This document shows positions 1-36,158 of a DNA stretch of 36,158 nucleotides, piece by piece. This DNA is from Leptolyngbya sp. FACHB-36 (GTDB lineage: Bacteria; Cyanobacteriota; Cyanobacteriia; Leptolyngbyales; Leptolyngbyaceae). The DNA is taken from the NCBI RefSeq assembly GCF_014695955.1, contig NZ_JACJPG010000187.1, forward strand, positions 1 to 36,158, in the 5' to 3' direction. The notes under the pieces were generated by a model. It was not told where the DNA came from. It did no database searches and saw nothing but the letters and a program-made list of their open reading frames with translations. The first letter of the stretch is position 1, and each line of letters begins with the position of its first letter. Made by a program: the position numbers and the translations under genes.

Positions 1-39
1 GCCGCCTGCTTCAGAATTCTGCTATTGTTTTATTGGTAC

Positions 40-112
40 GCTGGTGTAGCTCAGTTGGTAGAGCAGCTGATTTGTAATCAGCCGGTCGCAAGTTCGAGTC
101 TTGTCACCAGCT
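40..112 (+). tRNA. trnT: tRNA-Thr (anticodon UGU)
   Basis: The cloverleaf is complete. The acceptor arms GCTGGTG and CACCAGC pair over 7 bp, the D arm follows, and the anticodon stem GCTGA/TCAGC encloses loop TTTGTAA with anticodon TGT at 73-75. The T arm is GCAAG-TTCGAGT-CTTGT. The 3' CCA is not encoded. An integrase gene starts about 115 bp downstream, so the 3' end of this tRNA gene is the likely attachment site of the element. Confidence 0.95.
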
Positions 113-226
113 TCGACGAAAAGCCCATATATCCAAGATTTTCCGGCGTTTGAGATATGGCGGAATAGGTTGGAATATGCCACAATACCCCCTGATTTCT
201 AGGGAAGATTTAGGGAAGGTAGGGAC
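113..226. other. tRNA-integrase junction, likely attachment region
   Basis: No gene lies here. The segment carries a direct repeat of AGGGAAG (two copies plus a third partial AGGGA) just before the integrase start, which may supply the ribosome binding site and could also be integrase arm-type sites. If the element inserted into tRNA-Thr, the left attachment site lies at or just before this point. No second copy of the tRNA 3' end was seen in the window, so the other boundary is probably outside it. Confidence 0.4.
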
Positions 227-1357
227 GTGGCGAAAGGGAAGCTTACCCTTGAAGCAATTAATGAACGGTTGAGGGCGGCTAGGGTTGGTGTAGTGGTTCG
301 TCAAAAGGGAAATCGTCTATATTTACGGGCGACGTTACCACCGAAGCCGAATTCGGGGAAGAAGCAGTCGCATCAGCAAGATGTTGCTTTGGGTACTTAT
401 GCAAATCCGGCAGGTTTGGAGCGGGCGGAAGCGGAGGCGCGAAAACTTGGAGGATTGCTAGCGTGTCGTGAGTTTGATTGGAAGGTTTATTTAGGAGACG
501 CTCAGGGAACAGACGCTAGGACGTGTGGTGAGTGGGTGGAGCGATTTAAGCGGTACTGTTTGGAGACCAACTTGCAGAGGGATTCGCCTGAAGCGGCGGA
601 GTTGCTATGGCGAAAGCGCTACTATAATTCGGCGTTGAAGTGGTTGCCGGATCGGTGGGAGTTAAGTGCTTCTGTATTAATTTCAGTTGCTCAACGATCG
701 AAGCCGAATAGTCGATCACGGCAGGTTGCTTGTCAGGTGTTGCAGCAGTTTGCAAAGTTTGCGGACGTAGAAGTGGATTTAAAGCCTTATGTTGGCAATT
801 ACTCACCCAAGAAAGTGGTACGAGAGATTCCGCGCGATGAGGTGATTGTGGAGTCGATCGAGCGTTTGTCGCAGCCTGCTTGGAGATGCCTTTACGGGTT
901 AATGGCGACGTATGGGCTACGGGATCATGAGGTGTTTTTTACAGCGTTAGAGTGGCGAGATGGGGGCTTGGGAAATAAGATCTTGGTGGCGCGAGTGACG
1001 GATGGAAAGACGGGAGCGCGGGAGATCTACCCGTTTTACCCAGAGTGGGTAGAACAGTGGCAGCTCTGGGATCTGAAGTTGCCAAGGTTAACGGCACGCA
1101 TTAATCAAGACTACGGGGAACGAGTTGCACGGGCGTTTAAGCGGGCAGGGATGCCGTTTGCACCATATGATCTGCGCCATGCTTATGCAATTCGAGTGTC
1201 CGTTGTGTTCAAGTTGCCAGTAGCAGTGGCGGCAGCGTATATGGGACACAGCCCAACACTGCATTGGGAAACGTACAATCGCTGGATTAGTCAGGAGCAG
1301 CATCAACGGGTCTATGAAGGGGTGCTGCTAGATGAGAATAGACCGAAGGCTCCCTAA
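227..1357 (+). CDS. Tyrosine-type site-specific recombinase (integrase)
   Basis: The 376-aa protein has the C-terminal catalytic domain of the tyrosine recombinases, which cut and rejoin DNA at attachment sites through a 3'-phosphotyrosine. Visible residues are Arg232 in YGLRDHEVF, a possible Lys261, the box YDLRHAY (Arg317; Tyr in place of the first His of HxxR), His341 in YMGHS and the nucleophile Tyr350 in WETYNRW. The N-terminal ~100 residues resemble an arm-binding region. The start is GTG, preceded by purine-rich AGGGAAGG-type sequence. Its place beside a tRNA gene suggests it integrates the element there. It overlaps the convergent next gene by 4 bp. The family call is firm; the exact subfamily is not determined. 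Confidence 0.9.
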   Translation: MAKGKLTLEAINERLRAARVGVVVRQKGNRLYLRATLPPKPNSGKKQSHQQDVALGTYANPAGLERAEAEARKLGGLLACREFDWKVYLGDAQGTDARTCGEWVERFKRYCLETNLQRDSPEAAELLWRKRYYNSALKWLPDRWELSASVLISVAQRSKPNSRSRQVACQVLQQFAKFADVEVDLKPYVGNYSPKKVVREIPRDEVIVESIERLSQPAWRCLYGLMATYGLRDHEVFFTALEWRDGGLGNKILVARVTDGKTGAREIYPFYPEWVEQWQLWDLKLPRLTARINQDYGERVARAFKRAGMPFAPYDLRHAYAIRVSVVFKLPVAVAAAYMGHSPTLHWETYNRWISQEQHQRVYEGVLLDENRPKAP

Positions 1358-1665
1358 TTTGCTGTACGGCGTTCGGGTCGTTCTGAGAGGCGCTGCTGAC
1401 ACTTCTCAATATGGAACTGATAGCGGGGAAGTTTGGCGCTGGGTTTGCGACGATCGCGAACTTCGTGACCGACTCGCAGCAGTCCGGAGCGCACGGCTTC
1501 GCGGAGTTGTTCGGGGTCGTCGAGTCCGAGGAGGTGATAGGCGGGATCAGTGTCGTACCACTGGCGCGTCGTGGACGCTTGGGCTGGGGGAAGTCCGAGC
1601 ATTTCGGTGAGGATGTCTCGAACGGCTTGTTTTAGCTGGCTTTCGGGGATGAGGCGATCAGTCAC
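1354..1665 (-). CDS. Small putative excisionase-like DNA-binding protein
   Basis: A 103-aa protein convergent with, and overlapping by 4 bp, the integrase gene. The C-terminal half reads LGLDDPEQLREAVRSGLLRV followed by a basic stretch (HEVRDRRKPSAKLPRYQFH). This resembles the winged-helix fold of excisionases and MerR-like proteins, in which a helix-turn-helix is followed by an Arg/Tyr-rich wing. Integrase directionality factors are commonly small basic proteins encoded next to the integrase, so this role is inferred from position and composition. An AT-rich inverted repeat lies just upstream. A generic HTH regulator is the alternative. Confidence 0.55.
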   Translation of the reverse strand: MTDRLIPESQLKQAVRDILTEMLGLPPAQASTTRQWYDTDPAYHLLGLDDPEQLREAVRSGLLRVGHEVRDRRKPSAKLPRYQFHIEKCQQRLSERPERRTAN

Positions 1666-1696
1666 GGCAATCGATAAGAGTTTGGTATAAAGTGAG

Positions 1697-1720
1697 TTAA
1701 TTATATGAAAGCATAATTAA
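1697..1720. promoter_or_regulatory. AT-rich inverted repeat upstream of excisionase-like gene
   Basis: TTAATTAT and ATAATTAA form a perfect 8-bp inverted repeat with an 8-nt loop, about 32 bp upstream of the start at 1665. It sits in the AT-rich segment 1666-1824 and may be an operator or promoter element of the small gene. No gene is seen in 1666-1824. Confidence 0.4.
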
Positions 1721-1824
1721 TTATATTTTTAGACAGCCTCAATGTCAGTAAATAAGCTGCGATGGGTTCAAATCAGGTAGAACTCACATTTTCTTGCCTG
1801 AATTTCTTTTTGTATCCATGTCAC

Positions 1825-4359
1825 GTGCTTAACGCCTTACGGCATCAGAGGTTGGCTCACAGTGTTGCGGTAGATCGTAACTGCCATTAGTAGAGAGTGC
1901 TCAACGCCTTACGGCATCAGAGGTTGGCTCACCGTCCCATAGCACCGTATTCCTACAGAATCGGTTTAGTGCTCAACGCCTTACGGCATCAGAGGTTGGC
2001 TCACGGTAGAAGGAACTAGGTTTTGATCTCTAAGGTTAAAGTGCTCAACGCCTTACGGCATCAGAGGTTGGCTCACTAGACCCTCAAACTGCTTACGAGT
2101 CAGTCCCAACTCAGGTGCTCAACGCCTTACGGCATCAGAGGTTGGCTCACTAGATTGAGGCAGAGTTTAGATTGCCGCCAGTGGGGTGCTCAACGCCTTA
2201 CGGCATCAGAGGTTGGCTCACTCCCTGCAATCTCACCACAATTTCGTCATCTTCTTCGGTGCTCAACGCCTTACGGCATCAGAGGTTGGCTCACTCAATC
2301 TCAACTCGGCTTACAGAAAATTCAGCTTTGTGCTCAACGCCTTACGGCATCAGAGGTTGGCTCACCACAAAAGCCGCGATCGCTGTGCCGTGGAAATACT
2401 CGTGCTCAACGCCTTACGGCATCAGAGGTTGGCTCACTTCTTAGGGTTTGCTGCTGGGAATTATTAGGCAGTTGTGCTCAACGCCTTACGGCATCAGAGG
2501 TTGGCTCACTTGCTTGCCTAACCACGTCACTGACGTCGCTAGAACGTGCTCAACGCCTTACGGCATCAGAGGTTGGCTCACCCACAGCTGCTGCACTGGG
2601 AACGGGTTCTCTAGTGGGTGCTCAACGCCTTACGGCATCAGAGGTTGGCTCACCCAACTCCTGAGAAGATAGTGACTCCTCTAGTAAAGTGCTCAACGCC
2701 TTACGGCATCAGAGGTTGGCTCACATTCTTTTACCCGTCCCTTTAGGTACTTGCCCATTAGTGCTCAACGCCTTACGGCATCAGAGGTTGGCTCACGGCA
2801 GATCTCTTAGGACTAGCGGCTAGTGATGGCATGTGCTCAACGCCTTACGGCATCAGAGGTTGGCTCACCAGTACCTGATCGATGTGCATCGTGACACCTC
2901 TAAGTGCTCAACGCCTTACGGCATCAGAGGTTGGCTCACTGCCCTAGGAGACATTTCTATCGGTCCTCAGTTCCAGTGCTCAACGCCTTACGGCATCAGA
3001 GGTTGGCTCACTGTCGCACCGAACAAACCCTCGAAAGCATCCCTGAGTGCTCAACGCCTTACGGCATCAGAGGTTGGCTCACTCCTGTGCAGTCTGGACG
3101 TGAATCCATAGAGTCTGGTGCTCAACGCCTTACGGCATCAGAGGTTGGCTCACCGCGTAGGACACCAGGAAGCGCTTGCTGCGTGTGCTCAACGCCTTAC
3201 GGCATCAGAGGTTGGCTCACGGGCGATCGCAGGCAGAGAGATTCCCGGCACCGATGGTGCTCAACGCCTTACGGCATCAGAGGTTGGCTCACAATCACAG
3301 AATTGCGAGTGATGCTGAGCGATCTAGTGCTCAACGCCTTACGGCATCAGAGGTTGGCTCACGGCTTGAACCGCAAGAACTCTCGGAACTGGCGAAGTGC
3401 TCAACGCCTTACGGCATCAGAGGTTGGCTCACCTCTTTCTGGCGGATAGGTGCAATTGTCTGTCAATCGTGCTCAACGCCTTACGGCATCAGAGGTTGGC
3501 TCACTCGATGGGATATGCCTCCAGCAAAGGCGCTAAAAACGTGCTCAACGCCTTACGGCATCAGAGGTTGGCTCACACCTCCGGCGTTAGTTGACCCTGT
3601 TTGTCTAGCTGTGCTCAACGCCTTACGGCATCAGAGGTTGGCTCACCTAGAAATCGATTACCGGAAGCTGTTCGAGTGACAAGTGCTCAACGCCTTACGG
3701 CATCAGAGGTTGGCTCACATCGACGGCAACAGAAACACTTCATCTTTGGTTTGGTGCTCAACGCCTTACGGCATCAGAGGTTGGCTCACCTCTCCTCTGG
3801 CGTGGTGAACCTGTTGCCGAATCGTGCTCAACGCCTTACGGCATCAGAGGTTGGCTCACAGGTGGGTGATGCGTATTGAAGCCAAGATAGCAGCGTGCTC
3901 AACGCCTTACGGCATCAGAGGTTGGCTCACATTCAGGGGTAAGCTTTGAAGGTCTTGCCATGCACCGTGCTCAACGCCTTACGGCATCAGAGGTTGGCTC
4001 ACTGTAGAGTCCGCGTTTGGACTTGACCTACTAGAAGTGTGCTCAACGCCTTACGGCATCAGAGGTTGGCTCACCGCCATCAATCCCTGCATTACCTCAA
4101 AATCAGATGAGTGCTCAACGCCTTACGGCATCAGAGGTTGGCTCACTTAAACCATTCGCGTACGCGAAGATTATGGAATTTGTGCTCAACGCCTTACGGC
4201 ATCAGAGGTTGGCTCACAACAGTTGCAGATAACGGGTCGCGCTGTTGAGATTGTGCTCAACGCCTTACGGCATCAGAGGTTGGCTCACAGACTGCCTTTC
4301 TCTTGGAATCTCCCGCTGGGCTGGTGCTCAACGCCTTACGGCATCAGAGGTTGGCTCAC
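1825..4359 (-). CRISPR. CRISPR array: 36 repeats of 36 bp, 35 spacers
   Basis: The repeat on the + strand begins GTGCTCAACGCCTTACGGCA and ends TCAGAGGTTGGCTCAC. Repeats start at 1825, 1897, 1969, 2041, 2115, 2186, 2259, 2330, 2402, 2474, 2546, 2618, 2689, 2761, 2833, 2904, 2976, 3047, 3118, 3185, 3257, 3327, 3397, 3469, 3541, 3611, 3683, 3754, 3824, 3895, 3967, 4039, 4111, 4182, 4253 and 4324. Spacers are 31-38 nt, mostly 35-36; the shortest (31) is 3154-3184 and the longest (38) 2077-2114. Only the first repeat (1825) shows a substitution (C to T at position 6). Read on the minus strand, the repeat has a hairpin GCC-GTAA-GGC followed by an 8-nt tail TTGAGCAC, the geometry Cas6 needs for a 5' handle. 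This makes the minus strand the transcribed one, with the leader at the cas2 end and the degenerate repeat at the trailer. ORFs reading through the array are artefacts. Confidence 0.97.
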
Positions 4360-4619
4360 CGCGATTGCCAGAACCCTTAGTGAGAACCAGCCCACAGCAA
4401 GTTCTGCAAGCACCATAGCTCAAATAGCTGTAATACTGCCCAAAGCTGTCTTTAACACTGCCTCACTCCCTGCGGGTAGCCCTGCCAAAACCTTGCCCAT
4501 CAAGCTCTGCAAAAAATGCAAGCACTTGATCGCAGTCCATAGCTTCTGAATCAGAACGCCAGTAAGCCTGCGACGGCATTTGCCTTTTGATTCTCTCCTC
4601 ACAATCACCGATCCTTGCA
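4360..4619 (-). promoter_or_regulatory. Putative CRISPR leader between cas2 and array
   Basis: This 260-bp gene-free segment lies between the last repeat and the cas2 stop. With leftward array transcription it is the leader, where the promoter and spacer-integration signals would be. It is not notably AT-rich next to the repeat, unlike many leaders. The segment left of the array (1666-1824) is more AT-rich, which is the main argument against this orientation. Confidence 0.55.
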
Positions 4620-4913
4620 TCAAATCACTCGGAAGCCATCGCCCGAATTGGACCACGTTCCGGGACGATTACACACCTGCACCCGCTCCACGCAGCGGTT
4701 ACAGAGTCCCACCAGCAGTAGATCATCCTCCGCTGTCAGAATCTGCTCCAGTTCCCATCGCAATTTCTCACGATCGCGCTGGCTCAGCCTGCATCGAAAA
4801 ACTGATAGCTGTACACTCTCCCCATATCCCTTAAGCAGTTTATGTGCTTTGCGCCAGCGTTTCGGATCGCGAATGTCGTAGGCAATTAGGTACCAGTGCT
4901 TGAGTTCTGCCAT
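4620..4913 (-). CDS. cas2: CRISPR-associated Cas2
   Basis: The 97-aa protein begins [20 protein letters not shown], with the beta-strand plus Asp (YDI) typical of the ferredoxin-like Cas2 fold, followed by [23 protein letters not shown]. Cas2 forms the dimeric core of the Cas1-Cas2 spacer-integration complex. The C-terminal ~20 residues are less typical of the family. The ATG is 4 bp past the cas1 stop with an overlapping AGGTAGGG ribosome binding site, so it is translated within the operon. It is the last gene before the array. Confidence 0.95.
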
Positions 4914-4917
4914 CGCC

Positions 4918-5874
4918 CTACCTCACAATCAGTTGAGCGAATAGACCTCCTTCACCCATCCATTCCTTCTCCAGCAGCCGGACTTCTAGCTCCAGTAAGC
5001 GACGGTAGGTAAGCGAGTAGCCAGTAACCGGATGCTTCCAGGTGTCTTCCTTGCGCCGTTCATACAAGCTCACGAACTTGCGGCGTCCACTCTCACTCAG
5101 CCACACCTGCGCCCCCCGCACCTCAAAATCTTCGCTAACATCCCACTGCTTGCGATTGATCGACGCTAGAACAGGCAGATCTACCAGCGGCACTCGAAAG
5201 ATTTCAATCAGGTCAAGGGCGAGTGGGGGCGCTTGAGTACGCGGCTGGTGATAGAACCCCAGAGCAGGCTCTAATCCGACTACTAAAATGGCATTCATCA
5301 CATCCTTTAGCAGCAGCGCGTAGCCAAAACCGAGCAGCGCATTAAACCGATCCTTGGGTGGGCGGCGGTTGCGATCGGTAAACTGAAGGGCAGGGTCAAC
5401 GCTGGCAGAAATCAAGTGCGGCAGTGCGCCAAAGTACAAAGCAGCTAGATTGCCCTCCAATCCCAACAGCGATGCGAGAGAAGCGGCTTTCGGCACCTGT
5501 TTCAGCACGGCTTTCATTTGCTCGATCGCAGCAGTCAGTGCGTCCGGAACCTCCGCCCTACCTCGCTGCCTACGCATCAAGAGCTTGCGCTGTCCCTGCC
5601 CTCGGCAATTCACCAACTTGCGAGCAAGCTCTAAGCAGGTTTCCGGGTTACTCAACGCGGCATATTGCCGAATTCGCCGCTGGATGCTGCCTTGTCGGGC
5701 GTCGAAGCTGCCCAGATACCGCCCACCCCCCGAAACAAAGTGAACGCCAATGTCTTGCTCGGTACAGAAATGCAGCGCCTGAGTGGAAATTTGGGAGTAG
5801 CTGTGCAGCACCACCTGCCCCACTTGCCGCGCAGGAACTTTCTCGATCGGTTGACCTTTGCGAGTGATCTTCAA
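4918..5874 (-). CDS. cas1: CRISPR-associated Cas1 (Cas1 half of a Cas4-Cas1 frame)
   Basis: Cas1 is the metal-dependent integrase that inserts spacers into the array. The expected catalytic residues are present: Glu140 (LLGLEGNLA), His209 (ALGFYHQPR) and Asp221 (LALDLIEIF). The N-terminal segment ([19 protein letters not shown]) is typical. The only usable start is TTG directly after the TAA that ends cas4, in the same reading frame. Reading through the TAA gives a sequence matching the junction of known Cas4/Cas1 fusion proteins. Cas1 is therefore either translated separately from TTG (weak GGTGA upstream) or made by readthrough. The domain itself looks intact at 318 aa. Confidence 0.93.
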
Positions 5875-6579
5875 TTATTCACCGCTTCTGCCAATGCACG
5901 TTCCGGGTTCCAAGATGTGCAGCACTTGACGATCGTCGTCTTCGGGAAATAAGCGCACGGGCTGCCATTCGCGGTCATGCACCAACCGCGCTTCTTCTGG
6001 CAAACATACTGGAGCCAATGAACAACGAGTACACAGCCGCTCATTGTCAGTTACTGGAGGACGATGGGTAGACATCCTGAGCGATCGAGCTTGCTCAATT
6101 GCGGCTCGAACGTCAGCACGCCCAGCCTCATCTAGTGGCACATGCACCAGCACGTTGTCGGCATGGTAGCGGATTCTGCCTTCTTGAACTGGAATTCCCA
6201 AGGCTGCCTCAATCAGGCAGGCGTAGGCGAGAATTTGCAGGCGATCGCTCTCCCAAGCTTGCGGCTGTTTGTTTTCGTCTCGATGGCAGCGACCGCGCTT
6301 ATGTTCGTAGGGAATCGTTTGCCCGTCACGAGTGCGGAGGGCATCGACGCGACCCCGCAAGCCTAACTCAGCATTTTCGAGAAACAGTTCTTCCCAGTCT
6401 TCATCTTCCTGTTTCTCAAGTTCAACATGCAGCCTGCGTCCGGCAAAAACTGCAGCATCTTGGGTGTATAGTTCTTCGACCTCCTCTAAATAGAACAACC
6501 GGGGACAATAAGCAAAAGCGTGGAGCGCAGACACACGGATCGTGCCCTGCTCTGTTGCAGGAGGATCTAACGTTTGCAT
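5875..6579 (-). CDS. cas4: CRISPR-associated Cas4 (Cas4 half of a Cas4-Cas1 frame)
   Basis: This RecB-like exonuclease takes part in trimming and orienting prespacers. Visible motifs are Cys25 (AFAYCPRLFYLE), Asp79 (LRGRVDAL), Glu92 and Lys94 (YEHKRG), Gln115/Tyr119 (DRLQILAY) and the Cys cluster C183-x2-C186-x5-C192 (LCTRCSLAPVC), which with Cys25 would bind an iron-sulfur cluster. The C-terminal residues HILEPGTCIGRSGE are not part of ordinary Cas4 but match the linker at the start of Cas1 in fused proteins. The frame then meets TAA and continues in frame into cas1. A single C-to-T change (CAA to TAA) would explain the split. The upstream gap of 300 bp suggests separate regulation. Confidence 0.93.
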   Translation of the reverse strand: MQTLDPPATEQGTIRVSALHAFAYCPRLFYLEEVEELYTQDAAVFAGRRLHVELEKQEDEDWEELFLENAELGLRGRVDALRTRDGQTIPYEHKRGRCHRDENKQPQAWESDRLQILAYACLIEAALGIPVQEGRIRYHADNVLVHVPLDEAGRADVRAAIEQARSLRMSTHRPPVTDNERLCTRCSLAPVCLPEEARLVHDREWQPVRLFPEDDDRQVLHILEPGTCIGRSGE

Positions 6580-6608
6580 AGCAGTGAATAAGGCTTAAAA
6601 GCTGTTCA

Positions 6609-6629
6609 ATCGTTGGTGTACCAACCGAT
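6609..6629. promoter_or_regulatory. Near-palindrome upstream of cas4
   Basis: ATCGTTGGT and ACCAACCGAT form an almost perfect palindrome around a central GT (one extra C in the right arm), ending about 30 bp upstream of the cas4 start. With such a short centre it is more likely an operator than an RNA hairpin. The bound protein is unknown. Confidence 0.35.
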
Positions 6630-6730
6630 ACACCCAAGGAGATTGCTATTCCTTGATGGTCCTGTCGTTAGAAGTACGGCTTTTTGAAGGAAGCATACAC
6701 CCGTACCTCTGGAATCTACAGGTAGACAAT

Positions 6731-6745
6731 GCAGTAATGCAGTAA
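6731..6745. promoter_or_regulatory. Operator-like 15-mer shared with the WYL promoter
   Basis: GCAGTAATGCAGTAA is a direct repeat of GCAGTAA with an 8-bp period. The same 15 bases occur on the opposite strand at 13957-13971, upstream of the WYL regulator gene, and a one-mismatch copy lies at 13842-13856. The WYL protein is the obvious candidate ligand. Confidence 0.6.
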
Positions 6746-6773
6746 TAGCAGATGGCTCAAGAGTGACAAAGAA

Positions 6774-6797
6774 AACGCCTTATGGCAATCAGAGGTT
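6774..6797 (-). repeat. Solitary CRISPR-repeat-like sequence (possible crRNA-like regulatory RNA)
   Basis: On the minus strand the 23-nt core of the array repeat (AACCTCTGAT, GCC, TAAGGCGTT) is kept with one inserted T and one G-to-A change. The hairpin GCC-ATAA-GGC remains, but the 8-nt handle is different (TTTTCTTT in place of TTGAGCAC). No second repeat is seen nearby. A -10-like TATAAC lies about 17 nt upstream of the conserved core. Single degenerate repeats inside type I cas operons are known to encode CreA/CreR-type guide RNAs that steer Cascade to a promoter; that role here is inference. A leftover repeat is the alternative. Confidence 0.6.
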
Positions 6798-6879
6798 CAG
6801 CACTCTGTTAACAGTTATAGTCATATCTTCAGTTTTCAAGGTTCAAAAGCTTGAGTCGAAGCTGACCGTTACAACAGCA

Positions 6880-7557
6880 TCAGGTTGAGCGCTTTCCTCG
6901 CTTCGCTTGTGCTGATTTTGCAGGCGCTGTAGTCACAGGCGGCTTGATTGAAATCAAACACTCGTCGCTGTATCCCAGTTCAGACATTGAGAAGCGCTGA
7001 AACGTTCCTTGCGTGGTTTGGCGATCGATCCACACGGGCAAGCCAATTAGCCCGCGATTGTCCTTAACAAGCCAGCGAACCACGCCATCAGCTTCCCGAT
7101 AAAGCCTTGCACCGTTAATTAACGCCCAAGACTCACCGAGAGACAGCCCACCAAAACGGCTGATCTGTCCTGGGGTAGACAGAGCAATTGCCACAAGATC
7201 GGACAGCTTCACTGCTGCCGATTCCTCGCTAGAGTCAAGCTGGATCACCACCTGTAAATCTGTAAGCAGTTCATGATGGTTTGGTTTTGAGAACTGACTG
7301 GTTGGGTATGTGCCCAAGTGTTTGACGCTGAACTTGTGGTGGCGCTGTTTGCGAACGATGCGGGAAATCGGCGGGTCGTCGCCAATAATGCCGATCCCCA
7401 GCTTCACTCCAATGTGCGCCATCATATCTACCTCGCCCACTAGCGACAGCAGCAGCCCATAAACTGTTGAGGGTGGTGGATAGCGATAGGTTTCTTTGTA
7501 ATCCCGTGCAAAGCTGCGAGGAAAGCTAGTGCAGGGGCAATCGAGGTAAAGCAACAT
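6880..7557 (-). CDS. cas5: CRISPR-associated Cas5 (DevS-like)
   Basis: Cas5 is the RAMP subunit that caps the crRNA 5' handle in the Cascade complex. The 225-aa protein starts MLLYLDCPCTSFPRSFARDY, and has the typical PPPSTVYGLLLSLVGE helix and a glycine-rich segment RFGGLSLGESWALIN near residues 133-147. The Lys/Arg-rich tail is not diagnostic. It overlaps cas7 by one base (TAATG), so it is translationally coupled. Its neighbours and size fit the Cas5 of MYXAN-type modules. Confidence 0.88.
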   Translation of the reverse strand: MLLYLDCPCTSFPRSFARDYKETYRYPPPSTVYGLLLSLVGEVDMMAHIGVKLGIGIIGDDPPISRIVRKQRHHKFSVKHLGTYPTSQFSKPNHHELLTDLQVVIQLDSSEESAAVKLSDLVAIALSTPGQISRFGGLSLGESWALINGARLYREADGVVRWLVKDNRGLIGLPVWIDRQTTQGTFQRFSMSELGYSDECLISIKPPVTTAPAKSAQAKRGKRST

Positions 7558-8417
7558 TAGGCAGCGACTCCTGTAGGCAGTTGAGCTCTGGCAGCGATGA
7601 TCGCTTCTTTGACACCTCGGCAGACTTTGACCCCTAGCTTGCTCAACTGTTCACCATAGGGAGTATCGGCAATTTCGCCACCCACAATTAGTTCATCGGC
7701 TTTTACATCACCCACTTCTACCAGTCGAACCAAACGAGGGCAGCCTACGGAATCGCCAACGCGCTTGAAGCTATCCATAATCCACGGGCTAGGGTCTTTC
7801 GTCACCCGAATCACGATCGACTCCGGGCGGAAGTCGTACAAAAATCGAGCATGGTTGCCGCCAACATGCCGCACAGCGCTGATCGCATCTAGCATTAAGG
7901 CAGCCCGTTTCGGGTCTTTCAAGCTTTCTGGGGTGAGGGCGATTGTGTATTGGTAAGCTGTGCAGTGAACTTCTGAACTGTGAATTGAAGTTTTCCCTTT
8001 CGCACCGCCTTTAGAGCCAAAGGCTATATCGCCCCAGAACGGATCAAGACTAATCGCACGGCTTACCTCTAAGGCTCCCCGTCGCTTCGTTGTCGCGTCT
8101 TCGTTGTCTTTACCTTTCTTGGCATCCATGTAGCCAAACAAATCATCATCAACGAAGTCTTTAGAACTGAAGCGTTCGTTCTTCAAGTTGTAGACATCTT
8201 TATTTGGATCAAAGGTGCGGTTCACCTTGCTTGCATCTAAATTTTGTAGATACTCGCGTAATCCCCAACGAATGGCTTCGGCACTCACTGTTGTATATTG
8301 ATCGTTGCCGCGCGTAATCTTTTGCAGTGTAGATAAAGTGCTACCATCCCCCTCACCTCGGTTGTTTGCTGCAACAGCAGTGGAGGTGACGATTGTTGCA
8401 AAAAAATGTTGAGACAT
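7557..8417 (-). CDS. cas7: CRISPR-associated Cas7, DevR/Cst2 family
   Basis: The 286-aa protein matches the DevR/Cst2-type Cas7 that forms the backbone of Cascade along the crRNA spacer. Family-like features are the N-terminal strand (FFATIVTSTAVAANNRGEG), the segment TTVSAEAIRWGLREYLQNL, a middle lysine-rich loop, the region GALEVSRAISLDPFWGDIAF, and SAVRHVGGNHARFLYDFRPES near residues 185-205. The ATG is preceded by AGAGGA at good spacing. The DevR type separates this operon from standard I-C, I-D and I-E systems. Confidence 0.88.
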   Translation of the reverse strand: MSQHFFATIVTSTAVAANNRGEGDGSTLSTLQKITRGNDQYTTVSAEAIRWGLREYLQNLDASKVNRTFDPNKDVYNLKNERFSSKDFVDDDLFGYMDAKKGKDNEDATTKRRGALEVSRAISLDPFWGDIAFGSKGGAKGKTSIHSSEVHCTAYQYTIALTPESLKDPKRAALMLDAISAVRHVGGNHARFLYDFRPESIVIRVTKDPSPWIMDSFKRVGDSVGCPRLVRLVEVGDVKADELIVGGEIADTPYGEQLSKLGVKVCRGVKEAIIAARAQLPTGVAA

Positions 8418-8450
8418 GATAATTCCTCTAAATTGAATGAGCGAGTCGAA

Positions 8451-9923
8451 TTACAAAACGTTTGCAGTTTGTTCAGTCGGTTCTTGAGTCAGTTCTTGCT
8501 CAATTTCAGCCTTTTCTTCCTGACTTTTCCCTTGGTAGGTTGCAATGGCAAGGAGTGCCAAGTCTCTAGCTTTGCGCCAGTTTGATTCTTGATGTAGCCA
8601 CCAGAAGATTTGTGGACCGCTTGATAACGCTGCCTTACTACGAAACTGACTGAGGAAGTCCACTAACGCTGTAGAAAACTCTTGCTGGGTACTGGGACGC
8701 TGCAATCGATAAATTACTTTATTGGTAATTTGTTCCCAATCCGGTTGGCGATTTTGGCGTTTTGCTTGGTCAATCTGTTGACCTCGATATTTCCTGAATG
8801 CCCCCTGTACGGCGTCAAACAAAACTTGTTCATCTTCGTTTAAATGTTCAGTCATTACAACTAATCCTCTTCGGTCTTCTGGGTAAATAGGTGTTGCCTT
8901 ACGAAACTCGAAAAAGCCGCTGTACCAAACTTTGTTCGTAATCAGGTTGTCGCTGATCCATGCCAACACTTTAGATTCTGCTAACCAAGTGCCGTTACCG
9001 TCCTGCTTGAGCTTGACTCTAGGCGGCAGCAGTCGGGATGCTACTTGGTACAACCCCAACACTTGTTCACTCACCTGAACGCGATATACCGCTTGCTTCA
9101 GGTAGGACTGATTGCCATCCCACGGTTGATTGCCCAATTGGTAGACTTCGCAGTAATCGATTCGAAACTGTTGGGAGTCTTCAACGAGCTTTTCTTGCAG
9201 CAGAAAATGTAAAGCAGATTCCCCCGCACTGCTCGATCGAAAACTTCGATAGGTCCGTCCTGACATTCTGCGTCGCAGGTTGACCCATTCCTTTAAGTTA
9301 CGAACCTCAGGAATGACTACCGCAGATCGATACCCTGGCAATTGATAGTAGCCACAGGCAAGCGGCAGAAATAGTAATGCTAAGAATCCTGTGGATGACT
9401 CAACATAAGCGCCATTCACGAAACATTCCACCAATCCTGGTAGGTGATGACCTTTGAGCGGAATTTCTGATCTGAAGGTGCCCTTGCTGTTGAATGCCTC
9501 CTTAAAGTCGCGGGTATAGTAACAATCGACGACAGGACGGTAATCAATCCGAATTTCGGGCTTGTCATCCTCAACTAGAAAGGCTAGAGGGACGGCTTGT
9601 TTCTCACGATTACGCTGTTTGCTGTGCTGCAAGAACGTAGACATGACGCCCTCAGTAAAAATGTAGCGTCCCTGTTCGTCCAGCTTGAGTGCAGGCACTT
9701 CCAAATAGCCTTGATCGGAGCGATACGTTTGTTTTAGTAGCCATTGAACGATTTCTAAGTCGCTCCCCTTCCACAACAATTTCACAGCATCTTCTGTTAC
9801 TTCCCACTGCAATGGTGCATCGGCTGGATGAATGACTGACAATGCCAGTGCCAACCCTGCAATACCTGCTCGATGGGGTAACAGCGTGTTGGGATCAAAA
9901 ATTGACAATACAAGCTCAGTCAA
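8451..9923 (-). CDS. cas8: Cas8-like large subunit of Cascade (Cmx8/Csx13-like, MYXAN type)
   Basis: The 490-aa protein lies between cas3 and cas7, where the large subunit (PAM recognition, Cas3 recruitment) is encoded in this operon type. The N-terminus (LSIFDPNTLLPHRAGIAGLALAL) resembles Cmx8-type proteins of cyanobacteria and myxobacteria. No catalytic motif is expected. The start is TTG, preceded by a strong GGAGGTGAG 8 nt upstream. It follows cas3 by 15 bp. Recognition rests on context, size and the N-terminal pattern, so the subfamily is less certain than the role. Confidence 0.78.
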   Translation of the reverse strand: MTELVLSIFDPNTLLPHRAGIAGLALALSVIHPADAPLQWEVTEDAVKLLWKGSDLEIVQWLLKQTYRSDQGYLEVPALKLDEQGRYIFTEGVMSTFLQHSKQRNREKQAVPLAFLVEDDKPEIRIDYRPVVDCYYTRDFKEAFNSKGTFRSEIPLKGHHLPGLVECFVNGAYVESSTGFLALLFLPLACGYYQLPGYRSAVVIPEVRNLKEWVNLRRRMSGRTYRSFRSSSAGESALHFLLQEKLVEDSQQFRIDYCEVYQLGNQPWDGNQSYLKQAVYRVQVSEQVLGLYQVASRLLPPRVKLKQDGNGTWLAESKVLAWISDNLITNKVWYSGFFEFRKATPIYPEDRRGLVVMTEHLNEDEQVLFDAVQGAFRKYRGQQIDQAKRQNRQPDWEQITNKVIYRLQRPSTQQEFSTALVDFLSQFRSKAALSSGPQIFWWLHQESNWRKARDLALLAIATYQGKSQEEKAEIEQELTQEPTEQTANVL

Positions 9924-9938
9924 AATGACTCACCTCCT

Positions 9939-12155
9939 TTACAGTTGATACACGCCCATATCTGACGAGTAACCCCAAGCATCCGCTGGAGCCACAGGGT
10001 ACCGCCGACACTTTTCCCACCCTTTGGTTTGCTTGCTGCTCACCACCAGCGGCACTGTGTAGCGCGGTAATCGTTTTGCGGATAGCTTTTCCACCGTTTT
10101 TACGTCCTGCTCCAGCAGTACCGTTGTGGTGTAGCCCGCTTCCCGTAGTGATGCTGGGTAGGTGCGCCACTCGCCATCAAGCCACACGGAGTCAAGATCG
10201 GGCTTGCCTCGTACTGCTGCCTTTTCTAGCCACTGTGCGAGATCCACCTGACAAACTTCTCCGCCAAAACTTTGTACCAATGCGGCACCTGCATCAAGTT
10301 CATCCTGGCTGTAGGGAAATCCCACTTTCTCATCGGGATAAAAAATGGCATCCAGAGCATGACCGCAGTAGCGACGATTCAGCCGCCCCAATCGCTGGGT
10401 CAATCCTGCGGGGTCAGCGATTTGAGATACCAAGAGCGTGGCGGATAAATCCAGCGACATTTCAGCAACCTGGGTGGCGATCGCCATCACCGCCCCTTCT
10501 GCCTTAAACCGATCCACGACTTCTCGGTGATGGTTAACACGATCGCCATACTTGTAGCGACTGTGATACAGCAAGGGTTGTAAGTCGTGCTGTCGCGCCT
10601 CGTGATATACCGAGATTGCCGTATTCACTTGGTTGCACACCCACAGAATTTTGCCGCCCTGCTTAAATTCAGCTTTCACCCGCTCCCAATCGGGTGCATC
10701 AGCCAGATGAAACCGATAACGGGGTTGAGTCTCCAGCTCCTCCGGTCCCTGGATGATCTCGACCGCTTCACCTACAGCGCTTTCAATCGCCTGCACCTGC
10801 CACGGCAAAAACGAGGCGGACATCAGCAAAACAGGTGCTTTCACGACCTCCAGAAATCGCAGCAATGCTCCAAACAGCTTGTCGTCATAGCAATGCACTT
10901 CATCAAAGACGAAGGCAGCTTGGGCGATCGCAGGAAAGCAATACATCGGGCGACGATTGCATTGCAGCAGCCCTAAAACGGTATCGACGGTGCAAACGCT
11001 AACTTTGGTACTCCAGGCCTTGAACGACTCCAGTTTCGTCTCAAGGTCATCGTCATCGCCCGTTGAGTGTAGGTCTAGATGCTCTAGATCGACGGCAGCG
11101 CGGGTGTGCAACAGGGTCGAGTCTACTTTGTCGTGAGCGTAGTCTAGAAAGCCTTCGGTGCTGGTGCCCGTTGTGGGGTAGCAGAAAAATAGCTTGCGCC
11201 CCACAGCATATCGTTTTGCCCAGTTGTATGCGCCCAACGTTTTGCCCGTACCGCAACCTGCCCGTGCCAGCGTCACCCGTGATGTCGCATTACCGAGCTG
11301 TTCTTGGAATGGACGCAAGAGATCGCCCTTCAAACGCTCATCGACAACATGCTGTAGCTCTGGTTCTGTCAGCGTGTAATGAATTTGGGTCTGAATCCAT
11401 GGTCGGATTGCTACATCATTTGCAGGTAAAGCTGATCCACTCGTATCGCCCGCCACCAGCAACGCTTTGACAACGGCAGTCAAGACGGGATCAGGCTCCC
11501 ATTGCGCGAGTTCGCTCAAAATGGTTTGTCGGCGTTGCTTAATGTCGGCAATTGTCCAAACCGTTGGCAAGCCTTGAGGAATCTCTGAAGCAAGTTCACA
11601 AGCTTTTTGCCCGTAGCGCAGGAGTCCGGTAAAGTGCTGATGATTTGTGTAGAGCAGCAGGCGATCGCCCCGCGTCCACGTATCGACTCCAGACTCACGA
11701 ATTTCGCCAATTTCATCCGTTTGTCTGCCGCCTTCACCGCCCAATTTGAGATGGTGTCCGCCTGCTGCCGCGATCGCAATCTTAAAATCACCCTCGCCCG
11801 TTGCTAACCAATCTCGCAGTTCCCACGCCAATAAAACTGACAGTGCTTCATGCCGCATCAACTGGGGATGCTTCATCGGATTCTTCAGCTTGCGAACCAC
11901 TGCTTGAAAGTGGTCATTTGCTTTACCTAAGTCATGAAGAAAAGCAGCAAGACGAGCGGTGGCGCGGAGCGTTTTACGATGTTGATATAAGCCAAATTGA
12001 GCGATTAATTGATCACTCAGTTCATCAACTAACGTCGTTACGGCTTCAACGACAGAAGCAGTGTGTCCGACCAAGGTATAGGCTCCTTTCCAGGAGGCCT
12101 CTTTTGATTTCGCAAGTAACAATTTAGGGTACAGGGTTTGATTTTTAGCTGACAT
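9939..12155 (-). CDS. cas3: CRISPR-associated Cas3 (HD nuclease plus DExH helicase)
   Basis: Cas3 is the effector nuclease-helicase recruited by Cascade to unwind and degrade target DNA. The 738-aa protein has an N-terminal HD domain (His31 in VGHTASVVE, His74-Asp75 in FLHDLGKAN, His102, GGHH near 133) and a C-terminal SF2 helicase. The helicase motifs are Walker A AGCGTGKT near 299-306, DEVH near 418-421, SAS near 446-448, and motif VI TQRLGRLNRR. All look intact. The ATG at 12155 is chosen because GGGAGGA precedes it; it overlaps cas6 by 11 bp. The reading frame continues 13 codons upstream without a better start. Confidence 0.96.
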   Translation of the reverse strand: MSAKNQTLYPKLLLAKSKEASWKGAYTLVGHTASVVEAVTTLVDELSDQLIAQFGLYQHRKTLRATARLAAFLHDLGKANDHFQAVVRKLKNPMKHPQLMRHEALSVLLAWELRDWLATGEGDFKIAIAAAGGHHLKLGGEGGRQTDEIGEIRESGVDTWTRGDRLLLYTNHQHFTGLLRYGQKACELASEIPQGLPTVWTIADIKQRRQTILSELAQWEPDPVLTAVVKALLVAGDTSGSALPANDVAIRPWIQTQIHYTLTEPELQHVVDERLKGDLLRPFQEQLGNATSRVTLARAGCGTGKTLGAYNWAKRYAVGRKLFFCYPTTGTSTEGFLDYAHDKVDSTLLHTRAAVDLEHLDLHSTGDDDDLETKLESFKAWSTKVSVCTVDTVLGLLQCNRRPMYCFPAIAQAAFVFDEVHCYDDKLFGALLRFLEVVKAPVLLMSASFLPWQVQAIESAVGEAVEIIQGPEELETQPRYRFHLADAPDWERVKAEFKQGGKILWVCNQVNTAISVYHEARQHDLQPLLYHSRYKYGDRVNHHREVVDRFKAEGAVMAIATQVAEMSLDLSATLLVSQIADPAGLTQRLGRLNRRYCGHALDAIFYPDEKVGFPYSQDELDAGAALVQSFGGEVCQVDLAQWLEKAAVRGKPDLDSVWLDGEWRTYPASLREAGYTTTVLLEQDVKTVEKLSAKRLPRYTVPLVVSSKQTKGWEKCRRYPVAPADAWGYSSDMGVYQL

Positions 12156-12801
12156 TGGCTTCCTCCCGCGTTGGATAGAACCAACCACAGCCAAAGTGTT
12201 GTCTTCCTCCCAATCCGTGCCATTGCAGCTTTAGCGAGTCTTCCTGGTTCAGCCCTTCTACCACCACACCATAGCCGACAATTTTCTTATCCTTCACCTG
12301 TAGGGTGCGTCGGGCTAGATCGCCGTTGGCATCACTGGGAATGAATGCTTGACCCTTAATTTCTAAACGTTCCAGCCCCTTTTGACAGGACTCTAAAAAG
12401 TACCGGGGCACTTCTGCATGGTCGATCGCATCCAGCTTAAACGTCACCAGTCTTGATGCCAATGTCTCGCTCGCTTCTGGTAGCGTAATTCTTGGCTGGA
12501 CCAAGCGAATTAAATGACCTCGAATATCAAAAACTTGGTCTTGCAGGAGTCGATACCAAGTTTGCATTTGCTCCGATGGACAGCGGACTCTAAATCGTGA
12601 ACCTCGATTCAGATAAATCATGCCAGCGCGATCAGAAATGCCCGGTATGCTACATAAGCGAACTTCTAAGGGTAAGTCCTTCGGCAGTGATTCATCTTCG
12701 GTTTCTTGAAGCAGTTTTTTGACGGCGGAATACAGTGCATATCCATGATCCGCAGGCAGTGTTCTACCTCGTAGTGCAAATTGAATCTCCAGAAAATTCA
12801 T
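12145..12801 (-). CDS. cas6: CRISPR-associated Cas6, crRNA-processing endoribonuclease
   Basis: The 218-aa protein starts MNFLEIQFALRGRTLPADHG, the N-terminal RAMP strand and DHGYALYS segment of Cas6 (His19 a candidate catalytic residue). It ends with the glycine-rich loop GLGGRQHFGCGWF that contacts the repeat hairpin. Cas6 cuts the pre-crRNA at the base of that hairpin; the array repeat read on the minus strand has a suitable hairpin and 8-nt tail. The ATG at 12801 is 4 bp past the WYL stop with GGAGAG upstream, and is preferred over an in-frame start 27 bp earlier. Confidence 0.9.
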   Translation of the reverse strand: MNFLEIQFALRGRTLPADHGYALYSAVKKLLQETEDESLPKDLPLEVRLCSIPGISDRAGMIYLNRGSRFRVRCPSEQMQTWYRLLQDQVFDIRGHLIRLVQPRITLPEASETLASRLVTFKLDAIDHAEVPRYFLESCQKGLERLEIKGQAFIPSDANGDLARRTLQVKDKKIVGYGVVVEGLNQEDSLKLQWHGLGGRQHFGCGWFYPTREEANVS

Positions 12802-12805
12802 GGTT

Positions 12806-13780
12806 CTAGCTCTCCAAATATTGCTCATTCATTTCAACAACCTCTGCCTTCACCATTTCCACTAACTCCGGTGGCTGCCGCACGATTGCTCCTCTCCCAT
12901 ATCCCAACACCCACCGCTTCAGGTCATTCAGACCCCGTACAACCATATGCAGCGTGACTGATCCATCCGGATGCTCTTGAAGCTCCTGCGTCGGATGCCA
13001 GCGCCGCTCCCGAATATACGGAGCCGTGGGCGCATCAAACCAAATCGACACAGGCAGCGGTACCCCACCCGCTTCGTGCTGGAAGATCATCTCCAGGTGG
13101 TCCTTAGCATCGAAGGTGGGGTCAGGCACAAATGTCTCTTCGAGTACCTGAAGCTGCTTGATGCGATCGACTCGGAACCAGCGAATTCCTTGACGCTTGT
13201 GGCAGTAGCCGATCGCGTAGGGATTGGTGCCCCGGTAGATATGCAGCAAGTAGGGGTCAAACTTGCGCTCAGACACAGAGTTGCTGCTGGCGGTGTAGTA
13301 GGTCATCTGCACCGACATTTGCAGACGACAGGCATCCTCCAACCTGTGCCAAATCTCTGGGTTCAAGTCAATCTCTGCCCCTGAGCGAAACAAAATCCGC
13401 TCATCTGCCACCTGTTGCAGGTCCACCCAAGACTGCTGCGGTAGTCGCTCACTCAAACGAGTAAGCGCTGAGCGCAACTCCGGTGCATAGGCTGATCCAG
13501 CATTTGCCTCCAGCATCCGTGCCCCTAGTATTAATGCAAACAGTTCTCCCTTACTGAGGGTAATACTCGGTAGTCGCCAGTCTGGATCAGTGTAGTAGTA
13601 GCCCTTCTGCCTGTTGAAATCGATCGGAGCGTGGTAGCGGTCGCGCAAAAAGTTCAGATCGTTACGAACCGTCCGTTCATTGACCTCTAACACCACTGCC
13701 AAACTGCCAGCCGTGTGTCGTTGTCGTTGTCTACGCAGCAGATCGTCAAGCTGTAGGAGTCGTTCAAGGCGGAGTAACAT
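12806..13780 (-). CDS. WYL-domain transcriptional regulator of the cas operon
   Basis: The 324-aa protein has an N-terminal winged HTH (RRQRQRHTAGSLAVVLEVNERTVRNDLNFL, about residues 16-46) and a WYL-type sensor domain (about 140-215, including YGCHK-like YAIGYCHKRQGIRWFRVDRI), then a C-terminal WCX-like region. WYL regulators commonly head cas operons in cyanobacteria and usually repress them. It is the first gene of the leftward operon, so it probably controls itself and the cas genes. The upstream GCAGTAATGCAGTAA-type repeats are candidate operators. ATG at 13780 has AGGTGA upstream. Confidence 0.9.
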   Translation of the reverse strand: MLLRLERLLQLDDLLRRQRQRHTAGSLAVVLEVNERTVRNDLNFLRDRYHAPIDFNRQKGYYYTDPDWRLPSITLSKGELFALILGARMLEANAGSAYAPELRSALTRLSERLPQQSWVDLQQVADERILFRSGAEIDLNPEIWHRLEDACRLQMSVQMTYYTASSNSVSERKFDPYLLHIYRGTNPYAIGYCHKRQGIRWFRVDRIKQLQVLEETFVPDPTFDAKDHLEMIFQHEAGGVPLPVSIWFDAPTAPYIRERRWHPTQELQEHPDGSVTLHMVVRGLNDLKRWVLGYGRGAIVRQPPELVEMVKAEVVEMNEQYLES

Positions 13781-13841
13781 GCATCACCTGTTGTAGATTG
13801 ACCCTATCGTAGGGAAACTACCCGGAAAAAACGTTTCCGCC

Positions 13842-13856
13842 TTACTGCAATACTGC
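13842..13856. promoter_or_regulatory. Operator-like direct repeat, proximal site of WYL/cas promoter
   Basis: TTACTGCAATACTGC differs by one base from the 15-mer at 13957-13971. It lies 62 bp upstream of the WYL start. Between it and the gene are two further inverted repeats (GGAAAC/GTTTCC and CCCTA-TCG-TAGGG) in the promoter segment. The preceding CGCCTTACTGCA also resembles the middle of the CRISPR repeat (11 of 12 bases). Confidence 0.5.
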
Positions 13857-13956
13857 AAAAAAGTTGGTTGGGTGGTTAACTGTTTGAGGCGCACAATGAT
13901 TCAGACGATGCAGTGCTCTATACGTCCTTTATAAAGTGCCCCAACCATCCACAGAC

Positions 13957-13971
13957 TTACTGCATTACTGC
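13957..13971. promoter_or_regulatory. Operator-like direct repeat, distal site of WYL/cas promoter
   Basis: TTACTGCATTACTGC is the exact reverse complement of the 15-mer in the cas5-cas4 gap (6731-6745). It lies 176 bp upstream of the WYL start, immediately after the end of the preceding gene. Two spaced sites suggest cooperative binding by the regulator. Confidence 0.55.
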
Positions 13972-13982
13972 GTAACTTTGTA

Positions 13983-14171
13983 CTAGCTTTGCGCTTCCTT
14001 CAACATCTGCACGATCGCCATCCGCACCAATACCGCTTTAGGCTTCCGCTGTTTCACCGCCAGCAGCGACAATTCCATATGCAACGACTCCGGCAAGTCA
14101 ACCGTGAAGCGAATTCTCTCCTCCGAAGTTGAGGCATCAGGTTCTGGGGCTTGCGTCTTAGGTTTAGTCAC
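13983..14171 (-). CDS. Small ribbon-helix-helix-like DNA-binding protein
   Basis: A 62-aa protein whose second half, IRFTVDLPESLHMELSLLAV followed by KQRKPKAVLVRMAIVQMLKE, has the strand-helix-helix layout of RHH (CopG/ParG/Arc-like) proteins, which bind DNA as dimers through the strand. A flexible charged N-terminal tail precedes it. The start is GTG overlapping the stop of the upstream gene (GTGA), with GGAGG 4 nt upstream, so it is translationally coupled. It may act in plasmid copy control, partition or as an antitoxin; no toxin partner was recognised. Confidence 0.72.
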   Translation of the reverse strand: MTKPKTQAPEPDASTSEERIRFTVDLPESLHMELSLLAVKQRKPKAVLVRMAIVQMLKEAQS

Positions 14172-14359
14172 TGGTCCTCCATGTGCTGTGAAGATTCATC
14201 GTCGATCGTCCAGTAGGGATGCTCCGGCAGCACCCCCAGCGCCCTCGCCATTCGGTCTAACTGCTTCGACGTTCGCCGCTCCCACACCTGCCAACCTTGT
14301 CGATAGCCCAGCCAGTAGGCGATCGCCACCAGTCCTCCAACCATCAGCCAGTTAGACAT
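14168..14359 (-). CDS. Small single-span membrane protein
   Basis: A 63-aa protein beginning MSNWLMVGGLVAIAYWLGYR, one transmembrane segment followed by a charged cytoplasmic tail (WERRTSKQLDRMARALGVLP). It is clearly related to the protein at 34156-34353: both share the AIAYWLG core, an (R)xGW motif and a tail ending in LGV-P-H/D-E-W-like positions. Function unknown. It overlaps the upstream CxxC protein gene by 8 bp and the RHH gene downstream by 4 bp. ATG at 14359 is chosen because the membrane segment starts there. Confidence 0.7.
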   Translation of the reverse strand: MSNWLMVGGLVAIAYWLGYRQGWQVWERRTSKQLDRMARALGVLPEHPYWTIDDESSQHMEDQ

Positions 14360-14750
14360 AGCCTGACCCTCCGCAGTAGGGGCACTCTTCCCAAGGTGCA
14401 TCAGGGTTGGTTTCTGGATGCCACATTGGGGTCGGTCGCTCACCTGTCCCCTCGCAAGCGTCGCATTTTTCAGCATCAACTAGCTCGACCAAACTGTCAG
14501 AAATCCCTGGTGGTTCCAGTGGCTCAAACAGGGTAGCTAGCTGGTGCTGCTCACACCAGCGATCGCCGAACTTAATCGGCTCTCCACACGCGGCACAGTG
14601 ATTGACTGGCTCGTCGGTGCCCGTCCCTTCGCAGGTTGGACATGGAATAGGTGCGCCTGCTGGTGGAGTTTCTTCGCTCCAGAAGCCCTCATCCCACTTG
14701 ATAAACAGCCGTCTCTCACCGTCGCATTCTGGGCATTCTTTCATCTTCAT
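14352..14750 (-). CDS. CxxC-rich zinc-ribbon-like protein
   Basis: The 132-aa protein has five CxxC motifs: CPECDG, CPTCEGTG, CAACGEP (with a WCEQH partner), CDACEGTG and CPYCGGSG. CxxCxGxG repeats are the signature of DnaJ-type zinc-binding modules, so it probably binds two or more zinc ions. No J domain is present. Function unknown; it may bind unfolded protein or nucleic acid. The TGTCCT/AGGACA box abuts its ATG and may provide the ribosome binding sequence GGGACA. Confidence 0.75.
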   Translation of the reverse strand: MKMKECPECDGERRLFIKWDEGFWSEETPPAGAPIPCPTCEGTGTDEPVNHCAACGEPIKFGDRWCEQHQLATLFEPLEPPGISDSLVELVDAEKCDACEGTGERPTPMWHPETNPDAPWEECPYCGGSGYV

Positions 14751-15301
14751 TGTCCCGTTGTCCTATAAGACAGTTGGCAAGCGTCCTGTAGGTTAGTTCC
14801 GAGCATTGGGTCGTAAACGTGCTTTCCCTGTGGGCACCAGCGCGATCGCCCACTCATCACCTGCAAAATCTCTGCGACAGGTCGCCGCTCCTGCTCCACC
14901 AGCCGCTGCACATCGCTGATGAGATGATTCTGAATGTACTGCTTGCACTTCCGGCGCTTGCCGTCCTCGTCAAGCTCAGTCCAGCAGTAATAGAAGCTGA
15001 TACAGGGCACCCATCGGCGCGTGTTCCCAGTCCGTTTCTCGATCCACCCACTAGCCTGACCTTTGAGCGATCGTCGTCGCTGTCGGGGTGGGGAATAGGG
15101 AATGGAAAGTGGGGACTCAGACGGTTGTTCTGGGGTACAAATTTTTTCCTCTATACAAAGTGTTCTACTGGTAGAACCGTTTTGAGAAGAAAAATCCTTG
15201 TTCTGGGGTATAGCAAACCTGGGGTTATCGATCCAATACTGCTGAACCGTAGAGAGCATCGACTCTTGATAGCCTGCCAGTGCACTACTAACGCTCTCCA
15301 T
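14747..15301 (-). CDS. Conserved-looking hypothetical protein, basic
   Basis: A 184-aa protein not assigned to a family. Its middle part (GWIEKRTGNTRRWVPCISFYYCWTELDEDGKRRK) is dense in Arg, Trp and Tyr, and then VQRLVEQERRPVAEILQVM looks helical; the pattern suggests a nucleic-acid-binding protein. The ATG at 15301 is chosen because GGGAGG precedes it by 5 nt. It overlaps the small gene upstream by 14 bp. The last codons run into the TGTCCT box. Confidence 0.6.
   Translation of the reverse strand: MESVSSALAGYQESMLSTVQQYWIDNPRFAIPQNKDFSSQNGSTSRTLCIEEKICTPEQPSESPLSIPYSPPRQRRRSLKGQASGWIEKRTGNTRRWVPCISFYYCWTELDEDGKRRKCKQYIQNHLISDVQRLVEQERRPVAEILQVMSGRSRWCPQGKHVYDPMLGTNLQDACQLSYRTTGQ
14751..14792. 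promoter_or_regulatory. TGTCCT/AGGACA box A
   Basis: Three half-sites in the order TGTCCC, TGTCCTATAAGACA, GTCCTGTAGG, with linker GTTGGCAAGC, lie immediately upstream of the start codon at 14750. The same arrangement, with nearly the same linker, occurs upstream of the start at 34353 and at 17989-18027. It also overlaps the 3' end of the upstream gene. Confidence 0.6.
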
Positions 15302-15461
15302 GCTGCCTCCCAATCTCCTCTAGCAGCTTCGTCAATTGCTCGATCGCCTGCTGCCGTGCGTATTTCTCACGCTTGCGCTGTTTTGCCTCGTAGCGGTCTA
15401 ACAGTTCGCGGCACCGTCGCCGCTGGTCCTGGTTTCTTTGAGGAATGCTTTTACCTGCCAT
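15288..15461 (-). CDS. Small basic protein
   Basis: A 57-aa ORF starting MAGKSIPQRNQDQRRRCREL, rich in Arg, Lys and Gln and predicted helical (RYEAKQRKREKYARQQAIEQ, then LTKLLEEIG). It starts inside the end of the winged-helix gene (11-bp overlap) and overlaps the next gene by 14 bp, filling an otherwise empty gap in a tightly packed operon, which supports it being real. Function unknown; a DNA- or RNA-binding helper is plausible. Confidence 0.55.
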   Translation of the reverse strand: MAGKSIPQRNQDQRRRCRELLDRYEAKQRKREKYARQQAIEQLTKLLEEIGRQHGER

Positions 15462-16416
15462 CGCCTACCCCTCTAGTGCTGACGGTAAAGCCCCAATCCT
15501 GCTTTCTCAGCAAACACAATTCCTGGACCTGTTCCTGCCATCCTTCAGCCCATAGAGTATTCAACTTCAGCAGAGCAAACGGGCGATCGCCTGCTATCAG
15601 TGCTCTATCGATTGCAGCAGCAACGGTGTAAAGATCTGGAACCTCTGGTGGTGGCTGTCCGCCTGCTGGATGGTTCCTCGCCTGCCGCTTCGCTTCATTC
15701 GCGGTGAAGTTGCCCCTTAAAGCAGCAACGAGGAACCCGGACGGGTTTCGCACCGTTCCAGCTTGTTGCTGTTCTCGAAGGGCGGATATTGCGTTTTCCA
15801 CAGCTTTCGCGGTGGCAGCGGGCGTGCCTAATTCTGCGCTGAGTTGCGCGATCGTCTTCTGAATTGTTTTGTTCGGAAGCACTCCGGCTTTCTGAATCCG
15901 GTCAATTAGCGCCTCTGTACCAATCGCCTTCCTGTCAATTCCGATTGTGCTTGCACCAATTGTTTGTTGTTCTTTTAACAAGTTTTTCTTGTTATTGGTA
16001 CATTCGCCCTTTTCAGAACTTCCACCCTGCAACGGTTTCAAATCTGAATGATCGTTCAGGTGTTGTGTAGCGATCGCAGAGGTTGTGTAGCGATCATCGA
16101 AGTTGTCTGTAGACAACAGGTTGTCTGTACGCAACGAGTTGTCTGTAGACAACCTTTGGACATGCGAACGCAAGCGGACCCGGCAAACTTGAATTTCAAG
16201 GTCGATGTCGCCGCTACAGGTAAGCTGCTTGAGTGCCCGTGATACCGTGCTTTTGTTCATTCCTAAGTCATCGGCGATCGCGCTTACCTGGATGTCGAGC
16301 CACGTTTCGCCGAACGGATCGAAGGTACGAAGATAGTAAAGAACCTTTAACTCGGCGGGCTTGAGTCGGCGACTGGAATTACACCATTCCTGGTGAGTCA
16401 TGCGGTAGTGCTTCAT
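15451..16416 (-). CDS. Winged-helix DNA-binding protein, possibly replication initiator-like
   Basis: The 321-aa protein has an N-terminal winged helix (about residues 15-75: RLKPAELKVLYYLRTFDPFG, then AIADDLGMNKSTVSRALKQL) and a C-terminal helical domain (about 170-300). Between them is a low-complexity linker containing LSTDN-x-LRTDN-x-LSTDN. The DNA encoding that linker is a set of three 18-bp tandem palindromes plus two GTTGTGTAGCGATC repeats. Some plasmid initiators (RepA_N family) carry their origin inside their own gene, so this could be a Rep protein with an internal origin; a transcription regulator binding its own gene is the alternative. Confidence 0.6.
   Translation of the reverse strand: MKHYRMTHQEWCNSSRRLKPAELKVLYYLRTFDPFGETWLDIQVSAIADDLGMNKSTVSRALKQLTCSGDIDLEIQVCRVRLRSHVQRLSTDNSLRTDNLLSTDNFDDRYTTSAIATQHLNDHSDLKPLQGGSSEKGECTNNKKNLLKEQQTIGASTIGIDRKAIGTEALIDRIQKAGVLPNKTIQKTIAQLSAELGTPAATAKAVENAISALREQQQAGTVRNPSGFLVAALRGNFTANEAKRQARNHPAGGQPPPEVPDLYTVAAAIDRALIAGDRPFALLKLNTLWAEGWQEQVQELCLLRKQDWGFTVSTRGVGDGR
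16063..16153. repeat. Iteron-like tandem palindromes inside the winged-helix gene
   Basis: GTTGTCTGTAGACAAC occurs at 16102-16117 and 16138-16153, with GTTGTCTGTACGCAAC at 16120-16135 between them: three copies at an exact 18-bp period, each a perfect or near palindrome. Just before them GTTGTGTAGCGATC occurs twice. The 18-bp period keeps the reading frame (6 codons). Confidence 0.75.
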
Positions 16417-16541
16417 GGCTCACTGCTTTAAACGGAGGCTGTGAGAGCAAGCCAGCAGCAGAACGCAGCGATTCTGTGTCCCTGACGATAGGGAAGTTGA
16501 TCGAGAATTTGTCATGATACGAAACAAGTAAATAAAACGAT

Positions 16542-16574
16542 GCCCCGTGACTGCTGCACAGACCGGGGCGTTTT
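16542..16574. terminator. Bidirectional rho-independent terminator
   Basis: GCCCCG and CGGGGC flank a 16-nt loop. On the + strand the hairpin is followed by GTTTTT; on the - strand by ATCGTTTTATTT. It lies just past the stop of the leftward CxxC gene (16576), which it probably terminates. Confidence 0.6.
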
Positions 16575-16575
16575 T

Positions 16576-16848
16576 CTAGGGCAAATCGTCGGGGGAGAGT
16601 CCGCAGGAACCGCAGGGGGCGATCGAGTTCCAGGGAGCAAAGCAGCGGGGGCACGCTGGCTTGAGTTGGTCTTCGCACCACCAACAGGCAGAACACTGTT
16701 TCAGTCCTCGCAAGTGGTAGCGCCAGTGATCGTCGTGGTGCCAAATGGCTTCGACCGTTCCCCCTTCGCTAATTGGCACAGCAACTACAGAGTCGCCGAA
16801 GTCATAGCGGTGATTGGGGAAACTGGACGGTGGACAAATCTCGGTCAT
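16576..16848 (-). CDS. Small CxxC zinc-ribbon protein
   Basis: A 90-aa protein with C-terminal cysteine pairs (CSACWWC, CPRC, CGSCG) of a zinc ribbon, preceded by a strand-rich part (YDFGDSVVAVPISEGGTVEAIW). Function unknown; such proteins are common in plasmids and phages. The ATG at 16848 is taken as start; it overlaps the upstream gene by 47 bp, which is long but typical of this compact cluster. Confidence 0.5.
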   Translation of the reverse strand: MTEICPPSSFPNHRYDFGDSVVAVPISEGGTVEAIWHHDDHWRYHLRGLKQCSACWWCEDQLKPACPRCFAPWNSIAPCGSCGLSPDDLP

Positions 16849-17065
16849 AGCGATCGAAAGATGTAGGAACCCCACTTTCAGCGGCGGATCGGTGGATTTT
16901 CTCTTGAACAAGCTGCTCAAACTCAGACAGACAAGGACATTCCCCACAGTGCGACTGCAAACCAGGGCGATTACAGCCACAGTCCGGCGACCAGTCTGCT
17001 AGAACGCTTTCGACAGCAGCCTGATAGCGAATAGCCGTTTGTTGTAGCAGGGTAGAAAGGGTCAC
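16802..17065 (-). CDS. Small Cys-rich hypothetical protein
   Basis: An 87-aa protein with a cysteine cluster CGCNRPGLQSHCGECPC near residues 29-45, suggesting a metal site. The rest is not recognised. Its ATG overlaps the stop of the HTH gene upstream (ATGA), so translation is coupled. The C-terminal 16 codons overlap the next gene. Confidence 0.5.
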   Translation of the reverse strand: MTLSTLLQQTAIRYQAAVESVLADWSPDCGCNRPGLQSHCGECPCLSEFEQLVQEKIHRSAAESGVPTSFDRYDRDLSTVQFPQSPL

Positions 17066-17352
17066 GCTGGCTCCCGAACTGACGCGAGAAAGGAAATCAG
17101 CTTGTCGGCTTTGGTCTGAGCATTACGGGCGATCGCGGCATCTTGGCGGCGGAGTTCTAGCGCTCGTAGCAGGTCGGGCTTGTCCATCCCGATCGACTGC
17201 GCGATGCGCTCCAGACTGCGCTCGGAGATTCTCCGATTGCCATTCCACGCAGCAAAATTGCTGGGATCAAACCCGGTCAAATAGGAAAGCTGAATGTGTT
17301 TTAGATGACGAATATCCTCGACTGATAAAATTAGCTCTCGCGGAATATCCAT
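17062..17352 (-). CDS. Helix-turn-helix regulator, Cro/CI-like
   Basis: A 96-aa protein with the helical pattern of an XRE-type HTH: LKHIQLSYLTGFDPSNFAAW, NGNRRISERSLERIAQSIGM. It is divergent from a second HTH gene at 17571, with palindromic repeats in between, the layout of a Cro/CI-type switch. It heads the leftward cluster down to 13983 and probably controls it. Confidence 0.65.
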   Translation of the reverse strand: MDIPRELILSVEDIRHLKHIQLSYLTGFDPSNFAAWNGNRRISERSLERIAQSIGMDKPDLLRALELRRQDAAIARNAQTKADKLISFLASVREPA

Positions 17353-17427
17353 GTTTCAGCTTCAAGTAACAGATAACAGGAAACTGAAATTCATTATACG
17401 TTCATGTAATGAAAGCGATCCATAAAT

Positions 17428-17443
17428 CTGTAACAAGTTACAG
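17428..17443. promoter_or_regulatory. Palindromic operator candidate
   Basis: CTGTAACAAGTTACAG is a perfect 7-bp inverted repeat around AA, midway between the divergent HTH genes. Related half-sites (GTAACAG, GATAACAG) lie nearer the start at 17352, which suggests a multi-site operator for the leftward regulator. Confidence 0.55.
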
Positions 17444-17456
17444 GAAAATGTAATTA

Positions 17457-17502
17457 GGCGAATTCGCCTTAACTAAGGCGAATTCGCCTTAGTTAAGGCG
17501 AA
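17457..17502. promoter_or_regulatory. 20-bp-period palindromic operators
   Basis: GGCGAATTCGCC occurs at 17457 and 17477, with a third half copy GGCGAA at 17497, separated by TTAACTAA and TTAGTTAA. The 20-bp period puts the sites on nearly the same DNA face. They lie 70-115 bp upstream of the rightward HTH gene and look like its operators. Confidence 0.65.
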
Positions 17503-17570
17503 CAGCATGTAATAGCATGTATTGGTACAAAAAGCGCGTCAAAGTCACGTAAGTTCGTTGATGGTCTTGG

Positions 17571-17816
17571 ATGAAGTTTTCTGAGGCATTCCGAGAAACG
17601 GTGTTCCGCTTCAAGCTGAGTGGAGCAGAAATCGCTGAACGCAGTGGGTTAACCACGGCTCAGATCAGCCAGTTTCGCAACGGTAAAAACCTTCGCATCG
17701 ATTCAGTGGAGAAAATCCTGAACGCGCTCACCCTAGAGCAGCGGCAGTACCTGCTGATGCTGGTGGCGCGAGACGACAATGGAAACGTACCGCTGCCGCC
17801 AACGGAGGAGCCGTAG
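17571..17816 (+). CDS. Helix-turn-helix protein, XRE family
   Basis: An 81-aa protein with a full XRE HTH (FKLSGAEIAERSGLTTAQIS, QFRNGKNLRIDSVEKILNAL) and a short C-terminal helix (LEQRQYLLMLVARD). It is divergent from the HTH gene at 17352 and faces the tandem palindromes, so the two probably form a regulatory pair. It ends just before a pentapeptide-gene remnant. Confidence 0.75.
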   Translation: MKFSEAFRETVFRFKLSGAEIAERSGLTTAQISQFRNGKNLRIDSVEKILNALTLEQRQYLLMLVARDDNGNVPLPPTEEP

Positions 17817-17817
17817 G

Positions 17818-17946
17818 GCTAACAACCGTAACCTGAGGGGTGCTGCTATTTCAAGAGGGACGATCGTTAAAAACGCGCGTCTCATTAATGATATGGAGCT
17901 GTCTGAATCAGAAAAGCTCAACTCGAAGCAGTGTGTGGCAATGTAA
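17818..17946 (+). pseudogene. Remnant of a pentapeptide-repeat gene (C-terminal end)
   Basis: The frame reads NNRNLRGAAIS, RGTIVKNARLINDMELSESE, KLNSKQ and then stop. It matches the C-terminus of the intact pentapeptide protein (VGTIVENALFIDVVGLSESA, KLDLKQRGAIF). No start and only one or two repeat units remain, so this is a decayed duplicate about 1.6 kb upstream of its intact relative. Confidence 0.65.
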
Positions 17947-17988
17947 CTGCTGCTGTTGCTGATCGGCTGGGCGGCACTCCACCTTAGT

Positions 17989-18027
17989 ATCCTGTTGTCC
18001 TGTAGGACAGTTGCCAAGTGTCCTACG
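17989..18027. promoter_or_regulatory. TGTCCT/AGGACA box B
   Basis: ATCCTGT, TGTCCTGTAGGACA, linker GTTGCCAAG and TGTCCTACGA reproduce the order seen at 14751 and 34354. On the minus strand the box is followed by ATA where the other two have the ATG of a gene. The following codons (ILRWSAAQP) resemble the start of the small membrane proteins, so a decayed third copy of that gene may lie here. Confidence 0.55.
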
Positions 18028-18140
18028 ATCAGTTGCTGGAAGCAAAATTCCTCTGACGGTGACAAAGTTTTTCTAGGTATGCCAGTTTGTTAGAGCGATC
18101 GTGCCTGCCCCCGTTGCCCCCAACCCCAGACCACTAAGCC

Positions 18141-18875
18141 ATGAATCAACCTGCCACGAGCCAGTTAACTTCTCAAAATAGGTTCCCAGACTGCGTGTTT
18201 GTAAAGCTGCACAGTCAACCTGTTTTGGAGGAGGAAACGTCGATCGTCTTGCCTGTCTCAGCTCAGCGACCCCTTGCCACCAGCAGCACTAATTTGAGTC
18301 TCACCATTCGCTTTGGACGGCAAGAAATCAAAGTTCCAGGAGGGCGCGTTTGGTTTGGGCTGAAGCGGGGTGAGTTAAGGCTGAAGCTAGAAGATGGCAA
18401 GATTCCAATTGAGAAGATGGGGCTAACGGCTGCACTTGAACTTGAATTGGAGCGGGAAGACCAACAGGAGCAGAGCCGGGAAGGAGAAGCTAACATTGCG
18501 ATCGCTGGTGGAGTTAAGACTAAAGACGCGGCTAAGAGAGCTAGCAAAGTGAAGTCTAAAATTCATCAAGTGGTTACAGGAGGCACCGAAGAAGCCCCTG
18601 TTTGGAGATTTGAAGTCAAAACTTCCGAGCCAGTCTTAGAAGGACAGCTTACTGAGGAACGATTGGGAACGATCGAGGCGGCTACTGGACCGTGTGGAGT
18701 AGCAGCAACCTTTGGGGTGCGAGGACAGCGGGATATTTGCCTGATTGAAGCAGGGGGGTTATGGGCAACTGATATCGGTCGTAATAAGAAAGCTTTGCTA
18801 GAGCGAGAGTTCTTTCTACGCTTTATTGCGCCAAAGCTACAGCCCCATCTCAGCCGAGTGGAGGGGCAGCTATGA
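18141..18875 (+). CDS. Hypothetical protein coupled to pentapeptide-repeat gene
   Basis: A 244-aa protein of no recognised family. It has a strand-rich first half (SLTIRFGRQEIKVPGGRVWF, GLKRGELRLKLEDGKIPI), a charged Lys/Ala/Glu helix region (REGEANIAIAGGVKTKDAAK) and a second strand-rich part (APVWRFEVKTSEPVLEG). The two strand-rich halves could be two related beta domains. No signal peptide or membrane segment is seen. The stop overlaps the next ATG (ATGA), so the two proteins are likely made together. Confidence 0.65.
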   Translation: MNQPATSQLTSQNRFPDCVFVKLHSQPVLEEETSIVLPVSAQRPLATSSTNLSLTIRFGRQEIKVPGGRVWFGLKRGELRLKLEDGKIPIEKMGLTAALELELEREDQQEQSREGEANIAIAGGVKTKDAAKRASKVKSKIHQVVTGGTEEAPVWRFEVKTSEPVLEGQLTEERLGTIEAATGPCGVAATFGVRGQRDICLIEAGGLWATDIGRNKKALLEREFFLRFIAPKLQPHLSRVEGQL

Positions 18876-19618
18876 CTGAGCCAGAATTTCAAATCACCGA
18901 GGAAGAGTTTCGAGAGTTTCAAGCGATCGTTCAGCAGATTGAGACGGCAGATACCGACGACTTCTTAGAGTTATCGAAACTCTTGGGACGCGATCCTAAA
19001 AGGGATTTCGTTGCGTCAGACCTAAGTAGTGCCAATCTGAGTGGTACTGACCTGCGCCGTGTTGATTTGAGCGGTGCTTACCTAAACGGTGCCCGTCTAA
19101 GCGGTGCCAACCTAAGCGGCGCTAACTTAAGCAGCGCTGACCTAAGCAGCGCCGACTTGAGCGGTACCGACCTGCGCCGTGCTAACTTGAACGGTGCCAA
19201 CTTGAACGGTGCCTACCTCAACAGTGCTTACCTAAGCGGTGCTGATCTACACAGTGCCGGCTTGAACGGTACTCACCTCAACAGTGCCTACCTGCGCGGT
19301 GCCCGCCTAAACGGTGCCAACTTGAACGGTGCCAACCTCAACAGTGCCTATCTAAGCGGTGCCAACCTAAGCGGTGCCAACCTAAGCAGCACCTGCTTGA
19401 GCAATGCTTACCTAAGCGGCGCCAATTTAAGCAGTGCCAATTTAAGCAATGCCTACCTGAGCGAAACTATTTTAGTAGGGACGATCGTTGAAAACGCGCT
19501 TTTCATCGATGTTGTAGGGCTATCTGAGTCAGCAAAGCTCGATTTGAAGCAGCGTGGAGCCATCTTTAATGATACCTCTGGCGATCGTGAGTCTGCTTAC
19601 TCTCCTACCGGACGTTGA
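18872..19618 (+). CDS. Pentapeptide-repeat protein
   Basis: The 248-aa protein has an N-terminal acidic helix region (residues 1-45), then about 30 tandem pentapeptides (residues ~50-200) of the form A(D/N)LSG/N, such as SSANLSGTDL, LSGANLSGANLSSADL. These form a right-handed quadrilateral beta helix. It ends with the non-repeat tail ENALFIDVVGLSESAKLDLK. Pentapeptide proteins are frequent in cyanobacteria; their targets vary, and the role here is unknown. No signal peptide is present. It is coupled to the 244-aa gene upstream. Confidence 0.92.
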   Translation: MTEPEFQITEEEFREFQAIVQQIETADTDDFLELSKLLGRDPKRDFVASDLSSANLSGTDLRRVDLSGAYLNGARLSGANLSGANLSSADLSSADLSGTDLRRANLNGANLNGAYLNSAYLSGADLHSAGLNGTHLNSAYLRGARLNGANLNGANLNSAYLSGANLSGANLSSTCLSNAYLSGANLSSANLSNAYLSETILVGTIVENALFIDVVGLSESAKLDLKQRGAIFNDTSGDRESAYSPTGR

Positions 19619-19783
19619 ACGTTCAGTTTGTCAGGCTTCTTGGGAAGCAACAGGGCTTTAGTGTTACGTTTCGCAATCATCAGCTTTCTAGCTTGATCGT
19701 GGTGCAGATTCACCAAATGCCGCCGGAGCAGTTGGGAGTAATTCTGAACGCGATCGCATCGCGAGTGACACGCGAGAATCTGT
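19619..19783 (+). pseudogene. Possible gene remnant after the pentapeptide gene
   Basis: One frame ends QFVRLLGKQQGFSVTF, RNHQLSSLIVVQIHQMPPEQ, LGVILNAIASRVTRENL and stop, with protein-like composition but no upstream start. It may be the C-terminal end of a lost gene. The rest of the gap 19619-19899 holds only the TGTCCT box C. Confidence 0.3.
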
Positions 19784-19841
19784 AACTATCCATCACGAGA
19801 CGTTGAAGGCGATCTCTGAATGCTGCTCTAGTGTTCGGCTC

Positions 19842-19887
19842 GTTGTCCTGCTGTCCTGTAGGACATATAAGGATTGTCCTACAGGAG
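19842..19887. promoter_or_regulatory. TGTCCT/AGGACA box C
   Basis: TTGTCCTGC, TGTCCTGTAGGACA, linker TATAAGGAT and TGTCCTACAGGA. It lies between two convergent genes rather than at a start codon, so it is not simply a promoter element. Confidence 0.55.
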
Positions 19888-19899
19888 CGTCTAGAAGCC

Positions 19900-20970
19900 T
19901 TATGGGGAGAGAGGACGACTACTAATACTTGAAGAACGGGAAGTTTGCGGAGGGAAATCTCTAGATATTTCTAAAGCATTGTCCTCAGTCCATATTGGAA
20001 TTTCAGCAGGCCCAGAAAAATCTGATAGTCTTGCGCTAAATTCCTTTTGTCCTCTAAATTTATCCAGTTCTTGAGCAATTACTCGTAAGCAAGAAGAGGG
20101 CGATTGAGCTACTTGCTCTTCAGCAAAACGAATAACTATCCATCCACATTGGAGGAAGAAATCATTTCGCCTATCATCTTTGCCCAAGTAGTGACTGGGC
20201 TTTTTTATACCATCTTCCTTGAACCAGGGTTCATCTATTTCTACATCTATCCATATGTGAGTTATGGGGTCATGCACAATTACATCTGGAGTGTAAGGGT
20301 ACTGTCCTGAAGAAAGTTCTAAACCTTTCTGCCAGTCTATCTTCAGCTCTGGAAATGTAGATTTCAACTTCTCAAACAACACTTTATCCCGTTTGCCAGC
20401 ACGAGCACTACTCGGCTTTAAATCTGCGTCTATCTCTTCTTTGATTGTGTCAGAGATCCATCTAAGACGCCCTTCAGGGCTAAGTCGAGCTTCACACTCT
20501 TTTTTATGTTTCTCCATTAATTTCATTCTTTTGATTTCCCATGCAACGTTGATTTGTTCACATTGCATCTTCCACTCCTGCAATTTCTGTTCTTCAGTTT
20601 GATACCAAATTTCTATATCCTTTTGCCATTTAGAGAGTAAATCCTCATAAACTCTCAAATCCTCGTTGTATTTCAGCCGCCTCTTCATATAGCCGCAGAT
20701 GGCATCATATATAGCAGTTACAATCGCCATCCCTGCCAAAAATTGACCTACTACAGGAATAGCTGAACCTATCATTGCTGCCAGCGCCAAGGGTCCAGTT
20801 TGACTGAACCGATTGGGAGCTTTAGGTAGGTTAAATTCAGGTTTTTTTGGGGCTTCTGGCTTTTTGGGTTGAATAGGGCGAGAAGGAAGAACTAGCTCAG
20901 GTAAAGGAGGCTTTTGCTCTAAGATTCTTTTTAAAGAGTTTGGAACTAGAACAATAGGGTAACTAAACAT
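19900..20970 (-). CDS. Membrane-anchored coiled-coil protein with Vsr/DUF559-like nuclease domain
   Basis: A 356-aa protein with a Pro/Lys-rich N-terminus, a hydrophobic segment near residues 60-92 (LALAAMIGSAIPVVGQFLAG, then MAIVTAIYDAI), a long charged coiled coil (~100-175) and a C-terminal PD-(D/E)xK-like domain (~190-325). The nuclease-like part has Glu in LFEKLKSTFP, YTPDVIVHD and WIDVEIDEPWF, followed by KDDRRNDFFLQCGWIVIRFA, the Arg-Asn-x-Phe/GW-xVIRF pattern of Vsr/DUF559 nucleases. A defensive nuclease at the membrane is a reasonable guess but unproven. ATG at 20970 is used; the frame stays open to a TTG at 21012. Confidence 0.7.
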   Translation of the reverse strand: MFSYPIVLVPNSLKRILEQKPPLPELVLPSRPIQPKKPEAPKKPEFNLPKAPNRFSQTGPLALAAMIGSAIPVVGQFLAGMAIVTAIYDAICGYMKRRLKYNEDLRVYEDLLSKWQKDIEIWYQTEEQKLQEWKMQCEQINVAWEIKRMKLMEKHKKECEARLSPEGRLRWISDTIKEEIDADLKPSSARAGKRDKVLFEKLKSTFPELKIDWQKGLELSSGQYPYTPDVIVHDPITHIWIDVEIDEPWFKEDGIKKPSHYLGKDDRRNDFFLQCGWIVIRFAEEQVAQSPSSCLRVIAQELDKFRGQKEFSARLSDFSGPAEIPIWTEDNALEISRDFPPQTSRSSSISSRPLSP

Positions 20971-21413
20971 TTTAGAGGACCATGAATTAGAGGTGTAGGG
21001 GAAGGCTGACAACTTGCATTGTTGAAAAGCCTACCTTCCCTATACCGATTAACTTTTCTCTAACTGGAAGGTTCATTAACTCTTGACCGCTTCACGGAGA
21101 AGTTGAGCAACATTACATTCAAAGTGCCGTGATAAAATGCCGCAAATGTCCCAATCACGTCAAATTGGTTAATTGTTGATGTAGCCTACTTCTTGTAACA
21201 GTTCAGACACCAAAAGTTGGACAGCTACTCTTATCGATTATTTTTCTCGGCTGCTATATAAAGGCGCGATCAAGCAAACTCAGCTTCAGGAAGAAGCCAA
21301 GGAGTAAGGCTCAAACCTTTTGAGTGTAAATCCCGTAGCGAATCAAGCTTGCACCCTTAAACATCACTCCCTTAATCGCTTCCGCACGCCGCGCACGTGT
21401 CCTAATCTTCAAT
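20971..21413. other. Gene-poor intergenic segment with possible remnant
   Basis: No complete gene is seen. On the + strand a short frame ending at 21307 reads SDTKSWTATLIDYFSRLLYK, then GAIKQTQLQEEAKE and stop, which looks like a real protein C-terminus without its start. The rest shows nothing I can name. Confidence 0.3.
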
Positions 21414-21734
21414 CTAGTTAATCCGCCGCACTTCTCGCCGCGTCACCACCATCTCAAACTCAACCCCCACAGCCTGCGCCAGTCGGCAGAGCGTTTCTAG
21501 CGTCGTGTTTCCCTCGCTAAACGCTCGTAGAATCTGCCCTCTCCGGTTCACAGGAATCGCCTTCTCATTGCCTGTCTCTGCCTGCTCAATCTGGCAGTAG
21601 GCACGAACCAAATCGGCTTGCCAATCATCGCCAAACTTCACTTGTGCTTCAGCGGCGATCGCCTGCAAGATAGCTTTCGCTTGCTGTTCTGAGGTCATGG
21701 GAAAGATAGCGACACAGCTAGTCAAAGATAGCAT
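21414..21734 (-). CDS. XRE/HigA-like small regulator
   Basis: A 106-aa protein whose C-terminal part reads RRGQILRAFSEGNTTLETLC, RLAQAVGVEFEMVVTRRE. This is the second half of an XRE HTH, where the recognition helix is followed by LETLxRLAxAxGVxxE. The ATG at 21734 is preferred because GGGAGG precedes it and it sits 1 bp past the upstream stop; an internal ATG at 21698 is possible. It is the last gene of the leftward ArdA cluster. Confidence 0.6.
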   Translation of the reverse strand: MLSLTSCVAIFPMTSEQQAKAILQAIAAEAQVKFGDDWQADLVRAYCQIEQAETGNEKAIPVNRRGQILRAFSEGNTTLETLCRLAQAVGVEFEMVVTRREVRRIN

Positions 21735-21735
21735 T

Positions 21736-22173
21736 CTAAACGCCTCCCTCACTGCGACAGCGCTGCATAAAAACCGTTGGTGCAAAGGCTCTACAGGTAT
21801 CCTCCCATGCATCAGGTAACGCTTTCTTTAGCTGCCGAAAGATGCCCACTAGCTCGCGGATATCCTCGTCGTTCGGCTCCACAGGTTCAGCAGCGGGGGA
21901 AGCTGTCGCCGCTGCCGTGCCGCTGCCATTGCCGTTACTGCTGGCAGGTGGGTCGTCACTGCTGACAATGCGGTAAGCCTTGCCATCGTGAAAGAGTTGT
22001 ACTTCCTCGCCTTTGCGGAGTTGGGCGATCGGATCGTCAGGCTTGCCCCAAACCCTAATATCGTCGCTGCCGTCGCTGGGGGTAACAACGACGTTGATCT
22101 TCTCCCCGTAGCCGTGGTCTTTGGGCTTGCCTGCTGTGTATTTGATGGTGCCGCGTAACAGGTGCATTTGCAT
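21736..22173 (-). CDS. Hypothetical protein, possible OB-fold
   Basis: A 145-aa protein. The first ~70 residues (LLRGTIKYTAGKPKDHGYGE, KINVVVTPSDGSDDIRVWGK) look like a small beta-barrel and end at GKAYRIV. A low-complexity Ala/Ser/Pro linker (~78-95) separates it from a helical tail (DIRELVGIFRQLKKALPDAW). An OB-fold nucleic-acid-binding protein would have this layout, but no diagnostic motif is seen. ATG at 22173 follows an ACCCCAGAAC box. Confidence 0.5.
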   Translation of the reverse strand: MQMHLLRGTIKYTAGKPKDHGYGEKINVVVTPSDGSDDIRVWGKPDDPIAQLRKGEEVQLFHDGKAYRIVSSDDPPASSNGNGSGTAAATASPAAEPVEPNDEDIRELVGIFRQLKKALPDAWEDTCRAFAPTVFMQRCRSEGGV

Positions 22174-22176
22174 TGT

Positions 22177-22214
22177 GTTCTGGGGTATGAATTGAGCCGG
22201 GGCACTACTCCCGG
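22177..22214 (-). promoter_or_regulatory. GC hairpin plus CCCCAGAAC box
   Basis: Read on the minus strand, a CCGGG/CCCGG hairpin (22197-22214) is followed by CCCCAGAAC (22177-22185) and then the ATG at 22173. The same order, hairpin then box then start codon, recurs upstream of 23545 and, in a weaker form, of 22752 and 26420. Confidence 0.45.
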
Positions 22215-22230
22215 TTCAGCGCTGGGGCTG

Positions 22231-22752
22231 CTATCGCGTGTAGACGTGGATCTCTTCGTGTCCTACTTCGTGCGAGTAGTAGGAATTGATAAAGGCATCG
22301 TTGGCGATTGCCTCCCAATCGATGTATTGGTCAAGCGTTGCCCAATCAAAAACCTGGATTGCTTCGGCTGCGGTGCAGATGCCGCCTTCCTCGCCTAGAC
22401 GCTCCTCACAGAAAGCCGTTTCAGACTTGTAGCAGCCGATGTAGTAGTCGCTGAACTCGTCAAGGTCGGCATCATTGCCTAAATGAGCGAGATAGCCCTT
22501 AACCGCGTCCTCACCATGCTGGTGAATTAGGGCGGCAACCTGACACAGCTTCTCTAGATCCCAACTTTGAAAGCCTGCGAAGTTCTCGCTGTCATCGATG
22601 CGCCACTCTTCGCCTTCTGACTCGTGCAGCATGTAATCGATCGCGAACTGCACTTCTTCGGGTTCAATGCCTTCGTAAAACTCGACCCAAACGCCGCGCA
22701 ACCGCCCATTGTTGTAGGCTGCCAGGTCTGCAAAATAAACTCTCGGTGTCAT
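22231..22752 (-). CDS. ardA: Antirestriction protein ArdA
   Basis: The 173-aa protein matches ArdA, an acidic DNA mimic that blocks type I restriction enzymes when mobile DNA enters a cell. It begins with the family pattern TPRVYFADLAAYNNGRLRGV, followed by EEVQFAIDYML, EEWRIDDSENFAGF, DLEKLCQVAALIHQHGEDAV and the C-terminal region YIDWEAIANDAF. It has many Asp and Glu and few basic residues, and the length fits the family. Its presence supports a transferable element. The start at ATG 22752 follows a hairpin and a degenerate CCCCAGAAC box. Confidence 0.93.
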   Translation of the reverse strand: MTPRVYFADLAAYNNGRLRGVWVEFYEGIEPEEVQFAIDYMLHESEGEEWRIDDSENFAGFQSWDLEKLCQVAALIHQHGEDAVKGYLAHLGNDADLDEFSDYYIGCYKSETAFCEERLGEEGGICTAAEAIQVFDWATLDQYIDWEAIANDAFINSYYSHEVGHEEIHVYTR

Positions 22753-22800
22753 TGCCTTGTGTTCTGAAGTAAAAGGCGGGGCACGACTCCCGCGATCGTG

Positions 22801-23118
22801 CTAGATGACCTTTTCTTGCGGTTGCCTGCGGTAGCTCTTGATTTTGCCTGTGCGGTCTAGCCAGATGGTGAAGCGCTGAACGTGGCAGGTTTTTGACTCG
22901 TCGTTCACAACGCAATGAACTGTTCTCTCGAAGTAGAGAAACCAAACCTTCTGGTTTTTGTGCCTGCTGGCATCCACCAGCCAGTAGTCGCGGAGGAAGC
23001 CGTTTACTACCTGCTTCTGAGCTGCGGTGGCGTCTTCCCAAAAGTCCTGGATGCGTCGTTTCTCCCAGCCTTTAGGCGGCGACAGAGGCTCTAAGTTTTT
23101 AATGAGTGCTTGTTGCAT
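22801..23118 (-). CDS. Hypothetical protein
   Basis: A 105-aa protein of unknown family with alternating Trp/Tyr-rich strands (KNQKVWFLYFERTVHCVVND, HVQRFTIWLDRTGKIKSYRR) after a helical N-terminus (KGWEKRRIQDFWEDATAAQK). It lies 2 bp past the upstream stop in the ArdA cluster, which supports it being a gene. No motif gives a function. Confidence 0.5.
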   Translation of the reverse strand: MQQALIKNLEPLSPPKGWEKRRIQDFWEDATAAQKQVVNGFLRDYWLVDASRHKNQKVWFLYFERTVHCVVNDESKTCHVQRFTIWLDRTGKIKSYRRQPQEKVI

Positions 23119-23120
23119 GG

Positions 23121-23297
23121 TTAGAGCCTGGTTTCCTGGAGGAACGAGTAGACCATGTTTAGAAGGCGCTGTACTTCTCCAAGCTGCCGCATTAGCTCAG
23201 CGTCGGTAGCATCAGCTTCAAAGGCTTTAGTGAGTTGATGAATCGCCTTGTGTGCCTCTTGCGAGCGGAGGTAGGCGTGTAGAAACTCTCTGCTCAT
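23121..23297 (-). CDS. Small helical hypothetical protein
   Basis: A 58-aa protein starting MSREFLHAYLRSQEAHKAIH, entirely helical in pattern. Its ATG overlaps the stop of the upstream Cys-rich gene (TGATG) and it is 2 bp from the next gene, so it belongs to the operon. Function unknown. Confidence 0.5.
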   Translation of the reverse strand: MSREFLHAYLRSQEAHKAIHQLTKAFEADATDAELMRQLGEVQRLLNMVYSFLQETRL

Positions 23298-23545
23298 CAG
23301 AACGGCACCTCTTCGCTGTAGAAGTGGCATCGCTCCGCGTAGGAATCCCAGGGAGGCAAGTTACATGGGTGGATGTCTGCCGCAGCACGTAATCTGCAAT
23401 AGCCCCACATTCCGGGTTTGGGACGCTGATAGTTCTCACACATGCCGCACTGTGGCTTAGGTGCTGGCGCTGCTGGTGGCTCTGGGTCGTCGGGCGCTTC
23501 GTTGCAGTGGTAGCCGTCGTAATCGGCTAATAGTGAGTAGTCCAT
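23297..23545 (-). CDS. Small Cys-rich hypothetical protein
   Basis: An 82-aa protein with a Pro/Ala-rich linker and Cys residues in PQCGMCENYQRPKPGMWGYC and later HPCNLPPW...RCHFYS, probably a metal-binding module of the kind often encoded in cyanobacterial phage-like DNA. The ATG at 23545 has GGAGAT upstream. The upstream segment holds the CCCCAGAAC box and a 9-bp hairpin. Confidence 0.5.
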   Translation of the reverse strand: MDYSLLADYDGYHCNEAPDDPEPPAAPAPKPQCGMCENYQRPKPGMWGYCRLRAAADIHPCNLPPWDSYAERCHFYSEEVPF

Positions 23546-23566
23546 AATTGAATCTCCATCTCTGTT

Positions 23567-23614
23567 GTTCTGGGGTGGAAAACTGCCCTTACCCGACCGC
23601 GAATCAGGTAAGGG
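23567..23614 (-). promoter_or_regulatory. GC hairpin plus CCCCAGAAC box
   Basis: GCCCTTACC and GGTAAGGGC pair over 9 bp (23584-23614 region), and in the leftward direction are followed by CCCCAGAAC (23567-23575), then GGAGAT and the ATG at 23545. The hairpin has no U-run, so it is more likely an attenuator or processing site than a terminator. Confidence 0.45.
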
Positions 23615-23624
23615 CATTGCGCTT

Positions 23625-23942
23625 TTAGGCAGCGCTTCTCTCAGCACACTGGAGAGCCAACGGCAGCAAGCCATCGAACTCCCACACCTTCACTTCCCAC
23701 GCGCAATTTGGGAGGCGATCGGACTCGCGCACCGCTGCTCGAACCTCGCCGAACTGTCGCTTAATGCCCGTAACAAACTGCTGGGCTTGCTCCTCCGACT
23801 CAAAGCCGAAGTAACCGCACTGGATGCGATCCATGCGTCCACCTCTGCCGGGGCGTTTCAGAGCGCGATACATCAGCGCTAACCGGGGAGACAAGACTAG
23901 TAGAGAGAAGCCATCAGCTAATCGACGAACCTTAGAAGTCAT
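23625..23942 (-). CDS. Hypothetical protein
   Basis: A 105-aa basic protein. Its central part (DRIQCGYFGFESEEQAQQFV, TGIKRQFGEVRAAVRESDRL, WEVKVWEF) looks like a small alpha/beta domain. It is the first gene of the leftward ArdA cluster, about 20 bp downstream of the TAAGCTA palindrome. The start is uncertain because no clear ribosome binding site precedes the ATG at 23942; an internal Met is possible. Confidence 0.5.
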   Translation of the reverse strand: MTSKVRRLADGFSLLVLSPRLALMYRALKRPGRGGRMDRIQCGYFGFESEEQAQQFVTGIKRQFGEVRAAVRESDRLPNCAWEVKVWEFDGLLPLALQCAERSAA

Positions 23943-23962
23943 GAGGTGAAAACCAACTCAAC

Positions 23963-23980
23963 TAAGCTAATTATAGCTTA
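23963..23980 (-). promoter_or_regulatory. Promoter/operator palindrome, copy 1
   Basis: TAAGCTA-ATTA-TAGCTTA is a perfect 7-bp inverted repeat; on the minus strand it contains TATAAT (23970-23975) as a -10 element for the leftward ArdA cluster. An identical 18-mer occurs at 24379-24396. Confidence 0.55.
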
Positions 23981-24021
23981 TTAAGCCTTACAGATAAGCT
24001 ATCTTTACCTTAGATTCACAC

Positions 24022-24050
24022 AACAAAACTGCCCCCAAAACTGGAGGCAG
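24022..24050 (-). terminator. Rho-independent terminator, leftward
   Basis: CTGCCTCC pairs with GGGGGCAG (one G-T wobble) around AGTTTT, followed on the minus strand by TTTTGTTGT. With the promoter-like palindrome at 24379-24396 it would bound a leftward transcript of about 350 nt. Confidence 0.65.
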
Positions 24051-24372
24051 GAGGGCAGCGGGTACGCTGCCTAAGCCGAAGGAACTAGCGAGGCAGCAGC
24101 ACGCCAGGAGTGCGAGAGCCAGCAGAACGGGGGCGCGGAAGCTGCGATAGTAACGAAGCCCGAAGCCAAGCCGGACAGCCCAAATGCAGCGCCACACCTG
24201 AGTCGCAAGGGAACCCTGGCTCTAGCAAGCGAGCACCCAACGCCCGCAGCGACGAACCCAAACCAGCCACCGCAGCCGGAGACGACAACGGCACCCACAG
24301 CACAACCCCAGAACCGAACTGAGCCGGACGGCACCACGAACCAGAGGGAAAAGGAAAGAGCATAGAACACAT
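24051..24372 (-). other. Possible short transcription unit of biased composition
   Basis: Between a promoter-like palindrome and a terminator lies a leftward segment poor in A (T-poor on the + strand). Several frames are open at once (for instance MCSMLFPFPSGSWCRP from 24372), as expected when stop codons are suppressed by composition, so none is called as a gene. A non-coding RNA is the main alternative. Confidence 0.35.
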
Positions 24373-24378
24373 CTTAAT

Positions 24379-24396
24379 TAAGCTAATTATAGCTTA
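24379..24396 (-). promoter_or_regulatory. Promoter/operator palindrome, copy 2
   Basis: The 18-mer is identical to the one at 23963-23980, with TATAAT at 24386-24391 on the minus strand. No clear -35 hexamer is seen at either copy, so an activator or a repressor acting on the palindrome is plausible. Confidence 0.5.
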
Positions 24397-24409
24397 AAAT
24401 ATAGAGGAA

Positions 24410-25182
24410 GGCGAGGGGGCAAGAGAGGCGCGAAGGGCTACACAAACGGAGGCGGCAGCAGGGGCACCCACCGAACCGCAACCCGGACACCTGCCAGGGG
24501 GAGGCAACCCACGAAGTAGGCGCAAACCGCAAGCCAACCACCAACGGAAACCGACCGGGAAAACCTGAGAGCCAGCGATCGGGGCAGCAAGGAAACAACG
24601 GCAGCAGACGCAAGGAAACGGACCCAACCGCAGCGGGGCGCAACGCAGCGGAGCCAAAACCCAAACCAGGCAGGGAAACAGAACCCATAAGGCACCCTGC
24701 CGGGAACTGGGCACCGCCGCGCCAGCGGCAGAGCCAAGCCAACGCCGAAGACGGCAACTAGGACAACTGGCACACGCAACCGTCACAACCCTTTCGCTCA
24801 CCTTCTCTTTTCTTCTCTCTTCTCCCTGAGACAGCGGAGTGGAGCGCCCTAGGCTAAATGACGCCCGACGTGTGCGCGGAGCGCCGAGGCGACCAACGGG
24901 AGCGGAGAACAGAGGGCAGAATTGCCTATGGCGCGAAACGTAGCGGCAACTTTGCACAGGGCGTCAGCAGCAAAGCGATCGCGGCTGTTGGGAGCCTGCC
25001 GAATGGAGATGAGGAGCGCACGCAGGAGCACCGCAGACGGAGAGAGGCGGGCGGACGGAGAAGTAGCGAAGCCGCTCGACCAACGGGAAAAGGGCGTAGC
25101 GGGTCATCGAATAGGCTGCATCGTTCGATCAATTCCGGCATCGGTGCGCCAGCGCCAGCAGCACGGCAGCGGCTAAATTTTC
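24410..25182. other. T-depleted block without recognisable genes
   Basis: Between 24421 and 24780 the + strand holds only 10 T in 360 nt, and none in 24601-24660. From 24850 to 25180 the bias is milder. Long frames exist on both strands (for instance leftward from 24957 or 24779, rightward from 24858) but their products are low-complexity and Arg-, Cys- or Pro-rich, and stops are rare simply because every stop on either strand needs a T or its complement here. A pyrimidine tract lies at 24795-24830. No gene is supported. Confidence 0.6.
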
Positions 25183-25229
25183 ACTGTCCTATGAGACACT
25201 TGCTACCTGTCCTACGAGACACAGGACAC
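25183..25229. promoter_or_regulatory. TGTCCT/AGGACA box D
   Basis: TGTCCTATGAGACA, linker CTTGCTACC, TGTCCTACGAGACA and AGGACAC, just past the T-depleted block and about 50 bp from the end of the leftward gene at 25283. A HIP1 octamer follows. No start codon abuts it. Confidence 0.5.
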
Positions 25230-25282
25230 AAAAAGCGATCGCCCCGATGGAGAGCGATCGCCTAGTTGAGTCGGTTTAAAGT

Positions 25283-25753
25283 CTAAGCAGCGACGAGGCT
25301 TGAGGCTGTTTGTACTGCCATCACGTAGTCGTAGCCTGCTACCGGTCGTCCGTTTTGGGGTTTGAACACAAGCTCTGCCTCGTGATTGGGACGATCGCTC
25401 AACTCAAATATGGCTGAGCCGTCCTCATTGCGAGTAATTTCACTTCCCTCTAAGAAGAAAGTCAATACTTTAGCGCCTGGGCTGCTCCAGTCGTGCCGCT
25501 TGGGGATTTTCCCGTCTAGTGTGCAGATAGCAGTGCAAAAGTGCCATTCATCGTTCTGAGGCTGATAGTGATCAATTTGAACCACAATCCAGCCATCAAT
25601 TACTTCACCGATCTGTGGGGCGCTGTCTGCCTGCCGAATCTCGTAATCTTCAACAGGTCCAAACTTCCCCGGCTGGTAGTCCGGGTCGTGCGCTAATCGT
25701 TCAGGATCAGCGTAGCCGTCAGGATAAACCTGAATGTATTTGATGATGTGCAT
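25283..25753 (-). CDS. Hypothetical protein
   Basis: A 156-aa protein of unknown family, rich in Asp, Glu and aromatic residues (IQVYPDGYADPERLAHDPDY, VIDGWIVVQIDHYQPQNDEW). The acidic character could suggest a cytosolic protein, possibly a DNA mimic, but nothing diagnostic is seen. ATG at 25753 has GGAGG 5 nt upstream and overlaps the stop of the upstream gene (TAATG). Confidence 0.55.
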   Translation of the reverse strand: MHIIKYIQVYPDGYADPERLAHDPDYQPGKFGPVEDYEIRQADSAPQIGEVIDGWIVVQIDHYQPQNDEWHFCTAICTLDGKIPKRHDWSSPGAKVLTFFLEGSEITRNEDGSAIFELSDRPNHEAELVFKPQNGRPVAGYDYVMAVQTASSLVAA

Positions 25754-26121
25754 TATCGCCTCCGATCGTCGGTTTCCGGTTCGGGATGGTTGCTCAAGAC
25801 GTGGCACTCCCACTTCTTGCCTTTCTGACTGGTGCGTCTGACTTGGCTAAAAGTCGTTCCAGTCTCGGCTGCAATCTGCCTACACTTCGCTTCAGCTTCG
25901 TTTAGAGTGTCACCCCAAACATAATCGATAATTTGGCTCTGGATTGGTTTATCAGGATCATCAATTCGATGGATTCCTGCGCCTGGCGCGATCGGTCGTT
26001 GTGGTTGGGCAGGCTGGGCAGCAGGACGCACCACAGATCCACCACCAGCAGGAACGACAATGCGAGCGCATTGCGAGACAGGAACAGCGGCGATGCTGGC
26101 TATTAGTGCGATCTTGATCAT
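25753..26121 (-). CDS. Secreted or lipoprotein-like hypothetical protein
   Basis: A 122-aa protein with an N-terminal signal sequence (MIKIALIASIAAVPVSQCAR); Cys18 could be a lipobox cysteine, though the box is poor. A Pro/Gln/Ala-rich stretch follows, then a small folded part (DYVWGDTLNEAEAKCRQIAA). It is coupled to the genes on both sides by one-base overlaps. Confidence 0.55.
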   Translation of the reverse strand: MIKIALIASIAAVPVSQCARIVVPAGGGSVVRPAAQPAQPQRPIAPGAGIHRIDDPDKPIQSQIIDYVWGDTLNEAEAKCRQIAAETGTTFSQVRRTSQKGKKWECHVLSNHPEPETDDRRR

Positions 26122-26420
26122 TAACCTGCTTTGGTGATTTCGTGGCGTGTGTATTTCTCACCGCTGAAGTATATCTCTACCGTTGCGTCTCCTCTCACAT
26201 AGAGCAATGTCGATTTGTACTTGGCTCTGGGTATCCCTAACGCTTTAATTACCTGCTGCTCGGTCATCCCTTTCTTAAGCTGACTCAATTGTTGGTCATC
26301 AACTTTGCCTGGTAGCTTGTCGGTAGGTTTGGCGATCGCATCGATTGAAGCTGTGATTCCATAGACGCTGCCAAGTCCTAGCAGCAGTCCGATCGAGAGT
26401 GCTGTGAATCTGCTAATCAT
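26121..26420 (-). CDS. BamE/SmpA-like small secreted protein
   Basis: A 99-aa protein with a signal or membrane anchor (LSIGLLLGLGSVYGITASID) and the segment LSQLKKGMTEQQVIKALGIP, the pattern 'L..G.t..qV...lG.P' shared by SmpA/OmlA (BamE-like) domains. In such proteins the domain supports envelope assembly; here the role is unknown. It overlaps the downstream gene by one base. Confidence 0.6.
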   Translation of the reverse strand: MISRFTALSIGLLLGLGSVYGITASIDAIAKPTDKLPGKVDDQQLSQLKKGMTEQQVIKALGIPRAKYKSTLLYVRGDATVEIYFSGEKYTRHEITKAG

Positions 26421-26476
26421 TGAATTACCTCTAGTTTCGATGGGGTCCGGGGTGGTAGTTGGTAGCTGCGCCCCGG

Positions 26477-27031
26477 TTAATTACCGCGTGTTGCGTCGTA
26501 GTTGAAGGCTCGTCCATTGGAGTCGTACTGGATGGCTACCCAGCCGCTGCTGCCCTCAATGCGGTAGTAGTCCGTGCCGTTGGTCCAATCACGCTTTGCT
26601 GGTAGTCCTAGCCGCGATTTGATGGCGTTGTAACTCTGCCCCTGCTCGAAGTTCAAGGCTTTCAATACCCTCGCCTCATCAGCAGTGATTGTGCCCTCTC
26701 TGCCATAATCAGCGGTCCCCACCGGCGGCAGCGCTGGATCTTTCGATGCTGTTGCAGGTTGGGACGAAATGCTCAGCGATCGACCAAGTGACTGCATCTC
26801 TGAACGAGTGCAGCCCAGCAGTGGAAAGAATGCGACCGTCACGATCACAATCTGAATCAGGCTTCCGATCGCTTGGTTGCTGGGGTCGTAAGCCACCTCG
26901 TAGGTGTTCCTTTGAAGCTGGCGGCTGATGGTATCGCGGTAGCCTGCGGCGTCTGATTCATTGGAGAATCTCGCCACAACTCGACAACAGCGATCGTTGA
27001 GCCGCTGCCGCACAATCCAGGGTTTATTCAT
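26477..27031 (-). CDS. Membrane-anchored hypothetical protein
   Basis: A 184-aa protein with a cytosolic N-terminus (~1-55: VARFSNESDAAGYRDTISRQ), one hydrophobic segment (~57-75: AIGSLIQIVIVTVAFFPLLG) ending at LLGC, and a C-terminal part (~115-184) containing LKALNFEQGQSYNAIKSRLG and YYRIEGSSGWVAIQYD. The latter resembles the 'G.s..eI...LG.P' element of BamE-like domains, as in its neighbour. ATG at 27031. Confidence 0.5.
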   Translation of the reverse strand: MNKPWIVRQRLNDRCCRVVARFSNESDAAGYRDTISRQLQRNTYEVAYDPSNQAIGSLIQIVIVTVAFFPLLGCTRSEMQSLGRSLSISSQPATASKDPALPPVGTADYGREGTITADEARVLKALNFEQGQSYNAIKSRLGLPAKRDWTNGTDYYRIEGSSGWVAIQYDSNGRAFNYDATRGN

Positions 27032-27087
27032 GGCAGTTCTGTAGATAAACTGCCGTAAGAATAACGCAATCATTCCCTTATGGGAAT
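27032..27087. promoter_or_regulatory. Two inverted repeats in the divergent promoter region
   Basis: GGCAGTT/AACTGCC (27032-27054) lies right at the leftward start, and ATTCCC-TTAT-GGGAAT (27072-27087) is upstream of the rightward RHH gene. Both are candidate operators in the 110-bp divergent region. Confidence 0.45.
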
Positions 27088-27141
27088 AAGGAGGTTAGGG
27101 AAAACGTAAATAAGTTAATATGCCCATGACACAATTACCGA

Positions 27142-27330
27142 ATGGCAGAGATGAAAATCGTGATTGAGGAATCGCTAAAGCGTCGGTTTAAGGGCACTTG
27201 TGGCGAAAAAGGTGTGACGATGAGCGACGTGACTGTTGAGCTAATTAAGCTGTGGCTTGACGGTCAAATTGTCCTACCAGAATCTGAACAGGACATGGGA
27301 CAGGACGCAGGACAGGACAAACAGAAGTAG
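27142..27330 (+). CDS. Ribbon-helix-helix protein with motif-encoding tail
   Basis: A 62-aa protein whose first 45 residues (EMKIVIEESLKRRFKGTCGE, KGVTMSDVTVELIKLWLDGQ) have the strand-helix-helix layout of RHH regulators (Arc/ParG/CopG type). The C-terminus is a repeated acidic tail (EQDMGQDAGQDKQ). The DNA for that tail is made of AGGACA half-sites, so gene and putative binding site overlap. It is a good candidate for the protein that reads the TGTCCT/AGGACA boxes. Confidence 0.65.
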   Translation: MAEMKIVIEESLKRRFKGTCGEKGVTMSDVTVELIKLWLDGQIVLPESEQDMGQDAGQDKQK

Positions 27331-27386
27331 TTGTACATGAACCTTTCGGCTATCCTGTAGGACACAGGGCAGGACATAGGACACAT
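27269..27386. promoter_or_regulatory. TGTCCT/AGGACA box E cluster
   Basis: At least eight half-sites: TTGTCCTA at 27269, then AGGACA-type copies through 27320 inside the end of the RHH gene, then ATCCTGTAGGACAC, AGGACATAGGACAC from 27352 up to the ATG at 27385. It is the densest cluster in the window, next to two DNA-binding genes. Confidence 0.65.
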
Positions 27387-28002
27387 GGAAACCTACTTGC
27401 TAACGATTCAGGACTTCGAGGAGCGTTACGAGAAATCACGCTCCAACATCAACAGCCGGATTAATGGACTGAAACAGAAGGGTTATGACATGGAAGCCCA
27501 AAGGCTTGAGGGTAAAAATGTCTATAACGCCGAGCAAGTCAGGCTGATGGACGAGTTGCACAAGCATCTTAAGAATGGGCGCACGATCGCCGCGTTTCCG
27601 GCTGCTCACGCCTCAGCAGGTTTAGATAGTGTCCTACAGGACAGACGGCAGGTGTCCTACAGGACACAGGACAGACCAGAAATCGCAACCTCAATCAAGC
27701 CGAATGAACCGGCTCCGGCTGTCTTCGGCATTGCTGCCCTGATGGATTCGATCGCGGGCAAGGTAGTAGACATCATCACGGCTCGGCAGCAGCTACCACC
27801 AGCACCGATCGCGGACCCACTCGCCAACTTGCGTTCATTACAGGAAGCGTGCGATCGAGGCTGGTTGCTGTCGTCGTCACAACTCGCGCCACTGGTCGGG
27901 CTAAAGAACCTTGGTAGTAAAGACTTTGAGCGCTTCGGCTTTAAGTTTGAGCGGGCTGGGAAGAACGGTGCTGAAGCTGCTTGGAAGGTACAAAAGCCGT
28001 GA
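27385..28002 (+). CDS. HTH-like DNA-binding protein of plasmid type
   Basis: A 205-aa protein. The N-terminal ~65 residues (LLTIQDFEERYEKSRSNINS, RINGLKQKGYDMEAQRLEGK, NVYNAEQVRLMDELHKHLKN) look like a MerR-like winged HTH. A linker follows, encoded by a second TGTCCT/AGGACA cluster (27629-27677), then a C-terminal domain (~140-205) with LAPLVGLKNLGSKDFERFGF. The binding-site-like cluster within its own gene resembles the winged-helix gene at 15451. A replication or partition role is inferred, not shown. Confidence 0.6.
   Translation: METYLLTIQDFEERYEKSRSNINSRINGLKQKGYDMEAQRLEGKNVYNAEQVRLMDELHKHLKNGRTIAAFPAAHASAGLDSVLQDRRQVSYRTQDRPEIATSIKPNEPAPAVFGIAALMDSIAGKVVDIITARQQLPPAPIADPLANLRSLQEACDRGWLLSSSQLAPLVGLKNLGSKDFERFGFKFERAGKNGAEAAWKVQKP
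27629..27677. repeat. TGTCCT/AGGACA box F, inside the coding region
   Basis: GTGTCCTACAGGACA occurs twice (27629 and 27652 regions) separated by GACGGCAG, followed by CAGGACAG. These are the most perfect palindromes of the family, TGTCCTACAGGACA. Confidence 0.65.
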
Positions 28003-28337
28003 CCGATTCAGTTATTCATCCCGACTACATCCGCATTTTTAGACGGGTAGCCGGAGGATGGCGGCTTCGGAAGGGAAAACTGTTTTACAAAAGATTGCCG
28101 ATCGCAACCCCTGACTTCGATGATTTCGAGTTGATGTACGGAATATCTAAGCAACAAGTCGTGATTGAGTTGTTCCGCATCAATGCTGGCAAGGAGGGGT
28201 ACTACCTGGCGAACTTACGCCATAAGCGTTACTACTACTGCGGTTTGACAAGCGAGGATATTCGGGCAAAACTCATGAGTCTGGGCATTGGTCGCGCTGA
28301 CCCATTAGAAGATCGACTCAATGACGATGATGCTTGA
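27999..28337 (+). CDS. Hypothetical protein, coupled to HTH-like gene
   Basis: A 112-aa basic protein (IRIFRRVAGGWRLRKGKLFY, ELFRINAGKEGYYLANLRHK, RYYYCGLTSEDIRAKLMSLG) with no recognised family. The GTG start overlaps the upstream stop (GTGA). The Arg/Tyr-rich strands suggest nucleic-acid binding. An earlier TTG in frame (27981) is possible. Confidence 0.55.
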   Translation: MTDSVIHPDYIRIFRRVAGGWRLRKGKLFYKRLPIATPDFDDFELMYGISKQQVVIELFRINAGKEGYYLANLRHKRYYYCGLTSEDIRAKLMSLGIGRADPLEDRLNDDDA

Positions 28338-28348
28338 GTGAGTCAAGC

Positions 28349-28543
28349 TCAAACCTTTATCTCTAGTCGCCTCTCCAACACCTCTAGCCGTCGCTTGACC
28401 TGAGCCAGTTCATCCTCTGGGGTGGCTGGCTCTAATTTATGCAGCAGCGCATCGATCACGAACTGCGATCGCTCTTTCTCGTTCTGGGGTAAACGCTCCA
28501 TCAGGTCCGGTGGAATGCGAAGCGAGAGCCGAGGGTTAGGCAT
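28349..28543 (-). CDS. RHH-like (CopG-type) protein with coiled-coil tail
   Basis: A 64-aa protein: the first part PNPRLSLRIPPDLMERLPQN, EKERSQFVIDALLHKL has the strand-helix-helix of CopG/MetJ-type regulators, then a short coiled coil (DELAQVKRRLEVLERRLE). Seven GGTGACA direct repeats lie immediately upstream of its ATG, as expected of an autoregulated RHH protein that binds direct repeats. Confidence 0.7.
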   Translation of the reverse strand: MPNPRLSLRIPPDLMERLPQNEKERSQFVIDALLHKLEPATPEDELAQVKRRLEVLERRLEIKV

Positions 28544-28650
28544 GGTGACAGATTGGGTACAAGTGGTGACAGATTCACTAAAACTTGGTGACAAGTGGTG
28601 ACAGAGGGTGGTGACAGATTTCCCTTAAGTGGTGACAGCCAGTGGTGACA
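28544..28650. repeat. Seven GGTGACA iterons upstream of RHH gene
   Basis: GGTGACA starts at 28544, 28565, 28587, 28597, 28610, 28631 and 28644; five copies extend to GTGGTGACAG. Spacings (21, 22, 10, 13, 21, 13) are close to whole or half multiples of the helical turn. Direct-repeat arrays of this kind serve as plasmid origins, centromeres or RHH operators. Confidence 0.8.
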
Positions 28651-28922
28651 GGCTTGGGGCAATTGTGCCCGATCGCTGTCTCCACCCATCACTAGAGTAC
28701 ATTTGCTCCGCTTATCGGCAGTAATCCATTAAAAAACGTTGCCCTTCTGCTATACACGCAGTAGGACAACGCGCTGAAATTACCACTACATGTGCATATC
28801 AAGACTTGAGCTAGTCCAATACTGAATATTTGGACTAAAACAGATTTAAATAGGCTGTCAGCAGCTAGTAAATTGTGCCCATGCGATACAGAATTCTAGC
28901 GATCGTTCAGTGACATAAGTCA
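28651..28922. other. Gene-free segment next to the iterons
   Basis: No gene is seen. It has GGGCA-ATTG-TGCCC (about 28657-28671) and the inverted repeat AGTCCAA/TTGGACT (28813-28836), and is fairly AT-rich after 28720. With the iterons this could be part of a replication origin, but no clear DnaA-box cluster was noticed. Confidence 0.4.
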
Positions 28923-29462
28923 TTAGTTAGCCTTATCTCTGCGGTAGTCCCAAGGGCGCTCCTGGCTGCTTGCCCACACGCCCATCTTTGCCTTCTGTGC
29001 TTCTGATTCCGCACTGACGATCGCGCTTCGATTCGGGCAACTGCTGCTGTGTTGCTCGTAATGATATGCCATTCCGTTCGCAGCCATACCAGAGTTCACC
29101 AATTCTGATTTAGTGCCTGGTGCATTAATCCAAACCTCTGCTACAGTGCGCCCGTAGCGGTCTTGCTCGATGGGCTGCACCGTCACTTTCCCCTTGCCGC
29201 GGTCGATCCATTGCTGCAATGCTCGCTTGGACTCTTCCCCCAGCGGTTGTGATTTCTCTGGTGCATCAATGCCACATAGTCTGACTTTTACCCCAGAACG
29301 AAGCACCAAGCTATCCCCGTCGCTGACTCGCTTCACTGGCTCTGCTGCTGTGGTAGGCACCGGCGGCTGTGCGGATTGTGGGGGGAGCTGCTGCGCTTGG
29401 GATGAGCAACCAGAAAGGGCGATCGTTGCCCCTAATAACTTCATTAGAGTTTTACGTTTCAT
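28923..29462 (-). CDS. Thermonuclease-like (SNase) lipoprotein
   Basis: A 179-aa protein of the staphylococcal-nuclease fold, which hydrolyses DNA and RNA. It has a lipoprotein signal (MKRKTLMKLLGATIALSGC; lipobox LSGC at ~16-19), a Pro/Gln linker, then the SNase core with VSDGDSLVL, VKVRLCGIDAPE (Arg, Asp), PLGEESK (Glu) and DRYGRTVAEVW (Arg). All catalytic positions are present. It is probably anchored at the cell surface or periplasmic side. ATG at 29462 is chosen over an in-frame upstream codon. Confidence 0.88.
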   Translation of the reverse strand: MKRKTLMKLLGATIALSGCSSQAQQLPPQSAQPPVPTTAAEPVKRVSDGDSLVLRSGVKVRLCGIDAPEKSQPLGEESKRALQQWIDRGKGKVTVQPIEQDRYGRTVAEVWINAPGTKSELVNSGMAANGMAYHYEQHSSSCPNRSAIVSAESEAQKAKMGVWASSQERPWDYRRDKAN

Positions 29463-29515
29463 CAAGTAAATCTCCTGATGCACTGCCTAAAGCTTGGTCA
29501 GTACAGGTTTTAGAG

Positions 29516-29530
29516 TTCCCAATTCGGGAA
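29516..29530. promoter_or_regulatory. Inverted repeat in divergent promoter region
   Basis: TTCCC-AATTC-GGGAA lies between the leftward nuclease gene and the rightward secreted-protein gene. The arms match those of the repeat at 27072-27087 (TTCCC/GGGAA), so the same regulator could bind both. Confidence 0.4.
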
Positions 29531-29567
29531 TGTAACTGTGTTGATTCAAGTTCAGAGGAGATCTCCA

Positions 29568-30149
29568 ATGTTTCGCCAAATTGCTATCGTTACTCTCGCT
29601 GCTGCGTCCGTTCTGCCTGCTTTCTCTGCGTTTGCTGCGCCGTTCAAGGATATGGATGGCAACATTCACATCCAAGATGTTACGCCTAACGCTCAAGTTC
29701 CGATTGAGGCAGGCGAATCGAAGAAGAAAGTTAAGGCTAATTATTGTGGGCTGGTTGTGGTTAGCAAGCCCAATACTTCAACGCCGATTCCCGGATCAAT
29801 TGTGGTCGGTGGTGAGACGATCGACACGACTACGCTACCCATGCAGAGCTTACCCGCTTGCGTGGACAACGCTCTGAAAGAGGCGCGTGCTACGAACTTT
29901 AAGACCTCAGATGGTCGGGTGGTTTTGGTCGCTAAGACTGCAGGGATTAACTACGATGTGATCTACACAGGTGTTCCTTCGGTTAAGCAGTACCGCGCTT
30001 CTGTTTGTGGCTTTGTGCGGATCAGTAACTCCTTAACGAATCCTGCGCCTGCGAGTTTTACTTACGCTTCGACTCCTTACACGACAGCAGATCTGCCCAC
30101 TCAAACACCAGGGCGCTGCATCAACGGTGTGAAGTTCATACCTCAGTAG
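29568..30149 (+). CDS. Secreted hypothetical protein
   Basis: A 193-aa protein with a clear signal peptide (MFRQIAIVTLAAASVLPAFS, cleavage after AFA). The mature part has two similar halves, each with Cys before G(L/F)V and a later Cys: NYCGLVVVSKPNTSTPIPGS with PACVDNALKE, and SVCGFVRISNSLTNPAPASF with GRCINGVKF. An internal duplication with one disulfide per half is plausible. ATG at 29568 has GAGGAG upstream. A terminator follows. Confidence 0.7.
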   Translation: MFRQIAIVTLAAASVLPAFSAFAAPFKDMDGNIHIQDVTPNAQVPIEAGESKKKVKANYCGLVVVSKPNTSTPIPGSIVVGGETIDTTTLPMQSLPACVDNALKEARATNFKTSDGRVVLVAKTAGINYDVIYTGVPSVKQYRASVCGFVRISNSLTNPAPASFTYASTPYTTADLPTQTPGRCINGVKFIPQ

Positions 30150-30176
30150 TCTTTGTCTTTACAGGTGAATGTCCGT

Positions 30177-30200
30177 GCCCTCTGCTTAGAGGGCTTTTTT
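30177..30200 (+). terminator. Rho-independent terminator
   Basis: GCCCTCT-GCTT-AGAGGGC is a perfect 7-bp hairpin followed by TTTTTT. It lies 28 bp past the secreted protein's stop and before the next gene, so that gene may have its own promoter or rely on partial readthrough. Confidence 0.85.
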
Positions 30201-30214
30201 ATTGGAGTGGAATC

Positions 30215-30976
30215 ATGAAATTTGTGCTTGCGATCGTCGCGCTGCTGCTATCAGTTTCATCCCCTGCATTGGCGCTGACTGCCTACCGAGATAGCAAGGA
30301 GAATCTTTACTTTACAGGGCGCGAATTGCCTCCTAATTCAACCGTCGAATTCACGTATGAAGGTGCTTCGACCCGCTATCAAGAAGTCCAGATGTACCGA
30401 CACCCTAACCTGGCGTGTCCAGTACATCGCTTGTGGGGAAGCTCGAAATTCAAACTATCTCTTTACTACGATTTCTTTGATCTGACGCTGCGAGGTACAC
30501 CTGTTGGCGATATTTCATTTAAGCCCAACTCTTTGACGAAAGTTGCAAACAATACCAATCCTTGCAATGGGGGCTTGGTTCGCTCAGACCTGCCTTGGAA
30601 AGAGTTAAAAGCAGGTTCAGGTATCAAGGCAATTTCATTGATTGATAACACTCGATTCAAGTTTCGCTGGAAGCGGAAGGCTCAAGATGTTCGTCTAGAG
30701 ACTGAAACTATCTACATCATTGGTTTGTCTTCTAAGGCTTTCCAGGTTAATAGCACTCAAATTCGACAGCGCTTTGCTAAAGTCGATCGCTGTGGGCTGC
30801 TCAAGCTTCCAGTGAGCGTGAAATATCCAGCGAGAGCGAATGATCAAGGTTACTTCAGCGTTAGGCAGGGTCGATCAGAATCGTTCTACAACTTCCGTCG
30901 ATCGACCACGCCAATCAAGCCGGATAAGCAAATTCCTAAATGTTTGGGTGGTCGGCTCTTTTTGCCTGTCCCCTAA
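30215..30976 (+). CDS. Secreted hypothetical protein
   Basis: A 253-aa protein with a signal peptide (MKFVLAIVALLLSVSSPALA). The mature part is beta-rich and basic and has paired Cys sites (NLACPVHRLWG, NPCNGGLVRS, DRCGLLKLPV, KCLGGRLFLP). Its layout of repeated C-x-G-x(2,3)-hydrophobic units resembles the preceding secreted protein, so the two may be distant relatives. It overlaps the convergent downstream gene by 4 bp. Confidence 0.65.
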   Translation: MKFVLAIVALLLSVSSPALALTAYRDSKENLYFTGRELPPNSTVEFTYEGASTRYQEVQMYRHPNLACPVHRLWGSSKFKLSLYYDFFDLTLRGTPVGDISFKPNSLTKVANNTNPCNGGLVRSDLPWKELKAGSGIKAISLIDNTRFKFRWKRKAQDVRLETETIYIIGLSSKAFQVNSTQIRQRFAKVDRCGLLKLPVSVKYPARANDQGYFSVRQGRSESFYNFRRSTTPIKPDKQIPKCLGGRLFLPVP

Positions 30977-31956
30977 CCATCTTCGGCACCTAATACTAAT
31001 AGTTTGATGCGCGTCATCTGCGATCGCATTCTTGCCCAAGCTCTGTAGGTTTGGGCTTTTTGTTGGTCCAATGATGACAGGTTGCTCAAATAGCTTTGGG
31101 TGCTGACTTCTGCCGTAAAGCGATAATCCACTTCGACGAGCTTCGCTCGTAATACCTCACGTCGCGCGATTTCCTGGCTCACTTGGAAGTCTCGCCGCAC
31201 GACATCAAAATCCAACACTTGCATGATCACAGCCTCGCGGGTCTTGTCTGCCAACTCGCCGCGCTGCCTCTGAATCTCAGCCACCTTCACCTGTAGGTCC
31301 GTGATAGCGATCGTTCGCGCCTGGGCTGCTTCACCCCCACCGATCATGTTTTTGAACAGTGGTACTCCAATTAATGACAGCACTTCATTGATGCCGCTGA
31401 GTGGTTGGGCGAAGATGCTAAAGATGCGATCGAGGAAGCCGCGCTGCCGTGCGGGTTGCCCATTCTGACCGGGTATCGTCTCTAGCTTCAAATAGCTCTG
31501 TACCAACGGCTCGAACACCCCAAGCCGGATCGTGTCCTGGTTGTTTTTGCGGGCTTCCTCGATCTTCTGCTCAACGATTTGAACTCGTTCATCGATCGCC
31601 GCTAGGCTGCTAGAGTTTTGAATCGCCAGCGTTTGAAGCTCTTTGATGCACGCCTCGGCGGTTTCAAGACAGGGCAGTTCACCTAACATCGACTTCCACA
31701 CATCGTCATTGATGCGTAGCTGGATGAGTTTATCGAGCGAATCACCAGCGGGGTTGAGCGGGTTGGATTCTGGCTCGATCGCGTCGGGGTCGCCGATACG
31801 GTTAGGGTTGGGCGTCTCCTCCGACTGTTCGGGGGACGGTGACTCTTGGGAGATCTCCGGTGGGGCTTTGAGGGGTGGGGCTGGCTTCGATTGCGCCTGG
31901 GCGTCCAGTGCCACCAGCGACCACAAGAACCAACTCAACAGCAAGATTCTGATCAT
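30973..31956 (-). CDS. Secreted coiled-coil protein, partner of adaptor-like gene
   Basis: A 327-aa protein with a signal peptide (MIRILLLSWFLWSLVALDAQ), a Pro-rich segment (~25-70), a paired Cys region (ELPCLETAEACIKELQ) and helical coiled-coil parts (~115-150, ~215-310). A hydrophobic stretch (LSGINEVLSLIGVPLFKNMI) lies between. It may act in the periplasm. Its ATG lies inside the upstream gene (155-bp overlap), with GAGGGACAG before it. Confidence 0.6.
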   Translation of the reverse strand: MIRILLLSWFLWSLVALDAQAQSKPAPPLKAPPEISQESPSPEQSEETPNPNRIGDPDAIEPESNPLNPAGDSLDKLIQLRINDDVWKSMLGELPCLETAEACIKELQTLAIQNSSSLAAIDERVQIVEQKIEEARKNNQDTIRLGVFEPLVQSYLKLETIPGQNGQPARQRGFLDRIFSIFAQPLSGINEVLSLIGVPLFKNMIGGGEAAQARTIAITDLQVKVAEIQRQRGELADKTREAVIMQVLDFDVVRRDFQVSQEIARREVLRAKLVEVDYRFTAEVSTQSYLSNLSSLDQQKAQTYRAWARMRSQMTRIKLLVLGAEDG

Positions 31957-32761
31957 TCTGTCCCTCGAATTTGATGCGTTGAACTCGCCCACCGTAGGGG
32001 CTGCGAACTGCGGATAATTGCGACAGTGAAACCTCAACCTGAGACAACCGCGCTTCTAAATCTGCGAGCTGTCCCTGCGTCTTGAGTTCGTGTTCCCGGA
32101 TGGCGATCGTTCGTTTGCTCATCTCTAGCGAGTGGCTGTACTCCTCGATCTGCCGTTTCTCTCGTGCCTTTGATAGTTTGCCCCGCGCCAGTTCCACTTC
32201 TGCGGCTGACTGGTTGCTTTCTCGCTGCCGCTGCTCCAATACAACCTGCTCATGCGGAATCACCGCTTCGGGTACGTCTTCCTTGGGCATGGTTTGCAGC
32301 ACATCGATTTTGCGCTGCTGCTGTTCCCGTTGGCGGCTGGTGTCGTTGGCTTTGTGCTTCAGTCGCTCAATCTCTGCCGATTCCTCTAAGAAGCTGCTGT
32401 CAGGTAGAGGTTTCACATCGGGCATTGGTAACGCTGCCAGTTGTCGCAGTCGTGCGATCTCGCGGGTGAGTCCATCGCGCTGAAACTGTAGGCGGCTGCG
32501 GTCCCGAACGCGATCGGCGATGATTTGACCGGGGACGATGGTATCGCCCTCTCGCACCTTCAAATCGTCGGGACTAGTGAGCGTCAGTTTAACTTTGAAT
32601 CGCCCACTGGATTGAGCGTTGCTACTCGTGACGATCGCGGGAGTTGTCGCCGGAGGAGCTGTGGGGGTAGGGGATTGTGCTTGGGCTGTACAGCCGCACA
32701 GCAGCAGCAGTACAAAAAAGATTGGTTTGGGCGATCGCGCCTGCTTGCATCCTGCATTCAT
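31802..32761 (-). CDS. Periplasmic adaptor-like lipoprotein (HlyD/biotinyl-lipoyl type)
   Basis: A 319-aa protein with a lipoprotein signal (PIFFVLLLLCGC), half of a lipoyl-like barrel (KVKLTLTSPDDLKVREGDTI, VPGQIIADR), a long coiled-coil hairpin (~85-235) and the second lipoyl half (LSAVRSPYGGRVQRIKFEGQ). This order is that of membrane-fusion (adaptor) proteins that link inner-membrane transporters to outer-membrane channels. No transporter is encoded nearby. The last ~50 residues, which overlap the next gene, are low-complexity. Confidence 0.65.
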   Translation of the reverse strand: MNAGCKQARSPKPIFFVLLLLCGCTAQAQSPTPTAPPATTPAIVTSSNAQSSGRFKVKLTLTSPDDLKVREGDTIVPGQIIADRVRDRSRLQFQRDGLTREIARLRQLAALPMPDVKPLPDSSFLEESAEIERLKHKANDTSRQREQQQRKIDVLQTMPKEDVPEAVIPHEQVVLEQRQRESNQSAAEVELARGKLSKAREKRQIEEYSHSLEMSKRTIAIREHELKTQGQLADLEARLSQVEVSLSQLSAVRSPYGGRVQRIKFEGQNDQNLAVELVLVVAGGTGRPGAIEASPTPQSPTGDLPRVTVPRTVGGDAQP

Positions 32762-33370
32762 TAATTGATGCCTGACCTAACAGTATTAGGATGCCCCTGC
32801 TACAGAGAAGGAAGTTATTGGAGGGCAAGATTTTGCAAAGAGGCATGTGGAAAAACCAATCAAGGCGAATATCACCCAGTCAGATAGTTCTAGCAGGTTG
32901 GGACAGGTACCAGGTATCGAACCATCCAGAAAGCAGGACATCGCCCAAAGGTTCATCACTGCAAACACTTACCATACCTGCCTGTTAGAGTTTTTTGTTA
33001 ATATGATGCACAAGTCCGTGTCACCTCATCATGAGGTACGCAAGGTACGGTGGGTAGTTGCTGTGTGAATTACGCATCGGGATGTTGGGAGACTCCCTCT
33101 GTCTCTTGGACCCCGTCCTACTTTATGCAACCCTTAGACAAGGAGATGAAATGGACTAACTGCGGCGGAATGGACAACAGAGCTTTCCTTTCTCCGCGCC
33201 CGATCACATCTCATGTAAGCCGCTACGCGGCTGGAACCAGCCTTGTGACGAGAGGGTAAACTCGGCTTAATCAAGAAATCCAACATTGAGTGTGTTCGGC
33301 AACTGAATTATTCCTGCGAGGTTTTGTCCTGTTGAGAGATAGGACATGCGACGCTTTCCTCGCTTGACTT
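32762..33370 (+). other. Gene-poor segment with hairpins and a doubtful ORF
   Basis: No confident gene is seen. A 73-aa frame from GTG 32847 to 33068 (MEKPIKANITQSDSSSRLGQ at the start) has a weak AAGAGG upstream and could be real. Around 33218-33242 two overlapping hairpins can form, AGCCGC-TAC-GCGGCT and GGCTGG-AA-CCAGCC, inside a wider AAGCCG/CGGCTT pairing (33218-33268), so an RNA structure is possible. A weak TGTCCT/AGGACA pair is at 33323-33348. Confidence 0.3.
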
Positions 33371-33458
33371 TAGCTACATTTGGTAGCTAGGTGTTGGTAT
33401 GCGCTCAAAAGAGCCTGCCAACTATTCAGTGCCGACACCTCTAAAAATTCACCGTCGG
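33371..33458 (+). promoter_or_regulatory. Three consecutive hairpins in the leader of a small membrane gene
   Basis: TAGCTAC-ATTTG-GTAGCTA (33371-33389), GTTGG...GCTC-AAAA-GAGC...CCAAC (33393-33422) and CCGAC...GTCGG (33432-33458) follow each other on the + strand, 100 bp before the ORF at 33558. This could be a structured 5' leader or a small RNA. I do not recognise a known riboswitch. Confidence 0.4.
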
Positions 33459-33557
33459 ACTCTCTGACTCAGCAGGGAAAGCGTTTCGCTACGTTCCAAT
33501 TCTTTTTCAGGTCACCTCCAGGGTTTGTAGCGTAAACCCATTTGGAGTAATCGCCAT

Positions 33558-33800
33558 ATGCTTACACGTAAGCAACCTCCCCCTGTTGACGATCAGCCTG
33601 AGCCTCTGGGTTTGAACCTGAAGGTCAACCTGGCTGAAAAACTGGTCCTACAACTGCGGCTTTCTGAGGGAGCAGTTCTGCAACTTAGACCACTGCTGTT
33701 TGTGCTTGCCATTCTTGCGACCGGCTGGATTGGGTTCAACCAAATCCCAAAACTACCCCCAGCCCCACCTCCGACTGCGGATGTACAACCGCGAAAGTGA
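33558..33800 (+). CDS. Small membrane protein
   Basis: An 80-aa protein with a charged N-terminal half (LNLKVNLAEKLVLQLRLSEG), one transmembrane segment (RPLLFVLAILATGWIGFNQI) and a Pro-rich tail. Function unknown. A terminator hairpin lies 50 bp downstream and a hairpin-rich leader upstream, which supports it being an expressed single gene. Confidence 0.55.
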   Translation: MLTRKQPPPVDDQPEPLGLNLKVNLAEKLVLQLRLSEGAVLQLRPLLFVLAILATGWIGFNQIPKLPPAPPPTADVQPRK

Positions 33801-33850
33801 GGAGCAGCGCATTTCGTACAAACACAATCGAATCTAGCTTTTGACACATG

Positions 33851-33878
33851 AAGCCTGGGCAGAGATGCCTGGGCTTTT
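33851..33878 (+). terminator. Rho-independent terminator
   Basis: AAGCCTGGGCA pairs with TGCCTGGGCTT (two G-T wobbles) around GAGA, followed by TTCTTG after a run of four T. It follows the small membrane protein gene. Confidence 0.65.
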
Positions 33879-33943
33879 CTTGTTTGTAGCGATGTTGTGC
33901 CCTGCCCTCACACCTCTATCCTACGTCCTCTGTACAAGCTCCC

Positions 33944-34190
33944 TCACGATCGCACCTTTACGATCGCTTTGCCTTGTAAGATCCAGAATTCCCGCAGCGG
34001 TGCCAGTTGTGCAGGTCGGGCATTGGAGAGTTCGAGCTGTCCACCGAACACTCTCACAGATGGGTAGGCTTCAATCTCGGTTTGCACTCGTACCTCGTTC
34101 ATTTCATCCAGCAGCAGTGAGCCGCTGATGTAGCTGAAATCCCCGTAGCACTTCGCTAACGCTTTCCATGCTGCTTTGTGCTGACCGCGT
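33944..34190 (-). CDS. Possible small protein, start uncertain
   Basis: The frame ending at 33944 reads LAKCYGDFSYISGSLLLDEM, NEVRVQTEIEAYPSVRVFGG, QLELSNARPAQLAPLREFWI and looks protein-like, but no ATG, GTG or TTG is well placed before the Met of LLLDEM. The frame stays open upstream through the small membrane gene. It may be a truncated or frameshifted gene. Function unknown. Confidence 0.35.
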
Positions 34191-34353
34191 GATCGCTCCA
34201 GAATTCGTGATCCGGTGGTACTCCAAGCTTGAACGCGATTTGATTTTGATTCAGTGCCTTTGACATCTGCTGCTCGTAATCTTTCCAGCCGTGCCGCCGA
34301 CCCAGCCAGTAGGCGATCGCCAGCAGTGCAGCCGTGAGGGTCCAGTGAATCAT
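34156..34353 (-). CDS. Small single-span membrane protein (paralogue)
   Basis: A 65-aa protein starting MIHWTLTAALLAIAYWLGRR, one transmembrane helix then a charged tail (HGWKDYEQQMSKALNQNQIA) ending near LGVPPDHEFW. It is a paralogue of the protein at 14168-14359. Box H of the TGTCCT family abuts its ATG, giving AGGACAACAGGACA as combined operator and ribosome binding sequence. Confidence 0.65.
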   Translation of the reverse strand: MIHWTLTAALLAIAYWLGRRHGWKDYEQQMSKALNQNQIAFKLGVPPDHEFWSDHAVSTKQHGKR

Positions 34354-34395
34354 TGTCCTGTTGTCCTGTGAGACAGTTCGCAAGTGTCCTGTAAG
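34354..34395. promoter_or_regulatory. TGTCCT/AGGACA box H
   Basis: TGTCCTG, TGTCCTGTGAGACA, linker GTTCGCAAG and TGTCCTGTAAG lie directly upstream of the start at 34353. It is nearly identical to box A, 19.6 kb away. Confidence 0.6.
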
Positions 34396-34495
34396 CCATC
34401 GTCGCACTGCTGGGCGGATCAAGCCCTCACTGAGGAGCGAGGGCTTAAATGTCACAGCGGACGGGCGAACTGGCGGAGATCGTGTACGCTGTTGT

Positions 34496-34699
34496 TCACT
34501 TGCTAGAGGATGTGCCTAGCAGCGTTTTCGCCAGAATGACAAGCCCAATGATTACAGCAAAGGTGCCCATATCACTTTGCTCAGGCGGGGTAGACGCTGG
34601 CAAGCGAAACCCATCCGAGGGAATCTGGATTTGGATGGTTTGGGGAGCCGGAACCGAGCTGGAAGACGGAGTAGATTGAGTTGGAGTGGAAGTAGGCAT
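34496..34699 (-). CDS. Small membrane protein with Pro/Ser-rich N-terminus
   Basis: A 67-aa protein with a Thr/Ser/Pro/Gln-rich N-terminal 40 residues and one C-terminal transmembrane segment (MGTFAVIIGLVILAKTLLG). Function unknown. It is of the same size class as the other small membrane proteins here but not clearly related in sequence. Confidence 0.5.
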   Translation of the reverse strand: MPTSTPTQSTPSSSSVPAPQTIQIQIPSDGFRLPASTPPEQSDMGTFAVIIGLVILAKTLLGTSSSK

Positions 34700-34814
34700 T
34701 GATTACCTCAGTTGCTTGGGTTGACTCTTTCAGCATCGCTGGGAAGCCTTCAACCGTGGTCTGAGTAAGGCGTTGGGGTTATGTCAGACTTGTGTAAGAG
34801 ATCTGGGAAAGACT

Positions 34815-35831
34815 ATGGCGCGATCTTTACGAGCCTCGATCGACGGGGTAAAAACAGCGGAACTTGCCCTAAAACGCAAGGGCTGGACCCAGGATTATGT
34901 TGCGGGGGGTGCTCGCTGTAACCGTCAGACTGTGGGTAATTTCTTTGCCAGAAGACCCGTCGAGAAGCGTCTGTTTCAAGCCATTTGCATTGAGCTGGGG
35001 CTGGAGTGGGGAACCATTGCAGAACCGGAAGCAGGGGGTGAACAAGCCCGTCAACTGTCCAGCATTGACGAACTGGTGCAAGCAGTTCGCAGCATTATTC
35101 GAGCGAATGTTCTGAAGCGCTACGGAACGATGCGAGTGCTGGACATGGAGCAGAGCATTGGGCTGGACGACATCTACACCAACGTCAACATCCTAGAGAA
35201 AATTACAGGACGCAGACGACTTGATCTGAATCAATTGAAGAACATTAATGTAGAAAATTTTGAGCGCTTTGGGTTAAGCAACGTTCAAGAAAAGCGAGTT
35301 CCAGGAATTGAAGCGGTTGAGGCACATCAAAATCTATTAATTTTAGGCAAACCAGGGGCAGGAAAATCTACTTTTTTGAAACACCTAACGCTGCAATGTG
35401 TTGGAGAAAAGTTTCAAACTGAGCGCATTCCAGTATTCGTGACGCTGAAAGATTTTGCTGAAGCTACCGACCAGCCCAGTTTGTTGGATTACTTGAAGCA
35501 AATTTTTAGCAGCTATGGGGTGGCTCCCGATGTGAAGGTGAAAACGGGGCTGTTGGAGTCGCTGCTGAATTGGAATGAGACCTCGGTAGAACAACTGCTG
35601 CGGCACGGACGGCTGCTGATTCTGCTTGACGGACTGGATGAGGTGAGAGAAACGGACAGTACACGGGTGCTGCAACAGATCCAGAGCTTTGCAGACCAGT
35701 ACGACCAGAATCAACTGGTCATGACCTGCCGAATTGCCGCCAAGGAATACATTTTTAAGCAATTTACAGAGGTAGAAATTGCCGACTTCACCGATGAACA
35801 AATCGCCAGTTTTGCTTATACCCCTCTTTAA
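34815..35831 (+). CDS. NACHT-domain NTPase, truncated by IS insertion
   Basis: STAND-type NTPases of this kind act as switch proteins and several bacterial NACHT proteins give phage defence. Residues ~1-60 form a HTH-like region (ELALKRKGWTQDYVAGGARC, NRQTVGNFFARRPVEKRLF). The NACHT core has Walker A GKPGAGKST (~175-183) and Walker B LLILLDGLDEV (~265-275), followed by the sensor segment MTCRIAAKEY. The frame ends abruptly with IASFAYTPL where an IS begins, so the C-terminal NACHT part and the sensor repeats are missing. ATG at 34815 has GGGAAAG upstream. The protein is probably non-functional. Confidence 0.8.
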   Translation: MARSLRASIDGVKTAELALKRKGWTQDYVAGGARCNRQTVGNFFARRPVEKRLFQAICIELGLEWGTIAEPEAGGEQARQLSSIDELVQAVRSIIRANVLKRYGTMRVLDMEQSIGLDDIYTNVNILEKITGRRRLDLNQLKNINVENFERFGLSNVQEKRVPGIEAVEAHQNLLILGKPGAGKSTFLKHLTLQCVGEKFQTERIPVFVTLKDFAEATDQPSLLDYLKQIFSSYGVAPDVKVKTGLLESLLNWNETSVEQLLRHGRLLILLDGLDEVRETDSTRVLQQIQSFADQYDQNQLVMTCRIAAKEYIFKQFTEVEIADFTDEQIASFAYTPL

Positions 35832-35836
35832 TCACT

Positions 35837-36158
35837 CTAAGCGGATGAAAACAGTAGCTGCAAGTTGAGCCCCTGCACAAGTGGACAAGCAAACTGATTC
35901 ATCTGGTGCATCAATTGCTTAAATCCAGCTTCTAATGGATCAATGGGAAACACCTCTAACCATCGTTTAAGCCAGTTGAAACAAATCAATGGTTGAATGA
36001 CCAATCGCAGGTTATTGAGTAAGTGCTTCCAACCACTTTGGTTGCTCCACCAGGGATGTTTTGCAAACTGCTGATGGGCTAATGGACAGGTATTGTTAAA
36101 GGCATCAGCAAACAAACTGACCATGAGGAAAGCGCTCATGACCAATTCCCACCACTTC
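35837..36158 (-). mobile_element. IS element end: C-terminal part of a DDE-type transposase gene
   Basis: The frame is open to the window edge and reads KWWELVMSAFLMVSLFADAF, FAKHPWWSNQSGWKHLLNNL, RLVIQPLICFNWLKRWLEVF and ends LQLLFSSA. The WWEL(V)MSA-LMVSL pattern near the C-terminus is that of cyanobacterial IS4/IS701-like transposases; the exact family is not certain. The start lies beyond 36158. The IS boundary falls near 35815-35835, within the NACHT gene. Confidence 0.6.

Follow-up and report, generated by a model that had tools for sequence, protein, structure and literature searches.

The window, the whole 36,158-nt stretch of Leptolyngbya sp. FACHB-36 DNA that we analysed, carries a type I-B (MYXAN) cas operon on its minus strand, comprising a WYL regulator, cas6, cas3, cas8, cas7, cas5, cas4, cas1 and cas2. 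The CRISPR array lies on the same strand as the cas genes, and cas5 and cas4 are separated by a gap of 300 nt. The general features of the locus, together with those of three related loci, are listed in Table 1. A single in-frame TAA at 5875-5877 (minus strand) splits cas4 from cas1, which in most relatives form one frame of about 550-580 codons; a mutation, an assembly error and a true split are the candidate causes.

Table 1. Positions of the genes and sequence elements discussed (window numbering, except for the mini-arrays of relatives).
Feature	Position	Strand	Remark
HTH-WYL-WCX transcription regulator	12806..13780	-	
cas6 (Cmx6 type)	12145..12828	-	TIGR02807, E 1e-50
cas5	6880..7557	-	final gene ahead of the element
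cas4	5875..6579	-	gene directly after the element
cas1	4918..5874	-	separate from cas4 here; single frame with cas4 in relatives
cas2	4620..4913	-	
CRISPR array, 36 repeats GTGAGCCAACCTCTGATGCCGTAAGGCGTTGAGCAC	1825..4359	-	degenerate end repeat at 1825
boxA-like motif GAACCTTGAAAACTGAA	6828..6844	-	also found in the 16S-23S rRNA spacer of cyanobacteria
Solitary CRISPR-repeat core AACCTCTGATTGCCATAAGGCGTT; Cas6-type hairpin GCC-ATAA-GGC(G)	6774..6797	-	repeat score 36; hairpin recurs in relatives
crRNA 5' handle position, degenerate TTTTCTTT	6768..6775	-	array handle is TTGAGCAC
Would-be pseudo-spacer	6730..6767	-	without ATG-PAM seed match
Tandem TTACTGCATTACTGCA, operator-like	6730..6745	-	149-153 nt upstream of cas4 in the window, L146 and L154
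Second hairpin-forming motif AGAGGTACGG...CCGTACTTCT	6670..6710	-	by-eye recurrence in L006, L005, L146 and L197; z -1.75, weak
Tandem motif, copy 2, GCAGTAATGCAGTAA	13957..13971	-	upstream of WYL
Tandem motif, copy 3, GCAGTATTGCAGTAA	13842..13856	-	upstream of WYL
Palindrome CGGAAACGTTTTTTCCGG	13822..13839	-	about 42 nt upstream of WYL
cas3-cas8 mini-array, L148	8353-8446		locus turned with cas genes on +
cas3-cas8 mini-array, L159	8330-8423		locus turned with cas genes on +
cas3-cas8 mini-array, L167	9199-9289		locus turned with cas genes on +

The cas5-cas4 gap holds a solitary sequence related to the array repeat, and its core differs from the array core (AACCTCTGATTGCCATAAGGCGTT versus AACCTCTGATGCCGTAAGGCGTT) by one inserted T and one loop substitution, G to A, exactly as the earlier note had claimed. 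Outside the array, no sequence in the window matches the array repeat better: it scores 36, compared with 22 for the runner-up and a maximum of 27 in Markov shuffles (n=60). It shares the minus strand with the array and the cas genes, and the observation that it keeps the Cas6 hairpin but has lost the 8-nt handle also stands: the GCC/GGC stem is present, albeit weak (-4.1 kcal/mol versus -10.3 for the array repeat), and the handle position has degenerated. As in the cognate array, the hairpin has the GCC-N4-GGC stem and U-G closing pair of a Cas6 substrate, and the inserted T is not necessarily a barrier to Cas6, because the GATTGCC form serves as the array repeat in two relatives (L013 and L063). 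The Cmx6-type cas6 product is presumably the candidate protein for binding and cutting this hairpin, which lies 196 nt from cas4. The -10-like TATAAC noted previously just upstream of the repeat is present at 6819-6814, but no sigma-70-type promoter was scored there, nor did a promoter scan return one elsewhere in the gap; a terminator scan of the gap found none on the minus strand and one terminator-like site on the opposite strand.

Comparison of the gap in relatives, which the earlier note had proposed, covered 108 non-redundant type I-B/MYXAN cas4-upstream regions, nearly all cyanobacterial. Hairpins were called with a fixed pattern that required a repeat-like sequence with an intact stem, and the background was taken from shuffles. 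A repeat-like hairpin is present upstream of cas4 at 50 of the 108 loci, where shuffles predict 0.3% per locus. These loci fall largely into two arrangements. In arrangement A (34 loci, the majority having other, distant effector genes; Nostoc sp. FACHB-280 and Westiellopsis prolifica IICB1 are examples of hosts) the hairpin mostly lies 26-48 nt before cas4, and in arrangement B (15 loci including the window) it is further upstream and mostly has a boxA motif ahead of it. A further 23 loci, arrangement C, have no hairpin near cas4 but a palindrome, CGGAANNNTTTTTGCMGG, that precedes this gene by about 45-72 nt; 36 have neither element. The hairpin and the palindrome occur together at only one of the 108 loci (Fisher p 2e-6, not corrected for phylogeny). 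This suggests that the two replace one another upstream of cas4, although the suggestion goes no further because the A, B and C labels cluster on the Cas4 tree and tests on independent pairs had too few pairs for power. Gains and losses are frequent on that tree, with 12 changes for A and 7 for B. Since 58 of the 108 loci are free of the hairpin, it must be either dispensable or replaced.

A MAFFT alignment of eight diverse cas5-cas4 gaps shows two conserved blocks, both in the upstream half, which are boxA and the hairpin. The boxA of the window has no mismatches and lies 32 nt upstream of the hairpin; the two motifs co-occur at 12 loci, 14-54 nt apart and always with boxA upstream. There is no close copy of GAACCTTGAAAACTGAA elsewhere in the window, and in close relatives all boxA matches with up to two mismatches are in the cas5-cas4 gap. 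Since none was found near array leaders, boxA and the repeat are not a copied leader. In six other genomes the pattern ACCTTGAAAACTGNATA occurs ten times: all five loci checked with Rfam lie between 16S and 23S rRNA, four occurrences are further copies in the same genomes, and one (in G512) is at a cas gap, adjoining the cas4 of L213. The boxA core that acts in rRNA-operon antitermination, GAACCTTGAAAACTG, is identical to that of the window.

Loci of arrangement A have a different companion to the hairpin. Among 35 hairpins within 100 nt of cas4, 25 show significant pairing with the 26 nt directly ahead of the start codon, and the typical layout places the hairpin 26-48 nt from cas4 with an anti-repeat ending 1-4 nt before the start. 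We aligned 21 sequences of this subgroup; class A loci that are arranged differently or in which no pairing can be seen were left aside. In these 21 relatives every cell of the Cas6 stem (100%) is paired, while its sequence varies (U-G, C-G, U-A). The anti-repeat helix is paired in 86.9% of cells, compared with 30-52% when the partner is slid, although the choice of rows favours the helix. Its covariation score was reached by 3 of 500 shuffles and comes mainly from one strongly covarying pair (U-A 10, C-G 6). RNAalifold recovers the Cas6 stem alone from this alignment, after which the anti-repeat helix was tested specifically. A comparison of pairing across all 108 loci, which is independent of row choice, separates class A from the rest, where the pairing is as a rule lacking (p 1e-9, with related loci counted separately). 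Formation of the Cas6 stem precludes the anti-repeat helix and vice versa, and therefore binding of Cas6 would open the cas4 start; the pairing in subgroup A thus suggests a Cas6-sensitive switch. In the window itself, ATAAGGC can pair with AAGCCTTAT, which lies near the cas4 start, although not significantly (p 0.34).

The earlier note had interpreted the solitary repeat as a possible guide RNA of the CreA/CreR type, and relatives of the window provide positive controls for this. Six of them (L148, L159, L167, L107, L160 and L016) have two-repeat mini-arrays between cas3 and cas8, with repeats about 70 nt apart and the handle TTGRGCA(C/A), and most of these are followed at about 100-146 nt by an ATG-PAM seed match, which precedes a small gene located between cas3 and cas8. 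The mini-arrays would be consistent with CreA/CreR-like regulation of cargo. In a test that requires an ATG PAM with a seed match and scores p≤0.05 as positive, four of the six are positive (L148, L167, L107 and L160); L016 gives p 0.10, and L159 gives p 0.13 over the whole locus, although a nearby target can be seen there. No mini-array is present in the window, where the cas3-cas8 gap is 15 nt. The window element, tested at five offsets from -2 to +2, has no ATG-PAM seed match above chance (p 0.93-0.97, about 0.95), so its pseudo-spacer does not qualify as a guide by this test, and seed searches of the window and of its own genome likewise yield no match above chance. Among solitary cas4-upstream elements generally, only 1 of 36 is positive. 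No second repeat was found after the pseudo-spacer of the window, and the 8-nt 5' handle needed for Cas5 binding is missing. Handle matches out of eight average 3.6 in subgroup A and 2.9 in subgroup B (chance 2.0), compared with 7.0 in the first and 4.0 in the second repeats of the mini-arrays. Because its handle scores low, the solitary element resembles a second repeat, for which Cas6 recognition alone matters. A CreTA toxin-antitoxin unit was also considered and rejected, as the gap has no ORF of at least 80 aa on the cas strand and no guide target, although a six-codon toxin RNA would escape this search.

What remained of the guide proposal was the resemblance of the end of the pseudo-spacer to the region upstream of WYL. 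This match was reported as 15 of 16 nt, and we confirm that TTACTGCATTACTGC (6745-6731, minus strand) is exact over 15 nt on the plus strand, where the maximum in the null is 11. It is repeated in inverted orientation at 13957-13971 and, differing at one base, at 13842-13856. As had been pointed out, it lies at the PAM-distal end, far from the seed. It probably represents a tandem TACTGCAT motif that serves as a protein operator, since a tandem 8-bp motif common to two promoter regions fits a DNA-binding protein, and the competing operator explanation that the earlier note mentioned is the better reading of it: one-mismatch forms of the motif precede cas4 by 149-153 nt in L154 and L146 (L049 being nearly identical to the latter), yet L146 and L154 have no copies at their WYL promoters, L154 having one copy 973 nt away. 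Candidate binders are WYL and a 62-aa protein encoded just upstream of it (14171-13983, minus strand), which has weak HicB/ribbon-helix-helix similarity, below the curated cut-off. Most close relatives with a WYL gene, and the window too, have the palindrome CGGAANNNTTTTTGCMGG about 42-70 nt ahead of that gene, and for this reason the palindrome is probably a WYL operator; its presence upstream of cas4 as well in the 23 loci of arrangement C points to a putative link between the two promoters.

We propose, with a probability of about one half, that the element is a Cas6-recognised, non-guide hairpin in the cas transcript that would allow Cas6 to control cas4-cas1-cas2 separately. The proposal builds on a conserved cas-strand hairpin at the boundary of two gene modules that has lost the guide handle, and that is accompanied by boxA in the window's subgroup and by an anti-repeat at the start of cas4 in subgroup A. 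The polycistronic transcript would retain the hairpin at the point where the effector genes (cas6-cas3-cas8-cas7-cas5) end and the adaptation genes (cas4-cas1-cas2 with the array) begin, and Cas6 would bind and probably cut it there, separating the two modules; for the window, we infer such processing from position and conservation. Free Cas6, abundant when Cas6 is high and pre-crRNA scarce, would then set the expression of the adaptation genes. At the boxA an antitermination complex would assemble that serves transcription over the long distance across cas4-cas1-cas2 and the untranslated array, and the pseudo-spacer would be a protein-binding control region of cas4 and not a spacer. Cyanobacteria are not known to have Rho, so a Rho-based rationale for boxA may not apply. 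Weighing against a Cas6 site are the weakness of the window hairpin with its inserted base, the insignificant switch pairing in the window, the many hairpin-free loci and the limited phylogenetic independence of the loci compared. Only tentatively do we extend the proposal to cyanobacterial type I-B/MYXAN systems as a whole, in which a Cas6-sensing RNA may control spacer acquisition: free Cas6 would bind the hairpin in the cas4-cas1-cas2 leader, where in subgroup A it would compete with an anti-repeat closing the cas4 start, and in subgroup B, which includes the window, it would cut the transcript after a boxA borrowed from rRNA. If this is true, the supply of pre-crRNA feeds back on adaptation.

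Other explanations account for parts of these data. The repeat could be a functionless relic of a former array or of ectopic spacer integration, which would fit the degenerate handle and 5' flank, the weakened stem, the frequent changes on the Cas4 tree, and the almost intact handles of L006 and L106, as expected of younger copies. We regard this as unlikely, as a relic would not be expected in nearly half of the loci at a mostly similar distance to cas4 or boxA, with a stem fully paired in the 21 aligned relatives despite decay of the handle and an anti-repeat that follows the repeat changes; the array leaders, being without boxA, are also not a source for the pair. Somewhat less probable still is that the gap is simply a DNA control region of cas4-cas1-cas2, its tandem motif being bound by WYL or the small RHH-like protein, and that the repeat has no role. 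The equal distance of the motif from cas4 in the window, L146 and L154, its two copies upstream of the window's WYL, and the near-exclusive distribution of palindrome and hairpin speak for such a region, but it accounts for the pseudo-spacer and leaves unexplained the conserved hairpin, which lies ahead of the motif and is found at many loci that are motif-free.

A role in transcription attenuation, with the hairpin and T-rich sequence forming a conditional terminator relieved by a boxA complex or by Cas6, seems improbable to us. T-rich tails do follow the hairpin in boxA-type loci (GTTTTTTCC, GTTTTTCC, ATTTTTGG) and boxA precedes it closely, but the stem in the window is too short for a terminator score and subgroup A has no T-run. 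We give least credence to a guide, in which a crRNA-like RNA from 6797-6730 would send Cascade to the WYL/cas promoter. A repeat with a Cas6 stem on the cas strand, its 15-nt match to the WYL upstream region and the existence of such guides at cas3-cas8 in relatives made this worth considering; against it are the missing handle and second repeat, the failed seed test here and at nearly all solitary elements while most positive controls pass, and the nature of the match itself, a PAM-distal tandem motif shared with cas4 regions of relatives that have no copy at the WYL promoter.

We note the parallels between the element and the CreA/CreR and standalone-repeat guides, which are also degenerate repeats on the cas strand that lie outside an array but within a type I cas operon and have a Cas6 stem (PMC8501985, PMC9458426, PMC12737573); in contrast to these, the window element has no handle, second repeat or target with PAM and seed. 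The second repeat of CreA, psi-R2, functions in Cas6 processing of the 3' end (PMC8501985, PMC9458426), and the window hairpin is retained in the same manner. The mini-arrays of relatives share the repeat family and operon type with the element, but only they have two repeats, a handle and a target. The s479 RNA of Haloferax volcanii is matured by Cas6 and adjoins cas genes, a neighbourhood like that of the element, although its handle is crRNA-like and it targets zinc-transport genes in trans (PMC8155600). Racrs, the RNA anti-CRISPRs, are solitary repeat mimics like the element, but are encoded in viral genomes and not in a cas operon (PMC10651486).

Ectopic repeats found in cas operons are by default taken to be guides. 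The element is conserved, yet fails guide tests that the neighbouring class of mini-arrays mostly passes, and this indicates a second, non-guide use of repeats, in which Cas6 would regulate its own operon and spacer acquisition; this bears on how type I adaptation stays low and when it is released. Shmakov et al. 2023 is said to be a published survey of standalone repeats. The boxA motif was reportedly described upstream of CRISPR arrays by Stringer et al. 2020, where it is in the array leader, whereas that of the window lies between cas5 and cas4.

Several minor observations were made in the gap and elsewhere on the contig. The sequence GTACNNNTGTAT...AAAAANNCCGTAC at 6670-6710 (minus strand) is seen by eye in other cas4 leaders of the window's subgroup as well, and in those of L006 and L005, and GTACNNNTGTAT has the appearance of a cyanobacterial LexA box or of a hairpin. 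By eye, a CAGAGGT complement was recognised 70 nt beyond the window repeat, with a similar one in L154; it is taken as chance. At one end of the window a tRNA (40-112), the sole family returned by an Rfam search of the window, is followed by a 376-aa ORF (227-1357) of integrase-like appearance, and dispersed copies of a TGTCCTGTAGGACA-like palindrome (repeat family D4) are found at 14753, 17990, 19846, 25179, 27624 and 34356; given these features, the contig may be a mobile element. Iterons of GGTGACAG (repeat families D8 and D13) are clustered at 28543-28651, as at a replication or partition site.
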